Shown here: in pieces, positions 1 to 64,000 of the stretch
Layout of the letters: each line of letters starts with the position of its first letter
Position numbering within the stretch: the first letter of the stretch is position 1
Source: Skermanella rosea
GTDB taxonomy: Bacteria > Pseudomonadota > Alphaproteobacteria > Azospirillales > Azospirillaceae
Direction of reading: 5' to 3'
NCBI RefSeq assembly: GCF_016806835.2
Contig: NZ_CP086111.1
Coordinates: 241,501-305,500 of the forward strand
Length of the DNA stretch: 64,000 nucleotides
Translations under genes and position numbers: made by a program
The notes under the pieces: generated by a model
What the model was told of the DNA's origin: nothing
The model's input: only the letters and a program-made list of their open reading frames with translations
The model's database searches: none

Positions 1-557
1 GCGCCTTCGCGGTGATCTATGCCGCCGTCGTCGGGTTCCTGCTGCACCGGGAGCTGACCTGGGCCGGCGTGATGGAATCCCTGTACGAGGCCGTGGTGGA
101 TACCGGGCTGATCATGCTGATCATCCTGTTCTCCGGCATGGTCGGCTACGCCATCATCTTCGAGCAGGCGCCGCAGAGCATCGCCGAAGCGATGACCGGG
201 CTGACTCGCGAGCCGATCCTGGTGGTGGCGCTGGTGCTGTTCTTCCTGTTCGTCGCCGGGCTGTTCATCGAGAGCACGGTGCTGGTGCTGCTGCTGACGC
301 CGATCTTCCTGCCGATCGTGACGCCGCTGGGCGTCGATCCCGTGCATTTCGGCATCCTGATGATGACCATCGTCACGCTGGGATCGATGACGCCGCCGGT
401 GGGGGTCGCGATGTACACCGTGTGCAGCCTGCTGGACTGCCCGGTGGAGGAGTACGTGGTCGAATCGCTGCCCTTCATCTTCACGATCCTGCTGCTGGTC
501 GCGGTCCTCGCCTTGTGGCCCGGACTGGTCCTGTTCCTGCCGAACGCCCTGATGTGA
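1..557 (+). CDS. TRAP transporter large permease (DctM-like), 3' part
   Basis: C-terminal part of a TRAP-type secondary transporter membrane subunit; the reading frame is open from the left edge, so the start lies outside the window. About 184 residues are visible, almost entirely hydrophobic, with several membrane-spanning stretches, the GxxxPPVG-like segment GSMTPPVGVAMY and a last helix ending in LFLPNALM. DctM family members are about 425 residues, so more than half is missing. The stop lies 7 bases before uronate isomerase, which suggests one operon and a hexuronate or related sugar acid as substrate; this is inference, since the binding protein is not in view. Confidence 0.85.
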   Translation, partial: AFAVIYAAVVGFLLHRELTWAGVMESLYEAVVDTGLIMLIILFSGMVGYAIIFEQAPQSIAEAMTGLTREPILVVALVLFFLFVAGLFIESTVLVLLLTPIFLPIVTPLGVDPVHFGILMMTIVTLGSMTPPVGVAMYTVCSLLDCPVEEYVVESLPFIFTILLLVAVLALWPGLVLFLPNALM

Positions 558-564
558 GAGCGCC

Positions 565-1977
565 ATGCTGAACGAAGACCGACTGTTCCCGGCCGATCCC
601 GGCACGCGGGCGATCGCCCGCCGGCTCCATGCCGAGGTCCGGGACCTGCCCATCGTCAGCCCGCACGGCCATACCGACCCGGCCTGGTTCGCCCTGGACG
701 AGGCGTTCCCCGACCCCGCCACCCTGCTGGTGGTGCCGGACCATTACCTGCTGCGCATGCTGTACAGCCAGGGCATCCCGCTGGAGAGCCTGGGCGTGCG
801 GCCTCGGGACGGGGCGGCCGGGGTCGGCCCGGTCGAGACGGATCCGCGGCGGATCTGGCGCACGGTGGCCGAGCACTGGCACCTGTACCGGGCGACGCCG
901 ACCCGGCTGTGGTGGGAATATTCGCTGGAGCATGTGTTCGGCGTGACGGAGCGGCTGTCGGCGGCCACCGCCGACGCGATCTACGACCGGATCGCCGAGT
1001 GCCTGGCGAAACCGGAGTTCCGGCCGCGCGCCCTGTTCGAGCGGTTCAACATAGAGGTGCTGGCCACCACGGAATCCCCGCTCGACACGCTGGAGCACCA
1101 CAAGGCGCTCCAATCGTCGGGATGGCGGGGACGGGTGGTGACGACCTTCCGGCCCGATCCCGTGGTCGATCCGGACACCCCGGGCTTCCTCGCCAACCTG
1201 GAGGCGCTGGGCAGGATCACCGGCGAGGACACCCTGGGCTGGAAGGGCTATCTGTCGGCCCTGGCGCGGCGGCGGCGCGACTTCATGGCCTGCGGTGCCA
1301 CCGCGACCGACCACGGCCACCCGACGGCGTTCACCGCGGACCTGCCCCCGGACCAGGCGGCGGCCCTGTTCGAGACCATCGTGTCCGGCAGGGCGACTCC
1401 CGCCCAAGCCGAGCTGTTCCGCGGCCAGATGCTGACCGAGATGGCGCGCATGAGCTTGGAGGACGGGCTGGTCATGCAGATCCATGCCGGCGTCCACCGC
1501 GGCCACAATGACTGGATGCGCCGCACCTTCGGGCCGAACCTGGGCGACGACATCCCGGTCCGGGGCGAGTTCGTCACCGCGCTGAAGCCGCTGCTCGACC
1601 GGTTCGGCAACGAGCGGGACCTCACGGTCATCCTGTTCACGCTGGACGAGACGGTCTATGCGCGCGAACTGGCGCCGCTCGCGGGGCATTATCCCGTCCT
1701 GCGGCTCGGCCCGGCCTGGTGGTTCCACGACAGCCCGGAAGGCATGCGCCGCTACCGCGAGCAGACCACGGAGACGGCGGGCTTCTACAACACCGTGGGC
1801 TTCAACGACGACACAAGGGCCTTCCCGTCGATCCCGGCCCGGCACGACGTCGCCCGCCGGATCGATTGCGCCTATCTGGCCGGCCTGGTGGCCGACCACC
1901 GGCTGGACGAGGACGAGGCGCGGGAGGTGGCGGTCGATCTGGCCTATCGCCTGGCGAAGAAGGCCTACCGGCTGTGA
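565..1977 (+). CDS. uxaC: Uronate (glucuronate/galacturonate) isomerase
   Basis: Interconverts D-glucuronate and D-fructuronate, or D-galacturonate and D-tagaturonate, the first step of intracellular hexuronate breakdown. The 470-residue length fits the amidohydrolase-like UxaC family. The metal-binding motif PHGHTDPAWF lies near residues 33-42, and the conserved end NTVGFNDDTRAFPSIPARHD is present. It starts 7 bases after a TRAP permease gene, so uptake and isomerisation are probably co-transcribed. The tmRNA promoter follows directly. The family assignment is secure; which uronate is the physiological substrate cannot be read from the sequence. Confidence 0.95.
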   Translation: MLNEDRLFPADPGTRAIARRLHAEVRDLPIVSPHGHTDPAWFALDEAFPDPATLLVVPDHYLLRMLYSQGIPLESLGVRPRDGAAGVGPVETDPRRIWRTVAEHWHLYRATPTRLWWEYSLEHVFGVTERLSAATADAIYDRIAECLAKPEFRPRALFERFNIEVLATTESPLDTLEHHKALQSSGWRGRVVTTFRPDPVVDPDTPGFLANLEALGRITGEDTLGWKGYLSALARRRRDFMACGATATDHGHPTAFTADLPPDQAAALFETIVSGRATPAQAELFRGQMLTEMARMSLEDGLVMQIHAGVHRGHNDWMRRTFGPNLGDDIPVRGEFVTALKPLLDRFGNERDLTVILFTLDETVYARELAPLAGHYPVLRLGPAWWFHDSPEGMRRYREQTTETAGFYNTVGFNDDTRAFPSIPARHDVARRIDCAYLAGLVADHRLDEDEAREVAVDLAYRLAKKAYRL

Positions 1978-2000
1978 GGCTGGCCGGTCCCGGGAAGGGC

Positions 2001-2029
2001 TTGCGAATCCCGCCGCCAAGGCTTATCTA
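2001..2029 (+). promoter_or_regulatory. Putative sigma-70 promoter of ssrA
   Basis: TTGCGA (2001-2006), a 17-base spacer and TATCTA (2024-2029) lie just after uxaC and about 7 bases before the estimated 5' end of the tmRNA gene. Position and spacing fit a housekeeping promoter; read by eye only. Confidence 0.6.
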
Positions 2030-2035
2030 GAGGAC

Positions 2036-2437
2036 AGCGTTGCAGGGCGGCCCTCGGGCCGTCCGGGACTGCGATCATATAAGACCTGGCGGACGGGGGC
2101 TGCAATGCCCCCCGCCTCCACCAAAAGACCTCGTGATGAGCGGGGCATGGCCTGCGGGCCATCAGGCCAAACCTCTGCGGAGTGAGGGCTTGTCCGATGG
2201 GGGCGAATTAGGATCGACGTGGGTGAATAAGGGTCGTTTAGACGTTGGGTGAGGTACGCCCGCTGATCCCCTCGGGGAAAGGCTCGTCCGACAACTTGTG
2301 AATGTCGCAAATGACAACCACAATGCTCAGGATCTCCGCGTAGCTGCCTAACGGTGGCCGTGGTGAAACTAGGCGGGGCTGGAATGGCCTAGCAACAGAA
2401 TATTCCCAGGAAGGGCGGGGGCAACCCCGCCCTTTTT
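2036..2437 (+). ncRNA. ssrA: tmRNA, circularly permuted two-piece form
   Basis: Rescues stalled ribosomes by acting first as an alanine tRNA and then as an mRNA for a degradation tag. The two halves are in reversed order. The acceptor piece comes first, with a T-arm-like hairpin around GGGGGCTGCAATGCCCCC and an encoded ACCA end at 2120-2123. The coding piece begins at GGGGGCG (2199-2205), which pairs with CGCCTCC (2113-2119), including the G3.U wobble that identifies alanine tRNA. The tag frame at 2307-2351 reads ANDNHNAQDLRVAA then stop, a typical alphaproteobacterial tag. The segment at about 2124-2198 would be removed in processing. The 5' end is estimated from the promoter. Confidence 0.93.
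2413..2437 (+). terminator. Rho-independent terminator of ssrA
   Basis: Perfect 8-bp stem GGGCGGGG/CCCCGCCC (2413-2420, 2425-2432), GCAA loop, then five T (2433-2437). Clear intrinsic terminator at the end of the tmRNA coding piece. Confidence 0.92.
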
Positions 2438-2578
2438 GCGTATGGGCGAGGGGGAGCGACCGCATCGATGCGGCGGCCTGGCTCACCTGAAACCCCCTGA
2501 CTGATCTGCCATCCCACTGCTAATCCTGCGTCGAAAGTGGTATTTTTACATGTGAAGTTTTGGGGAAGAGCGCGACCG

Positions 2579-2776
2579 ATGAAGTTAGCCGACATAAAGA
2601 AGAGCAACAGCCAATTCATCCAGGAACTGCAAGCCGCCAGAGCGGTCGCGTCTTCGGAAGTCCATGTCAATTCGGGTGTCCGCACGGCAGCCGACGTATC
2701 GGCCATCATCAACAACCGTATAACCGAAAAGCCGGACTGGGAGACTCTTTACCAGTACGCTACGAAATTCGATTGA
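2579..2776 (+). CDS. Small hypothetical protein, first gene of a coupled pair
   Basis: A 65-residue soluble protein I do not recognise, beginning MKLADIKKSNSQFIQEL and ending TLYQYATKFD. The ATG at 2579 is preferred to an in-frame GTG at 2537 because GGGGAAGA lies about ten bases upstream. No signal peptide, membrane segment or cysteine is seen. Its stop overlaps the ATG of the next gene by one base (TGATG), so the two are probably translationally coupled. It lies just beyond the tmRNA terminator in DNA visibly less GC-rich than the flanking operons, which suggests accessory origin. Size and coupling would fit a toxin-antitoxin or immunity partner, but nothing in the sequence proves that. Confidence 0.6.
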   Translation: MKLADIKKSNSQFIQELQAARAVASSEVHVNSGVRTAADVSAIINNRITEKPDWETLYQYATKFD

Positions 2777-3348
2777 TGCGGGACCCGGACCTTTTGCCGG
2801 TGGAAGTTCAGGACAAGCTGGCGGTCCTGTTCTGTGAAGCCGTCTCTTCCATAGCGGAGGAGAACGGGTTGCCCGACACCCTGATCGACGTTTCAAGCAG
2901 CGAGCTGTCCCTTGCGTTGAGCGAGGCTCGCAAGGATCTGATGATCATGTTGGCGCGCCGCGTTACCCTGACGTCCAAGTCTGGCGGGCCGGATAGGTTC
3001 GACGGGCTGTCGATCGGAAAGCTGGCTGGAATACTCGTATTCCGGCTTTCACGGTATCGCATCGTTCATGTGAATACGTCGGGCATCAATCCGACGGACG
3101 TGAGGGCGATGAAGCTGTCCAGCAAGCTCCAGGAGTTGGCGGCGCTCAGGTTCGCATCCGAAACGATCCTCAAGGTTCATCCACTGGTCTGGCATCCCGA
3201 GTTACTTTACGTCCTGTCGCGACGCCACATCAATCAGGAGATGCTTGGCGTGACCTTCGACGTCATTGCAACTCACTGCCCGAAATTGGCTACGGCGTCT
3301 CCCCTGGACATGCCTCCATTCGACAAATACTATAAGCGTGCTTCCTGA
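2776..3348 (+). CDS. Hypothetical protein, second gene of a coupled pair
   Basis: A 190-residue, probably cytoplasmic protein with no family I can name. It starts at the ATG that overlaps the stop of the 65-residue gene by one base; the open frame upstream of that point is only a shadow of the first gene. The N-terminal half is acidic and helical, the middle has the hydrophobic stretch GKLAGILVFRLSRYRIVHVN, and the C-terminal part has AALRFASETIL and LLYVLSRRHIN. No nuclease, kinase or DNA-binding motif is obvious. Codon use is less GC-biased than in the cbb genes. Fixed pairing with the small upstream gene suggests joint function. Confidence 0.6.
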   Translation: MRDPDLLPVEVQDKLAVLFCEAVSSIAEENGLPDTLIDVSSSELSLALSEARKDLMIMLARRVTLTSKSGGPDRFDGLSIGKLAGILVFRLSRYRIVHVNTSGINPTDVRAMKLSSKLQELAALRFASETILKVHPLVWHPELLYVLSRRHINQEMLGVTFDVIATHCPKLATASPLDMPPFDKYYKRAS

Positions 3349-3445
3349 GGCGGAGTTCGGTCGGTGTCGGTTCTTGGGGAAAGAGCCGTGATCCCTAGAG
3401 CTGTACACGATCAGGTCGATCCGCCCGAGACAGCTGATCCGATGC

Positions 3446-3529
3446 GTTGCGCCGTGGGCGCAACCTACGACCGTCGGCCCGCATCACCTCCGTCCTGCAT
3501 CGAGCCGTAGGTTGGGCCCATGGCGCAAC
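3446..3529. repeat. REP-like imperfect inverted repeat
   Basis: Two 24-base arms (3446-3469 and 3506-3529) are inverted copies differing at two positions; the right arm begins CGTAGGTTGGGCCCATGGCG. About 36 bases separate them. The motif CGTAGGTTGG resembles palindromic interspersed repeats common in proteobacterial genomes. The gap between the 190-residue gene (ends 3348) and the DUF4926 gene (3595) holds nothing else I can recognise. Confidence 0.7.
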
Positions 3530-3594
3530 ACGGTGCAGCGAGTGGAACGGCAGGCTGCGAGGACCGGAGCGGTTCAACCTGATCGGGGACCGCT

Positions 3595-3819
3595 CTAAGC
3601 CACCATCCTTGCATGGGGGATTTCCCTATCGCCTACTGCCCTGACTGCGTGGTCGGGAACAGTCACGACGGAGATGGTTTCGCCCGTCAGTGTGGCAAAT
3701 TCGACTTCATAACCAACTCCGCCAGCATGGACCATCACGATGCAGCCCACATCACCGGCTTGCAGTCCTTCCTCGGGAAGGTCCTTGGTCAAAACGACGG
3801 GGTCGAGTTCCTTGATCAT
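3595..3819 (-). CDS. DUF4926 domain protein
   Basis: A 74-residue protein matching the DUF4926 pattern: an acidic start with a valine-rich strand (DPVVLTKDLPEEGLQAGDVG), then a small beta-rich domain with VMVHAGGVGYEVEFATLTGE. Function is unknown; such proteins often sit next to DUF6883 genes. Its ATG (3819-3817) overlaps the original stop of the upstream DUF6883 frame (3818-3816) in an ATGA arrangement, showing the two were one translational unit. That partner is now interrupted, so this gene may be an orphan. The domain call is from memory of the family pattern, not a search. Confidence 0.7.
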   Translation of the reverse strand: MIKELDPVVLTKDLPEEGLQAGDVGCIVMVHAGGVGYEVEFATLTGETISVVTVPDHAVRAVGDREIPHARMVA

Positions 3820-4166
3820 CGCTGACCTCCACGTGTCGGATAGGCTGTCACCAGTCCGGGGATGATTGTACATCTTGCGACGAACCAAGCCACTTTAACC
3901 TGCTGATTTCTTTAATCGGGCGGAAGCAACGGCCCCTCAACGACATATTTGGTGCCGAACTCCGATGAGGTTGCCGAAATAAAGTCACTCGTACTCAGGT
4001 GGAGGAGCAATGCGTCCCTGAAGATGCTCGATGAGTCGGCTCGAAAGCCAAAGCTACGGAAGTAGGCAGATTTGTTGCGCCCTGTCGGGTGGTTTTCGGA
4101 TAGCAGATCTCCTTTGATCTTGCTCTCCTCGACTACCGCCAGATGGGAGTTCGGCACAGTGTCCAT
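3816..4166 (-). pseudogene. DUF6883 domain gene interrupted by an in-frame stop
   Basis: The frame from ATG 4166 gives the DUF6883 opening (PNSHLAVVEESKIKGDLLSE) and core (EFGTKYVVEGPLLPPD), then meets TAA at 3914-3912. Without any frameshift the same frame continues RNQQVKVAWFV and PGLVTAYP to a TGA at 3818-3816, which restores the conserved family end (usually D-G-R-N, a V-W strand, then LVTAYP). The TAA therefore replaces what is normally a glycine codon, a simple nonsense change. A product stopping at the TAA would be 84 residues and would lack the last beta strands. Either a recent pseudogene or a truncated protein. Function of the family is unknown. Confidence 0.7.
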
Positions 4167-4257
4167 GGCGTGCGCTCGGCACCTGCAATATCGATCGGGG
4201 AGCGTCACTCCTGCATTCGGACCAACCGTCAAGTCAAAGCCTTTCGCGCCTCCCCCC

Positions 4258-5304
4258 TCACGCCGCGGCCATATAACTCTCCGCCACCCGCTCCATCGTC
4301 ATCGGCCTGATCCTGGATGCTTGGCCGGCGCTGCCGAACGCCTCGAACCGGGCGCGGCAGAGGTCGCTGGCGGCGGTCAATGCTGCGGCGAAGAATTTGC
4401 GGGGGTCGAACTCGTCGGGCTGCTGGGACAGCAGGCGGCGGACCGCGCCGGTCATGGCGAGGCGGATGTCGGTGTCGATGTTGACCTTGCGGACACCGTA
4501 GCGGATGCCCTTCCGGATCTCCTCGACCGGGACGCCGTAGGTCTCCTTGATCTCGCCGCCATGCTCGCGGATGACGTCCAGCCATTCCTGCGGCACGGAG
4601 GAGGAGCCGTGCATCACCAGGTGGGTGTTGGGCAGGCGGGCGTGGATCTCCCGGATGCGGTCGATCGCCAGGATGTCGCCGGTCGGGCGGCGGGAGAACT
4701 TGTAGGCGCCGTGGCTGGTGCCGATCGCGATCGCCAGCGCGTCCACTCCCGTGGCCTGGACGAAGTCCGCCGCCTGGTCGGGGTCGGTCAGCAGCTGGTC
4801 GCGGCCCAGCGTGCCCTCGGCGCCGGAGCCGTCCTCCTCCCCGGCCTGGCCGGTCTCCAGCGATCCCAGGCAGCCCAGCTCGCCCTCGACCGAGACGCCG
4901 ACGGGGTGCGCCATCTCCACCACCCGCCGGGTCACCCGGACATTGTATTCGAAGCTGGCCGGCGTCTTCATGTCCTCCCGCAGGGAGCCGTCCATCATGA
5001 CGCTGGTGAAGCCGGATCGGATCGAGCGCTGGCACACCGCCGGGCTGGCGCCGTGGTCCTGGTGCAGCACGATCGGGATGTGCGGCCAGGTCTCGACCGC
5101 GGCCTCCACCATATGGCGCAGGAAGGCCTCGCCGGTATATTTGCGGGCGCCCGCCGAGGCCTGGAGGATCACCGGGCTGTCGCAGGCGTCGGCCGCCAGC
5201 ATGATCGCGCGGATCTGCTCCATGTTGTTGATGTTGAAGGCGGGCAGGCCGTAGCCGTGTTCGGCGGCGTGGTCCAGCAACTGGCGCATCGCGACGAGAG
5301 CCAT
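4258..5304 (-). CDS. cbbA: Fructose-bisphosphate aldolase, class II (Calvin subtype)
   Basis: Condenses dihydroxyacetone phosphate with glyceraldehyde 3-phosphate, or with erythrose 4-phosphate, in the regenerative half of the Calvin cycle. The 348 residues match the class II zinc aldolase of cbb operons: an N-terminal [12 protein letters not shown], the zinc and catalytic region VLHQDHGAS, an ELGCLG glutamate segment, and the second zinc and phosphate site [12 protein letters not shown]. Last gene of the minus-strand cbb operon, 31 bases after cbbT, with a GGAGGAAACC-type ribosome site. The nearest upstream neighbours are accessory genes, so the operon ends here. Confidence 0.95.
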
Positions 5305-5335
5305 GGTTTCCTCCGGGGGATCTTCTGTTTTCGAT

Positions 5336-7366
5336 TTATCGGAGCAGCGCGCGGGCGGTTTCGGCGACGCGCTCGGGCGTCAGCCCGAAGAAGGGGAACA
5401 GTGCCTCCGCCGGGGCGGATTCGCCGAAGCGGTCGATGCCGACGACGGCGCCGTCCGGCCCGACATATTTCCACCAGCCGTCGGTGCGGCCGGCCTCGAC
5501 CGCGAGCCGGGGGACGTCGCTCCCCAGCACGGCCCTGCGGTAGCCGGCGTCCTGACGGTCGAACACCGTGGTGGACGGCATCGACACCATCCGCGCCGCG
5601 ATGCCGTCGGCTGCCAGCAGGTCGCGCGCGGCCAAGGCGAGGGGAACCTCGGACCCGGTCGCGATCAGGACCAGTTCCGGCGTCCCCGCGTCGGGTTCGG
5701 CCAGGACATAGCCGCCCCGCGCCGCCGCCCGGCCCCGGTCGGCGCCGCCCGGCTGGGCGGGCAGGTTCTGGCGGGACAGCAGCAGGCTGGTCGGGCCGTC
5801 GCGCCGCTCCACGGCGGCGCGCCAGGCGACTGCGGTTTCCAGCGCGTCGCACGGGCGCCAGACATCCATGTTCGGGATCAGGCGGAGGCTGGCCGCGTGC
5901 TCGATCGGCTGGTGGGTCGGGCCATCCTCGCCCAGGCCGATGCTGTCATGGGTGAAGACCTGGATCGTGCCCAGCCCCATCAGCGCCGACAGGCGGAGCG
6001 CGTTCCTGGAATAGTCGGAGAACACCAGGAAGGTGCCGCCGAACGGAATATGGCCGCCATGCAGGGCGATGCCGTTGACGATGGCGGTCATGCCGAACTC
6101 GCGCACGCCGTAATGGACGTAGTTGCCGCCGCCGGTGCCCAAGACGGTCCGGCAGGCCGGCCAGTTCGTCAGGTTGGAGCCGGTCAGGTCGGCGGAGCCG
6201 CCGAGCAGTTCGGGCAGCAGGGGGGCCAGCGCCTCGATGGCGCGCTGGGACGATTTGCGGGTCGCCGCGGTCTGGGCCGCTTCCGCCGTGGCGGCGATGA
6301 AACCTTCGGCACGCTCGGCGAAATCGTCCGGCAGCCGGCCGGCGATGCGGCGGGTGAATTCGGCGGCGAGGTCGGGGTGCTCGGCGGCATAGGCGTCGAA
6401 GCGCCGCTGCCAGTCCTGCCGGAGCTTGGCGCCGCGCGCACGGGCGTCCCAGGCGTCGCGGATTTCGGCGGGGATCTCGAAGGCGGGATAGGGCCAGCCG
6501 AGGGCCTGTCGGGTGGCGGCGGTCTCGTCGGCGCCGAGGGGTGCCCCGTGGACGTCGTGGGTTCCCGCCTTCTTCGGGGCGCCCCAGCCGATCACCGTCT
6601 TGCAGCAAACCAGGACGGGCTTGCCGTCGGGAGCCAAGGCCCGGGCGAAGGCGTCGTCCAGGGCGGCGGCATCGTGGCCGTCCACGTCGCGGATCACGCG
6701 CCAGCCATAGGCTTCGAACCGGGCCGGGGTATCGTCGGTGAACCAGCCCTGGACGTGCCCGTCGATCGAGATGCCGTTGTCGTCGTAGAGGACGACCAGC
6801 TTCTCCAGCCCCAGCGTGCCGGCCAGCGAGCAGGCCTCGTGGGAGATGCCCTCCATCAGGCAGCCGTCGCCGACGAAGACGAAGGTTCGGTGGTCGACGA
6901 TCGCGTGGCCGGGGCGGTTGAATTCGTCGGCGAGCAGCCGTTCGGCCAGCGCCATGCCGACCGCGTTGCAGATCCCCTGGCCGAGCGGGCCGGTGGTGGT
7001 CTCCACGCCGGGCGTGATCCCCCATTCCGGATGGCCGGGGGTGCGGGAATGGAGCTGGCGGAAAGCCTTCAGCTCATCGAGCGGGAGGTCGTAGCCGGTC
7101 AGGTGCAGCAGCCCGTAGAGCAGCATGGAGCCGTGGCCGTTGGACAGCACGAAGCGGTCGCGGTCGGGCCAGCGCGGGTCGGCGGGATCATGGCGGAGGT
7201 GGCGGTTCCACAGGGTCTCCGCGATGTCGGCCATGCCCATGGGCATGCCGGGGTGGCCGGACCTGGCCTTCTCCACCGCGTCGATCGCGAGCATGCGGAG
7301 CGCGTTCGCCAGGGTGCGTCGGTCCGTCGCCGGGGCCTGGGCCTCGGCGGTCAGCGTCTCAGTCAT
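5336..7366 (-). CDS. cbbT: Transketolase
   Basis: Thiamine diphosphate enzyme that moves two-carbon units between sugar phosphates to regenerate ribulose 5-phosphate. The 676-residue length is standard. The N-terminal domain holds [12 protein letters not shown], the substrate motif [11 protein letters not shown] and the ThDP/Mg motif [13 protein letters not shown] followed by YDDNGIS. The middle domain has the catalytic [11 protein letters not shown] and the [16 protein letters not shown] stretch. It lies in the cbb operon between cbbP and cbbA. No phosphoglycerate kinase or glyceraldehyde phosphate dehydrogenase gene is present here, so those steps rely on genes elsewhere. Confidence 0.96.
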
Positions 7367-7403
7367 CGCGTTTCCTCCGCGGGCGTTTTTACGATTGCCC
7401 TTT

Positions 7404-8279
7404 TCAGTGGGCCTTCTTCTTGCGATCCATCAGCTGCCAGATCAGCGGCGTGATGATCAGCTGCATGGCGAGCGCCATCTTGCCGCCGGGGCAGACGATG
7501 GTGTTGGGCCGGGACATGAAGCTGTCCTTCAGCATCGACAGCAGGTAGGGGAAGTCGATGCCCCGCGGGTTGCGGAACCGGATCACCAGCATGCTCTCGT
7601 CGGCGCTGGGGATGTCGCGGGCGATGAAGGGGTTGGACGTGTCCACCGTCGGCACCCGCTGGAAATTGATGTCGGTCAGGCTGAACTGCGGGCAGATGTA
7701 GTTCACGTAGTCGGGCATCCGCCGCAGGATCGTGTCGACGATCGCCTCCTGGCTATGGCCGCGCGAGATCTTGTCCCGGTGGAGCTTCTGAATCCATTCC
7801 AGGTTGATGATCGGCACGACGCCGATCAGCAGGTCGGCATGGCGGGCGGCGTCCACCGTCTCGGTCTTCACGGCACCGTGCAGCCCTTCGTAGAACAGCA
7901 GGTCGGTCGGCTCGGGCAGGGGCTCCCACGGGGTGAAGGTGCCGGGCTCCTGGCCGTAGGGAGCCGCCTCCTCCGCGTTGTGCAGGTATTTGCGGGTCGT
8001 CCCGGTGCCGGTCTCGCCGTAGCCCTGGAACAGCGCCTCGACCTCCTCGAACAGGTTCGCCTCGGGGCCGAAATGGCTGAAGCTGGTCAGTCCCTGGCGC
8101 TGGGCCTCGGCGAGGCGCTGGCGCATCTCGGCGCGGTCGTAGCGGTGATAGGCGTCACCCTCGATGATCGCGGCGGTGATCTGCTCCCGGCGGAAGATCT
8201 GCTGGAAGGTGTGGCGGACCGTGGTGGTGCCGGCGCCCGACGATCCGGTGATGGCGATGATGGGATGCTTGACGGACAT
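7404..8279 (-). CDS. cbbP: Phosphoribulokinase
   Basis: Phosphorylates ribulose 5-phosphate to ribulose 1,5-bisphosphate, a step specific to the Calvin cycle. The 291-residue bacterial form has the P-loop GSSGAGTTT (residues 12-20), the catalytic region [10 protein letters not shown], and the conserved [11 protein letters not shown]. Bacterial enzymes of this type are octameric and usually activated by NADH; that is family knowledge. It starts 4 bases after cbbF on the minus strand, indicating tight co-translation. Its presence with cbbL/S shows the operon is a real carbon fixation unit, not a RuBisCO-like salvage locus. Confidence 0.97.
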
Positions 8280-8283
8280 GGGA

Positions 8284-9390
8284 TCATGATCCTCCTGCTG
8301 CGCCGGCCGGCAGGCGGAACAGCGAGCGGGTGTTGAACAGGGGCGAGTCGAACACCCGGTCCTCGCCCCGGTCGTGGGCCTCGTGGTAGCGGACGATGCG
8401 CTCGACCTCGGCCTTCGAGCCCAGGATCAGCGGCACCCGCTGGTGGAGCGCCGTCGGCACCATGTCCAGGATGCGCCCGCGGCCGGTGGAGGCGGCACCT
8501 CCCGCCTGTTCCAGGATCATCGCCATGGGATTGGCCTCGTAGAGGAGGCGCAGGCGTCCGGGCCTGGCGGCGTCGCGCGTGTCCCACGGATACATGAACA
8601 ACCCGCCGCGGATCAGGATGCGGTAGACCTCGGCGACCAGCGACGCGATCCAGCGCATGTTGAAGTCCTTGCCCCGGGGACCCGCCTTTCCCTGGACGCA
8701 TTCCTCCACGTAGCGCCGGACCGGAGGCTCCCAGTAGCGCTCGTTCGACATGTTGACCGCGAACTCGCCGGTCTCCTCCGGCACGCGCATGTCGGGATGG
8801 GTCAGGTTGAAGTTGCCGACCTCGCGGTCCAGGGTGAAGCCGTGGACGCCGGCGCCCAGCGTGACCACGATCATGGTGGTCGGGCCGTAGAGCGCGAACC
8901 CTGCCGCCACCTGCTCGGTGCCCGGCCGCAGGAAGTCGGCCTCGGTCGGGTCGGCGTCGCCCGGCGGTGCCCGCAGGATCGAGAAGATGGTGCCGACCGT
9001 CACGTTGACGTCGATGTTGGAGGAACCGTCGAGCGGGTCGAACACCAGCAGGTGCCGGCCCTTCCGGTGCGGCGGAGGAACGGCGTAGAACTCGGCCATT
9101 TCCTCCGACGCCATGCCGCAGACCTTGCCGCCCCAGCTGCATGTATCCAGCATGATCTCGTTGGCGGTGACGTCGAGGGGCTTCTGCTCCTCGTCGTGGA
9201 CGTTGATCCCGGGGGCGGTTCCGGGAGCGGTCCGGTGCTTGTGGAGCGGCCCGCGCGACACGGTGACCCCGATCAGCTTGCAGGCGGTCTGGACATCGTT
9301 CAGCAGCGCGGTCAGTTCGGCGTCAGGACCGCCGCGTCGGCGCTGGTCCTCGATGATGAACTTCGCGAACGTCATGCTGCGATGCGGCAT
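8284..9390 (-). CDS. cbbF: Fructose-1,6-bisphosphatase, class I
   Basis: Hydrolyses fructose 1,6-bisphosphate, and in cbb operons often also sedoheptulose 1,7-bisphosphate, in the Calvin cycle. 368 residues. The metal-binding motif DPLDGSSNID is at about 118-127, VGTIFSI follows, and the C-terminal sugar-phosphate site includes GGLFMYPWDTRD and LLYEANPMA. Bisphosphatase specificity cannot be decided by eye. It follows cbbX after about 65 bases and is nearly contiguous with cbbP. An alternative ATG five codons downstream is possible. Confidence 0.95.
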   Translation of the reverse strand: MPHRSMTFAKFIIEDQRRRGGPDAELTALLNDVQTACKLIGVTVSRGPLHKHRTAPGTAPGINVHDEEQKPLDVTANEIMLDTCSWGGKVCGMASEEMAEFYAVPPPHRKGRHLLVFDPLDGSSNIDVNVTVGTIFSILRAPPGDADPTEADFLRPGTEQVAAGFALYGPTTMIVVTLGAGVHGFTLDREVGNFNLTHPDMRVPEETGEFAVNMSNERYWEPPVRRYVEECVQGKAGPRGKDFNMRWIASLVAEVYRILIRGGLFMYPWDTRDAARPGRLRLLYEANPMAMILEQAGGAASTGRGRILDMVPTALHQRVPLILGSKAEVERIVRYHEAHDRGEDRVFDSPLFNTRSLFRLPAGAAGGS

Positions 9391-9455
9391 ATGACTTCTC
9401 CCTGGGAAATCGTCGTCGTTCTTATTGTTTGCTTATGTTTGTAAGCTTGGCGGGG

Positions 9456-10355
9456 CTATTGAGTAAAGACGCGGCTCGCGCGGATGTCGGCCTCCTCGAT
9501 GGTCTGGAGCATGTCGGCGTCGAGCACGCCGCCCCGGGCGAACAGCCGGTTGGCCTGGCGCAGGCGGGCGCGGTCGAGCGCGTTGCGGATCGAGCGGGCG
9601 TTGGCGAAGCGGGGCTGCTCCATGCGGCGCTCGATATATTCCCGCAGGGCGGCGGCGGCTCCGCCGGACAGGCGGTAATGCATCGATCCCGTCATGGATT
9701 CCGCGATGTCGAACAGCTCGTCCGATCGGAAGTCCGGGAAGTCCACGTGGTGGGCGATGCGCGATCCCATGCCCGGGTTGCTGGAGAAGAAGGTGTCCAG
9801 CCGGTCCTTGTAGCCGGCCAGGATGACCACGAGGTCGTCGCGGTGGTCCTCCATCACCTGGAGCAGGATCTCGATCGCCTCCTGCCCGTAGTCGCGCTCG
9901 TTCTCGGGCCGGTAGAGATAATAGGCCTCGTCGATGAACAGCACGCCGCCCATGGCCTTCTTCAAGGCCTCCTTGGTCTTGGGCGCGGTGTGGCCGATAT
10001 ACTGGCCGACCAGGTCGTCGCGGGTCACCGAGACCACATGGTCGCGGCGGATATAGCCCAGGCGGTGGAGGATGCCGGCCATGCGCCGGGCCACCGTCGT
10101 CTTGCCCGTGCCGGGGTTGCCGGTGAAGCTCATGTGCAGCGACGGCGGGTCGGTCGCGAGGCCGAGCTGCCGGCGCGCCTGGTCGATCAGCAGCAGGGCC
10201 GCGATCTCGCGGATGCGGGCCTTGACCGGGACGAGGCCGACCAGTTCGCGGTCGAGCTGTTCCAGGATCTCGCCGATGTTCGACGCGGCGTAGAGCGCGT
10301 CGAGATCGACGGAGGTCCGGGGGGAAGCCTGCGTGTCGGCGGCCAGCGCGGTCAT
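9456..10355 (-). CDS. cbbX: RuBisCO activase CbbX (AAA+ ATPase)
   Basis: Hexameric AAA+ motor that pulls on the C-terminal tail of red-type RuBisCO large subunit to release inhibitory sugar phosphates. 299 residues with Walker A GNPGTGKT (about 79-86), Walker [13 protein letters not shown], and the pore-loop region [12 protein letters not shown]. The start ATG overlaps the stop of cbbE by four bases (ATGA); the much longer open frame upstream is a shadow of cbbE and cbbS. Presence of CbbX agrees with the red-type CbbL in this operon, whose extended C-terminus is its substrate. Confidence 0.95.
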
Positions 10356-11059
10356 GCCGCCCTCCTTGCCGGTTCCAGGGCGTTCCGCATGTCGGCCAGG
10401 ACCTCCCGGTAGGAGCCGTCCGTTCCGCGGGCGCCGAAGATCGCCGAGCCGGCGACGAAGGTGTCGGCCCCGGCCTCCGCGACGGCGCGGATGTTGCCGG
10501 CCTTGATGCCGCCGTCCACCTCCAGCCAGATCTCCCGCCCGATTTCCGCCGCGTGGCAGTCGATCCGGCGGCGGACCTGGGCGATCTTGGCCAGCGCCTC
10601 CGGGATGAAGCCCTGGCCGCCGAAGCCCGGGTTGACCGACATGACCAGGATCAGGTCGAGCCGATCCATCACATGGTCCAGGTGCTGGAGCGGGGTGGCC
10701 GGGTTCAAGGCCAGCCCCGCCTTGCAGCCATGGTCCCGGATAAGCGCCAGGGTGCGGTCCACGTGCTCCGACGCTTCCGGGTGGAACGAGATGATGTCGG
10801 CGCCCGCCTTGGCGAACATCGGCACCAGCGCGTCCACCGGCTTGACCATGAGGTGGACGTCGATCGGGGCGCGGGTTCGGGGCCGGATCGCTTCGCAGAC
10901 GAGCGGCCCGATGGTCAGGTTGGGAACGTAGTGGTTGTCCATCACGTCGAAATGGACGATGTCCGCCCCCGCCGCGATGACGTTCTCGACCTCTTCGCCC
11001 AGCCGGGCGAAGTCGGCCGACAGGATGCTGGGGGCGATCCGGAAGCCGCCGCTGCTCAT
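10352..11059 (-). CDS. cbbE: Ribulose-phosphate 3-epimerase
   Basis: Converts xylulose 5-phosphate to ribulose 5-phosphate, feeding phosphoribulokinase. 235 residues in a TIM barrel: [17 protein letters not shown] at the start with the metal and catalytic segment [16 protein letters not shown], then [17 protein letters not shown] and the C-terminal catalytic Asp in EVDGGIK. It starts 12 bases after cbbS and overlaps cbbX by four bases, so it is embedded in the carbon fixation operon. It may also serve the pentose phosphate pathway as the general rpe. Confidence 0.96.
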
Positions 11060-11071
11060 TTCTTCGCTCCC

Positions 11072-11488
11072 TCAGTACCGCGCGCCCATGGGCTTCTCGG
11101 TCGCGTAGCTGCGGACGGTGTAGTTGACCTGGCGGCCGGGTCCCTCGGCGCGGACCAGCTCGAAGCCCTTCTCCTCGGCCGGGCGGTCGATGATGAAGGA
11201 CATGCGGATGCTCTCGAAGCCCTTGCTCGCGTCGAAGGCCAGCACCTTGACGTATTTGCCCTTGTTCGCCTTGCGGCAGGCGTTGACCTCCATCATCACG
11301 CCGGCGGCGTCGACGATGTCGAACATCGGCGTGCCCCACATGTCCCAATAGGTGTTGCGGGGGTGGGGATCGTCGGTGGATTCGATCGCGACGGCCCAGC
11401 CCTGGCTGAGCGCGTAGGTGATCTGCTGCTTGATCTCGTCGTCCGTCAGGTCCGGAAGGAACGAGAACTGGCCCTGGGTCAGGCGCAT
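11072..11488 (-). CDS. cbbS: RuBisCO small subunit, form IC
   Basis: Small subunit of the L8S8 RuBisCO. 138 residues; begins [19 protein letters not shown], contains [13 protein letters not shown] and the C-terminal extension typical of red-type small subunits ([16 protein letters not shown]). The ATG at 11488 has AAGAAGGACC upstream and is preferred to an in-frame ATG eleven codons earlier. It is 179 bases downstream of cbbL; that gap is unusually long and contains a palindromic repeat (11565-11656). Confidence 0.95.
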
Positions 11489-11564
11489 GGGAATGGTCCT
11501 TCTTGGGTTCGCGGCGAACATGCGGTGAGGCTGTCCCGTGGAGCGGGGCCTAATGGTCTTGATG

Positions 11565-11656
11565 AGGTCGGCCTTCGCCCGTCAGGGCGAACGCCGACAC
11601 ATCGCATCCACTCTCCGGCCGCGCTGTCGGCGTCGGCCTTCGGCCGAGGCCGACCT
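11565..11656. repeat. Inverted REP-like repeat between cbbL and cbbS
   Basis: Two related elements of about 32-35 bases face each other (11565-11599 and 11625-11656). Both carry AGGTCGGCC at the outer end and GCCGACA at the inner end, and each is partly self-complementary (CGCCC/GGGCG and GGCCTTCGGCC). The outer sequence CCGTAGGTCGG is close to CGTAGGTTGG of the repeat at 3446-3529, which suggests the same broad repeat family. Transcribed with cbbLS, it would form a strong stem-loop. Confidence 0.7.
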
Positions 11657-11667
11657 ACGGCTGACGG

Positions 11668-13266
<1,599 letters not shown>

Positions 13267-14205
13267 ATGACCCTGCGGCATTCCACGATCCGTCAGCTCC
13301 AGGTCTTCGTGGAGGCGGCGCACACGCTGTCCTTCGCCCGCGTGGCCGAGCGGCTGGGGCTGACGCCGGCGGCGGTGTCGTTCCAGATCAAGCAGATCGA
13401 GGGGCTGTGCGGCTTCGCCCTGTTCGAGCGGGTCGGCCGCCGGGTGGTCCTGACGGAGGCCGGGGCGGCCCTGCTGGAATATGCCTCGGTCGTCCTGAAG
13501 GCGCTGACCGACGCCGACGAGCGGATGCAGGAGTTGAAGGGGCTGAGCGGCGGCCACGCCCGGATCGGCTTGGTCAGCACCGCCAAATACATCATGCCCC
13601 GGATGCTGTCGCGCTTCCAGGCCGAGTACCCGCGGATCGCCATCCACCTGCACGAGGGCAACCGCCGCGACATCATCGCGGCCCTGCTGTCGGGGGAGGT
13701 GGACATCGCGGTCATGGGCAAGCCGCCCGACGACGCCGACGTGGCGGCCGACCCCTTCGCCCCGCATCCGTCCGTGCTGATCGCCCCGCCGGGCCACCGG
13801 CTGGCGGGCCAGAAGGAGATCCCCTTGGACGGGCTGGCGGAGGAACGCTTCATCGTCCGCGAGGAAGGGTCCGGCACCCGCGCGCTGATGGAGAACTTCT
13901 TCCGCGGCGCCGGCTTCACGCCCCGCATCGCGCTGACGTCGAGCAGCAACGAGACGATCAAGCAGGCGGTCATGGCGGGGATGGGCGTGGCGCTGATCTC
14001 CCGCCACACCATCGTGCTGGAGCTGCGCATGGGCCTGCTGACCGTCCTGCCGGTGCAGGGCCTGCCGCTGATGCGGAGCTGGTTCGTGGCCTGGCGCCGT
14101 CATATGCCCCTGCTGCCGGTCCATACCCAGCTCCGCCGCTTCCTGCTGGCCGAGGGAAAGTCGCTGATCGCCGGGATCGAGAGCGCCTATCGAACCGAGG
14201 GCTGA
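13267..14205 (+). CDS. cbbR: LysR-family regulator of carbon fixation
   Basis: Activates the divergent cbb operon in response to metabolites signalling the need for CO2 fixation. 312 residues: N-terminal winged HTH (IRQLQVFVEAAHTLSFARVA, LGLTPAAVSFQIKQIE) and a periplasmic-binding-like effector domain. The ATG at 13267 gives the usual LysR length; the longer frame upstream is antisense to cbbL. Position, divergent orientation and a LysR-type palindrome in the promoter gap support CbbR rather than another LysR protein. Confidence 0.92.
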   Translation: MTLRHSTIRQLQVFVEAAHTLSFARVAERLGLTPAAVSFQIKQIEGLCGFALFERVGRRVVLTEAGAALLEYASVVLKALTDADERMQELKGLSGGHARIGLVSTAKYIMPRMLSRFQAEYPRIAIHLHEGNRRDIIAALLSGEVDIAVMGKPPDDADVAADPFAPHPSVLIAPPGHRLAGQKEIPLDGLAEERFIVREEGSGTRALMENFFRGAGFTPRIALTSSSNETIKQAVMAGMGVALISRHTIVLELRMGLLTVLPVQGLPLMRSWFVAWRRHMPLLPVHTQLRRFLLAEGKSLIAGIESAYRTEG

Positions 14206-14374
14206 GGCGCCGGAATGACCTTTCGCGGCCAAGGAATTCTCCGACCCCGACCAATAGATACATAATACTATCTTAATAGGTAGCCTATCACTACAAAGCG
14301 GTTTAAAGTTGCGTTACAATAGGTATCGGTTTCGAGTGTTCCTCACCTGGGGATCGCCGCCCCGGAGTTCGCTG

Positions 14375-16156
14375 ATGTCGCTGCGCCTGAAGATCCTTTC
14401 GGTGATGGCCCTGATCGCCGCGCTGATGATCGCCGTGAGCTGGATCCTGCTGCAATCCCTCGTGGTTCCCGGATTCGAGGCGCTCGAGGCGGGGGAGGCC
14501 CGGCGCAACCTGCTTCGGGTCGAGCAGGCGCTGGCGGCGGAGAACGAGGCATTCGGGCGGAACACGAACGACTGGGCGAAGTGGGACGAGACCGCGGCCT
14601 TCGTGACCGGCGGGCTGCCCGATTTTCCGGACCGCAACGTCTCCGCGGCGGTCCTCCGGGACATGGGCGTGGACATCCTGCTGGTGGTGGCGGCCGACGG
14701 CACCCTGGTCTACGGCACCTCGCTCGACGGCGACCGGCTGACCGAGGGCGCGCCGGCCGGGCTGACCCGCGAGATCCTTCCCCTGGCGCCTCCCGGCGAT
14801 GCGTCCGGCGCGACCGACGGGATCGTGCTGAGCGACCGCGGGCCGGTCATGATGGCGGCCCGCGCGATCCAGCCGACCGACCGTAGCGGCCCCGTCCTGG
14901 GCATGCTGGTATTCGGGCGCGTGATCGATTCGGAGACGGTCGCGGTCGTCCGCCGGAGCGTCCAGCTCGACGTGGATTTCCTGTTCAGCGACCCGGTGAC
15001 CGGAGCCGCCTTCCCCGAAGATGGCGGTCACAACCACCCGCCGGTGCTGGATCGCCGGGACGACGTGCTGGTCGCCACCGGAATGGTCGACGACATGCAT
15101 GGCCATCACGCGATGATGGCCAGGGTGACCATGCCGCGCGACGCCGCCCTGGCCGCGGGACGCACGGTCCAGCTGGCCATGGCCCTGCTGGTGGTCGCCT
15201 GCGGCGCCGCGCTGGTGATCCTCTGGCTGATGCTCAACCGCCTGATCATGGCGCCGGTGCTGGCCCTGACCGACCATATCCTCTCGATCCGCACCACGGG
15301 CGACCTCGCCCGGCCGGGCCTGGCGGACCGCGGGGACGAGATCGGCGCGCTCGCGCGGGAGTTCGACGCCCTGCTGCGCCGGGTCGAAAGCCTGATCCAG
15401 GAGAGCGAGACGGCGCGCCGGTCGGCGGAGCAGGCGAGCCGGACCAAGACCGAGTTCCTGGCCTCCATGAGCCACGAGCTGCGCACGCCGCTGAACGCGA
15501 TCATCGGCTTCTCCGAAATCATCCGGGACGCGATGTTCGGCGCCAGCAGCGCCCGGTACCAGGACTATGCCGAGGACATCCACCGCAGCGGCCAGCACCT
15601 GCTGGCGCTGATCAACGACATCCTGGACTTCTCCAAGGCCGAGGCGGAGCGAATCGAGCTGCACGAGGAAGCGGTCGACCTGCCGCGGGTCGTCGCGACC
15701 TGCCGGCATCTGGTCGAACCCATGGCCCGCGACGGCAACATCGACATCGCCGTCCAGTTCGCCGACCGGTCGGTCAGGCTGCTCTGGGCCGACGAGCTTC
15801 GGCTGCGGCAGATCCTCCTCAACCTGCTGACCAACGCGATCAAGTTCACCGCCCCGGGCGGCGAGGTCAGGATCCGGGTCGGCCGTCAGGCCGACGGCGG
15901 CGTCGAGATCCGGGTGGAGGACAACGGCATCGGCATGTCGCCGGAAGGCGTCGCCAAGGCGCTGGAGCCCTTCGGCCAGATCGAGAGCGCCCTGAGCCGG
16001 CGCCACAGCGGCACGGGGCTGGGGCTGCCCCTGGCCGCCCATCTGGTCAAGGCCCATGGCGGCCGGCTGGTCATCGAGAGTTCGCTGGGCTGGGGCACGA
16101 CCGTCAAGGTCGGGCTGCCGCCCGCGCGCCTGATGGACGAGCGCCTGTCCGCCTGA
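14375..16156 (+). CDS. Membrane sensor histidine kinase with CHASE4-like domain
   Basis: 593-residue two-component sensor. A first membrane helix (about residues 5-29) is followed by a periplasmic domain with the CHASE4 signature NDWAKWDETAAFV, a second helix near residues 255-280, a HAMP linker, a short coiled coil, the HisKA motif FLASMSHELRTPLNAI and an HATPase domain (LLTNAIKFT, VEDNGIGM, GTGLGLPLA). The ATG at 14375 has GGAG upstream. No response regulator is adjacent, so the partner and ligand are unknown. The last 271 bases are overlapped on the other strand by the amidoligase frame. Confidence 0.88.
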   Translation: MSLRLKILSVMALIAALMIAVSWILLQSLVVPGFEALEAGEARRNLLRVEQALAAENEAFGRNTNDWAKWDETAAFVTGGLPDFPDRNVSAAVLRDMGVDILLVVAADGTLVYGTSLDGDRLTEGAPAGLTREILPLAPPGDASGATDGIVLSDRGPVMMAARAIQPTDRSGPVLGMLVFGRVIDSETVAVVRRSVQLDVDFLFSDPVTGAAFPEDGGHNHPPVLDRRDDVLVATGMVDDMHGHHAMMARVTMPRDAALAAGRTVQLAMALLVVACGAALVILWLMLNRLIMAPVLALTDHILSIRTTGDLARPGLADRGDEIGALAREFDALLRRVESLIQESETARRSAEQASRTKTEFLASMSHELRTPLNAIIGFSEIIRDAMFGASSARYQDYAEDIHRSGQHLLALINDILDFSKAEAERIELHEEAVDLPRVVATCRHLVEPMARDGNIDIAVQFADRSVRLLWADELRLRQILLNLLTNAIKFTAPGGEVRIRVGRQADGGVEIRVEDNGIGMSPEGVAKALEPFGQIESALSRRHSGTGLGLPLAAHLVKAHGGRLVIESSLGWGTTVKVGLPPARLMDERLSA

Positions 16157-17193
16157 TCCCGATCGCTTCCGTCCCGGTCCGCGTCATCGTCCCGATCCGC
16201 GACCGGACGGCCCCGGAACAGCAGCCAGGCCCGGCTGAGCCGGTCGAGCCGGCGGGGATCGCCGGCGAGCCGTTCGACCGCGACCCAGCGGTTCCATTCC
16301 GGCGCGATGCTCCAGCCCGGCACGCCGACATGGGCCTGCGGCACGCGGTAATGGAAGACGGGACGGGCGGCGATCTTCTCCCGCGGCAGCCGGTGCCGGA
16401 CCCGGGCGGGGTCGACGTGGAGCAGCAGCGGCAACAGGTCCAGCCCACGGTCGCGGGTTGGATTGGCCGCGAGGTAGTCGTCGATGAAGCCGGCGAGATC
16501 CGGCGCGTAGTCCGGATGCAGGACGCGCAGCACGTAGTCTTCCGGATAGGGCGGCGGCGTGGCCGTCCGCGTTCCCGGAAGGGTTCCGTGGGGTCCCGCC
16601 TGCGGCGAGCGCAGCCACCGGTCGAGCAGCATGAAGGCGCGCAGATGGGCCAGCAGGCAGCCGACCCCAAGCCCGGGCACGTCGATGTTGAAGTGCAGAC
16701 CCAGCGACCCGAACTGGGGCGACCCGAATCCCGGCGAGCCGAACCGGATGGCGCCGTTGCCGGTCGCCCCGGCTTCCCGAAGCACCGCGACGGCCTCGTC
16801 CACCTCGGGCAGCCGGTCCGGCGGCAGCGGTGCCGTGATCAGTTCGCGCGGGACGATGCCGCCGGCCAGCCTGCCCAGCCAGGCGGCGCCTGCGGGGCTC
16901 GGCCGGAGCCGCAGGCTGCCGGCATGGCGCTGGGGATGGGTGTGGCGGAGGTCCAGCTCGACCGCCAAGTCGCCGATCTCGGTCCCGCGGATCGAGAAGG
17001 CATGGGGATCCTCCTCCAGCGGCAGGCCGCCCAGCCGGACGGCCAGGACCCGCGCCGCCTCGGCGACTCCGATGCCCATGAACTCGATCTCGACGCCCAC
17101 CTGCCGCACCGTGCCGCCCGCGGTGCGGGCGGTCGGCAGGGCTTCGAAGCGGGACCCGAAGGCGGAGTCCGGTATCAGTCCGTCGCGGCGCAC
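15886..17193 (-). CDS. Amidoligase family enzyme (ATP-grasp-like glutamine synthetase fold)
   Basis: Belongs by pattern to the Amidoligase_2 family, predicted ATP-dependent ligases forming amide or peptide bonds; substrates are unknown. Features are the N-terminal VGVEIEFMG, the central FGSLGLHFNIDVPG and the end PEWNRWVAVERLAGDP. The start is taken as GTG 17193, with GGAGG ten bases upstream, overlapping the end of the DUF1476 gene by 19 bases. The frame runs to 15886 and gives 435 residues, the last ninety or so being antisense to the kinase gene and of low complexity; the conserved part ends near 16200. The natural stop may have been lost. Confidence 0.75.
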   Translation of the reverse strand: MRRDGLIPDSAFGSRFEALPTARTAGGTVRQVGVEIEFMGIGVAEAARVLAVRLGGLPLEEDPHAFSIRGTEIGDLAVELDLRHTHPQRHAGSLRLRPSPAGAAWLGRLAGGIVPRELITAPLPPDRLPEVDEAVAVLREAGATGNGAIRFGSPGFGSPQFGSLGLHFNIDVPGLGVGCLLAHLRAFMLLDRWLRSPQAGPHGTLPGTRTATPPPYPEDYVLRVLHPDYAPDLAGFIDDYLAANPTRDRGLDLLPLLLHVDPARVRHRLPREKIAARPVFHYRVPQAHVGVPGWSIAPEWNRWVAVERLAGDPRRLDRLSRAWLLFRGRPVADRDDDADRDGSDRDQADRRSSIRRAGGSPTLTVVPQPSELSMTSRPPWALTRWAARGSPSPVPLWRRLRALSIWPKGSSALATPSGDMPMPLSSTRISTPPSA

Positions 17194-17501
17194 TGGCGGC
17201 TCGCCTCCGCATGGCAGGCGACCAGCCGGCTGGTCAGCTCGTCTTCCGGCACCGGGCAACCGGCCTGCTCCAGGTCCGCGCGCACCTTGCGCAGCACGTC
17301 CTCGTGCCCCGGCTCGTCGCGGTCGACCTTGACGACGGACCGCGCGTAGGTCTCCAGCTCGGTGCCGGTGAGGGACAGCCTGCGGCCGGCCCAGAGACCG
17401 AGCAACAGGTTGCGCCGGGCGGTCACGTAACCCTCGGTCGCGTCGAACGGACAGGGAGCCTCGAGCTCCGGGACGGTATGCTTGTGGTGGGAGGCGGGCA
17501 T
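17175..17501 (-). CDS. DUF1476 protein, ATP synthase zeta-inhibitor-like
   Basis: 108-residue alphaproteobacterial protein of the DUF1476 family, which includes the zeta subunit that inhibits F1-ATPase in Paracoccus. Diagnostic segments are ARRNLLLGLWAGRRLSLTG, YARSVVKVDRDEPGHEDVL and KVRADLEQAG. The N-terminal FD segment (CPFDATEGY) differs from canonical zeta sequences, and here the gene overlaps an amidoligase, unlike the usual stand-alone context. It may therefore be a diverged paralogue with another role. ATG 17501 has GGAGACA upstream. Confidence 0.75.
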   Translation of the reverse strand: MPASHHKHTVPELEAPCPFDATEGYVTARRNLLLGLWAGRRLSLTGTELETYARSVVKVDRDEPGHEDVLRKVRADLEQAGCPVPEDELTSRLVACHAEASRQCAATD

Positions 17502-17873
17502 CGGTTGTCTCCTCGCGAGAAAGGGCTGACGGTGACCTGCAGCCTGCGGTTTCTGAGAAGGAACCATGTCTTGAACCCTCCAGATGCACGGCGTGCAGGT
17601 GGAGAGGTCCGACATCGCGGCGCTCGCTGGAGCTGCCGCCAGAGGGGCCCGGACCCCCGATACGAATTACGTGGGGGTGGCGGTGCGGTACTTCAATCCT
17701 CGGGCGGGGCGCTGTCGCCGGGACATCCGTGCGACGCCGATATCACCGGCTTGCCACAGGGGGACGGCATATCCAGAGATGTAACTCGCTGCCTGTACCG
17801 GGACTAAGCGCCGGCAGCCGGATGTTCACCGGGTGACCGGCCGTACGTGGAAACCATAGAGGGTGATCGGGGA
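17502..17873. other. Intergenic region, nothing recognised
   Basis: 372 bases between divergent genes. Short ORFs exist but show no coding character or family match. I see no tRNA cloverleaf or clear terminator. It should hold the promoters for the DUF1476/amidoligase pair and for the glycosyltransferase. Confidence 0.5.
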
Positions 17874-19355
17874 ATGCCTGTCGTGACCGTCGTTCAGTGG
17901 CTCTTGTACCTCCTTCTCTCCCTCTCCCTCGTCATGCTGTTCGCCCTCAGCTGCAACCTGCTCGGCCTTTCCGTCGCCTTCCTGCGCTCCCGCCGGAGAG
18001 CCCTGCGCACGGGACCCGAGCGCCTGGTCGTCACGGCTCCCGAAGATCATCCGAAAGTCCTGGTCCAACTGCCCGCCTTCAACGAGGGCATGCTGATCGA
18101 GCGGGCGATCCGCGCCGCCGATCTGGACTGGCCGCGCGACCGGCTCGCCATCCAGGTGCTGGACGACAGCACCGACGGATCCGAGGAGATCTCGAGGCGC
18201 TTCGCCGACGAACTGCGCCGCACCGGGGTGGACATCACGGTGATCCACCGGCGCGACCGCGCCGGCTTCAAGGCGGGTGCGCTGGCCAACGGGCTTGGCC
18301 GTGACGACAGCCCCTTCGTCGCGATCTTCGACGCCGACTTCGTCCCGCCTGCCGATTTCCTGAAGCGCACCGTCCCGATCCTGGCGGCGGACCGCGGCAT
18401 CGCCTTCGTGCAGGCCCGGTGGGAGCACCTGAACGCCGGGCAGAACCTGCTGACCCGCGCCCAGGCCGTGATGCTGGACGCCCATTTCGGGGTCGAGCAG
18501 TCGGTCCGCTCGGCGACCGGCCTGGTGCTGCCGTTCAACGGGACCTGCGGCGTCTGGCGGCGCGAGGCGATCGATGACGCCGGCGGCTGGACCGCCGACA
18601 CGCTGACCGAGGACCTGGACCTCTCGGTGCGCGCCCATCTCGCCGGCTGGCGCGCCGCCTATGCGCCCGACGTGGCGGCGCCCGGCGAGTTGCCGACGAC
18701 GCTGGCCGCCTGGCGGACCCAGCAGCACCGCTGGAACAAGGGCTTCGCCCAGGTCGCCCGCAAGCTGCTGCCGGCGGTCTGGCGCTCCGGCCTGCCCACC
18801 TTGTCCAAGCTGGCGCTGACGCTGGAGGTCGGGCAGTCGCTGTTCTGCCCGCTGGCGGCCCTGTGCCTGACCACCTCGCTGTCGCTGCTCTGGATGGAGG
18901 CCGGCCAGCAGCCGCTGGCGCTGTCGGTCCTGGGACTGGTCGCGACCGCCATGGGCGTCTTCTCGGCGACCACCTTCGTCACCCTGGGCCAGGTGGCGCT
19001 GGGCCGCCGGCCGCTGCGCGCCGTCCCGCTGAGCATCCTGGCCGCGATGACGCTGACCTCGGGCCTGATCCTGTCCAACTCGCGCGCGGTGTACGAGGCC
19101 GCCGTGGGCAGGCAGTCGCCCTTCGTGCGCACGCCCAAGATGGGCGGCGGCCCGGTTATCCCCGCGGCGCCGGTGCGCCGCGCCGGCCCGACCGGCATTC
19201 CGGAGATCGTGCTGGGGGGCTGCCTGTTCTTCACGATGGTGCTGCACGAGGGCTGGTACTCGCCCCTGCTCGGCACGACCATCCTGGGCCTGGCCGTGGT
19301 CGGCGGCGCGTTGTTCAGGGAGCGCTGGCAGGTGCTTCGCGCGGTGGTGCCGTAA
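17874..19355 (+). CDS. Membrane glycosyltransferase, family 2 (cellulose-synthase-like)
   Basis: Processive-type GT2 enzyme of 493 residues, using a nucleotide sugar at the cytoplasmic face and probably extruding polysaccharide. One N-terminal helix is followed by the catalytic domain with DDS (97-99), DAD (153-155), TED (245-247) and QQHRW (283-287), the D, DxD, TED and QxxRW set of this fold; at least four helices follow. ATG 17874 is preferred to GTG 17847. The product is unknown; related proteins make beta-glucans or mannans. No cyclic-di-GMP-binding PilZ domain is seen. The 3' end overlaps the convergent methyltransferase by 41 bases. Confidence 0.85.
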   Translation: MPVVTVVQWLLYLLLSLSLVMLFALSCNLLGLSVAFLRSRRRALRTGPERLVVTAPEDHPKVLVQLPAFNEGMLIERAIRAADLDWPRDRLAIQVLDDSTDGSEEISRRFADELRRTGVDITVIHRRDRAGFKAGALANGLGRDDSPFVAIFDADFVPPADFLKRTVPILAADRGIAFVQARWEHLNAGQNLLTRAQAVMLDAHFGVEQSVRSATGLVLPFNGTCGVWRREAIDDAGGWTADTLTEDLDLSVRAHLAGWRAAYAPDVAAPGELPTTLAAWRTQQHRWNKGFAQVARKLLPAVWRSGLPTLSKLALTLEVGQSLFCPLAALCLTTSLSLLWMEAGQQPLALSVLGLVATAMGVFSATTFVTLGQVALGRRPLRAVPLSILAAMTLTSGLILSNSRAVYEAAVGRQSPFVRTPKMGGGPVIPAAPVRRAGPTGIPEIVLGGCLFFTMVLHEGWYSPLLGTTILGLAVVGGALFRERWQVLRAVVP

Positions 19356-20067
19356 CCCGGCCCCGGCGTTCCGGCGGGATCGCCACGCAGGTCAGCACCA
19401 GCGAGAGCGGCCGGCCGGTCCGCGGGTCGGCCGGTTCCCGCAGGTCGGCCACCCGCCAGCCGCCGTCCCGCAGGTCCCCGATCCAGGTTTCGAGCGTCCG
19501 GAAATACCAGGGCATCGGGCTCCAGGGTTCGCCGCCGGGGCCGCCGAACCCGGCGAAACTCTCCTCGCGCCAGCCGTCGGCATAGGGGCCGTCGCCGCAG
19601 GCGGTCCAGGGATGCACCGTCTGGATCACCAGCGCTCCGGCCGACGCGCAGGCCGCCAGGGCCCGGAGCAGGCCCGACAGATCCTCGTCCAGCAGCGCGA
19701 AATTGGCCGCGACGGCGTCGAACGGTCCGCCGAGGCGACCGGGATCGGCGGCGATCGCGGCGTAATCGGCATGGAGATACCCGCCGTCCGGATCGGCCTC
19801 GCGGGCGAGCCGGACCAGTTCGGCGCTGCCGTCGGCGCCGGTGACCCGGCAGCCCGCTTCGTCGCGCAGGCGGCGGGCGAGCCAGCCTTCCCCGCAGCCG
19901 AGGTCCAGGACGTGGGCGGGACGCAGGCGGGCCACGGCCCCGAGGATGGCCGAGTCGGTTCCCGCCCGGCGGCTGGCGATCGCTCCCGACCGCACCGCGG
20001 CGGTCCACCGCCCGGCATTGTCGTGCCAGGACCCCTGGATTCTCCGGTCCGTCGGTGAAGCCGACAT
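19315..20067 (-). CDS. Class I SAM-dependent methyltransferase
   Basis: 250-residue soluble methyltransferase with the Rossmann motif HVLDLGCGEGWLARRL, the acidic loop VTGADGSAEL, and post-motif FDAVAANFALL; a downstream VIQTVHPW segment is typical of small-molecule methyltransferases. The substrate is unknown. It converges on the glycosyltransferase gene with a 41-base overlap, so the last residues are antisense coding. No operon partner is close on its strand. Confidence 0.85.
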   Translation of the reverse strand: MSASPTDRRIQGSWHDNAGRWTAAVRSGAIASRRAGTDSAILGAVARLRPAHVLDLGCGEGWLARRLRDEAGCRVTGADGSAELVRLAREADPDGGYLHADYAAIAADPGRLGGPFDAVAANFALLDEDLSGLLRALAACASAGALVIQTVHPWTACGDGPYADGWREESFAGFGGPGGEPWSPMPWYFRTLETWIGDLRDGGWRVADLREPADPRTGRPLSLVLTCVAIPPERRGRVTAPPREAPASAP

Positions 20068-20220
20068 GGTGCTCTCCCGGTTTCGGCGGTAATCCTGCGG
20101 ACACTATAGTCATATACCTTTGGCCTTGCGGGCGCATTCCGGCGCGGCTGGACAGGATATGGATGTTCACGTATTGTTCTTTTGCTGGATGTCTTTCGAA
20201 CCTGATGGGAGGCGAGGGCC

Positions 20221-20841
20221 ATGACTGTGATGAGGCTGTACTGGATGCCGCGGACCCGGTCCATGCGGACGCTCTGGCTGCTGGAGGAGGCGGGATGCCC
20301 GTATGAGAGGGTCCTGGTCGATCTTTCCACCGGAGCCCAGTCCACGCCGGAGTACCGCCGCGTCAACCCCATGGCCAAGGTCCCGGCGCTGGTGGACGGG
20401 GAGGCCGTCGTCGCCGAGTCGGCGGCGATCTGCGCCTACGTGGCCGACCGCTGCCCCGAAGCGGGCTTGGCGCCGCCGGTCGGCGATCCGGCGCGCGGCC
20501 GCTATCTCCAATGGCTGTTCTTCTCCGCCGGTTGCGTGGACCCCGCCTTTTCCGAGCGGATGAACGGCTGGACGACCGACAGCGCCGCAACGGGATGGGG
20601 CAGTTTCGACCGGGTCTTCGCGGTCCTGGACGAGGCGCTGGCCGATGCCGGGAAACGGGGCGGCTGGATCCTGGGCGAACGCTTCTCCGCCGCCGACGTG
20701 CTGCTCGGCATCGACCTGCACTACGGCATGGACATCATCGGCATCGTGCCGCGCCGCCCCGCGTTCGAGGAGTATGTCAGGCGCTGCCTGGACCGCCCGG
20801 CGTTCCAGCGGGCGCTGGCGATCGACGCGGCGGGCGCGTGA
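20221..20841 (+). CDS. Glutathione S-transferase family protein
   Basis: 206 residues; N-terminal thioredoxin-like domain (RLYWMPRTRSMRTLWLLEEAG, KVPALVDGEAVVAESAAI, where the cis-Pro and ES motif bind glutathione) and an all-helical C-terminal domain with FSAADVLLGIDL. Likely role in detoxification or small-molecule metabolism; the substrate cannot be inferred. It is coupled to the following VOC gene by a TGATG overlap, suggesting a joint detoxifying function. Confidence 0.88.
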   Translation: MTVMRLYWMPRTRSMRTLWLLEEAGCPYERVLVDLSTGAQSTPEYRRVNPMAKVPALVDGEAVVAESAAICAYVADRCPEAGLAPPVGDPARGRYLQWLFFSAGCVDPAFSERMNGWTTDSAATGWGSFDRVFAVLDEALADAGKRGGWILGERFSAADVLLGIDLHYGMDIIGIVPRRPAFEEYVRRCLDRPAFQRALAIDAAGA

Positions 20842-21287
20842 TGGCCGGCCCTTCCAGGCCCGGGGCCGGGACCGGCAGCGTCGTCCCTTGCCTGCGCTAT
20901 CGCGATGCGCCCGCCGCGATCGACTGGCTGTGCGATGCCTTCGGCTTCGAGCGGCATGCGGTCTATCCGAACGGCGACGGCACCATTGCCCATGCCGAGA
21001 TTGCCACGGGCCGGACCGGCGGCCGGGGTATGGTCATGCTCGGTTCCGCGGTCGAGGGCGAATATGGGGCCTTGATGCGCCAGCCGGACGAGTTGGGCGG
21101 CGCCAACACCCAGGGCACCTATGTGGTGGTGGAGGATGTCGACGCGCATTACGCCCGCGCCAGGGCGGCCGGCGCGCGGATCGCCATCGACATCAGGGAC
21201 CAGGACTATGGCGGCAGGGACTATACCTGCCGCGACCCCGAGGGCCATGTCTGGACCTTCGGAAACTACGATCCCTGGGCGGAGTGA
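20841..21287 (+). CDS. VOC (glyoxalase/bleomycin resistance) family protein
   Basis: 148-residue vicinal oxygen chelate protein: starts near VVPCLRYRDAPAAIDWLCDAFGF as in PhnB/glyoxalase-like proteins and ends with the paired motif RDPEGHVWTFGNYDP. Its ATG overlaps the GST stop by one base, so it is probably translated with that gene. Such proteins often act on glutathione adducts or bind toxic small molecules; the exact reaction is unknown. Longer frames upstream are shadows of the GST gene. Confidence 0.85.
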   Translation: MAGPSRPGAGTGSVVPCLRYRDAPAAIDWLCDAFGFERHAVYPNGDGTIAHAEIATGRTGGRGMVMLGSAVEGEYGALMRQPDELGGANTQGTYVVVEDVDAHYARARAAGARIAIDIRDQDYGGRDYTCRDPEGHVWTFGNYDPWAE

Positions 21288-21306
21288 CGACTGCGGCGCG
21301 GAGTTC

Positions 21307-21966
21307 TCAGAACTCCGCGTCCAGCTCCGGCAGTTCGTCGGGTTCCATCCTCGCGGCCTCGAACCATTCGGCCATGTCGGGCAGGGACAGGATATTGGCG
21401 CAATAATCCGAGCAAGCCTTGTCAAGCTTGACGTCGTAGGTCTGGAAGCGGGTGGTCACCGGCGCGTACATCGCGTCCGCCATGGTCGGCGTGGCCCCGA
21501 ACAGGTAGGGACCGCCGTATTTTCCCAGGCAGTCGCGCCAGATGTCGGCGATCCGCTCGATGTCGGCGAGCGCCCCCGCCCAGACCTTGAAGCCGGGATA
21601 GTGCCGCTTCAGGTTCATCGGCAGGGCCGAGCGCAGCCCGGCGAAGCCCGAATGCATCTCCCCGCAGATCGAGCGGCAATGGGCGCGGGCGCCCGTATCC
21701 TCGGGCAGCAGGCCCTTGCCGGCCGGCCTGACCTCGTTGAGGTATTCGCCGATCGCCAGCGTGTCCCAGACCGAGTTGCCGCCATGGATCAGGCAGGGCA
21801 CCAGGATCGACGGGGACAGCAGCAGGATCTCCGCCTTGGCCGATGAGTCGTCGAGCGGAATGATCCGCTCCTCGAACGTCAGCCCCGACATCCGTGCCAG
21901 GAGCCAGCCCCGAAGCGACCACGAGGAATAGTTCTTGCTGCTGATGACGAGGGTGGCATCGGCCAT
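21307..21966 (-). CDS. Glutathione S-transferase family protein
   Basis: 219 residues; N-terminal ISSKNYSSWSLRGWLLARMSG with the catalytic serine region, LVPCLIHGGNSVWDTLAIGEY for glutathione binding, and the C-terminal FGATPTMADAMYAPV helix. The start at ATG 21966 is chosen over an upstream ATG because it opens directly on the domain and GGAGGGACC lies just upstream. Converges on the GST/VOC pair. A zeta- or YfcF-like subgroup is possible, not certain. Confidence 0.85.
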   Translation of the reverse strand: MADATLVISSKNYSSWSLRGWLLARMSGLTFEERIIPLDDSSAKAEILLLSPSILVPCLIHGGNSVWDTLAIGEYLNEVRPAGKGLLPEDTGARAHCRSICGEMHSGFAGLRSALPMNLKRHYPGFKVWAGALADIERIADIWRDCLGKYGGPYLFGATPTMADAMYAPVTTRFQTYDVKLDKACSDYCANILSLPDMAEWFEAARMEPDELPELDAEF

Positions 21967-22214
21967 GGCTGGGGTCCCTCCTGGGCGGGCTGCCGTTCGA
22001 TGCCCCAAGGATTGCGTGCATGGCGCTTGCAAGTCCAGAAGAAACGCTGTTGCTTGAAGGGGCTTTTGCCTATCATTTCGTATAGGCGAGGGCAGGGATT
22101 TTGGCGCGATTATTTCTTGGGCGGGCTGCCGAGTTCTTGTGCAATCGGGTTTTCCGCGAGCTTTTCGTTCGTTCTGAAATAAAGAAATCCACTCAGCGGA
22201 TCGGGTGAACGCGT

Positions 22215-23432
22215 ATGATTTACCAGCTGTACCAGCACCAGTCCGACATCCTCGATCCGTTGCGCTGGATGGCGAGGAGTTCCAGCGCCGTCTTCGGCCA
22301 TCCCTGGCCGGGAATCGGCACGGGCGCCGTGGCGCGGCGGCTGTCGGCGGCGCTGGAGGTGCTGTCCTGCATGGGAACCACCCACACCCGCCCCGATTTC
22401 GGCATCCGCTCGGTCACCGTGGGCCACCGGGAGGTCGGCGTGACCGAGGAGGTGGTCCACCGCACCCCGTTCTGCTCGCTGGTCCGCTTCCGCAAGGACG
22501 TGTCGGTGCAGGAGCCGAGGGTGCTGGTGGTCGCCCCCATGTCCGGCCACTTCGCGACCCTGCTGCGCGGCACCTGCCAGACCATGCTGGCCGAGCACGA
22601 CGTCTACATCACCGACTGGCACAATGCCCGCGACGTGCCGCTGTCCGAGGGACGGTTCGATTTCGACTCCTATGTCGACCACCTGATCGGGTTCTTCGAG
22701 TTCCTGGGGCGCGACTGCCACGTGGTGGCGGTCTGCCAGCCCTCGGTCGCGGTGCTGGCGGCGGTCGCGGTGATGGCCCAGTCCGACAACCAGTCCCAGC
22801 CGCGCAGCATGACCCTGATGGCCGGCCCGATCGACACCCGCGTCAGCCCGACCAAGGTCAACGAGCTGGCCATGTCCAAGCCGATCGAGTGGTTCGAGGA
22901 GAAGATGATCTCGACCGTGCCGCTGCGCCATGCCGGCGCCCTGCGGCGGGTCTATCCGGGGTTCGTGCAGCTGGCCGCCTTCATGCAGATGAACCTGGAG
23001 CGCCACGTCAAGGCGTACCGCGACATGTACGAGCATCTGGTCGCCGGGGAGGACGAGAAGGCCCGCGCGATCCGCACCTTCTACGACGAGTACCTGGCCG
23101 TGATGGACCTGCCGGCCGAGTTCTTCCTGCAGACGGTCCGGCTGATCTTCCAGGAGCACGCGCTGCCGCTGGGCACGCTGGAATGGCACGGCAGGCGGGT
23201 CGAGCCCGCCGCGATCCGCCGCACCGCCCTGTTCACCGTCGAGGGCGAGAACGACGACATCTGCTCGGTCGGCCAGACGCTGGCGGCCCAGGATCTCTGT
23301 ACCGGGCTGCGCCCGCACCTGAAGCACCACCATCTCCAGGCCGGGGCCGGCCATTACGGCGTGTTCAACGGCCGGCGCTGGGGGGGCCAAGTCTATCCCA
23401 TGCTGCGCATGATCATCCAGGCCAACGACTGA
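22215..23432 (+). CDS. phaZ: Intracellular polyhydroxyalkanoate depolymerase
   Basis: Mobilises native polyhydroxybutyrate granules in the cytoplasm. 405 residues of alpha/beta hydrolase fold with the cysteine-type nucleophile motif VCQPSVAVLA, where Cys replaces the usual lipase Ser as in Cupriavidus PhaZ1. Conserved EVVHRTPFCSLVRF at the N-terminus and HYGVFNGRRW at the C-terminus (catalytic His) are present. Preceded by an AT-richer 250-base region likely to hold its promoter. The organism therefore probably stores PHB; no synthase gene lies in the window. Confidence 0.93.
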   Translation: MIYQLYQHQSDILDPLRWMARSSSAVFGHPWPGIGTGAVARRLSAALEVLSCMGTTHTRPDFGIRSVTVGHREVGVTEEVVHRTPFCSLVRFRKDVSVQEPRVLVVAPMSGHFATLLRGTCQTMLAEHDVYITDWHNARDVPLSEGRFDFDSYVDHLIGFFEFLGRDCHVVAVCQPSVAVLAAVAVMAQSDNQSQPRSMTLMAGPIDTRVSPTKVNELAMSKPIEWFEEKMISTVPLRHAGALRRVYPGFVQLAAFMQMNLERHVKAYRDMYEHLVAGEDEKARAIRTFYDEYLAVMDLPAEFFLQTVRLIFQEHALPLGTLEWHGRRVEPAAIRRTALFTVEGENDDICSVGQTLAAQDLCTGLRPHLKHHHLQAGAGHYGVFNGRRWGGQVYPMLRMIIQAND

Positions 23433-23572
23433 GCCGCGCGAAGCTCGCCGGCGGCGAGTCAAACCTCGCCAATCCGCGCGCCTTGCGCTACATAAGGCGC
23501 AACATCGACGGGAGGCCGTTGCGGTGGCGTCCCGTCGCACCCTGATCCACGTGAATTTGGTCGGAGAGACGC

Positions 23573-25255
23573 ATGGCGTCCTATCAATACGTCTTTGTCA
23601 TGAAGGGGCTGACCAAGATCTACCCCGGCGGCAAGAAGGTGCTGGATAACGTCTGGCTGTCTTTCTACCCCGGAGCCAAGATCGGCGTGCTGGGCGCGAA
23701 CGGCGCCGGCAAGTCCACGCTGATGAAGATCATGGCCGGCATGGACAAGGACTTCAACGGCGAGGCCTGGACCGCGGAGGGAGCCACCGTCGGCTACCTG
23801 TCGCAGGAGCCGCAGCTGGACGAATCCAAGACCGTGCAGGAGAACGTCATGGAGGCCCTGGCGGGCACCAAGGCGCTGCTCGACCGGTTCGAGGAGGTCA
23901 GCATGAAGCTCGGCGAGGTCGAGGACCCCGACGAGATGACCGCGCTGATCGACGAGCAGGCCGAACTGCAGGAGAAGATCGAGGCGGCCGACGCCTGGGA
24001 CCTGCAGCGCACGGTCGAGATCGCCATGGACGCGCTGCGCTGCCCGCCGCCCGACAGCGCGGTCACCAAGCTGTCCGGCGGCGAGCGCCGGCGCGTGGCG
24101 CTGTGCAAGCTGCTGCTCCAGAAGCCCGACCTGCTGCTGCTCGACGAGCCGACCAACCATCTAGACGCCGAGTCCGTCGCCTGGCTGGAGAAGTTCCTGG
24201 AGGACTACAAGGGCACCGTCGTCCTGGTCACCCACGACCGCTACTTCCTCGACAACGTCACCGGCTGGATCCTGGAGCTGGACCGCGGCCAGGGCATCCC
24301 GTACGAGGGCAACTACTCCGCCTGGCTGGAGCAGAAGCAGAAGCGGCTGGAGCAGGAATCCAAGACCGAGGCCAACCGCCAGAAGACCCTGGCGCGCGAG
24401 CTGGAATGGATCCGGCAGTCGCCCAAGGCCCGCCAGACCAAGAGCAAGGCGCGTATCTCCGCCTACGAGACGATGCTGGCGGAGAGCGGCAAGGCGCAGA
24501 ACACCGACGCCCAGATCATCATCCCGACCCCGCCCCGGCTGGGCGGCGTGGTGATCGACGCCGAGAACATCGCCAAGGGCTTCGGCGACCGGCTGCTGTT
24601 CGAGAACCTGAGCTTCCGCCTGCCGCCCGGCGGCATCGTCGGCGTGATCGGCCCGAACGGCGCCGGCAAGACCACGCTGTTCCGCCTGATCACCGGCCAG
24701 GACCAGCCCGACGAGGGCAGCTTCAAGGTCGGCGACACCGTCAAGCTGGGCTATGTGGACCAGAGCCGCGACACGCTGGCGCCTAACAAGACGGTGTGGG
24801 AGGAGGTCTCCGACGGCCTGGACGTGATCGAGCTGGGCAAGCGCTCGATGCCGAGCCGGGCCTATGTCGCCGCCTTCAACTTCAAGGGCAGCGACCAGCA
24901 GAAGAAGGTCGGCCAGCTCTCCGGCGGCGAGCGCAACCGCGTCCACCTGGCGAAGATGCTGAAGTCCGGCGCCAACGTCCTGCTGCTCGACGAGCCGACC
25001 AACGACCTGGACGTCGATACGCTGCGGGCGCTGGAAGATGCGCTGGAAGGCTTCCCCGGCTGCGCCGTGGTGATCAGCCACGATCGCTGGTTCCTGGACC
25101 GTATCGCGACCCACATCCTGGCCTTCGAGGGCGAGAGCCACGTCGAGTGGTTCGAGGGCAACTATCAGGACTACGAGGCGGACCGCAAGCGCCGCCTGGG
25201 CCACGAGGCCGACCAGCCGCACCGCATCAAGTACAAGCCGCTGGTGCGGGCGTAA
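23573..25255 (+). CDS. ettA: Energy-dependent translational throttle EttA (ABC-F)
   Basis: ABC-F ATPase that binds the ribosomal E site and gates the first peptide bond according to ATP/ADP level. 560 residues with two ABC cassettes: GANGAGKS at 41-48 and GPNGAGKT near 361, signature LSGGER in each, and DEPTNHLD and DEPTNDLD Walker B regions. The first cassette carries the arm insertion (about 85-140) and the linker is positively charged. Length and arm favour EttA over other ABC-F members. Confidence 0.94.
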
Positions 25256-25265
25256 CCGGGACGCG

Positions 25266-25303
25266 TCTCCGCCGGTCACCCTTAAGGGCGTGATCGGCGG
25301 AGA
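25266..25303 (+). terminator. Stem-loop after ettA
   Basis: TCTCCGCCGGTCAC (25266-25279) and GTGATCGGCGGAGA (25290-25303) pair with one mismatch, with an inner CCCTTAAGGG palindrome in the loop. Only a short T run follows, so termination is probable but not certain. Confidence 0.5.
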
Positions 25304-25376
25304 TCTCCGCTTTCCCATGAACCTTGGACCCGATCCGGAGTTGTAAAGAGACCGCCAGCCAGATCGGGTTCTCGAC

Positions 25377-26105
25377 ATGACTTCGCGCAGACCGCTTTCG
25401 CCTCCCGAAGCAGCGGACTGGCCGGACGAGGAGTTCCCCCGTTTCAAGCGGCCCGTCGGTGCCGCCGCCCAACCCTGCGGGCCTGCGGAACCGGCCCCGG
25501 CGCGAAGGCCGCCGCCCGCGCCGCCGCGCCGGGGCGGGCGGTTCGCCCTGGGATTCCTGGCGGGCTTCCTGCTGGCGGGGATCGGGCTGGGCTTCGCGAC
25601 CTATGTGCTGATCGTCGACGTGCTGGGTCCCGCCCGTCCGGCGGCGCCGACCGCGGTCGTGATCGAACCGGAAGTGCTGGGCGCCCCGCTTCCCCTGGGC
25701 GGGGAGGAGGAGGCGCTGACGCCGCGGCCGGAACCGCCGCCGGCACCGCCGGCCGCGGAACCCCCGCCGCCCGGACCGGCGGGGCCGACGCCGCTGAGCG
25801 GCGCCCGCCTGTTCGTGCATCATTACGTCGTTCCGCCGCTCGCCACGGTCGCCGCCGACGTGGTCGGGGCCCTGCGGTCCGACGGGCTGACCGTCATCGA
25901 TACGCGCACCGTCCAGGCCAGCATCTCCGCCGGCAACGTTCGCTATTTCTTCCCGGAGGACCGGGACGCGGCGGCCAGCCTCGCCGAGCGGCTCAGCGGA
26001 CTCTATCGCGAGCGGTTCGGGGGGCAGGATTTCCGGGTCATCGACTTCACCCACTACGACCCGAAGCCGCGTCAGCGCACGATCGAAATCTGGCTGCCCG
26101 GATGA
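25377..26105 (+). CDS. Single-pass membrane protein, proline-rich, LytR_C-like C-terminus
   Basis: 242-residue protein of unknown function. A proline-rich cytoplasmic start (about 1-55) leads to one membrane helix (RFALGFLAGFLLAGIGLGFA, near 58-82), then a proline/glutamate-rich linker and a folded C-terminal domain (about 140-242). That domain has RLFVHHYVV, then VRYFFPEDRDAAASLAERL, which resembles LytR C-terminal or similar ligand-binding domains of cell-envelope proteins. Probably anchored in the inner membrane with its domain in the periplasm. Family call tentative. Confidence 0.65.
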   Translation: MTSRRPLSPPEAADWPDEEFPRFKRPVGAAAQPCGPAEPAPARRPPPAPPRRGGRFALGFLAGFLLAGIGLGFATYVLIVDVLGPARPAAPTAVVIEPEVLGAPLPLGGEEEALTPRPEPPPAPPAAEPPPPGPAGPTPLSGARLFVHHYVVPPLATVAADVVGALRSDGLTVIDTRTVQASISAGNVRYFFPEDRDAAASLAERLSGLYRERFGGQDFRVIDFTHYDPKPRQRTIEIWLPG

Positions 26106-26121
26106 CCGGCCGTGTCCGGGG

Positions 26122-26736
26122 TCAGCGCCCCGGAACCTCGGTGATCGCCACGTGCCCGGGATGCGCGGCCACGCGGCTCAGCCAGGCCAGCACCGACGGG
26201 TAGGGCTTCAGGTCGAAGCCGCCCTCGTGGGCGACATGGGTATAGGCGTAGAGCGCGATGTCGGCGACGGTGTAGGTATCGGCGACGAAGAACCGGTTCA
26301 GCGCCAGGTGGGCTTCCATCACGTCGAGCGCGGCATAGCCGGCGATCCGCTTCTGGACCACGGATTCCTGGCGCCAGGGCGTCATCTCGACGCCGTGGGT
26401 CAGCCAGAAGCGGACGGTCGCGATGTTCGGCTCGTGGCTGTACTGCTCGAAGAACATCCATTGCAGCGCCTGGGCGTGGGCGAACCGGTCGGCCGGAAGG
26501 TATGGCGTGCCGTCCGCCAGGTAATGCAGGATCGCGTTCGATTCCGGCAGCAGCCGCCCGTCGTCCAGCTCCAGCAGGGGAATACGGCCGTTCGGGTTCT
26601 TCGCCAGGAACTCCGGCGTGCGGGTCTCGGCCTTGTCGATGTCGAGCGGGACGTACTCGTAGCCCTGCCCGAGCAGGGCCAGCATCAGCCTCGCCTTGTA
26701 CCCGTTGCCCGAGCAGGGATCGTCGTAGAGCCGCAT
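26122..26736 (-). CDS. Glutathione S-transferase family protein
   Basis: 204 residues: MRLYDDPCSGNGYKARLMLA with a possible catalytic Ser/Cys region, then NPNGRIPLLELDDGRLLPES for glutathione binding and YTVADIALYAYTHVAHEGGF in the helical domain. It ends 16 bases from the preceding convergent gene. Third GST in a 7-kb stretch, but sequences differ clearly and there is no sign of recent duplication. Substrate unknown. Confidence 0.88.
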   Translation of the reverse strand: MRLYDDPCSGNGYKARLMLALLGQGYEYVPLDIDKAETRTPEFLAKNPNGRIPLLELDDGRLLPESNAILHYLADGTPYLPADRFAHAQALQWMFFEQYSHEPNIATVRFWLTHGVEMTPWRQESVVQKRIAGYAALDVMEAHLALNRFFVADTYTVADIALYAYTHVAHEGGFDLKPYPSVLAWLSRVAAHPGHVAITEVPGR

Positions 26737-26908
26737 GGTGCCTCCGGATGCTGGGAGCGGTCGAACGTGCCCGCCGATGATAGCCGGCGGATGATAACCG
26801 ATGGCCGCGAATTTCCAGTATGCCGCGAGCGCATGCTGTCGGGACGGGGGTGCGGCGCGTTACCCTGTGGTTTCCATCTTCCGGACACCGCGTACAGGTA
26901 CCCAGCCC

Positions 26909-27394
26909 ATGACGATACCGCCAAACCTTCACGCAGAAGAGCCGAACGACCTGGAGCCGTTCGACGATCCCCTTCTCGCGCCGGAGCAGCCTTCCGCCTT
27001 CCAGCGGACGATCCGCTACCGGCTGGCGGAGTGGAAGCCCGACGAGGCGGTGCTGGTGCTGGACCTGCTGCCGCGCCACCTGAACCGCGGCGGCGTCGTC
27101 CATGGCGGCGTGCTCGCCACCCTGATCGACACCGTCGGCGGCTTCGCCGGCACCTTCTGCACCGTTCCGGGCAACAAGCGCGGCACGGTCACGCTGTCGC
27201 TGACCACCAGCTTCCTGGGGCAGGCCAGCAGCGGCACGCTCCGCGCGGTCGGCCGCCGGCGCGGCGGCGGCCGCAAGATCTTCATGGCGAGTTGCGAGGT
27301 CTTCGACGCCGAAGGCAACCTGATCGCCATGGGCGAGGGCACCTACCGCTACCGCAGCGGCAGCGAGAACCCGGAGGGCGTGCCGGTCGGGTGA
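26909..27394 (+). CDS. PaaI/YdiI-type hotdog thioesterase
   Basis: 161 residues with the PaaI motif LNRGGVVHGGVLATLIDTVGG (conserved G-x-V-H-G-G and catalytic Asp), then a strand pair GTVTLSLTTSFLGQASSG and the last strands IAMGEGTYRYR. Expected to hydrolyse acyl-CoA thioesters in the cytoplasm. The ATG 26909 is chosen because homology begins after it; the in-frame upstream stretch has no domain. Native substrate unknown. Confidence 0.85.
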   Translation: MTIPPNLHAEEPNDLEPFDDPLLAPEQPSAFQRTIRYRLAEWKPDEAVLVLDLLPRHLNRGGVVHGGVLATLIDTVGGFAGTFCTVPGNKRGTVTLSLTTSFLGQASSGTLRAVGRRRGGGRKIFMASCEVFDAEGNLIAMGEGTYRYRSGSENPEGVPVG

Positions 27395-27569
27395 TCGGCT
27401 TCGTTAGAGTCGGCAATCAGCAGCAGGACAATTTTACCGCATCTTTCTCAGGATATTTATATTGATTCGCGGCATATCCGTGGGAACAAACTACCTTAAG
27501 AGGAAGCTGGGCGGAGCTTACGGGCGGCCCGCGACCGCCCTGCGGGAATTTCTGTTCGATGGTGCGACG

Positions 27570-29072
27570 ATGAGCGAAGCGATCTCTGATTTTGACCCGC
27601 AGTCGGGAGATGGATGCGAGCTCATCATAACCTTGAACCAGGGGCCGCTCGCGACCTCTCGGTCGAGGCATATGCCGGCCGATGCCTTACTATCCGGATC
27701 GACGCTTCAGGAAGTTGCGGTCACATCCGGGATCCGGTTCCGCAGACTGTTCGGCAGGGCGGACGGATCCAGCGGGGAAGCCCCGGCCGGCCGGCAGTTC
27801 GGTGCCAAGCGGTCCGCCGCTTCAAGGCTGGAGGCATTCTTCGCGGCGGAACCCGTTGGCGAACGGATGGGCCGAAGACAGTTGGAAGAGATCGCGGAGC
27901 GTCTGGCAGCATGCCCGGAGATCGCCGCCGCCTACGTCAAGCCCCCTGCTGCTCCGGCCACGCTGCTGGGGACCCCGGATGTCGGGCGGGTCGATCCGGG
28001 CCTCAAGGGCAAAGTCCCGCTCGGCCCCATGCCGTCGGGGATTTCCGATTTCACAGGTTCCCAGTCCTATCTGGAACCGGCTCCCGGAGGTGTCGATGCG
28101 TTCCATGCCTGGTCCCTGGCGGGCGGGCGTGGCGAAAAGGTGCGGATCATCGATGTCGAGGGTGGTTGGCAGTTCACCCATGAAGCCTTGAGAGCGGGGT
28201 CGGTCGGATTGCAGGGCGGAACTTCGATAGATCCCTCATGGCGGGATCATGGGACGGCGGTCCTGGCGCTGCTCGGCGGCTCCCATGGCGTCATGGGCGT
28301 GGCGCCCGGCTGCCAGTTCGGCGGCGTCTCCATTTTTCGGGAGAATGGCAGGGTAGGAAGCGCCGAGGCCATTTATGACGCGGCGGCAACGTTGGAGCCG
28401 GGTGACATCATCCTTGTCGAGATACACCGGCCCGGACCCCGCTACCAACTTTCAGTGATGCCCTACCAGGAGGGATACATCGCCACGGAATGGTGGGACG
28501 ATGATTTCGCCGCGATCCGCAAAGTGGTGGACGACGGCATCGTCGTCGTCGCCGTGGCAGGAAATGGGGGAGAAAATCTTGATGATCCCCTTTACGATAG
28601 CGGATTGCCGGGCTTTCCTCACCAATGGCGCAATCCTTTCCGGCGTGGTACCCGCGACTCGGGCGCGATCCTCGTCGGGGCGGGAGCGCCGCCCCGCGGC
28701 AGTCACGGCCCCGACCGCTCGCGCCTGGACTTTTCCAACTACGGAAGCGCCGTCGATGCGCAAGGCTGGGGACGTGAGGTAGTCACCGCCGGGTATGGGG
28801 ACCTCCATGGCGGAGCGGACGAGGATCGCTGGTATACGAGAAGCTTCAGCGGTACCTCGAGCGCAGCCGCCATGGTCGCCGGCGTGCTGGCCTGTATCCA
28901 GGGCATCCGGCGGGCCGCGGGACTCGCCCCGCTGAACCCCGGCCAAGCGCGCGACCTGCTTCGGGCCAGCGGGACTCCGCAGGTGGGGACTCCTGGTCAG
29001 CCGGTTGCTAGACGAATCGGCAGTCGACCCGATCTGAAGGCTTTGATTGCACTGGCGCTGTCATTCGCCTGA
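27570..29072 (+). CDS. Subtilase (S8) serine protease with N-terminal prodomain-like region, no signal peptide
   Basis: Predicted serine endopeptidase of 500 residues. The catalytic triad is Asp195 (RIIDVEGGW), His227 (DHGTAVL) and Ser430 (FSGTSSAAA), with the oxyanion Asn332 (AGNGG). Residues 15-125 look like a folded prodomain: strand CELIITLN, helix LQEVAVTSGIRF and final LEEIAERLAACPEIAAAYVKP. No signal peptide is visible from ATG 27570 or from an in-frame TTG 27462, so the enzyme is probably intracellular or exported by an unknown route. A prodomain-like protein is encoded 191 bases downstream. Base composition is a little less GC-rich than that of neighbours. Confidence 0.85.
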   Translation: MSEAISDFDPQSGDGCELIITLNQGPLATSRSRHMPADALLSGSTLQEVAVTSGIRFRRLFGRADGSSGEAPAGRQFGAKRSAASRLEAFFAAEPVGERMGRRQLEEIAERLAACPEIAAAYVKPPAAPATLLGTPDVGRVDPGLKGKVPLGPMPSGISDFTGSQSYLEPAPGGVDAFHAWSLAGGRGEKVRIIDVEGGWQFTHEALRAGSVGLQGGTSIDPSWRDHGTAVLALLGGSHGVMGVAPGCQFGGVSIFRENGRVGSAEAIYDAAATLEPGDIILVEIHRPGPRYQLSVMPYQEGYIATEWWDDDFAAIRKVVDDGIVVVAVAGNGGENLDDPLYDSGLPGFPHQWRNPFRRGTRDSGAILVGAGAPPRGSHGPDRSRLDFSNYGSAVDAQGWGREVVTAGYGDLHGGADEDRWYTRSFSGTSSAAAMVAGVLACIQGIRRAAGLAPLNPGQARDLLRASGTPQVGTPGQPVARRIGSRPDLKALIALALSFA

Positions 29073-29263
29073 TGCGCGGAGTATCGCTCGGCGATAGCCC
29101 TTGTGGCTTGCTTGACTCTCGCTAAAGATAGTTATCTCGCTGCTTGGAAGGTGTGTTATTGTAACTACCCCATACCGACTGATCGTCGCGCGGGTCCCGC
29201 TTGCGGCGCATGTCTCGGTTCATGGGGCGGGTTGAGAATAACCTGTCTGGTCGGAGGTTGCGT

Positions 29264-29593
29264 ATGGAGATCGTTCTTACCGTGACGCCTGAGGCCGCGC
29301 GCTGGCTGCGTGAAGGCAATGTCAAGGAGAATGAGGAAGCCCAGCGCATCTCCAAAACCGTCCGGTCGCTCGGCGTCAGGCTGGTTCCCATGCATAAGCA
29401 TATCCGGGGACGGGATGGCGGGCTCTCCACCTTCTTCATCATCGAAGGCGCGAAGCCCTGGCAGGTTGAGGCGATCACCGGCAAATTGCGCGGCATGAAG
29501 GCCGTTACGGGCGCTTACGCAAAGCCTGATGCAGCACCCGCTTCCGGGTTGGTCTCCGCACCCCTGAGCCGGGTCGGCTTCAGCCCGCGGTAA
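29264..29593 (+). CDS. Stand-alone prodomain/I9-inhibitor-like small protein
   Basis: 109 residues: strand MEIVLTVTPEAA, helix EEAQRISKTVRSLGVRL, strand STFFIIEG, helix WQVEAITGKLRGMKAV and end TGAYAKPDAAPAS. This beta-alpha-beta-alpha order and the ending resemble subtilisin prodomains and I9 inhibitors. It also resembles the neighbouring protease's own prodomain: compare GAYAKPDAAPA here with AAYVKPPAAPA there. Start at ATG 29264, after GGAGGTTGCG. An independent promoter is possible: TTGACT (29112) and the palindrome AGATAGTTATCT (29126-29137) lie upstream. Probable function: chaperone or inhibitor of the protease; this is inference. Confidence 0.65.
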   Translation: MEIVLTVTPEAARWLREGNVKENEEAQRISKTVRSLGVRLVPMHKHIRGRDGGLSTFFIIEGAKPWQVEAITGKLRGMKAVTGAYAKPDAAPASGLVSAPLSRVGFSPR

Positions 29594-29614
29594 CGGCATC
29601 CCCTGCGATAGCCA

Positions 29615-29651
29615 CAGGCATGCGCCGGATCAGGGTTCCCGCGCATGCCTG
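29615..29651. terminator. Hairpin between convergent genes
   Basis: Perfect 11-bp inverted repeat CAGGCATGCGC/GCGCATGCCTG with a 15-base loop, between the prodomain-like gene and hemB. No T tract on either side, so a bidirectional terminator role is only probable. Confidence 0.45.
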
Positions 29652-29666
29652 CACAGCCGGAACAAG

Positions 29667-32694
<3,028 letters not shown>

Positions 32695-32929
32695 GTGACG
32701 GGTTCCACTTCGGAACGGCTTGAAAAGGGAGACTATCCACGCACCTGGGGTTCAACACGGGTGCAGGTCCGGTGTTCCGGATGGCCGGTGTTCCAGGGGG
32801 CTCGGCGCGCCGCGCATTCCCGCCCCGCGCGCCGCCGGAGTGCGCCTCGATTGACAGTCACCCCGCCGGCTTTATCATCCGGTCCGAACAAACGGGCCAT
32901 CCGGATAAACGGGAGGAAGCAAGGCCGCC

Positions 32930-34069
32930 ATGAATTTCGACCTCACCGAGGACCAGCGCGCGTTCCGGGAAACCGCCCGCGGATTCGCCGCCGAGCACAT
33001 GGCGCCCCATGCCGCCGAGTGGGACGAGCACCAGGTCTTCCCGGTGGAGACCCTGCGCCGCGCCGCCGAACTGGGATTCGCCGGGATCTATTGCCGCGAG
33101 GAGTTCGGCGGCTCGGGCCTGTCGCGGCTGGACGCCGCCGTGATCTTCGAGGAGCTGGCGGCCGGCTGCGTGTCGACCTCGGCCTATATCTCGATCCACA
33201 ACATGGCCTCCTGGATGATCGACAGCTTCGGCGACGAATCCCAGCGCGCCCGCTGGCTGCCGAAGCTGACATCCATGGAGCATTTCGCCAGCTACTGCCT
33301 GACCGAGCCCGGCGCCGGCTCCGACGCCGGGTCGCTCAAGACCCGGGCGGAGCGCGACGGCGACCACTACGTGCTGAACGGGACCAAGGCCTTCATTTCC
33401 GGCGGCGGCGTGTCCGACGTCTATGTCGCCATGGTCCGTACCGGCGAGCCGGGCCCCAAGGGGATCTCCTGCATCGTGGTCGAGAAGGGAACGCCGGGGC
33501 TTTCCTTCGGCAAGAAGGAGAAAAAGCTGGGCTGGAACAGCCAGCCGACCGCGGCGGTGATCTTCGAGGACTGCCGCGTTCCGGTCGCCAACCGGCTGGG
33601 GGCGGAGGGCGAGGGCTTCAGGATCGCCATGAAGGGGCTGGACGGCGGCCGGCTCAACATCTCCGCCTGCTCGCTGGGGGGAGCGCGCGCCTGCCTGGAG
33701 CTGGCGCGCGACCATATGACCGTCCGGACCCAGTTCGGTCGCAAGCTGGCCGATTTCCAGGCGCTCCAGTTCCGGCTGGCCGACATGGCGACCGACCTGG
33801 AGGCCGCCCGGCTGATGGTCCATCGCGGCGCCGCGAAGTTGGATGACGGCGACTCCGAAGCCACGCTATATTGTGCGATGGCGAAACGCTTCGCCACCGA
33901 TGCCGGCTTCAGGATTTGCAACGAAGCCTTGCAGCTTCACGGCGGCTACGGCTACATCAAGGAGTATCCGGTGGAGCGCTATCTGCGCGACGTCCGCGTG
34001 CACCAGATCCTGGAGGGCACCAACGAAATCATGCGCCTGATCATCGCCCGCCGCCTGCTCTCGGCCTGA
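32930..34069 (+). CDS. Acyl-CoA dehydrogenase (isobutyryl-CoA type by context)
   Basis: FAD enzyme of 379 residues. Conserved blocks are [48 protein letters not shown], and the C-terminal [20 protein letters not shown] with [12 protein letters not shown], which carries the catalytic Glu. It is followed by 3-hydroxyisobutyryl-CoA hydrolase and 3-hydroxyisobutyrate dehydrogenase genes, which together form the distal valine pathway, so isobutyryl-CoA is the likely substrate. Specificity itself is inferred from neighbours. Confidence 0.9.
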
Positions 34070-34133
34070 ACTCCCCTCCCGATCGGACCCGCTTTTCCGA
34101 TCGGACGCCTGCCAACGACCAAGAACGGACGCC

Positions 34134-35273
34134 ATGACCGATACAGCGAATTCCCCATCCGGAGCCGGGAGCACTCCGGAGAACGGGCCGGACTCCAGGC
34201 AGGAGATCACCTTCGAGCGGCGGGGCGCCGTCGCCGTCGTGACGCTCGACAGGCCCAAGGCGCTGAACGCGCTGACCCTGGGCATGATCCGGGAATTCGA
34301 TCCCCGCCTCGCCGACTGGGCCGGGGACCCCGCCGTAAAGGCGATCGTGGTGCAGGGCGCCGGCGACCGCGCCTTCTGCGCCGGCGGCGACGTCCGAGCC
34401 GTGGCGGATGCCGGACGGGCGCTCAAGGAAGGGCGTGAGGGCGGCGACCTTGCCCGCGACTTCTTCCGCGAGGAATATGTCCTCAACCGCCGGATCCACA
34501 CCCTGTCCAAGCCCTACGTGGCGCTGCTCGACGGCATCACCATGGGCGGCGGCGTCGGGATCTCCGTGCCGGGCTCGCACCGGGTGGTGACCGAGAGGAC
34601 CCTGTTCGCCATGCCGGAGACCGGCATCGGCCTGTTCCCCGACGTCGGGGGAAGCTGGTACCTGCCGCGCTGCCCGGGCGAGATCGGAACCTACCTGGCC
34701 CTGACCGGCGCCCGGCTCCACGCCGCCGACACGCTCTATGCCGGCCTCGCCACCCATTACCTGCCGAGCGCCGCCATGGGCGGCCTGATCGACGCGCTGG
34801 CCGGTGCCGACTGGTCGGGCGACGGCCGGGCCGTGGTGGACGAAGCCCTGGCCTCCGTCGCCGCCGGGTCGGCCGGCGACCCGCCGCTGGCGGCCCGTCG
34901 CGAGGCCATCGACCGCTGCTTCCGCTTTGATTCGGTTGAAGAGATTTGTGCCGCCCTGGAAAAGGACGGAACAGATTGGGCGGTGTCCACGTTGAAAAAT
35001 TTGAGCCAGATGTCTCCCACAAGCCTCAAGGTAACCTTGCGGCAGGTCAGGCTTGGAAAGAACCTGTCATTCGATGATGCGATGATCATGGAGTACAGGA
35101 TGAGTCAGGCATTCATCCGGGGGGATGACTTCTACGAAGGGATCCGCGCCCTGCTGGTCGACAAGGATCGTTCGCCCAGGTGGCGTCCGGCCACCCTGGC
35201 CGAAGTCGGCGCGGCCGACGTGGAGCGTCACTTCGCACCGCTCGGCGACCGCGATCTCGGCTTCGCCGACTGA
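34134..35273 (+). CDS. 3-hydroxyisobutyryl-CoA hydrolase
   Basis: Crotonase-fold hydrolase of 379 residues, longer than typical enoyl-CoA hydratases (about 260), as is usual for HIBYL-CoA hydrolases. Signature segments are GDRAFCAGGDVRAVADAG, LDGITMGGGVGISVPG and MPETGIGLFPDVGGSWYL. It removes CoA from 3-hydroxyisobutyryl-CoA in valine breakdown and limits toxic methacrylyl-CoA. It follows the acyl-CoA dehydrogenase gene by 64 bases. The segment 34920-35110 is noticeably less GC-rich than the rest. Confidence 0.92.
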   Translation: MTDTANSPSGAGSTPENGPDSRQEITFERRGAVAVVTLDRPKALNALTLGMIREFDPRLADWAGDPAVKAIVVQGAGDRAFCAGGDVRAVADAGRALKEGREGGDLARDFFREEYVLNRRIHTLSKPYVALLDGITMGGGVGISVPGSHRVVTERTLFAMPETGIGLFPDVGGSWYLPRCPGEIGTYLALTGARLHAADTLYAGLATHYLPSAAMGGLIDALAGADWSGDGRAVVDEALASVAAGSAGDPPLAARREAIDRCFRFDSVEEICAALEKDGTDWAVSTLKNLSQMSPTSLKVTLRQVRLGKNLSFDDAMIMEYRMSQAFIRGDDFYEGIRALLVDKDRSPRWRPATLAEVGAADVERHFAPLGDRDLGFAD

Positions 35274-35317
35274 CATGAAGCGCCTGGATCATATGACAAG
35301 ACGGGGAGGCACCTGAA

Positions 35318-36208
35318 ATGGCGACGGTAGCGTTCATCGGCCTGGGCAACATGGGACTGCCGATGGCCCTCAATCTCGTGAAGGCGGGGCACGAGGTCAT
35401 CGGGTTCGATGTGTCCGCTTCCAACCTGGAAAGCCTGACGGCGGCGGGCGGCACGGGCTCCGCCAGCGCCGGCGAGGCCGCCGCCGGGGCCGACACCGTC
35501 GTCACCATGCTGCCGGCGGGGCAGCATGTCCGGCAGGTCTACGCCGGCGAGGGCGGGGTGATCGCCTCGGCCAGGCCGGGAGCCCTGCTGATCGACTGCT
35601 CGACGATCGACGTGGACAGCGCACGATCGGTCGCGGAGGCCGCGACCGCGGCGGGATTCGCCATGGTCGACGCGCCGGTATCGGGAGGCGTGGGCGGGGC
35701 CGCGGCCGGCACCCTGACCTTCATGGTCGGCGGGCCGGACGACGCTTTCGCCAGGGCGGAACCGCTCCTGTCGCAGATGGGCAAGGCGGTGATCCATGCG
35801 GGCGGCCCCGGAACGGGCCAGGCCGCCAAGATCTGCAACAACATGGTCCTGGGAATCTCGATGATCGCCGTGGGCGAAGCTTTCGTCCTCGCCGAAAAGC
35901 TTGGCTTGGACCACCAAAAATTGTTTGATATCAGTTCCAAATCATCCGGACAGTGCTGGTCCCTGACCACGTACTGCCCGGTGCCGGGACCCGTACCCAC
36001 CTCGCCGGCCAATCGGGACTACCAACCCGGTTTCACGGCGGAAATGATGCTGAAGGATCTCAAGCTTGCACAGCAGGCTGCCAATAATTCCGGAGCGGCG
36101 ACGCCTTTGGGAGCCGAAGCGGCGGCGCTCTATACGGTGTTCGCCAATAACGGCAATGGCAAACTGGATTTTTCCGCGATTATAAAGATGCTTCGCGGAG
36201 CTTGTTGA
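35318..36208 (+). CDS. mmsB: 3-hydroxyisobutyrate dehydrogenase
   Basis: NAD-dependent enzyme oxidising 3-hydroxyisobutyrate to methylmalonate semialdehyde in valine degradation. 296 residues, beta-hydroxyacid dehydrogenase family: nucleotide motif FIGLGNMGLPMALNLVKAG, substrate motif DAPVSGGVGGAAAGTLTFMV, catalytic lysine in GTGQAAKICNNM, and KDLKLAQQAA near the end. Third gene of the valine cluster. Methylmalonate semialdehyde dehydrogenase (mmsA) is not in the window. Confidence 0.95.
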   Translation: MATVAFIGLGNMGLPMALNLVKAGHEVIGFDVSASNLESLTAAGGTGSASAGEAAAGADTVVTMLPAGQHVRQVYAGEGGVIASARPGALLIDCSTIDVDSARSVAEAATAAGFAMVDAPVSGGVGGAAAGTLTFMVGGPDDAFARAEPLLSQMGKAVIHAGGPGTGQAAKICNNMVLGISMIAVGEAFVLAEKLGLDHQKLFDISSKSSGQCWSLTTYCPVPGPVPTSPANRDYQPGFTAEMMLKDLKLAQQAANNSGAATPLGAEAAALYTVFANNGNGKLDFSAIIKMLRGAC

Positions 36209-36270
36209 GCTAACGTATTACTTGAAAGGCTACGGAGTCCTTGGCCTCAAGGAACTCCGGAACCGGGAGA

Positions 36271-36756
36271 ATGGAGAACGCCGTGCGACAGCCCTACTAT
36301 GACAGCATCCTCCTGATCGAGCGTCTGCATCGACACTTTCTGGAAGTGCTGAAGACCGAACTGGACCGTTTGGGAATCCAGGACATCAACAACGTCCAGA
36401 GCCTGATTCTCTACAACATCGGTGACGACGAGCTGACCGTCGGCGAACTGACCGCGCGGGGCTATTACCTGGGCTCGAACGTGTCATACAACGTGAAGAA
36501 GATGGTCGAGAACGGCTATCTGGGCCAGGAGCGCTCGCCCCACGACCGCCGGTCGGTCCGGGTCCGCCTGTCCGACAAGGGGCTCGATCTTCGCGACAAG
36601 ATCAGCAACATGTTCGAGCGCCAGATCAAGGCCCTGGACAAGGCCGGCCTCAGCGACGAGGAGCTGATCAAGGCGAACGAGACCATGCGCAAGCTGGAGC
36701 GCTTCTGGTCGTCGTCGCTGGACTACAGCGGCTATCCGGTCACGTCGGCCGCCTAA
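36271..36756 (+). CDS. MarR-type winged-helix regulator (LdtR-like)
   Basis: 161-residue DNA-binding regulator: helices around SILLIERLHRHFLEVLKTEL, recognition region LTARGYYLGSNVSYNVKKMV and the MarR wing LGQERSPHDRRSVRVRLSDKG. It matches the alphaproteobacterial group that includes LdtR, linked to stress and cell-wall genes. ATG 36271 is used here; GTG 36283 has a better placed GGAG and is a real alternative. The gene follows mmsB by 62 bases, but the protein class makes control of valine genes uncertain. Confidence 0.82.
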   Translation: MENAVRQPYYDSILLIERLHRHFLEVLKTELDRLGIQDINNVQSLILYNIGDDELTVGELTARGYYLGSNVSYNVKKMVENGYLGQERSPHDRRSVRVRLSDKGLDLRDKISNMFERQIKALDKAGLSDEELIKANETMRKLERFWSSSLDYSGYPVTSAA

Positions 36757-36758
36757 TC

Positions 36759-36797
36759 CGGGCGGCCCGGTTCGCACGTCGCCGGCCGGGCCGCCCG
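36759..36797. terminator. GC-rich hairpin between convergent genes
   Basis: Perfect 12-bp inverted repeat CGGGCGGCCCGG/CCGGGCCGCCCG with a 15-base loop directly after the MarR gene; a third copy of GGGCGGCCCGG follows. No T tract. Probably a termination or repeat structure between the regulator and gcdH. Confidence 0.45.
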
Positions 36798-36886
36798 AGG
36801 GGCGGCCCGGCACGTCCGCGTGCCGCTTCTCCACCGACGCTCCCGCGGCGTTTGCGGGGTGAACCGGATCACCCCGCGGCCCTGCC

Positions 36887-38125
36887 TCAGCCGAAGGCCT
36901 GGATGCCGGTCTGGGCGCGGCCCAGGATGAGGGCGTGGATGTCGTGGGTGCCCTCGTAGGTGTTGACCGCCTCCAGATTCATGACGTGGCGGATCACGTG
37001 GTACTCGTCCGAGATGCCGTTGCCGCCCAGCATGTCGCGGGCGACCCGGGCGACGTCGAGCGCCTTGCCGCAGTTGTTGCGCTTCATCAGGCTGATCGCC
37101 TCCGGCGGGGCGCGGTGCGCGTCCTTCAGCCGGCCCAGCCGCAGCGCGGCGTGCAGCCCCAGCGTGATCTCCGTCTGCATGTCCGCCAGCTTCTTCTGGA
37201 TCAACTGGTTGGCCGCCAGCGGCCGGCCGAACATCCTGCGCTCCAGCACGTAGTCGCGCGCCTGATGCCAGCAGAACTCCGCCGCTCCCATGGCGCCCCA
37301 GGCGATGCCGTAGCGCGCGTTGTTCAGGCAGCCGAACGGCCCCTTCAGCCCCTTGACGTTGGGCAGCAGGTTGTCGTCGGGAACGAACACCTCGTCCATC
37401 GCGATGCCGCCGGTGATCGAGGCGCGCAGGCTGAACTTGCCCTCGATCTTGGGGGCGCTCAGCCCCTTCATGCCCTTCTCCAGCACGAAGCCGCGGATCT
37501 CGCCGGCATCGTCCTTGGCCCACACCACGAACACGTCGGCGATCGGCGAGTTGGTGATCCACTGCTTGGAGCCGCTGAGGCTGTAGCCGCCGTCGACCTT
37601 GCGCGCCCGGGTCTTCATGGAGCCGGGATCGGAGCCGGCGTCCGGCTCGGTCAGGCCGAAGCAGCCCACCCACTCGCCGCTGGCGAGTTTCGGCAGGTAT
37701 TTCTGCCGCTGCTCCTCGGTGCCGTAGGCATGGATCGGGTGCATGACGAGGGAGGACTGGACCGACATGGCGGAGCGGTAGCCCGAGTCCACCCGCTCGA
37801 CCTCGCGGGCGATCAGGCCGTAGCTGACATAGCCGACGCCGGCGCAGCCGTAGCCGTCGATGGTCGGCCCGAGCAGGCCGAGTGCGCCCATCTCGGTCAT
37901 GATCTCGCGGTGGAAGTGCTCGTGCCGGTTCGCCTCCAGCACGCGCGTCATCAGCTTGTCCTGGCAATAGCTCCGCGCGCTGTCGCGGACCATGCGCTCT
38001 TCCTCGGAAAGCTCGTCCTCCAGCAGCAGCGGGTCTTCCCACTGGAAGCGGACGGCCTGCGCCGACGTCCCGGTTTCCTCGCCTATTGCCGCATCGGTTG
38101 CTGCGACGATCGGGTTTGCGGTCAT
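36887..38125 (-). CDS. gcdH: Glutaryl-CoA dehydrogenase
   Basis: FAD enzyme that oxidises and decarboxylates glutaryl-CoA to crotonyl-CoA in lysine and tryptophan breakdown. 412 residues. GcdH-type blocks are [58 protein letters not shown] and the catalytic Glu in [16 protein letters not shown]. The N-terminal [18 protein letters not shown] is typical of the subgroup. Stands alone, convergent with the valine cluster. Confidence 0.95.
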
Positions 38126-38263
38126 TGTTGATTCTCCGACTCGAACTCCAGGCGACGGAAAAGGCGCGCCTGGTACAGGGGAATTTACCGAATCGAAACG
38201 CCCGCGGCACTATCCACCTGGACCGAAGCGCTCGATTACCGGATATGGGAAGGGGAAACTGTG

Positions 38264-38467
38264 ATGGCCAAGCCACCCGAGCGCGAGGTCCTTCTGGAGT
38301 TCCAGCGCGTCGGCATGTACATGAAGGCGATCGCGATGGATCCGGAAACGCTGACCGAGGTGACCGTGCTCGGCCCGCTGAACCACAGCCAGGAAATGCT
38401 TCGCCGGACCGCCGTGGCCAAGCTGGAATATGTCCTGGCCAAGAAAGCGTCGACTCCGTCCCGTTGA
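38264..38467 (+). CDS. Small conserved alphaproteobacterial protein (DUF6898-like)
   Basis: 67-residue soluble protein with REVLLEFQRVGMYMKAIAMD followed by TLTEVTVLGPLNHSQEMLRR and a basic end. The pattern matches a small alphaproteobacterial family (DUF6898) of unknown function. ATG 38264 follows AAGGGGA with good spacing. Divergent from gcdH across a 138-base gap. I recognise the family only by its look, so the name is tentative; that it is a gene is well supported. Confidence 0.7.
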   Translation: MAKPPEREVLLEFQRVGMYMKAIAMDPETLTEVTVLGPLNHSQEMLRRTAVAKLEYVLAKKASTPSR

Positions 38468-38544
38468 GCGCCTCCCGGCCTACGTCAAGACGACACGGCC
38501 GGCAAGATACAGGGCGGCGCGGAGCCAGCCTGCGAAACGAAAAC

Positions 38545-38582
38545 GGACAGTCAGGCGGATTCCCCATCCGGCCTGCCTGTCC
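38545..38582 (-). terminator. Terminator-like hairpin of mucR
   Basis: GGACAG, CAGGC and GGAT pair in order with ATCC, GCCTG and CTGTCC around a TCCCC loop; on the minus strand it is followed by CGTTTTCGTTTCG. It lies between the convergent DUF6898 and mucR genes and probably serves mucR. Confidence 0.55.
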
Positions 38583-38710
38583 GGCAGTCAGTTCATACCT
38601 GTCGACTTGTCAGAACGCCGGGCAGGCTTCCGATGACCTCCGGCTCCCCGGGTCCGTCACCCTTCTCCTCCCGTGCGGGCGGGGGCGGCGATCCCGGGGA
38701 GCGGCGGCAA

Positions 38711-39154
38711 TCAGGACGCCTTGCGCCGGGTCTGGCGACCGGAAGAGCGGCCGAGGCCGATCTTCTTCGCGAACTCGGACCGTTGGGCAGCGTAGTTCGG
38801 CGCCACCATGGGGTAGTCCGGCGGCAGGTTCCACTTCGCGCGGTACTCGTCCGGGGTCATGCCATAGGTGGACCGGAGGTGCCGCTTCAACATCTTCAAC
38901 TTCTTGCCATCTTCCAGGCAAACGATGTATTCGGGCGTCACCGACTTGCGGATCGGCACGGCGGGCTTCTGCGGTTCGGCCTGAACCTCCCGCGGCTGGC
39001 CGTTCAGACCGGTCAGCGAGGAGAATACCGTATTGATGACTTCCGGGATTTGGGTCGCCGGAAGCACATTCTTGCTGACGTAGGCGGATACTATGTCCGC
39101 CGTCATCCTCAGAATGGCACCATCCGGCGCGTCGTGTTCAAGCTGGTCACTCAT
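38711..39154 (-). CDS. mucR: MucR/Ros family transcriptional regulator
   Basis: 147-residue zinc-finger-like DNA-binding protein of the Ros/MucR group. The core VTPEYIVCLEDGKKLKMLKR HLRSTYGMTPDEYR is present in full, though the first zinc Cys pair seen in Ros is reduced to one Cys, as is common in MucR proteins. N-terminal residues 15-50 form the multimerisation region. MucR proteins control exopolysaccharide, motility and cell-cycle genes and bind AT-rich DNA, often their own promoter; an AT-rich stretch lies upstream here. Confidence 0.9.
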   Translation of the reverse strand: MSDQLEHDAPDGAILRMTADIVSAYVSKNVLPATQIPEVINTVFSSLTGLNGQPREVQAEPQKPAVPIRKSVTPEYIVCLEDGKKLKMLKRHLRSTYGMTPDEYRAKWNLPPDYPMVAPNYAAQRSEFAKKIGLGRSSGRQTRRKAS

Positions 39155-39678
39155 GCCCAGTATCCTGATTATTCATTGTGTTCGATGCTCTTCAAGTCGC
39201 ACATGGGGATTTGGGTGTCAATAAAATTTCCGCAAGTGGTTCAAAGGTTATTTTGACTCCGCCCAGGTTTTCATCCACACGGCAAGATTGGGAACCGCTA
39301 GTTCGCGGGGCGAATTGAGGAGCGATCAGCATTAAAGATATTTTAGTGGTGCCGGAATGGCATTTCAGCTCCGTTGTCCCCCCGGCACTTGTCCACAAAT
39401 TCGAGGCTAGAAGCGAGAACAGCGCTTTTGCTTCAGAAGCATAGTTTGTCCGGATGCATGGCGGCTACGCGCGGAGCGCATGGCTTACCGCGGCGTGCGC
39501 CCTGTGCAGGTCTGCCCGGCAGCGTCGCCCGGTGCGATTCTGGCATGCCGCGCCGATATCTGGTAGTGTCCCGCAAGTAATGCCCCTATGGCCAGCTTTC
39601 GGAGGGGAACGCGGGGAGCCGAGGCTTCCCGCCGGGTCACGAGGGTTCCGCGGGGTCTCCGGAAATGGGTTTGGTTCG
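39155..39678. other. 524-base intergenic region with AT-rich segment
   Basis: No gene is supported. The part nearest mucR (about 39205-39265 and 39325-39350) is AT-rich, with runs such as TCAATAAAATTT and TTAAAGATATTTTAG, which would suit MucR binding and the mucR promoter. The rest is GC-rich without ORFs of coding character and should contain the rpiB promoter. Confidence 0.5.
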
Positions 39679-40113
39679 ATGTCTAAACAGAAACTCGTCA
39701 TTGCGTCCGATCACGCCGGCTTCGACTTCAAGGCTTCGTTGAAGGATTCGCTCGCCGGCCAAGGCTACGAGGTGGTCGACCTCGGCGCCCACAGCACCGA
39801 GTCAGTGGACTATCCCGACATCGCCGCGGCCCTCGCGGGCGCCATCAGGGACGGGACCGCCGACCGCGGCATCCTGATCTGCGGGACCGGCATCGGCATC
39901 AGCATCGCCGCCAACCGGCATGCCGGCATCCGCGCCGCCCTGTGCCACGACACGACGGGCGCAAGGCTGTCCCGGCAGCACAATGACGCCAATGTACTCG
40001 TGATGGGCGCCCGGGTCACCGGGATCGAGGTCGCGAAGGATTGCGTCGCCACCTTCCTCGCCACGCCGTTCGAAGGCGGCCGCCACAGCCGCCGCGTTGA
40101 CAAGATGGGCTGA
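39679..40113 (+). CDS. rpiB: Ribose-5-phosphate isomerase B
   Basis: Interconverts ribose 5-phosphate and ribulose 5-phosphate; it can also feed the Calvin cycle. 144 residues: [15 protein letters not shown] at the start, catalytic Cys in [15 protein letters not shown] and [20 protein letters not shown] with the phosphate-binding His and Arg residues. ATG 39679 is chosen because the family N-terminus begins there; no strong ribosome site is seen. Followed by glyA after 85 bases, an arrangement common in alphaproteobacteria. Confidence 0.93.
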
Positions 40114-40198
40114 ACCGGCCTTTTTTACTGCAATTCCGGTGCCCGGCGCCGGCTTCTCCGTCCGGCGGCCCGAAGCAGCAGATCCTAAGGAACCCCCC

Positions 40199-41518
40199 AT
40201 GTCCTCGCTTCCCCAATCCTTCGCACCCTCCTCCGGCTTCTTCGGGGCCGCCCTGGCCGAGAGCGATCCCGAGCTGGCCTCGGCGATCGCGCGCGAATTG
40301 TCGCGCCAGCAGGACCAGATCGAGCTGATCGCGTCGGAGAACATCGTCTCTGCCGCCGTGCTGGAGGCCCAGGGCTCCGTCCTGACAAACAAGTACGCGG
40401 AGGGCTATCCCGGCCGCCGTTACTATGGCGGCTGCGAGTTCGTCGACGTCGCCGAGCAGCTCGCCATCGACCGGGCCAAGGCCCTGTTCGACTGCGCCTT
40501 CGTCAACGTGCAGCCCCATTCCGGCGCGCAGGCGAACCAGGCGGTCTTCATGGCGCTGCTCCAGCCGGGCGACACCATCCTCGGCATGTCGCTCGATGCC
40601 GGCGGGCACCTGACCCACGGCGCCGCGGCCAACCAGTCGGGCAAGTGGTTCAAGGCCATCCAGTACGGCGTCCGGCGCGACGACGCCCGGATCGACTTCG
40701 ACCAGGTCGAGGCGCTGGCGCGCGAGCACAAGCCGAAGCTGATCATCGCGGGCGGCTCGGCCTATCCCCGCCAGATCGATTTCGCCCGATTCCGCAGGAT
40801 CGCGGACGAGGTCGGCGCCTTCTTCATGGTCGACATGGCCCACTTCGCCGGCCTGGTCGCCGGCGGCGCCTATCCGTCGCCGCTGCCCCATGCCCATGTC
40901 GTCACCACGACCACGCACAAAACGCTGCGCGGCCCGCGCGGCGGCATGATCCTGTCCAACGACCCGGACCTGGGCAAGAAGATCAACTCGGCCGTCTTCC
41001 CAGGATTGCAGGGCGGCCCGCTGATGCATGTCATTGCCGGCAAGGCGGCCGCGTTCGGCGAGGCGCTGCGGCCCGACTTCAAGGACTATGCCCGCTCGGT
41101 GGTGGAGAATGCCCGCGCGCTGGCGGCCCGGCTGATCGAGGGCGGCGTCGACATCGTGTCCGGCGGAACCGACAGCCACGTGGTCCTGGTCGACCTGCGG
41201 CCGAAGAACCTGACCGGCAAGGCGGCGGAGGCGAGCCTGGAGCATGCCGGCATGACCTGCAACAAGAACGGCGTGCCGTTCGACCCGCAGAAGCCGATGG
41301 TCACCTCCGGCGTCCGGCTCGGCACCCCGGCGGCGACCACCCGCGGTTTCGGCGTCGCGGAGTTCACCGAGGTGGGCGAGATGATCTCGGAAGTGCTCGA
41401 CGGCCTGGCCGCCAGCAATTCGGGCGACAACACGGCGGTGGAGGCCCAGGTGCGCGAGCGCGTCCGCGCCCTATGCCGGCGGTTCCCGATCTACCAGGGC
41501 GCCCAGCCCAACCTGTGA
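40199..41518 (+). CDS. glyA: Serine hydroxymethyltransferase
   Basis: PLP enzyme converting serine and tetrahydrofolate to glycine and methylene-THF, the main one-carbon source. 439 residues with [40 protein letters not shown], and the PLP lysine in [19 protein letters not shown] 40199 gives the family start; the frame opening at 40097 overlaps rpiB. Lies between rpiB and nrdR, the usual alphaproteobacterial order leading to riboflavin genes. Confidence 0.96.
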
Positions 41519-41531
41519 GGCGATGACCTAA

Positions 41532-41990
41532 ATGCGCTGCCCGTTCTGCGGACACGACGACACCCAGGTTAAGGACAGCCGGCCGACCGAGGACAACTCG
41601 GCCATCCGCCGGCGCCGCTTCTGCCCCGGTTGCGGGGCCCGCTTCACCACGTTCGAGCGGGTCCAGCTGCGGGAGCTGACGGTGATCAAGAGCATGGGGC
41701 AGCGCGAACCCTTCGACCGCGACAAGCTGCTGCGCTCCATGCGCATCGCCTTGCGCAAGAGGCCGGTCGATGCCGACCGCATCGACCGGCTGGTCAACAG
41801 CCTGGTCCGCCAGCTCGAATCGTCGGGCGAGAGCGAGATCCCGTCCAAGCAGATCGGCGAGATGGTGATGAACGCCCTGTTCAACCTGGACCAGGTCGCC
41901 TATGTCCGCTATGCCTCGGTCTACAAGGATTTCCGCGAGGCGTCCGATTTCAACGAATTCGTCGGAACCCTGAAGCCGGAAGTCACCTGA
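41532..41990 (+). CDS. nrdR: Transcriptional repressor NrdR
   Basis: Represses ribonucleotide reductase genes when dATP is abundant. 152 residues: zinc ribbon [18 protein letters not shown] with [19 protein letters not shown], then an ATP-cone domain ([18 protein letters not shown]) and the tail [11 protein letters not shown]. It begins 13 bases after glyA and precedes ribD, the conserved glyA-nrdR-ribD order. Confidence 0.96.
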
Positions 41991-42030
41991 CGATCCGGCA
42001 ATCCGGGTTTCCGACCAGGATCAGCGACCG

Positions 42031-43155
42031 ATGCCAGTTCCACCCCCGACCGCAGCGTACCCGCCAGCCGACGCCGGCTTCATGCGGTCGGCCATAGCCC
42101 TGGCGCGGCGCGGCCTGGGCACGGTGGCTCCCAACCCGTCGGTCGGCTGCGTCATCGTGCGCGACGGCGTGGTGGTCGGTCGCGGCTGGACCCAGCCGGG
42201 CGGGCGTCCCCATGGCGAGACCGAGGCGCTGAGGCGCGCCGGCGCGGCCGCGCGGGGCGCCACCGTCTATGTATCGCTGGAACCCTGCAACCACTGGGGC
42301 AAGACCCCGCCCTGCACCGAGGCGCTGCTGGAAGCCGGCGTCGGCCGCGTCGTGGTGGCGTGCGAGGACCCCGATCCCCGCGTCTCCGGCTCCGGCATCC
42401 GACGGCTGCGGGAAGGCGGCGTCCAGGTGGATGTCGGCCTCTGCGCCGACGAGGCGACGGAACTGAACGAAGGCTTCTTCCGCCGCATCCGCGACGGCCG
42501 CCCGCTGGTGACCCTGAAGCTCGCGACGTCGCTGGACGGCCGCATCGCGCTCCGTACCGGCGAGAGCCAGTGGATCACCGGCCCGACCGCGCGGGCCTGG
42601 GGACATGGCCTTCGCGCCCGCTACGACGCGATCATGATCGGGCTGAACACGGCGCTGGCCGACGATCCGGAGCTGACCTGCCGTCTTCCCGGCCTGGGCC
42701 ACCGCTCGCCGCTGCGGGTGGTGGTGGACAGCCGGCTGCGCTTGCCGCTGACCTCAAAGCTGGTGCGCGGCGCCCGCACCACGCCGACCCTGGTGTTCAC
42801 CCTGCAGGGCGTCGATCCCAAGCGCGCCCGCGCCTTCACCGACTGCGGCGTGGAGGTGGTGTCCCTGGTGCCCGACGCGTCGGGCGTGCTGGACGTGGCC
42901 GGAACGCTGAAGTCGCTGGCGGCGCGGGGCACCACCCGCCTGCTGGTCGAGGGCGGCGCCCGGCTCAGCGCCTCGCTGATGCAGCAGCGGCTGGTCGACC
43001 GGCTGGAATGGTTCCGGGCGCCGCGCATGATCGGCGGCGACGGGCTGCCCGCCGTCGTCGGCTTCGGCGTGGACCTGCTGGAGGACACCGCCGACTTCAT
43101 CCGCGTCGGCGTCCGCCGCGCCGGCGACGACGTGATGGAGAGCTATCGGCGCTGA
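42031..43155 (+). CDS. ribD: Bifunctional riboflavin deaminase/reductase
   Basis: Second and third steps of riboflavin synthesis: deamination of the pyrimidine and reduction of its ribose. 374 residues. The N-terminal deaminase domain has the zinc motif PHGETEALRRAG with SLEPCNHWGKTPPCTEAL; the C-terminal reductase domain includes ATSLDGRIALRTGESQWITG and LVEGGARLSASL. It is separated from ribE by an acyltransferase on the other strand, so the rib genes form two transcription units here. Confidence 0.95.
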   Translation: MPVPPPTAAYPPADAGFMRSAIALARRGLGTVAPNPSVGCVIVRDGVVVGRGWTQPGGRPHGETEALRRAGAAARGATVYVSLEPCNHWGKTPPCTEALLEAGVGRVVVACEDPDPRVSGSGIRRLREGGVQVDVGLCADEATELNEGFFRRIRDGRPLVTLKLATSLDGRIALRTGESQWITGPTARAWGHGLRARYDAIMIGLNTALADDPELTCRLPGLGHRSPLRVVVDSRLRLPLTSKLVRGARTTPTLVFTLQGVDPKRARAFTDCGVEVVSLVPDASGVLDVAGTLKSLAARGTTRLLVEGGARLSASLMQQRLVDRLEWFRAPRMIGGDGLPAVVGFGVDLLEDTADFIRVGVRRAGDDVMESYRR

Positions 43156-43182
43156 GGGCGGCGCTGAGCCGGGGCGGGGCGC

Positions 43183-44178
43183 TCAGGCCGCTCCCAGCAG
43201 CGCCGTCCGCGTCCAGGGGTTCACAGAGGCCAGGCGCTGCAGGACCATCGGCCCGACGCAGCCGCCCGCCGTCGCCAGCAGGAAGACCTGCCAGTCGTCG
43301 GCGCCGAGCCGCATCAGCAGGATGCGGACGGCCGCCTGGAAGAACATGTGGTGGAGGAAGATCGCGTAGGAATGCTGCCCGACGGTGCGCAGCAGCGGCA
43401 CCGCCGGCATGGCCCGGACCAGGACCAGCGCCGCCGCCGATCCGGTGACCAGGGCCAGCAGGCTGGTCCGGCCGAATTCCACCGGGATCAGGTGCCACAG
43501 GGAAGCCTGGTGGATCAGCGCGCCGGCCGCCAGCATCGCCACGGCCCCGATCCTGGCAGGCGGGGCGGACAAGGCGCCGTGGAACCGCGTGAAGGCGACG
43601 CCGAGCAGGAAGTAGGGCAGCAGGTACGCCGCCTGGCTGACCGAGAACAGGTCCACCGTCTTGTACAAGGTGCCGCCGAAAGTCAGGTTCAGCGCCACCG
43701 CGGCCGCCGACAGCGCGATGAACGGCGCGGGCCGGAACAGCGCGCCGTGGGCATCCAGGAACCCTATCAGCAGGAAGATCAGCAGCAGCGCCTGCAGGTA
43801 CCAGAAATGCTGGTAGGGCAGCACCGGGATGGTCAGGAACTCGTACCAGTCCGGCGATGCGGTCGTCCCCGGCGTGACCGCCTGGAGCACGAAGAAGGCC
43901 GGTGCGACGATCAGAAGCGGGATGCCGAGCCGGCGCAGCTTCTTGCCGTAGAAATCGGCCAGATGCTCCCGCCGAACCGGCCGCAACGCGTACACCAGGC
44001 CGGAGATGAAGGTGAACAGCGGCATCCGCACGAACAGCCAGCTGTCCACGGCGTACCGGTACCAGCTGTCGTCCGGGACCCGCATCGCCACGGACGGATC
44101 GTGTCCGATCACATGCAGCGATACCAGCAAAAGGCAGGCGAATCCCCGCAATTCATCAATATTGAATTTATCGCGCAT
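43183..44178 (-). CDS. Acyltransferase 3 family membrane protein
   Basis: 331-residue polytopic membrane protein with about ten helices; starts MRDKFNIDELRGFACLLLVS, the typical opening of Acyltransferase_3 proteins, where an Arg and the helix-1 region are conserved, and has FISGLVYALRP and YAIFLHHMFFQAAVR. Such proteins O-acetylate polysaccharides, lipids or antibiotics. It splits ribD from ribE in opposite orientation, so it looks like an insertion into the rib cluster. Acceptor unknown. Confidence 0.82.
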   Translation of the reverse strand: MRDKFNIDELRGFACLLLVSLHVIGHDPSVAMRVPDDSWYRYAVDSWLFVRMPLFTFISGLVYALRPVRREHLADFYGKKLRRLGIPLLIVAPAFFVLQAVTPGTTASPDWYEFLTIPVLPYQHFWYLQALLLIFLLIGFLDAHGALFRPAPFIALSAAAVALNLTFGGTLYKTVDLFSVSQAAYLLPYFLLGVAFTRFHGALSAPPARIGAVAMLAAGALIHQASLWHLIPVEFGRTSLLALVTGSAAALVLVRAMPAVPLLRTVGQHSYAIFLHHMFFQAAVRILLMRLGADDWQVFLLATAGGCVGPMVLQRLASVNPWTRTALLGAA

Positions 44179-44376
44179 CGCGAAGGTCTTTCAAATAACT
44201 GAATTCGTTTCAGTAAAGGGGGCGGGAACAGGTAAGGTTCCAGCATATATTGTTGGTAATGCAGGGTATGAAAGAAGGCTATTTGCCGGATTGGGGCGTG
44301 CCTCAATAAAGCTGAGTCGGAACGTGAGTATTTATTTGAAATACTTTGGGCGCCGGTCCCGGCCGTGCGAAACCGT

Positions 44377-44414
44377 CGGCCTTCCCGGCGCCCCCAGCCC
44401 CGCCGGGAAGGCCG
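44377..44414. repeat. Strong hairpin upstream of ribE
   Basis: Perfect 14-bp inverted repeat CGGCCTTCCCGGCG/CGCCGGGAAGGCCG (44377-44390, 44401-44414) with a 10-base loop. It lies in the 345-base gap between the divergent acyltransferase and ribE genes. No FMN riboswitch consensus is seen in that gap, and no T tract follows. The part of the gap next to the acyltransferase is AT-rich and probably holds its promoter. Confidence 0.6.
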
Positions 44415-44523
44415 CGCCGCGACCCATCCGCAGTTGACTGGCACCGTGTCGGATGCCATGTCATCTCCCCTGCGGCTTACCGTTACGTGGCCGGCATCCG
44501 TCGAAGCTGCTAGGCTTGTGCCC

Positions 44524-45111
44524 ATGTTCACCGGAATCATCACAGACGTGGGTCGCGTCGCCGCCGTGGAGCGGCGGGGCGATACCCTTTTCACCATCGA
44601 GACAGCCTTCGACATGGGCACCGTCGACATGGGCGCCTCGATCGCGTGCAGCGGCTGCTGCCTGACGGTGATCGACAAGGCGCCCGGCCGGTTCACCATC
44701 TCGGCCTCCGGCGAGACCCTGTCCAAGACGACTCTCGGCACCTGGGGGCAGGGTACCGAGATCAACCTGGAGCGGGCGCTTCGGCTCGGCGACGAGCTGG
44801 GTGGGCACATCGTTTCCGGACACGTGGACGGCGTCGCCGACGTGGTCTCCGCGGCGCAGGAGGGCGACAGCTGGCGCTACCTGTTCGAGGTGCCGGCCGA
44901 CCTGGCCCGCTTCGTGGCGCCCAAGGGCTCGGTGGCGCTGGACGGCGTGTCGCTGACCGTCAACGAGGTCGAGGGGCGCCGCTTCGGCGTCAACATCATC
45001 CCGCATACCCGGACCCACACCACCTTCCGGACGCTGGGTCCCGGCAGCAGGGTGAACATGGAAGTGGACATGCTGGCCCGCTACGTCGCGCGCCTGGCGG
45101 AGAGCCTTTAG
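44524..45111 (+). CDS. ribE: Riboflavin synthase, alpha subunit
   Basis: Final step of riboflavin synthesis: dismutation of two 6,7-dimethyl-8-ribityllumazines. 195 residues as two similar beta barrels: MFTGIITDVGRVAAVERRGD with ACSGCCLTVI in the first, GHIVSGHVDGVADV and GSVALDGVSLTVNEVEG in the second. ATG 44524 is the family start. It is followed after 3 bases by the ribB-type gene and then ribH, a classic operon. Confidence 0.95.
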   Translation: MFTGIITDVGRVAAVERRGDTLFTIETAFDMGTVDMGASIACSGCCLTVIDKAPGRFTISASGETLSKTTLGTWGQGTEINLERALRLGDELGGHIVSGHVDGVADVVSAAQEGDSWRYLFEVPADLARFVAPKGSVALDGVSLTVNEVEGRRFGVNIIPHTRTHTTFRTLGPGSRVNMEVDMLARYVARLAESL

Positions 45112-45114
45112 ATC

Positions 45115-46302
45115 ATGCGGACCGTCAACAAGACCGACCTCGTCGCGGGCCTGCGCAGCCCCCACGACACGGAATACCTCTCGACCACCGAGGAGATCCT
45201 CGAGGAGGCCCGTCAGGGGCGCATGTTCATCCTGGTCGACGACGAGGACCGGGAGAACGAGGGCGACCTCGTCATCCCCGCCCAGATGGCGACGGCGGAA
45301 GCGATCAACTTCATGGCGAAGTTCGGCCGCGGGCTGATCTGCCTCGCCATGACCGGCGAGCGGATCGAGAAGCTGCGCCTGCCCCTGATGGCCAAGCAGA
45401 ACGCCTCGCGCCACCAGACCGCCTTCACCGTCTCGATCGAGGCGCGGGAGGGCGTCACCACCGGCATCTCCGCGGCCGACCGGGCGCGCACCATCCAGGT
45501 CGCGATCGACCCGGAGATGGGCGCCGACGACATCGCGACTCCCGGCCACGTCTTCCCGCTGATGGCGCGCGACGGCGGCGTGCTGGTCCGCGCCGGCCAC
45601 ACGGAGGCCGCGGTCGACGTCGCCCGCATGGTCGGCCTGAACCCGGCCGGCGTGATCTGCGAGATCATGAACGACGACGGCACCATGGCCCGCCTGCCGG
45701 ACCTGGTGAAGTTCGCCCAGTTCCACGGGCTGAAGATCGGCACCATCGCCGACCTGATCGCGCACCGCCGCCGGACCGAGACGATCATCGACCGCACGCT
45801 GGAGACGGTGCTGGACAGCCGCTACGGCGGCCAGTTCCGCATGATGGTCTATGTCAACAAGGTGCAGTACGCCGAGCACATCGCGCTGGTGAAGGGCGAC
45901 ATCACGGCGCCCGGCCCGGTGCTGGTCCGCATGCATGCGCTGAACGTGCTGGACGACGTGCTGCACGACCGGTCCTGCGACCGGGGCGGGGAGCTCCAGG
46001 CGGCGATGCGGGCGATCGGCGAGGCCGGCCGCGGCATCGTCGTGCTGTTGCGCGAGCCCCAGCCGACCAGCCTGTCCAGCCGCGTCAAGGCGCAGCTCGA
46101 AGGCATGCCCAACCCGGCGGGCGAACTGCGAGACTACGGCATCGGCGCCCAGATCCTGTTCGACCTTGGCGTGCGGGAGATGATCCTCCTGTCCAACCAC
46201 AAGAAGACGATCATCGGGCTCGACGGCTACGGCCTCACCGTGGTCGGCCAGCAGCCCATCCCGCTGACCAGTCCTGACGCAACCACTTCCGGAGCCGACT
46301 GA
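45115..46302 (+). CDS. ribB: 3,4-dihydroxy-2-butanone 4-phosphate synthase with degenerate GTP cyclohydrolase II domain
   Basis: The N-terminal half (about 20-225) is an intact DHBP synthase, making the four-carbon precursor of riboflavin: VDDEDRENEGDLV, RHQTAFTVSIEAREGVTTGI and PGHVFPLMARDGGVL. The C-terminal half resembles GTP cyclohydrolase II, but the zinc motif, normally a Cys at the start and CxC near RCDCG, reads HALNVLDDVLHDRSCDRGG with only one Cys left. That half is therefore probably inactive, as in the RibBX type known from some alphaproteobacteria. A separate ribA would then be needed elsewhere. Confidence 0.88.
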   Translation: MRTVNKTDLVAGLRSPHDTEYLSTTEEILEEARQGRMFILVDDEDRENEGDLVIPAQMATAEAINFMAKFGRGLICLAMTGERIEKLRLPLMAKQNASRHQTAFTVSIEAREGVTTGISAADRARTIQVAIDPEMGADDIATPGHVFPLMARDGGVLVRAGHTEAAVDVARMVGLNPAGVICEIMNDDGTMARLPDLVKFAQFHGLKIGTIADLIAHRRRTETIIDRTLETVLDSRYGGQFRMMVYVNKVQYAEHIALVKGDITAPGPVLVRMHALNVLDDVLHDRSCDRGGELQAAMRAIGEAGRGIVVLLREPQPTSLSSRVKAQLEGMPNPAGELRDYGIGAQILFDLGVREMILLSNHKKTIIGLDGYGLTVVGQQPIPLTSPDATTSGAD

Positions 46303-46305
46303 GGC

Positions 46306-46815
46306 ATGTCCGCCGTTTCCGACTCAGTAACCCAGATCATGGGTCCCCACGTCCTGATCGTCGAAGCCCGCTTCTACGAGGACATCGCCGACGAACTGGT
46401 GCGCGGCGCCATCCTGGCGCTGGAGGCGGCGGGGGCGACCTATGACCGTATCGCGGTGCCCGGCGCCTTCGAGATCCCGGCCGCGATCAATTTCGCGATC
46501 CAGGCCGGCGACAACGCCACGCATGCAAACGACGATGCCGGGACGCCGCCGCGCTACGACGGCTACGTGGCACTCGGCTGCGTGATCCGGGGCGAGACGA
46601 CCCACTACGACTATGTCTGCGTGGAGAGCGCCAGAGGGTTGCAGGATCTCGCCTTGCGCCATAACGCCGCGATCGGCTACGGCATCCTGACGGTCGAGAA
46701 CGACGACCAGGCCTGGGCGCGCGCCAAGGTGGATCAGAAGAACAAGGGCGGGGCGGTCGCCAACGCGTGCCTTGACATGATCCGGTTGAAGCGCCACTTC
46801 GGCCTCACGTCCTGA
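46306..46815 (+). CDS. ribH: 6,7-dimethyl-8-ribityllumazine synthase
   Basis: Penultimate riboflavin step, joining the DHBP-derived butanone with the pyrimidine. 169 residues: IVEARFYEDIADELVRGAI, PGAFEIPAAINFAI, GCVIRGETTHYDYVCVES (catalytic His region) and YGILTVENDDQAWAR. An insertion HANDDAGTPPRYDGY is longer than usual. It follows the ribB-type gene by 3 bases and precedes nusB. Confidence 0.95.
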   Translation: MSAVSDSVTQIMGPHVLIVEARFYEDIADELVRGAILALEAAGATYDRIAVPGAFEIPAAINFAIQAGDNATHANDDAGTPPRYDGYVALGCVIRGETTHYDYVCVESARGLQDLALRHNAAIGYGILTVENDDQAWARAKVDQKNKGGAVANACLDMIRLKRHFGLTS

Positions 46816-46860
46816 ACGGGACGTTCGGATCAGACATAGACGCGGTTGAAAAGCTCCACC

Positions 46861-47424
46861 ATGGCACAGTCCGACGACGCGCGAGACGGCGCCCCGCCCA
46901 AGCGCGGCTCTTCCGGTTCGGGGTCACGCCGCACCGGCGGCGGCTCCGCGAAGGCTCGCCGCAAGGCGGCCCGGCTGGCGGCCGTGCAGGCGCTCTACCA
47001 GATCGACCTGACCGGCACCAACGCGGAGTCGGTTCTGGGCGAGTTCATCAAGCACCGGCTGGGGCATGAAGTGGACGGCGACACCTATGTCGCCGCCGAC
47101 CCCCAGCTGTTCTCCGACATCCTGCGCGGCGCCAGCGCCCGCCGGGCCGAGCTGGACGAGATGCTGGGCACCTGCCTGGACGCCCAATGGCCGGTGGACC
47201 GGCTGGAGCTGCTGATGCGCGCCATCCTGCGGGCCGGCGCCTTCGAACTGCTGGTCCATGTGGACACCCATCCGCGCATCGTGATCAGCGAGTATGTGGA
47301 CGTGTCGCACGCCTTCTTCGCCGGGCGCGAGCCGGCCATGGTCAACGGCGTGCTGGACAAGCTGGCCCGCGCGATCCGGGCCGAGGACCTGGCGACGCCG
47401 GACCCGTCCCGTGCCGCTCGGTGA
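46861..47424 (+). CDS. nusB: Transcription antitermination factor NusB
   Basis: RNA-binding partner of NusE/S10 in rRNA antitermination. 187 residues: a basic, serine/glycine-rich N-terminal extension (about 1-35) and the all-helical NusB domain starting ARRKAARLAAVQALYQID with WPVDRLELLMRAILRAGAFEL and ISEYVDVSHAFF. ATG 46861 is preferred to TTG 46846. It ends within the start of thiL (14-base overlap), a common gene order after ribH. Confidence 0.94.
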   Translation: MAQSDDARDGAPPKRGSSGSGSRRTGGGSAKARRKAARLAAVQALYQIDLTGTNAESVLGEFIKHRLGHEVDGDTYVAADPQLFSDILRGASARRAELDEMLGTCLDAQWPVDRLELLMRAILRAGAFELLVHVDTHPRIVISEYVDVSHAFFAGREPAMVNGVLDKLARAIRAEDLATPDPSRAAR

Positions 47425-48376
47425 ATTCGGCCGGATCGAACGATACCTGAAGCCGCTGGCGGCGGGGTTTCCCGGCGCCCTCGGCCTGACCGACGACGCG
47501 GCGGTCTTCGGCATTCCCGCCGGGCAAGAGCTGGTGGTGACCACCGACGCGCTGGTCGCCGGCGTGCATTTCCTGGCCGACGATCCTCCGGCGGACATCG
47601 CCGCCAAGATGCTGCGGGTCAACCTGTCCGACCTCGCCGCCATGGCCGCCGAGCCGCTGGCCTATTCCCTGGTCACCAGCCTGCCCGCGGGCCTCGACGA
47701 CGCTTGGCTGGAGGCATTCGCCGCCCAACTGGCGGAGGACCAGCGGGAATACGGCATCCACCTGATGGGCGGCGACAGCGTGTCCACGCCCGGCCCCGTC
47801 ACCCTGTCGGTGACCGCCTTCGGCCTGGTGCCCGCCGGCCGGGCGCTGCGCCGGGGCGGGGCGGACCCAGGCGACCTGGTCTTCGTCAGCGGCACCATCG
47901 GCGACGCGGTGCTCGGCCTGGCCGTGCTCCAGGGGAACCTGACCGCCGCCGACCCCCGGCCGCTGATCGACCGCTACCGCCGCCCGCGGCCGCGCCTGTC
48001 CCTGGTGCCCGTGCTGCGGCGCTTCGCCACGGCCGGCCTCGATGTGTCCGACGGCCTCGTCGCCGACCTGGGCCACCTGTGCGAGGTCTCGGGCCGCGCC
48101 GCCGTGATCCATGCGGACCGCGTCCCCCTGTCCGCCGCCACCCGCACCGTCGTGGCCGCCGACGCGACCCTGCTGGCGACGGCGCTGACCGGCGGCGACG
48201 ACTACGAAATCGTCCTCACGGTGAAGCCGGAGGACCGCGACGCGCTGCTCGCCACGGGCGCCGACGTGACCGAGATCGGCCGCCTTGTTCCCGGCGGCGA
48301 GCCCGGAAGCGTCACCGTCCTGAACGCCGCCGGCCAGCCCCTGCCGCTGCCGTCCCGGGGCTGGACGCACTTCTGA
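47411..48376 (+). CDS. thiL: Thiamine-monophosphate kinase
   Basis: Phosphorylates thiamine monophosphate to the diphosphate cofactor. 321 residues: begins PLGEFGRIERYLKPLA, GLTDDAAVF, VTTDALVAGVHF, LMGGDSVSTPG and DVSDGLVADLGHL are all conserved ThiL blocks. The start is taken as GTG 47411, overlapping nusB by 14 bases, because homology begins right there; no ATG is closer. Last gene of the rib-nusB-thiL run, followed by a palindromic repeat. Confidence 0.93.
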   Translation: MPLGEFGRIERYLKPLAAGFPGALGLTDDAAVFGIPAGQELVVTTDALVAGVHFLADDPPADIAAKMLRVNLSDLAAMAAEPLAYSLVTSLPAGLDDAWLEAFAAQLAEDQREYGIHLMGGDSVSTPGPVTLSVTAFGLVPAGRALRRGGADPGDLVFVSGTIGDAVLGLAVLQGNLTAADPRPLIDRYRRPRPRLSLVPVLRRFATAGLDVSDGLVADLGHLCEVSGRAAVIHADRVPLSAATRTVVAADATLLATALTGGDDYEIVLTVKPEDRDALLATGADVTEIGRLVPGGEPGSVTVLNAAGQPLPLPSRGWTHF

Positions 48377-48415
48377 AGCCGACGGCGCCGATTTCTCGAA
48401 AGCGAAAGAATTTCG

Positions 48416-48484
48416 GCCACAGATAACGGCGATCGACGGAGATGATCCGGTCGGTATCCCCCTCCATCGCCGTTCATCTGTGGC
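48416..48484. repeat. Dispersed palindromic repeat, copy 1
   Basis: Ends GCCACAGAT and ATCTGTGGC form an imperfect inverted repeat of about 18 bases (CCACAGATAACGGCGAT against ATCGCCGTTCATCTGTGG). The inner core GATGATCCGG is shared with copy 2 at 52470-52537; the two copies align over their whole length with one indel. It may double as a terminator region between convergent thiL and argC. Confidence 0.8.
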
Positions 48485-48500
48485 AAAACCCTTTCCGCCC

Positions 48501-49553
48501 TTACGGGAACAGCGGCGCCTGCTCCAGGCCCATGGTCTCGATCAGGCCGGCCATCACGTTCATGTTCTGGATCGCTTGGCCCGAGGCGCCCTTGACCAGG
48601 TTGTCGATCACCGACAGCACGATCGCGCGGCCCTTGATCCGGTCCGGGAACACGGAAATGTGGATCTGGTTCGATCCGCGGACATGCTTGGTGTGCGGCA
48701 CCACGCCGGCCGGCAGCACCTGGACGAACGGCTCCGCCTCGAACCGCGCCGCCAGCGCCGCGCGCAGGTCGTCCGGCGTGTTGCCGCCGGCCAGCCTGAC
48801 ATAGGTCGTGACGAACTCGCCCCGGTTCATCGGGATCAGGTGCGGGGTGAAGGCCATGGTCACCGGCTTGCCGGCGGCCAGGCTCAGTTCCTGCTCCATC
48901 TCCGGCATGTGGCGGTGGCGGCCGACGCCGTAGGCGTGCATGCCCTCGCTGACCTCGCAGAACAGGTTCTGCTGCTTGGCGTCGCGGCCGGCGCCGCTCA
49001 CCCCGGACTTGGCGTCCACGATGATGTCGTCGGTCTCGATCAGCCCGTCCAGCACCAGCGGCAGCAGCGGGATCAAGGTGGCGGTCGGGTAGCAGCCGGG
49101 ATTGGCGACCAGCCGCGCGTTCCGCACGCCCTGCCGGTTGAACTCGGTCAGCCCGTAGACCGCCTCGGCCTGGAGCTCCACCGCCTGGTGCTCGTGGCCG
49201 TACCACTCGGCGTAGGTCGCCGCGTCCGACAGCCGGAAATCGGCCGACAGGTCGACGACCCGCAGCGAGTGCGGCAGCGCGCGGATGATCTCCTGCGTGG
49301 TGCCGTGGGGCAGGCCGCAGAAGACGAAGTCGATCTCCGACCAGTCGACCTGCTCGACCTTCACCAGATCAGGCATCTTCAGGTAGGCCAGATGGGGAAA
49401 GACGTCCGACAGCGGCTTGCCGGCCTGGCGCTCGGCCGTCAGGACGCGGATGTCGGCGGCGGGGTGGCGGGCCAGCATGCGGACCAGTTCGGCACCGGTA
49501 TAACCGCTGGCTCCCAGGATGGCGATCCGGATCCGATCGACCGTTTCGGGCAT
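48501..49553 (-). CDS. argC: N-acetyl-gamma-glutamyl-phosphate reductase
   Basis: NADPH-dependent third step of arginine synthesis. 350 residues: nucleotide motif IAILGASGYTGAELVRML, then FCGLPHGTTQEII, catalytic Cys in VANPGCYPTATLIPLLPL, and TPHLIPMNRGEFVTTYV. ATG 49553 is preferred; another ATG lies five codons upstream. It follows rpsI by about 140 bases on the same strand with a terminator in between, matching the frequent rplM-rpsI-argC order. Confidence 0.95.
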   Translation of the reverse strand: MPETVDRIRIAILGASGYTGAELVRMLARHPAADIRVLTAERQAGKPLSDVFPHLAYLKMPDLVKVEQVDWSEIDFVFCGLPHGTTQEIIRALPHSLRVVDLSADFRLSDAATYAEWYGHEHQAVELQAEAVYGLTEFNRQGVRNARLVANPGCYPTATLIPLLPLVLDGLIETDDIIVDAKSGVSGAGRDAKQQNLFCEVSEGMHAYGVGRHRHMPEMEQELSLAAGKPVTMAFTPHLIPMNRGEFVTTYVRLAGGNTPDDLRAALAARFEAEPFVQVLPAGVVPHTKHVRGSNQIHISVFPDRIKGRAIVLSVIDNLVKGASGQAIQNMNVMAGLIETMGLEQAPLFP

Positions 49554-49612
49554 GGAACGAACTCCCAAAGGCGAAGAGCGGGACAGAAGAACGGAGGTAA
49601 TGGCGGCAGGTA

Positions 49613-49648
49613 CGAAAACGAACAGGGCGCCCCGATCGGGACGCCCTG
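49613..49648 (-). terminator. Terminator of the rplM-rpsI operon
   Basis: Stem CAGGGCG/CGCCCTG (49623-49629, 49642-49648) with inner CCCGATCGGG palindrome; on the minus strand it is followed by TTCGTTTTCG. Placed between rpsI and argC. Confidence 0.7.
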
Positions 49649-49692
49649 CCGCAGTATAACAGAAATGCGGGGCTTGGTGCCCTGGGTACCCG

Positions 49693-50193
49693 TTAGCGCT
49701 TCGAGAACTGGAAGCTGCGGCGGGCCTTGGCGCGGCCGTACTTCTTACGCTCGACGACGCGGGCGTCGCGGGTCAGGAAGCCGGCGGCCTTCAGCGGCGA
49801 GCGCAGGCCCGGCTCGTAGTAGGTCAGCGCCTTCGAGATGCCGTGGCGCACCGCACCGGCCTGGCCCGACAGGCCGCCGCCGGCGACCGTGCAGGTCACG
49901 TCGTACTGGTCGATGCGGGCGACGATCTCGAACGGCTGGTTCAACAGCATGCGCAGCACCGGGCGGGCGAAATACACGCCGATGTCGCGGCCGTTGACGG
50001 TGACCTTGCCGGAGCCGGGCTTGATCCAGACGCGGGCGACCGCGTTCTTCCGCTTGCCGGTGGCATAGGCGCGGCCCTGGGCGTCGATCTTCGGCTCGGG
50101 CGCCGCGGCGACGGCGTCGACGGCGGTGACCGTGGAGGAGGCGCCGCCGGTCAGGTTCTTCAGATCGGCAAGGGTGGTGGTGACCTGCGCCAT
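49693..50193 (-). CDS. rpsI: 30S ribosomal protein S9
   Basis: 166 residues; core [35 protein letters not shown] and [17 protein letters not shown], with the basic tail [17 protein letters not shown] that reaches the decoding centre. The N-terminal 35 residues are a lineage-specific extension. It starts 2 bases after rplM on the minus strand. Confidence 0.97.
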
Positions 50194-50195
50194 GA

Positions 50196-50660
50196 TTATG
50201 CGATCCTCTTGTTCTTCGGGTTCCGGGCGCCGATGTCCAGCACTTCCGGCTGCTGGGCTTCGTGCGGATGGGCGGTGCCGCCGTATACCTTCAGGTTGCC
50301 CATCTGCTTGCGGCCCAGCGGACCGCGCGGAACCATGCGCTCGACCGCCTTGATGATCACGCGCTCGGGATACTTGCCATCCAGGATCTGCCCCTTGGAA
50401 CGGCCCTTGATGCCGCCGGGATAGCCGGTGTGCCAGTAGAAGATGTCGTCGTTGCGCTTGTTGCCGGTCAGGCGGACCTTCTCGGCATTGATGACGATGA
50501 TGTTATCGCCGCAGTCGACGTGCGGGGTATAGAACGGCTTGTGCTTGCCGCGCAGGATGTTGGCGATGATGCTCGCCATACGTCCGAGGACGAGGCCTTC
50601 CGCGTCGATTACGAACCACTTCTTTTCGACTTCGGACGGCTTCAGGGACAGGGTCTTCAT
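50196..50660 (-). CDS. rplM: 50S ribosomal protein L13
   Basis: 154 residues; [53 protein letters not shown] and [20 protein letters not shown] are diagnostic. Start ATG 50660, preceded by GAGAGAGTGGCA; an upstream in-frame start at 50693 adds residues not seen in the family. First gene of the rplM-rpsI operon, with a leader of about 60 bases. Confidence 0.97.
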
Positions 50661-50726
50661 TGCCACTCTCTCAAGAAATACCGGTAACGGCACGAGAGCG
50701 GGACTCCCCTGCCGAAGTTGGGCGCT

Positions 50727-50756
50727 GTTCTAGGGTGCCGGCAGGGTGCAAGTCAA
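50727..50756 (-). promoter_or_regulatory. Promoter of rplM-rpsI
   Basis: On the minus strand TTGACT (50756-50751), an 18-base spacer and TAGAAC (50732-50727) form a good sigma-70 promoter about 70 bases before the L13 start. Confidence 0.65.
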
Positions 50757-50791
50757 CCGAAAAGCGCCACCATGGCAGGGATTTAGCGTTG

Positions 50792-50875
50792 CGGTATCAT
50801 AATACCGTTCGGTTTATGCCCTTGTTGGAAAAGGCTTTTTTCGATTGGTTTCACCATGCGGTATCAAGATACCGC
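50792..50875. promoter_or_regulatory. Two related GGTATC palindromes upstream of rplM
   Basis: CGGTATCATAATACCG (50792-50807) and the perfect palindrome GCGGTATCAAGATACCGC (50858-50875) share both half-sites and lie 66 bases apart, between the rplM promoter and the 3' end of the thioesterase gene. They look like twin operators or small dispersed repeats; the binding protein is unknown. Confidence 0.5.
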
Positions 50876-50882
50876 ACCCGTC

Positions 50883-51329
50883 TCAAGCCAGCATGGTGAC
50901 GGGAGGGCGGTCGGGCGGGATGCTGTAGGTGCCGGTGACGTGGGCGACCGGGTCGTCCTCGCCCTCGGAATAGAGCAGGATGTCGCCATAGGCCAGCCGC
51001 TTGCCCAGCTTCAGCACGCGCGCTTCCGCGATTACCGCCCGCTGGCCGGGCCTGCGCAGGAAATTGATGGTCATGCTGGTGGTGACCGCCAGCTCGACCC
51101 GGCCGATCAGGCTGAGCACGGCGCCGTAGAGCGCCACGTCGGCAAGGCCGAACAAGGCGGGACCCGTCACGGTGCCGCCCGGCCGCACGAAATCCTGGCG
51201 GTAGGGCATGCGCAGCCGGATCGTCCCGGCGCCCACGCTCTCGACCGCGACGCCATAGCTGCCGACCAGCGGCACGCCCTCCCGGATCAGCGTTTCCAGT
51301 TCCGCCGCCGCGATCGCCGACTCACCCAT
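50883..51329 (-). CDS. PaaI-type hotdog thioesterase
   Basis: 148 residues with FVRPGGTVTGPALFGLADVA, a variant of the PaaI motif in which the usual H-G-G is T-G-P but the Asp is retained, followed by LAVTTSMTINFLRRPGQ and a final strand. Probable acyl-CoA thioesterase; the motif variant may alter activity. Divergent from the enoyl-CoA hydratase gene across 130 bases. Confidence 0.82.
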   Translation of the reverse strand: MGESAIAAAELETLIREGVPLVGSYGVAVESVGAGTIRLRMPYRQDFVRPGGTVTGPALFGLADVALYGAVLSLIGRVELAVTTSMTINFLRRPGQRAVIAEARVLKLGKRLAYGDILLYSEGEDDPVAHVTGTYSIPPDRPPVTMLA

Positions 51330-51459
51330 TTCCCAGGCCCCCCGTCATCTCGTCTCTTGAATCCCTTCGTCGCATGGTTTCCCATGCGCGTCACCATCCA
51401 AGCGCACCATCGCCCCAAGCGAACCATCACACAGCCAAAATGAACGGGAGACCGCCACC

Positions 51460-52275
51460 ATGACAGCCACAGGCTCGGCCCCGGCCGCCGCCCGCCCCGC
51501 GGAACCGATCCTCCTGCGCGAGGTCCGCGACGGCGTGGCGACGCTGACGCTGAACCGGCCCGCCGCCCGCAACGCGCTCTCCATGGAGCTGATGACCCTG
51601 CTGATCGAGGAGCTGGAGGATATCCGCGACGACGCCGGGATCGCGGTGGTGGTGCTGGCCGGGGCCGGCCCGGCCTTCTGCGCCGGCCACGACCTGAAGG
51701 AGATCCGCGCCAACCCCGGGCGGGAGACCTACGAGGCGCTGTTCCGCCAGTGCTCCCGCCTGATGCTGACGATCACCCGCCTGCGCCAGCCGGTGATCGC
51801 CCGGGTCCACGGCATCGCCACGGCGGCCGGCTGCCAGCTGGTCGCGACCTGCGACCTCGCCGTCGCGGCGGACACCACCCGCTTCGCGACCCCCGGCGTC
51901 AATATCGGCCTGTTCTGCTCCACCCCCATGGTGGCGCTGTCCCGCGCGGTCGGCCGCAAGCACGCGATGGAGATGCTGCTGACCGGCGACATGATCGGCG
52001 CCGGCGACGCCGTGATGTTCGGCCTGATCAACCAGGCGGTGCCCGAAGCCGAGCTGGACGCGACCGTCCAGGATCTCGCCGCCCGCATCGCGTCCAAGTC
52101 GCCGCTGACCCTGGCGATCGGCAAGGAGGCCTTCTACCGCCAGCTCGACATGGGCCTGGACGACGCCTACGCCTATGCCAGCGACGTCATGACCAGGAAC
52201 ATGCTGGCCCGCGACGCGGAGGAGGGGATCGACGCCTTCCTCGCCAAGCGCCCGCCGGTGTGGGAAGGCCGGTAG
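51460..52275 (+). CDS. Enoyl-CoA hydratase/isomerase family protein
   Basis: 271-residue crotonase-fold protein: LNRPAARNALSMELM, the oxyanion site AGPAFCAGHDLKEIRANPG, then ATAAGCQLVATCDLAVAADT and TPGVNIGLFCSTPMVALS. In the first oxyanion region the catalytic glutamates of classical hydratases are not clearly conserved, so hydratase activity is not certain. It resembles ECHDC3-like proteins. GGGAGACC precedes the ATG. No pathway neighbours. Confidence 0.85.
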   Translation: MTATGSAPAAARPAEPILLREVRDGVATLTLNRPAARNALSMELMTLLIEELEDIRDDAGIAVVVLAGAGPAFCAGHDLKEIRANPGRETYEALFRQCSRLMLTITRLRQPVIARVHGIATAAGCQLVATCDLAVAADTTRFATPGVNIGLFCSTPMVALSRAVGRKHAMEMLLTGDMIGAGDAVMFGLINQAVPEAELDATVQDLAARIASKSPLTLAIGKEAFYRQLDMGLDDAYAYASDVMTRNMLARDAEEGIDAFLAKRPPVWEGR

Positions 52276-52833
52276 GGAGGGACTGCCTGAGACCCTGGCT
52301 TCATTGCCTGCCGTAGACGATGTCTGCCAGGAAGATGAGGGAGTTGCCCACAAATGCGCGCAAGTAGGCCAGAATGTTTTTCAGGTCTTATCTGTGTCCA
52401 TCTGCGTGAATCTGTGGATGAATGATGATCCCTGCCGCTGACGACGCTGGGCCGGGAAGAAGGAGTTTTGCCACAGATTACGGCGATATCCTCAGATGAT
52501 CCGGGCCGTATCTTTGTCCATCGCCGTAATCTCTGGCAAGAACCTGAAATACGCTTGCGTCCCTCCCGATGTACCGGACCGCACCCCTGGACCGGGACAC
52601 GGAAAATGATGACGATCCATGACATTTCGCCCCTTCCGCCGGGGGTGGGCGGCGGGACCGCCGCCGCGCGCCGGCAAGGCCGCGCCCCGCCGCATCCCCC
52701 GAAAGCGCCGAATATCGCCGCCGGGCTTTGATGTATCGCAATGTCGGGACCGACCTGTCCGGTTCACACTGCGTTCCGTGATCCGCGGCGTGCGCGCCGG
52801 CGGAGACGGCGATGCAGACCCGAGGCGGACGGA
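52276..52833. repeat. 558-base intergenic region with repeat copy 2 and a partial copy
   Basis: Copy 2 of the palindromic repeat is at 52470-52537 (CCACAGATTACGGCGAT against ATCGCCGTAATCTCTGG, core GATGATCCGG). A right-half relative at about 52387-52421 reads TCCATCTGCGTGAATCTGTG. The part after 52560 is GC-rich without genes and includes the putative FNR site at 52728-52741. Confidence 0.75.
52728..52741 (+). promoter_or_regulatory. Putative FNR/anaerobox upstream of ccoG
   Basis: TTGATGTATCGCAA matches the anaerobox TTGAT-N4-ATCAA at eight of ten positions, 92 bases before the ccoG start. FnrN, encoded at the end of the same cluster, keeps the recognition-helix residues for this half-site. 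Confidence 0.4.
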
Positions 52834-54285
52834 ATGACGACGACGACCCAGATCCACGGCGCGGCGGAGGAGCAGGCTCCCAAGTCGCTTTTCAAGAACC
52901 GGGAGAAAGTCTACCCGCGATCGGTCGCGGGCAAGTTCCGAAACCTCAAATGGGCCGCCGTCGTCGTCCTGCTCGGCATCTACTACCTGGTTCCCTGGAT
53001 CCGCTGGGACCGCGGGCCGACCGCGCCGGACCAGGCGGTGCTGGTCGACATGACGGGGCCGCGCCTGTATTTCTTCTTCATCGAGATCTGGCCGCAGGAG
53101 ATCTACTACCTCACCGGGCTGCTGATCATGGCCGCGGTCGGGCTGTTCCTCGCCACCTCGTTGGCCGGGCGCATCTGGTGCGGCTACGCCTGCCCGCAGA
53201 CCGTGTGGACCGACCTCTACATGTGGGTCGAGCGCAAGATCGAGGGCGACCGGTCGGAACGCATCCGGCTGGACAAGGGGCCGTGGACCGGGTCCAAGGC
53301 GCTGAAGAAGATCGCGAAGCATTCGTCCTGGCTCGTCATCGCCTTCCTGACCGGCGGCGCCTGGGCGATGTACTTCACCGACGCGCCGACGCTGGTCTAC
53401 AACCTGTTCCACTTCCAGCTCGACAGCCAGTCGATCTTCTTCATCTCCCTGCTGACCTTCACCACCTACCTGCTGGGCGGCTGGGCGCGCGAGCAGGTCT
53501 GCACCTACATGTGCCCCTGGCCGCGCTTCCAGAGCGCCATGATCGACGAGGACAGCCTGATCGTCACTTACGAGGGCTGGCGGGGCGAGCCGCGCGGGGC
53601 CAAGCGCAAGGACCAGTCCTGGGAAGGGCGGGGCGACTGCATCGACTGCAAGGCCTGCGTCCATGTCTGCCCGACCGGCATCGACATCCGCGACGGGCTC
53701 CAGATGGAATGCATCGGCTGCGGCCTGTGCGTCGACGCCTGCAACGACATCATGACGAAGATCGGCCGGCCGCTCAATCTCGTCACCTTCGACACGCACA
53801 ACAACCAGGTCGCCCGCTCCTGCGGGGAGAAGACCAGCGTCAAGCTGCTGCGGCCGCGCACCGTCATCTACGGCCTGATCCTGGTCGTCCTGCTTGGCCT
53901 GATGGCCGCAGGCCTGATCTTCCGCCCGCAGCTCGACATCAGCGTGCTGCGCGACCGCGCGCCGCTGTTCGTCACGCTGTCGGACGGCGACATCCGCAAC
54001 GGCTACACCTTCAAGATCTCCAACATGACCCGGTACCAGAAGGAATACAGCCTTCAGCTCGCCGGCGTGCCCGGCGCCACCCTGTCGGTGATCGGCCAGG
54101 ACGAGAGGCTGGACCGGATCGAACTCTCCGCCAAGCCGGACACCGTCGCGACGTACCGGATCTACGTGCGGACCCCGCCGGCCGCCCTCAAGGCGACCTC
54201 GACCCCCGTCACCTTCACCCTGACCGACCAGCAGACCTCCGAGACGGCGGGCTACGACTCGGTCTTCATCGGCCCGGACAAGTGA
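52834..54285 (+). CDS. ccoG: Cytochrome cbb3 oxidase accessory protein CcoG (FixG)
   Basis: Membrane iron-sulfur protein needed for assembly of cbb3 oxidase, linked to copper reduction and delivery. 483 residues with about five helices, CGYACPQTVWTDLYMWVE and TYMCPWPRFQSAM, two 4Fe-4S motifs (CIDCKACVHVCPTG, CIGCGLCVDACN) and a C-terminal periplasmic Ig-like domain. ATG 52834 follows GGCGGACGGA. First gene of ccoGHIS; the oxidase subunits ccoNOPQ are not in the window. Confidence 0.95.
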   Translation: MTTTTQIHGAAEEQAPKSLFKNREKVYPRSVAGKFRNLKWAAVVVLLGIYYLVPWIRWDRGPTAPDQAVLVDMTGPRLYFFFIEIWPQEIYYLTGLLIMAAVGLFLATSLAGRIWCGYACPQTVWTDLYMWVERKIEGDRSERIRLDKGPWTGSKALKKIAKHSSWLVIAFLTGGAWAMYFTDAPTLVYNLFHFQLDSQSIFFISLLTFTTYLLGGWAREQVCTYMCPWPRFQSAMIDEDSLIVTYEGWRGEPRGAKRKDQSWEGRGDCIDCKACVHVCPTGIDIRDGLQMECIGCGLCVDACNDIMTKIGRPLNLVTFDTHNNQVARSCGEKTSVKLLRPRTVIYGLILVVLLGLMAAGLIFRPQLDISVLRDRAPLFVTLSDGDIRNGYTFKISNMTRYQKEYSLQLAGVPGATLSVIGQDERLDRIELSAKPDTVATYRIYVRTPPAALKATSTPVTFTLTDQQTSETAGYDSVFIGPDK

Positions 54286-54292
54286 CGTCACG

Positions 54293-54820
54293 ATGGACCC
54301 CATGAGCAGCACCATGAACATCGACCAGCAGCAGTCCCGCCCGGGCGGAAGATCGCCGGGGTGGTGGTACCCGTGGATCTTCGTCGCCTTCTTCTTCGTC
54401 ACCGTCGGGGTGAACGCGACGATGGTCTATTTCGCGATGAACACCTGGACCGGGCTGGAAACCCAGCACTACTGGCAGCGCGGCACCACCTACAACGCCG
54501 CCATCGAGGGCGCCCGCCGCCAGCAGGAACGCGGCTGGCAGGTCGGGATCGACTTCCAGGCGGCGGCCCTGCAGGGCCGGCTGACGGTGGACCTGAAGGA
54601 CCATCACGGCAACCTCCTGAACGGCGCCACGGTGACCGCCCGGGTCGTCCGCCCGACCAGCGAGGGCCACGACTTCGCGGTCGACCTGACCTACCAGGGC
54701 CAGGGCCGCTACGGCGCGGAGTTCGCGATGCCGTTGGCCGGCCAGTGGGACATCCGGATCGTCGCCGACCATCCCCAGGGAGACTACCAGGAAGTCCGCC
54801 GGGTCGTGGTCAAGGGGTGA
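54293..54820 (+). CDS. ccoH: Cbb3 oxidase assembly protein CcoH (FixH)
   Basis: 175 residues with one N-terminal membrane helix (WYPWIFVAFFFVTVGVNATM) and a periplasmic domain containing YNAAIEGARRQQERGW, the conserved FixH region. Interacts with the CcoN subunit during assembly. It begins 7 bases after ccoG and ends 10 bases before ccoI. Confidence 0.92.
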   Translation: MDPMSSTMNIDQQQSRPGGRSPGWWYPWIFVAFFFVTVGVNATMVYFAMNTWTGLETQHYWQRGTTYNAAIEGARRQQERGWQVGIDFQAAALQGRLTVDLKDHHGNLLNGATVTARVVRPTSEGHDFAVDLTYQGQGRYGAEFAMPLAGQWDIRIVADHPQGDYQEVRRVVVKG

Positions 54821-54830
54821 TGACCCGGGC

Positions 54831-57326
54831 ATGAGCACCTCAACCGCTTCCATTCCCGCCTCCACGCTTCCCGGCACCTGCCTCCATTGCGGCCAGGAGG
54901 TCCCCGGCCGGGGCGCCGGCTTCTGCTGCTCCGGCTGCGAGGCCGCCTGGGCGCTGATCCGCGACCTGGGGCTGGACACCTACTACGCCCGCCGCTCCAT
55001 CGATCCCGACGCGCGGCCGATCCGCCCGGACGAGGACGCGGCCCCCGCCGACTTCTCGGCCCATGTCTCGGCCGGCGCCGACGGGCGGGCCAGCCTGCAC
55101 CTGATGGTGGACGGCCTGCAATGCGCCGCCTGCGTCTGGCTGATCGAGACCGTGCTGCGCCGGCAGCCCGGCGTCACCCATGCCCGGCTCAACATGACGA
55201 CCCGCCGGCTGACCGTGACCTGGGACCCGGCCGTGACCGACGCCGCCGGGGTCGCCGGCGCCGTGGTCCGCCTGGGCTACCGGCTGGTGCCGTTCGATCC
55301 GGCGAAGCTGGAGGCGGCCGAGGCGGTGAAGGAACGCGAGCTGCTGCGGGCGCTCGGCGTCTCCGGCTTCGCCGCCGCCAACGTGATGCTGCTGTCGGTC
55401 GCGATCTGGGCCGGGCACTCCCAGGGGATGGGGCCGGCGACCCGCGACCTGATGCACTGGGTCTCGGCCCTGATCGCGATGCCGGCGATCCTCTACGCCG
55501 CCCGTCCGTTCGCCCGCTCCGCGTGGGCGGCGCTGTCGGCCCGGCGCACCAACATGGACGTGCCGATCTCCATCGGCGTGACGCTCGCGACCGGGATGAG
55601 CCTGGCCGAGACGATCCGCGGCGCGGAGCACGCCTATTTCGACAGCGCCGTGACGCTGCTGTTCTTCCTGCTGATCGGGCGCTATCTGGACCTGCGGGCG
55701 CGGGGTCGGGCGCGGTCCGCGGCCGAGCACCTGCTGGCGCTGGGCTCCTCGGCGGTCACCGTGATCGACGCCGACGGGCGCGGGCGCGTCGTCCGGCCGG
55801 GCGAGGTCGCCGCCGGCATGACCGTGCTGGTCGCCGCCGGGGAGCGCATCCCCGTGGACGGCCGGGTCTCCGACGGCGTCTCGGACATCGATACCGGCCT
55901 GATCACCGGGGAGAGCGTGCCGGGCGCCGCCAGGCCGGGCGACCAGGTGTTCGCCGGGACCCTCAACCTGACCGCGCCGCTCCGGCTGACCGTCACCGCC
56001 GTGGGCGAAGGTACCCTGCTGGCCGAGATCGTGCGGATGATGGAGGTCGCGGAGCAGGGCAGGGCGCGCTACGTGGCCCTGGCCGACCGGGTGTCGCGGG
56101 GCTATGCGCCGGTGGTCCACCTGACCGCCCTGGCGACCTTCCTCGGCTGGGTGGTCCTGGCCGGCAGCCCGTGGCAGCCGGCCCTGCTCAACGCCATCGC
56201 TGTGCTGATCATCACCTGCCCCTGCGCGCTGGCGCTGGCGGTGCCGGTGGTCCAGGTGATCGCCAGCGGCCGGCTGATGCGCCAGGGCATCCTGCTGAAG
56301 TCGGCCACGGCGCTGGAGCGGCTGACCGGAGTCGATACCGTCGTGTTCGACAAGACCGGCACCCTGACCGAGGGGCGGCCCGAACTCCAGGGTGCCGACG
56401 GGGCGGAGGACGCGGACCTGCGGCTTGCCGCCGCGATCGCCGGGGCCAGCCGCCACCCCCTGGCGCGGGCCCTGTGCCGTGCCGTGCCGGGGGTTCCGGT
56501 GGCGTCCGGCGTGCGCGAGGTGCCCGGCGCCGGCCTCGGCCTCGATGGGCCGGGAGGGGAGATCCGGCTGGGCAGCCGCCGCTTCACCGGCGCGGAAGAG
56601 GGGGGCGAGTCGGCCGGCGAGTCGGCCGGTCCGGAGCTGTGGCTGGCCCGGCCGGGCCGCCGCCCCGTCCGCTTCGCCTTCAGCGATGCCCTGCGGCCCG
56701 ACGCCGTCGAGGTGGTTGCGGCCCTGCGGGCCGGCGGCAAGCGGGTTCTGCTGCTGTCCGGCGACCGGCGTCCCGCCGTGGCGGCCTGCGCCGCCCGCCT
56801 GGGCATCGAGGAGTGGCGGGCCGCCCAGGCGCCGGCCGACAAGGCCGCCTGCCTGGAGGAGCTGGCCCGGTCCGGGGCCACCGTGCTGATGGTCGGCGAC
56901 GGCCTCAACGACGCGCCGGCGCTCGCCGCGGCCCATGTCTCCATGTCGCCGGCCACCGCGGCGGACGTCAGCCAGACGGCGGCCGACGTGGTGTTCCAGG
57001 GTATCAGGCTGAGACCGATCCTGGAGGCGCTGGACGTCGCGCGGCGGTCGGACCGGCTGGTCCGCCAGAACTTCGCCCTGACCTTCCTCTATAACTTATT
57101 GACTATACCGGTGGCGGTGGCCGGGCTGGTGACTCCGCTGATCGCGGCGCTCGCCATGTCCTCGTCGTCGCTGATCGTCATCCTCAACGCCCTGCGCCTC
57201 GCCCGGCGCCGGGCCAACCCGGGACAGTCCCATGGACGTGCTCATATATCTCATTCCCTTGGCGGTGGGCCTGGGACTCCTGGGCCTTCTGGGCTTCCTG
57301 TGGTGCCTGAGGTCCGGCCAGTTTGA
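54831..57326 (+). CDS. ccoI: Copper-transporting P1B ATPase CcoI (FixI)
   Basis: Delivers copper for the cbb3 oxidase CuB centre. 831 residues: an N-terminal Cys-rich region (CLHCGQEV, CCSGCEAAW), a heavy-metal domain with GLQCAACVWL, eight predicted helices, the metal motif TCPCALALAVP, phosphorylation site DKTGTLTEG and hinge GDGLNDAPALAAA. The last 31 residues overlap ccoS in another frame and are low-complexity. Central gene of the assembly cluster. Confidence 0.94.
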   Translation: MSTSTASIPASTLPGTCLHCGQEVPGRGAGFCCSGCEAAWALIRDLGLDTYYARRSIDPDARPIRPDEDAAPADFSAHVSAGADGRASLHLMVDGLQCAACVWLIETVLRRQPGVTHARLNMTTRRLTVTWDPAVTDAAGVAGAVVRLGYRLVPFDPAKLEAAEAVKERELLRALGVSGFAAANVMLLSVAIWAGHSQGMGPATRDLMHWVSALIAMPAILYAARPFARSAWAALSARRTNMDVPISIGVTLATGMSLAETIRGAEHAYFDSAVTLLFFLLIGRYLDLRARGRARSAAEHLLALGSSAVTVIDADGRGRVVRPGEVAAGMTVLVAAGERIPVDGRVSDGVSDIDTGLITGESVPGAARPGDQVFAGTLNLTAPLRLTVTAVGEGTLLAEIVRMMEVAEQGRARYVALADRVSRGYAPVVHLTALATFLGWVVLAGSPWQPALLNAIAVLIITCPCALALAVPVVQVIASGRLMRQGILLKSATALERLTGVDTVVFDKTGTLTEGRPELQGADGAEDADLRLAAAIAGASRHPLARALCRAVPGVPVASGVREVPGAGLGLDGPGGEIRLGSRRFTGAEEGGESAGESAGPELWLARPGRRPVRFAFSDALRPDAVEVVAALRAGGKRVLLLSGDRRPAVAACAARLGIEEWRAAQAPADKAACLEELARSGATVLMVGDGLNDAPALAAAHVSMSPATAADVSQTAADVVFQGIRLRPILEALDVARRSDRLVRQNFALTFLYNLLTIPVAVAGLVTPLIAALAMSSSSLIVILNALRLARRRANPGQSHGRAHISHSLGGGPGTPGPSGLPVVPEVRPV

Positions 57327-57408
57327 CGACCTCGACGGAGCCGCCAACCGCATCCTGTTCGACGATGACGAGCGTGTAACACCGCAGCCGCGAAACGACC
57401 AAAAATAA
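57232..57408 (+). CDS. ccoS: Cbb3 oxidase maturation protein CcoS (FixS)
   Basis: 58 residues: MDVLIYLIPLAVGLGLLGLL forms one membrane helix, followed by the signature FLWCLRSGQFDDLDG and an acidic end. Needed for inserting haem and copper into CcoN. It overlaps the 3' end of ccoI by 95 bases in a different frame. Because of its size it is easily missed. Confidence 0.92.
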   Translation: MDVLIYLIPLAVGLGLLGLLGFLWCLRSGQFDDLDGAANRILFDDDERVTPQPRNDQK

Positions 57409-57509
57409 CCCCTATGAGAATGGTTATATTCAGGCGTGTTGCAATCTTGCGAAAAATCCAATTTATAACCAGAATGGAATAGGGAAGCAGAAGGGCGGGG
57501 GGAATTGCG

Positions 57510-58247
57510 ATGCCTCCATTCGACATGGGCAGGGTGCGCGACAAGGGTGCTGCCGCGGAGACGACGCCCTGCGGCGCGTGTCCGGTTCGGACGCTGACGG
57601 TCTGTGCGGCGTTGGAGGCGGACGAGGTGCGTCGGCTCGCCGATATCGTCCAGATGCAGCGCATGGAGGGCAACCAGACGATCTTCGCCGAAGGCGATCA
57701 GGCGGACGCCCTGTTCAACGTGACCTCCGGCACGGTCAAGCTCTACAAGCTGCTGCCCGACGGACGCCGCCAGATCACGGGGTTCCTGGTCACCGGCGAC
57801 TTCCTCGGGCTCGCCATGAACGAGAGCTACGCCTATTCGGCGGAAACGGTGACGCCCACGTCGCTCTGCAGGTTCCCGCGCCGCAAGATGGAGGCGCTGC
57901 TGGACGAGTTCCCCAAGATGCAGCGGCGCCTGTTCTCCATGGCGTCCAACGAGCTGGCGGCGGCGCAGGACCAGATGCTGCTGCTCGGCCGCAAGACCGC
58001 GCGGGAGAAGATCTGTTCGTTCCTGCTGATGCTGTCGCAGCGCCAGTCGCGCCGGGGCCACAAGGAGAACCCGGTCTACGTCCCGATGAGCCGGGCCGAC
58101 ATCGCCGACTATCTCGGCCTCACGACCGAGACCGTCAGCCGGACCTTCACCCAGCTCAAGACCTCCCAGGCGATCTCGCTCCAGGAGGGCAACCGGATCC
58201 AGATCGCCGACATGGACGGCATCTACGACATGGCCGAAGGCGTCTGA
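57510..58247 (+). CDS. fnrN: FNR-type oxygen-responsive regulator FnrN
   Basis: 245-residue CRP/FNR activator. Cys21, Cys24 and Cys32 (PCGACPVRTLTVC) plus Cys120 can hold a 4Fe-4S oxygen sensor; the cyclic-nucleotide-like domain and the helix-turn-helix MSRADIADYLGLTTETVSRTF follow. The ETVSR recognition residues predict binding to TTGAT-N4-ATCAA. It closes the ccoGHIS cluster and probably controls it under low oxygen. Upstream, TGGTTATA and TATAACCA form an 8-bp inverted repeat; no clear anaerobox is seen there. Confidence 0.92.
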   Translation: MPPFDMGRVRDKGAAAETTPCGACPVRTLTVCAALEADEVRRLADIVQMQRMEGNQTIFAEGDQADALFNVTSGTVKLYKLLPDGRRQITGFLVTGDFLGLAMNESYAYSAETVTPTSLCRFPRRKMEALLDEFPKMQRRLFSMASNELAAAQDQMLLLGRKTAREKICSFLLMLSQRQSRRGHKENPVYVPMSRADIADYLGLTTETVSRTFTQLKTSQAISLQEGNRIQIADMDGIYDMAEGV

Positions 58248-58296
58248 TCGCTCCCGGCCGCCGCGGTTTTCCCCGGGTTCGCCGGGAACCGAGCCG

Positions 58297-59208
58297 TCAG
58301 GGTTCCGCCTTGTCGCCCGCCGGCCGCTCCTCCGTCCTCAGGGCGTCGGCCAGCCTCGCCTGGGCGGTGCCCGGCTGCATCGGTTTCTGCTGGCTCTCGT
58401 GCGGCGACCAGCCGGCAAGATAGAGCACCTGGAAGGTCGCGGTCACCCGCCCATCGGGTTCGGAGAACAGCTCGGCATAGCGCCGCGCGGCGTCGATCAG
58501 CAGGGCCCGCGGAGTCGGCCGCCGGCGGCGGTTGAGCCCGGCGTTCGTCTCGCCCATGCCGCGCAGGTCGGCCATCAGCTTGAAGGCGCTGTCGTAGGTC
58601 ACGGTCAGCGTGTCGCTGTCCACCACCGGCAGGCTGAAGCCGGCGCGCTGGAGCAGGCCGCCGGCGTCCCGGACTTCCGCGAAGGGGGAGATGCGGGCGC
58701 TGACCCCGCCGGTCAAGTCCAGTTCCGCCTCCATCAGGCAGCGCCGCAGCTCGAACAGGGTGTCGCCGCCCAGCATGGCGCCGATGAACATGCCGTCCGG
58801 CTTCAGCGCGCGGCGGAGCTGGAGCAGCGCCCCCGGCAGGTCGTTGACCCAGTGGAGGCTGAGGTTGCTGACCGCGAGGTCGAAGCTGCCGTCGGCGAAC
58901 GGCAGCAGTTCCTCGTCGCCGGCCACGCACAGGCCCCCGGCGGCGGCGGCCATGGCGGGCGACAGGTCGCACTGGACCAGCCGCTCGATCCCCTTCCGCC
59001 CGCGCAGCGCGCGGCCGACCTCGCCGGTGTGGCAGCCCAGGTCGAGCGCCGTGGGGAAGTCGCGGACGACGTCCTCCAGCCGGTCGGCCAGCCGCTCCGC
59101 GATCTCCTCGAACAGGAAATTGTAACCGGCGAAACCGGCCGCGGCCCGGTCCCGGTGGCGGCGGACCGCGGCGCGGTCGAACACGTTCATGATGTCGCTG
59201 TCGTCCAT
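58297..59208 (-). CDS. SAM-dependent methyltransferase (BioC/NDUFAF5-like)
   Basis: About 303 residues: VFDRAAVRRHRDRAAAGFAG at the start, Rossmann motif ALDLGCHTGEVGRAL, FDLAVSNLSLHWVNDLPGA and FIGAMLGGDTLFELR. This is the pattern of alphaproteobacterial homologues of mitochondrial NDUFAF5, with BioC-like features. The start at ATG 59208 abuts AGGGGAG; ATG 59190 is an alternative. Divergent from comF. Substrate not determined. Confidence 0.85.
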   Translation of the reverse strand: MDDSDIMNVFDRAAVRRHRDRAAAGFAGYNFLFEEIAERLADRLEDVVRDFPTALDLGCHTGEVGRALRGRKGIERLVQCDLSPAMAAAAGGLCVAGDEELLPFADGSFDLAVSNLSLHWVNDLPGALLQLRRALKPDGMFIGAMLGGDTLFELRRCLMEAELDLTGGVSARISPFAEVRDAGGLLQRAGFSLPVVDSDTLTVTYDSAFKLMADLRGMGETNAGLNRRRRPTPRALLIDAARRYAELFSEPDGRVTATFQVLYLAGWSPHESQQKPMQPGTAQARLADALRTEERPAGDKAEP

Positions 59209-59314
59209 CTCCCCTATATGGAGGTTCCCCCGCGCCGCACAACACGTGACGGGTGCGGTCGGGGTGCGGCATCCGGACCGTTGCCGCCGGGCGGGGGCGG
59301 TTCGATCCTGCGCC

Positions 59315-60094
59315 ATGGACTGGCCGCTGACCGCCTCCCTGACGACCCTGGCGCGCGCGGCGCTCGACGCGGTGCTGCCGCCGCGCTGCCTGTCCTGCGC
59401 CGAGTCGGTCGACCGGCAGGGGACGCTGTGCATGCGCTGCTGGGGTGCCCTGACTTTCCTGGCGCCGCCCTGGTGCTCGTGCTGCGGCGAGCCGTTCGAG
59501 GGCGTGGTCGATCCCGGCCCGGCCGAGACGCAACGGGCCGAGACGCTGCTGTGCGCCCGCTGCGTCGCCAGCCCGCCGCCGTTCGGCAGGGCCCGGTCGG
59601 CGCTCCGCTACGACGACGGCAGCCGCGGCATGATCCTGGGCTTCAAGCATGCCGACCAGACCTATGCCGCCGTCGCCTTCGGCGGCTGGCTCGCCCGGTC
59701 CGGGGCGGAACTGCTGGCGCCCGACGCCGTCCTGGCGCCGGTGCCGCTCCACCGGTGGAAACTGTTCGCCCGGCGCTACAACCAGGCGGCGCTGCTCGCC
59801 AGGGATGTCGGCCGGCGCTCCGGCGTCGCCGTGTTGCCCGGCCTGCTGGTCCGCCACCGCCGGACCACGCCGCAAGGCGGCCATTCCCGGACCGGCAGGC
59901 AGCGGAACGTCCGCGGCGCCTTCCGGGTGCGGCCAAGCCTGGCGGAGCGCATCCGCGGGCGGCCGGTCGTGCTGGTCGACGACGTTCTGACGACGGGGGC
60001 CACGGTCTCCGAATGCGCCCGCGTCCTGCTGCGCGCGGGTGCCGCCAGGGTCGACGTCCTCACGCTCGCGCGCGTCATACGGTCCGGCGTCTAG
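59315..60094 (+). CDS. comF: ComF family phosphoribosyltransferase-like protein
   Basis: 259 residues: an N-terminal zinc-finger region (CLSC, CMRCW, CSCCGEPF, CARC) and a C-terminal PRTase domain with YNQAALLARDVGRRSG and VVLVDDVLTTGATVSECAR. ComF proteins support DNA uptake and replication restart in transformable bacteria and are widespread in others; the exact role is unclear. ATG 59315 is chosen; an upstream in-frame start lies over the divergent gene's leader. Confidence 0.88.
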   Translation: MDWPLTASLTTLARAALDAVLPPRCLSCAESVDRQGTLCMRCWGALTFLAPPWCSCCGEPFEGVVDPGPAETQRAETLLCARCVASPPPFGRARSALRYDDGSRGMILGFKHADQTYAAVAFGGWLARSGAELLAPDAVLAPVPLHRWKLFARRYNQAALLARDVGRRSGVAVLPGLLVRHRRTTPQGGHSRTGRQRNVRGAFRVRPSLAERIRGRPVVLVDDVLTTGATVSECARVLLRAGAARVDVLTLARVIRSGV

Positions 60095-60153
60095 CGAAAT
60101 CGCCGGTATCGATCATATAACGGGATAGTCAATCCACAGTGGAGCCGGAGTCC

Positions 60154-60414
60154 ATGGCCGAAGTCGTCATTTATACCAGTCCCTGGTGCCCGTACTGCAC
60201 GCGGGCCAAGAAGCTGCTGGCCGAGAAGGGCGTCCAGTTCGAGGAGATCGACGTGATGATGCAGCCGCGCAAGCGGGTGGAGATGACGCAACTGGCCGAA
60301 GGACGGACCTCGGTTCCGCAGATCTTCATCGACTCGAAGCCGATCGGGGGCTGCGACGACCTCTACGCGCTCGACCGGGCCGGCAAGCTCGACCCCATGC
60401 TGGGCCGCGCCTGA
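60154..60414 (+). CDS. grxC: Glutaredoxin 3
   Basis: 86 residues with the dithiol active site WCPYCTRAK, TSVPQIFIDSKPIGGCDDL for glutathione binding and the standard length. Reduces disulfides with glutathione. GGAG precedes ATG 60154, which is preferred to an in-frame GTG five codons earlier. Its stop overlaps the next gene's ATG by one base. Confidence 0.95.
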   Translation: MAEVVIYTSPWCPYCTRAKKLLAEKGVQFEEIDVMMQPRKRVEMTQLAEGRTSVPQIFIDSKPIGGCDDLYALDRAGKLDPMLGRA

Positions 60415-61265
60415 TGACCGGCTCCCCTCCCGCCGCGTCGCTCACCGTCGCCTGCGTCCAGGTCAATGCCGGGCCGGACATCGAGCCGAACCTGACCGCG
60501 GTCGGGGACCTCATCCTGCGCGCGCGCGAGGCCGGGGCCGATTTCATCACGACGCCGGAGAATGTCAGCATGATGGTGCTGGGCCGCAGCCGCGTCCTGC
60601 GGCGGGCCCGGCCGGAAGGCGACCATCCGGCGGTCCCCTTCTTCCGCGACATGGCCAGGCGGACCGGGGCATGGCTGCTGGCCGGCTCCCTGGCGGTCAA
60701 GCTCGACGAGGAGCGGGTCGCCAACCGCAGCCTGCTGTTCTCGCCCGAGGGCGAGATCGCGGGGCGCTACGACAAGATCCACATGTTCGACGTGGACTTG
60801 GCGCGGGGGGAGAGCTACCGCGAGTCGGCGACGTTCCGGCCCGGCGACCGGGCGGTGCTCGCCGCGACGCCCTGGGGCGGGGTCGGCATGACGGTCTGCT
60901 ACGACCTGCGCTTCGCCTACCTGTACCGCATGCTGGCCCATGCCGGCGCGTCGATCCTGACCGTTCCGTCCGCCTTCACGGTGCCGACCGGCCGGGCGCA
61001 CTGGCACGTCCTGCTGCGCGCCCGGGCGATCGAGACCGGCTGCTTCGTCGTGGCTCCGGCCCAGTGCGGCACCCATGACGGCGGCCGCACCACCTACGGC
61101 CATTCGCTGATCGTCAGCCCGTGGGGCGAGATCCTGGCCGACGGCGGCGAGGAGCCGGGCGTCGTCACCGCCCGCCTCGACCTGGAGGAGGTCGCCAAGG
61201 CCCGCGCCCAGGTGCCGTCGCTGAAGCACGACCGGACCGTCGAGCCGCCCGAAGCGGTGACTTGA
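60414..61265 (+). CDS. Carbon-nitrogen hydrolase (Nit1-like, possible deaminated glutathione amidase)
   Basis: 283-residue nitrilase-superfamily enzyme with the Glu-Lys-Cys triad: FITTPENVSMM, GRYDKIHMFDVDL and GMTVCYDLRFAYLYR. The subgroup with IHMFDVDL and DLRFPxLYR-like motifs contains Nit1, which repairs deaminated glutathione; coupling to glutaredoxin by a TGATG overlap fits that role. Substrate remains inference. Confidence 0.88.
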   Translation: MTGSPPAASLTVACVQVNAGPDIEPNLTAVGDLILRAREAGADFITTPENVSMMVLGRSRVLRRARPEGDHPAVPFFRDMARRTGAWLLAGSLAVKLDEERVANRSLLFSPEGEIAGRYDKIHMFDVDLARGESYRESATFRPGDRAVLAATPWGGVGMTVCYDLRFAYLYRMLAHAGASILTVPSAFTVPTGRAHWHVLLRARAIETGCFVVAPAQCGTHDGGRTTYGHSLIVSPWGEILADGGEEPGVVTARLDLEEVAKARAQVPSLKHDRTVEPPEAVT

Positions 61266-61268
61266 GCG

Positions 61269-61661
61269 TCAGCCCGTGAAGCTCCGGATGATCTCCAGGA
61301 GCCGTTCGACCTCGATCGGTTTCTGCATCACCACCAGCCTGTCGCCGGCGGGAATGGCCTCCTCCTCGTTCGGCGACATGTAGCCGGTCATCACGACGAT
61401 CGGGAGGAGGTCGTCGGTCGATCGCAGGTTGCCGATCAGCTCGTGCCCGCCGCCGCGCGGCATCCGCATGTCGGTCACCACGATGTCGGCCGGGTCCTGC
61501 CGGTGGATCGCCAGCGCCTCCCTGCCGTCGCAGGCGGTGGTGACGCGGTAGCCCTTGCGGGTCAGGAACCGCTCGAGCGCCATGGCAGCGATCGCCTCGT
61601 CGTCCGCGACCAGGACGTGGCTCCTGGGCTGCTCTTGCGTCACGGCATCGGTGTCAGGCAT
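61269..61661 (-). CDS. CheY-like response regulator
   Basis: 130-residue single receiver domain with VADDEAIAAMALERFL, phosphoacceptor Asp in DIVVTDMRMPRGGG, then VVMTGY and the lysine in VMQKPIEVERL. No output domain. It overlaps the end of the ethylene-receptor-like kinase gene by 8 bases, so it is the likely phosphorelay partner. ATG 61661 has GAGAA upstream; ATG 61673 is possible. Confidence 0.9.
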   Translation of the reverse strand: MPDTDAVTQEQPRSHVLVADDEAIAAMALERFLTRKGYRVTTACDGREALAIHRQDPADIVVTDMRMPRGGGHELIGNLRSTDDLLPIVVMTGYMSPNEEEAIPAGDRLVVMQKPIEVERLLEIIRSFTG

Positions 61662-63387
61662 TCGGGTTCTCATGTGATGGTCTGCTGCGGACCGGCAGCA
61701 ATATCGTGAAGCGGGCTCCCTGGTCCAGGTTTTCGGCGGATATCCGCCCGCCCATCGCGCCGATCAGGCTGGCACAGATCGACAGGCCGAGGCCGACCCC
61801 CTTGGTCGCCTCCTTGGTGGTGACGAACGGGTCGAAGATCCGGTCCGCCATTCCCGGCGGAAGGCCGGTTCCGTCGTCGCTGATCGTGATGCGGATCTGG
61901 TGCGGGCCTTGCTCCTCGGACAGGCCGACCTCGATGCGCCCGCCCTCGAAGGCAGGGTCGGCGGTCCGGCGGGCGGCGATGGCGTCGTGGGCGTTGCTCA
62001 GCAGGTTGATCACGACCTGCTCCAGGCGGCCGGGCCGGCCGGCCACGGCGGGCGCGGCCGGCGGCGCGTCCAGGGCCAGGGCCATGCCCTCGGTCGCGAA
62101 ATGGCGTTCGAGCAGGCCGACGGCGCGCCGGACCGGCTGGACCGGGTCGAACGGCACGACCTCCGGGCCGTCGCGCCGGCTGAAGGAGCGCATCTGGTCG
62201 ACGATCTCGCCCATGCGGGCCGCCTGGGTCGAGATCAGCTCCATCCCTTGGCGGAGATAGGCCGCGTCGGCCTCCACGCCCTCCTCCTCCATCAGGAGCC
62301 GGTTGTCGTCGGCGGTGATCCTGATGATGTTCAGCGGCTGGCTCATCTCGTGCGCGATGCCGGCGGCCAGGGTGCCCAGCGTGGCCAGCTTGGAGGTCTG
62401 GGCCAGCTCCTCCTGGAGCGTGCGGTACTCGGTCATGTCGCGCGACGTGCCGAGCAGCTTCGTCGGACGGCCTTCGGCGTCGAGCACGGGAGCCAGGTTG
62501 GTCTGCCAGATGCGCGTGCCGTCCCGGAGATCCAGCGTCTCCTCGTACTGGATCGGCTGCCTTGCCTCGCAGCAGGCGCGGTAGCGCTCGACCAGATGGT
62601 CGGCCACGGCAGGCGGGAAAATCTCGTGCGGCGTCCGGCCGGCCACCTCGGTCGAGACCAGGCCGGTCTGGCGCTCGTGGCTGGGGTTGAGCGCTTCGAA
62701 CCGGAACTCGCCCGGGCCATCCACGCGGACGACGAACAGGCCCTCGGCCAGATGGTGGAAGATGCTGGAATAGTGCAGTTCGCTGGCGCGCAGCCGGCGG
62801 TTGGCCTCCGACAGCTCGGCGGTGCGTTCGGCGACCCGGATCTCCAGCGTCTCGTTGGCCCGCTGAAGCGCCGCGTTGGCCGCCTCCAGCTCGGCGGTGC
62901 GATCGGCGACCCGGCGCTCCAGCGCCCCGTTCACGAGGCGGACCTCCGCCTCCGCGCGCTGCCGCTCCCGGATCTGCTGTTCGAGCCTGAAATTGGCGTC
63001 GCGGAGCTGGGCCGGGCTGGGCAGGGCGAGCGCGTGGGGGATCAGGGGCCAGAGCATGACCGCGGTCACGACCGAGATCGCGGCGGTGAAGGCCTTGACC
63101 GCGCCCTGCGCTACGTAGTCCGGGTTCCACAACGTCCAGGCGCCGAAGAAGTGGGTTATCCCGCAGGCCAGGATGAAGCCGCAGAACATCAGGAAAATCC
63201 ACTTGTAGGCGAGGTCCTCGCGCCGCCATACGAAATAGATCAGGCCGATCGGGATGGAGCAGTAGGCGAGGCCGATCAGAATGTCGGACAGCAGGTGCGT
63301 CCAGATCAGCTCCGGTCGCCAGGTCAAGCAAAGGCCGTGGGGCAGGAAGTCGCCGGGCTCGCCGAGGGCGCGAAAGAAGGTTTCCAT
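61654..63387 (-). CDS. Ethylene-receptor-like histidine kinase
   Basis: 577-residue membrane sensor. The N-terminus has three helices (about 30-54, 63-83, 92-120) that align with the plant ETR1 sensor at a constant +10 offset: Asp35, Tyr42, Ile45, Pro46, Ile72, Cys75 and His79 correspond to Asp25, Tyr32, Ile35, Pro36, Ile62, Cys65 and His69. Cys and His bind copper(I) in ETR1. A coiled coil with repeated RVADRTAELEAAN motifs, a PAS domain, the kinase motif GIAHEMSQPLNIIR and an HATPase domain (NLLSNAHDAI, GVGLGLSI) follow. Co-transcribed with a receiver protein. Ethylene response is known for Azospirillum and Synechocystis homologues. Confidence 0.85.
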   Translation of the reverse strand: METFFRALGEPGDFLPHGLCLTWRPELIWTHLLSDILIGLAYCSIPIGLIYFVWRREDLAYKWIFLMFCGFILACGITHFFGAWTLWNPDYVAQGAVKAFTAAISVVTAVMLWPLIPHALALPSPAQLRDANFRLEQQIRERQRAEAEVRLVNGALERRVADRTAELEAANAALQRANETLEIRVAERTAELSEANRRLRASELHYSSIFHHLAEGLFVVRVDGPGEFRFEALNPSHERQTGLVSTEVAGRTPHEIFPPAVADHLVERYRACCEARQPIQYEETLDLRDGTRIWQTNLAPVLDAEGRPTKLLGTSRDMTEYRTLQEELAQTSKLATLGTLAAGIAHEMSQPLNIIRITADDNRLLMEEEGVEADAAYLRQGMELISTQAARMGEIVDQMRSFSRRDGPEVVPFDPVQPVRRAVGLLERHFATEGMALALDAPPAAPAVAGRPGRLEQVVINLLSNAHDAIAARRTADPAFEGGRIEVGLSEEQGPHQIRITISDDGTGLPPGMADRIFDPFVTTKEATKGVGLGLSICASLIGAMGGRISAENLDQGARFTILLPVRSRPSHENPNA

Positions 63388-63551
63388 GCAGTGTCCGGTT
63401 TAATATCGCAGTATGCAGCGCACCACGGTTACCAAAAGCCAACCTCTCGCTCGTTCGGGGAACCCAAAACAAGGTTAATAATTGTAAGCCATAGGCACGC
63501 GCCTTGTCTCGCCTTATCGTACCGAAGGTTCTGTCCAATCGTGCGCGGCGG

Positions 63552-64000
63552 TCACTCCTCCGGACGATGCGGCGGGATCGGCCGGGGATGGGGATCGGCC
63601 ACGGCGCAGAGGCGCTGGACGACCGCCCGCCTCGGGAAATCGATCTCGCCCTGTTCGAAGGCTACCACCTGGAGTTGGTGTCCGACGCGGTCGAGGAGCT
63701 CGCCGGGAGCCAGCAGGAAGTCCGGAGAGGAAGGTTTGCCGAACCGCTCGTTGCCCCGCGCGAACGTCTCGTAGATCAGCACGCCGCCGGGTTCCAGCGA
63801 GTCCAGCAGCCTGGGAAACAGGGGGCGGTGAAGGTAGTTGGTGACGACCACGGCGGCGAAGCGCCTGTCCGCCGGCAAGGGCCAGGGGCTTCCGTCCTCC
63901 AGGTCGGCCTCGATCAGTTCCGGGGAGGAGCCGTTGGCCAGATCGGCGACGCCCGCCAGGGTCCGGTCGACCGCGGTGACCGGGTGTCCCAGCCCGGCGA
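63552..64000 (-). CDS. Class I SAM-dependent methyltransferase, 3' part
   Basis: The frame is open to the right edge, so the N-terminus is outside. About 149 codons are visible: GLGHPVTAVDRTLAG contains the acidic loop after motif I, then FAAVVVTNYLHRPLFPRLLD and GGVLIYETFARGNERFGKP. This is the pattern of small cytosolic methyltransferases close to TehB or tellurite-resistance-like proteins. Ends 164 bases before the ethylene-receptor-like gene start; that gap holds the kinase promoter and nothing else recognised. Confidence 0.8.
   Translation of the reverse strand, partial: AGLGHPVTAVDRTLAGVADLANGSSPELIEADLEDGSPWPLPADRRFAAVVVTNYLHRPLFPRLLDSLEPGGVLIYETFARGNERFGKPSSPDFLLAPGELLDRVGHQLQVVAFEQGEIDFPRRAVVQRLCAVADPHPRPIPPHRPEE

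Follow-up and report, generated by a model that had tools for sequence, protein, structure and literature searches.

The overlapping sensor kinase and response regulator genes at the end of this 64,000-nucleotide stretch of Skermanella rosea DNA (the window) raise the question of whether a soil bacterium outside Azospirillum carries a complete ethylene receptor system, and which residues such a receptor may need besides those defined in plants. The evidence is taken here from the gene pair outward, to its known relatives, its spread and a conserved motif at its N-terminus.

Gene pair and binding-site residues

The kinase gene lies on the reverse strand (window 61654..63387; ORF list) and encodes an ethylene-receptor-type sensor histidine kinase of 577 aa with Pfam ETR1_N, PAS, HisKA and HATPase_c domains. 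The ETR1_N ethylene-binding-type membrane domain occupies residues 26–122 (63022..63312, reverse strand). A profile search of the N-terminus against ethylene-receptor domains, the check proposed by the first-pass annotation, covered the ETR1_N profile end to end (positions 1–97) with 132.4 bits against a cut-off of 27 (E 7e-39). This kinase is the only ETR1_N match in the 7.76 Mb genome, and none of 14 control genomes gives a match to the profile. An AlphaFold2 model, built on a 107-row alignment with a mean pLDDT of 90.4, predicts helices at residues 25–55, 62–87 and 91–112, the three long helices of the ETR1_N type; a short helix (17–20) precedes them at lower pLDDT (block means of 72 and 73 for residues 1–20).

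The remaining kinase domains, all on the same strand, are a PAS domain (residues ~205–322; 62422..62775), a HisKA dimerisation/phosphoacceptor domain (residues 337–407; 62167..62379) with His346 in AGIAHEMSQP as the expected phosphoacceptor, and HATPase_c (residues 452–567; 61687..62034), in which the N, G1, F and G2 boxes are recognised by eye. The second gene (61269..61673, reverse strand; ORF list) encodes a 134-aa regulator whose sole Pfam domain is Response_reg (78 bits); it has no output domain. Its motifs ADDE, TDMRMP, MTGY and QKPIE are intact, with Asp68 the expected phosphorylation site. The two-component hallmarks are present on both sides: His346 and the four boxes in the kinase, the receiver Asp/Thr/Lys in the regulator. 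The two frames share 20 nt, so that the earlier description of a kinase overlapping a single-domain regulator gene is borne out.

The same annotation claimed that all seven residues essential for ethylene binding in Arabidopsis ETR1 are present, and they are found as stated. The aligned pairs (window/ETR1) are D35/D25, Y42/Y32, I45/I35, P46/P36, I72/I62, C75/C65 and H79/H69, and the stretch from Cys75 to His79 (63151..63165, reverse strand) begins and ends with the residues that match C65 and H69 of the ETR1 copper site. Over the N-terminus, 39 of 112 aligned positions are identical to ETR1. The numbering of the Arabidopsis ETR1 sequence used in this alignment fits the residues named in PMC11819568. 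The constant offset of ten that had been claimed holds for the seven residues but not beyond them: K98 aligns with ETR1 K91 at an offset of seven, as is likewise stated for AzoEtr1 of Azospirillum (PMC11819568). All seven residues are kept in 76 of 81 aligned rows, or 74 of 79 without repeats, since the window locus itself (L061) is one of the 81 and the A. brasilense Sp7 locus appears twice among them (L060, L085).

Relationship to known ethylene receptors

The closest characterised system is that of Azospirillum brasilense Sp7. By direct comparison, the kinase is 48.0% identical over 99% of its length to a protein on Sp7 plasmid p1, and the regulator is 52.1% identical over 117 aa to its Sp7 counterpart; the seven best matches of the kinase among named plasmid records are all from Azospirillum. 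As described in the passages of PMC11819568 drawn on here, AzoEtr1 has 525 aa, with three helices, PAS, kinase and the residues D35, C75, H79 and K98, and its gene slightly overlaps that of a 135-aa regulator without an output domain. Saturable 14C-ethylene binding is reported for its residues 1–130 expressed in yeast and for cells; ethylene, or loss of AzoEtr1, alters biofilm, root colonisation and metabolism, and Azospirillum responds to ethylene down to ppb levels (PMC11819568). The first-pass annotation alluded to an ethylene-binding Azospirillum homologue but said nothing of the identical gene arrangement published there (PMC11819568).

Judged by identity, architecture and gene pairing, the window pair is the Skermanella counterpart of AzoEtr1/AzoRR-etr1. 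Both kinases have the ETR1_N-PAS-HisKA-HATPase architecture, D35, C75, H79 and K98 stand at identical residue numbers, and in both a receiver-only regulator gene overlaps downstream. Together with an ETR1-type match far beyond chance, this upholds the ethylene-receptor-like reading. The systems differ in the length of the kinase (525 aa versus 577 aa) and in setting: AzoEtr1 is on a megaplasmid, whereas the Skermanella pair is on a 6.1 Mb contig, presumably the chromosome, and the adjoining genes are different (PMC11819568). They also differ upstream. A putative RpoN (sigma-54) site is mentioned for AzoEtr1 (PMC11819568), whereas the Skermanella upstream regions have no conserved sigma-54-like site. 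The sigma-54-like pattern had no match in six upstream regions (five Skermanella, one Azospirillum), and a sigma-54 promoter ahead of the Skermanella kinase was rejected, as only unspecific GG-N10-GC matches occur, at about -46 in two of the five Skermanella regions and elsewhere in three. Separately, a block upstream of the kinase, GGCTTACAATTATTAACCTTG (window 63470-63490), is shared, with no more than one change, by three of the five Skermanella upstream regions.

SynEtr1 of Synechocystis sp. PCC 6803, compared by description, is likewise a bacterial sensor kinase of the ETR1 type and has a partner regulator, but it is also a light sensor and signals to slr1213, an activator of the small RNA csiR1 (PMC11819568). 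Plant receptors are more distant. Arabidopsis ETR1 shares all seven binding residues and the lysine (Lys91/Lys98), but it carries a GAF domain and a receiver domain of its own (PMC6586836), and plant receptors mostly signal without kinase activity (PMC11819568).

As a close cousin of the Azospirillum receptor, which is already proven, the pair is in itself an ordinary find. It makes Skermanella a second soil genus for a proven bacterial ethylene receptor system, with the pair at one conserved place in five genomes, and another organism in which the target of the single-domain regulator can be sought. A literature search, with most subscription papers outside its coverage, found no publication joining "ethylene receptor" and Skermanella.

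Distribution and gene neighbourhood

ETR1-type domains in many proteobacteria have been published before (PMC7700396). With the window's genome counted throughout, matches to ETR1_N come from 5 of 5 Skermanella genomes, from 62 of 82 in the family and, among sampled genomes, from 28 of 385 in the class and 29 of 398 in the phylum; within the family, Azospirillum is the genus with most matches. Every one of the five Skermanella genomes has the kinase–regulator pair. The kinase is followed by a regulator frame that lies on the same strand and overlaps it at 5 of 6 Skermanella loci, the odd one out being a second copy in one genome, at 40 of 41 examined Azospirillum-genus loci (a count that leaves out the short contig L013) and at 48 of 63 family loci. 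Such a frame is found at none of the 17 further loci examined in the class; at two of them a receiver-like frame lies a short way downstream and does not overlap.

Gene order around the pair is the same in all five Skermanella genomes: CcoI-like copper ATPase, Fnr-type regulator, a methyltransferase-like gene (named by eye), ComF-like gene, glutaredoxin 3, carbon-nitrogen hydrolase, response regulator and kinase. The copper P-type ATPase and Fnr-type regulator lie at window 54831-58247 on the forward strand, and in all five genomes the pair is about 3–5 kb from them.

Proposed mechanism and alternatives

The preferred reading, to which we give a probability of about 0.88, is that the window pair is the Skermanella version of the AzoEtr1/AzoRR-etr1 ethylene two-component system and acts as follows. 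By analogy with Azospirillum, we infer that the kinase lets Skermanella rosea sense ethylene, of plant or microbial origin, and relays the signal by way of the overlapping regulator; the binding of copper and of ethylene, phosphotransfer and the direction of signalling are placed in this bacterium on the same footing. The membrane sensor would be dimeric, by analogy with ETR1, and its three-helix bundle would hold Cu(I) through Cys75 and His79, aided by Asp35 and Lys98. Ethylene would bind the Cu(I), and the linker and PAS domain would carry the resulting change to the kinase, which would autophosphorylate at His346 and pass the phosphate to Asp68 of the overlapping regulator. Ethylene probably lowers kinase output, by analogy with proposals for AzoEtr1 and SynEtr1 (PMC11819568). 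As the regulator has no output domain, it would act by protein–protein contact.

That same lack of an output domain gives some room to an alternative in which most signalling runs from the receptor to a different regulator or phosphorelay, leaving the overlapping receiver as a phosphate sink; the pathway behind AzoEtr1 is also called unknown in the Discussion of PMC11819568. Against this stands the overlapping gene order, kept at nearly all Skermanella and Azospirillum-genus loci, and we regard the sink as unlikely, if the most serious of the competing explanations. In a second alternative, fold and copper would be retained but the physiological ligand would be a different small pi-acceptor or a redox cue, such as carbon monoxide, oxygen or copper itself, and ethylene would bind only incidentally. 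The copper ATPase and Fnr-type regulator close by in all five Skermanella genomes suggest low-oxygen respiration and would fit such a cue. A profile search found no ACC deaminase in the genome, a weak pointer in the same direction, as the search covered one ethylene-metabolism family; the model gives sub-cut-off matches in 6 of 14 control genomes. However, the Azospirillum neighbours are different, and ethylene binding and ppb-level responses are reported there (PMC11819568), which makes this explanation quite improbable. Chance resemblance, or an unrelated three-helix sensor, is ruled out by the ETR1_N match (E 7e-39, far above the cut-off, single in the genome and absent from the controls) together with all seven residues, and the failure of Foldseek to return a PDB chain at E<=0.001 carries little weight, since the best 50 of its 97 matches include no ETR1 membrane-domain structure.

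A conserved N-terminal motif and its co-loss with Cys75

Ahead of the first ETR1_N profile position, residues 16–25 of the kinase read PHGLCLTWRP (63313..63342, reverse strand), an instance of a PHGxCLxWxP motif whose His17 and Cys20 are nearly invariant in bacteria. Given three helices and a cytoplasmic kinase, the motif would be periplasmic. Its conservation is not a search artefact, because members were found with a Pfam profile that does not contain it; the exception is 20 genomes picked through a pattern scan that included HGxC.

From 322 loci, one without a match, 270 distinct rows were obtained (window included), and 261 remained after removal of nine that seemed frameshifted or were too short ahead of the core. 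Among the 242 rows with a core of at least 60 bits, H17 is kept in 219, C20 in 234, C75 in 231, H79 in 233 and D35 in 232. The losses of H17 and C75 coincide. H17 is missing from all 11 well-aligned rows without C75, versus 12 of the 231 with it (Fisher 4e-13, the rows not being independent), whereas 9 of those 11 retain H79 and likewise 9 retain D35. When 27 conserved columns were tested for co-loss with C75, H17 ranked first, followed by T108 (2e-6) and C20 (4e-6). Across all 261 rows, H17 is lost in 24 of 25 rows without C75 versus 16 of 236 with it, the lone exception being the very diverged L325 (14.6 bits). An earlier 221-row set, which predates the removal of rows and the addition of the 20 pattern-scan genomes, gave 28/28 versus 14/193, and some of its rows are empty at position 17. 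Microcoleus vaginatus HSN003 (L397) is the clearest example, with PQGHCYLW and FIISSGTTH: H17 and C75 are changed, and the other 12 of 14 inspected positions are intact.

Relatedness of the rows was taken into account with trees. In a FastTree tree built without columns 17 and 75, seven C75 losses are counted, all in rows without H17, against nine H17 losses. A thinned 170-row tree yields six independent pairs on well-supported branches that differ in C75; H17 changes likewise in 4.9 of them on average and never the opposite way. For comparison, H79 changes the same way in 0.4 and the other way in 1.0, D35 in 1.3 and C20 in 1.6. The sign test for H17 with C75 has a median p of 0.0625, and p <0.05 is out of reach because there are only six pairs. 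This strictest tree test of the His17–Cys75 link is no more than suggestive.

Some rows run counter to a simple reading, namely the 12 well-aligned ones that keep C75 without H17. Seven rows have lost H79 and kept C75; five of these, all with Arg, keep H17, and two are without it. The H79-to-Arg group retaining H17 and C75 consists of L162, L163, L301, L308 and L309. In L271 and L302-L307, D35, Y42, I45, P46, I72, C75 and H79 are all kept while H17, W23 and K98 are lost, and an xIxxC-like stretch stands where PHGxC is expected.

The motif and the co-loss, both drawn from comparison of relatives, appear to be new here; a prior report of His17 is possible. The literature search, again with most subscription papers outside its coverage, found no paper pairing ethylene with PHGHC or PHGxC, and among the matches listed for a conserved histidine and copper ligand none bears on the motif. 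The motif also goes unmentioned in the available text of PMC12586476, PMC13012798, PMC5285503 and PMC7700396, figure alignments lying outside that scope.

Possible roles of His17

His17 may belong to the copper site as an additional component, or may help to hold or load copper. Plant ETR1 presumably lacks the histidine of this motif. A fuller proposal, put forward tentatively and at somewhat less than even odds, is that His17 is an eighth determinant in bacteria, which either completes Cu(I) coordination jointly with Cys75 or delivers copper to it; in plants, without the histidine, the function would have been replaced, and relatives that lack H17 and C75 but keep D35, H79 and K98, such as M. 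vaginatus HSN003, would be copper-free and bind another ligand. General decay of receptors would also remove H17, but H79 and D35 should then disappear equally often. H17 could also be structural. The 11 well-aligned ETR1_N rows without Cys75, possibly copper-free receptors for another ligand, are L397, L059, L329, L385, L053, L270, L310, L313, L314, L328 and L054.

Where bacteria have PHGxC, Arabidopsis ETR1 has Cys4 and Cys6, which form dimer disulfides and stabilise binding after solubilisation, although the double mutant is still functional in the plant (PMC2799528). Because these cysteines lie near the same place, C20 may contribute to the dimer. Should the His17 link be confirmed, it would be relevant to how the copper site of ethylene receptors is completed. 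Single-residue tests are feasible, since the AzoEtr1 N-terminus has already been expressed in yeast and binds ethylene there (PMC11819568).

Other forms of the ETR1_N domain

The domain is also met outside complete kinases. At L134:6181-9076 (forward strand), ETR1_N forms a protein of its own, about 140 aa long (Pfam), whose gene overlaps one for what by eye resembles a hybrid sensor kinase; a receiver-like gene follows. This may be a split ethylene receptor in which a separate subunit carries the binding domain. Two further proteins of this stand-alone kind (Pfam) occur in L133 and L135. In Chroococcus sp. FPU101 (G1241:C1:166003-166295), fragments of ETR1_N, spread over overlapping frames and interrupted by stops, resemble a decayed receptor gene.
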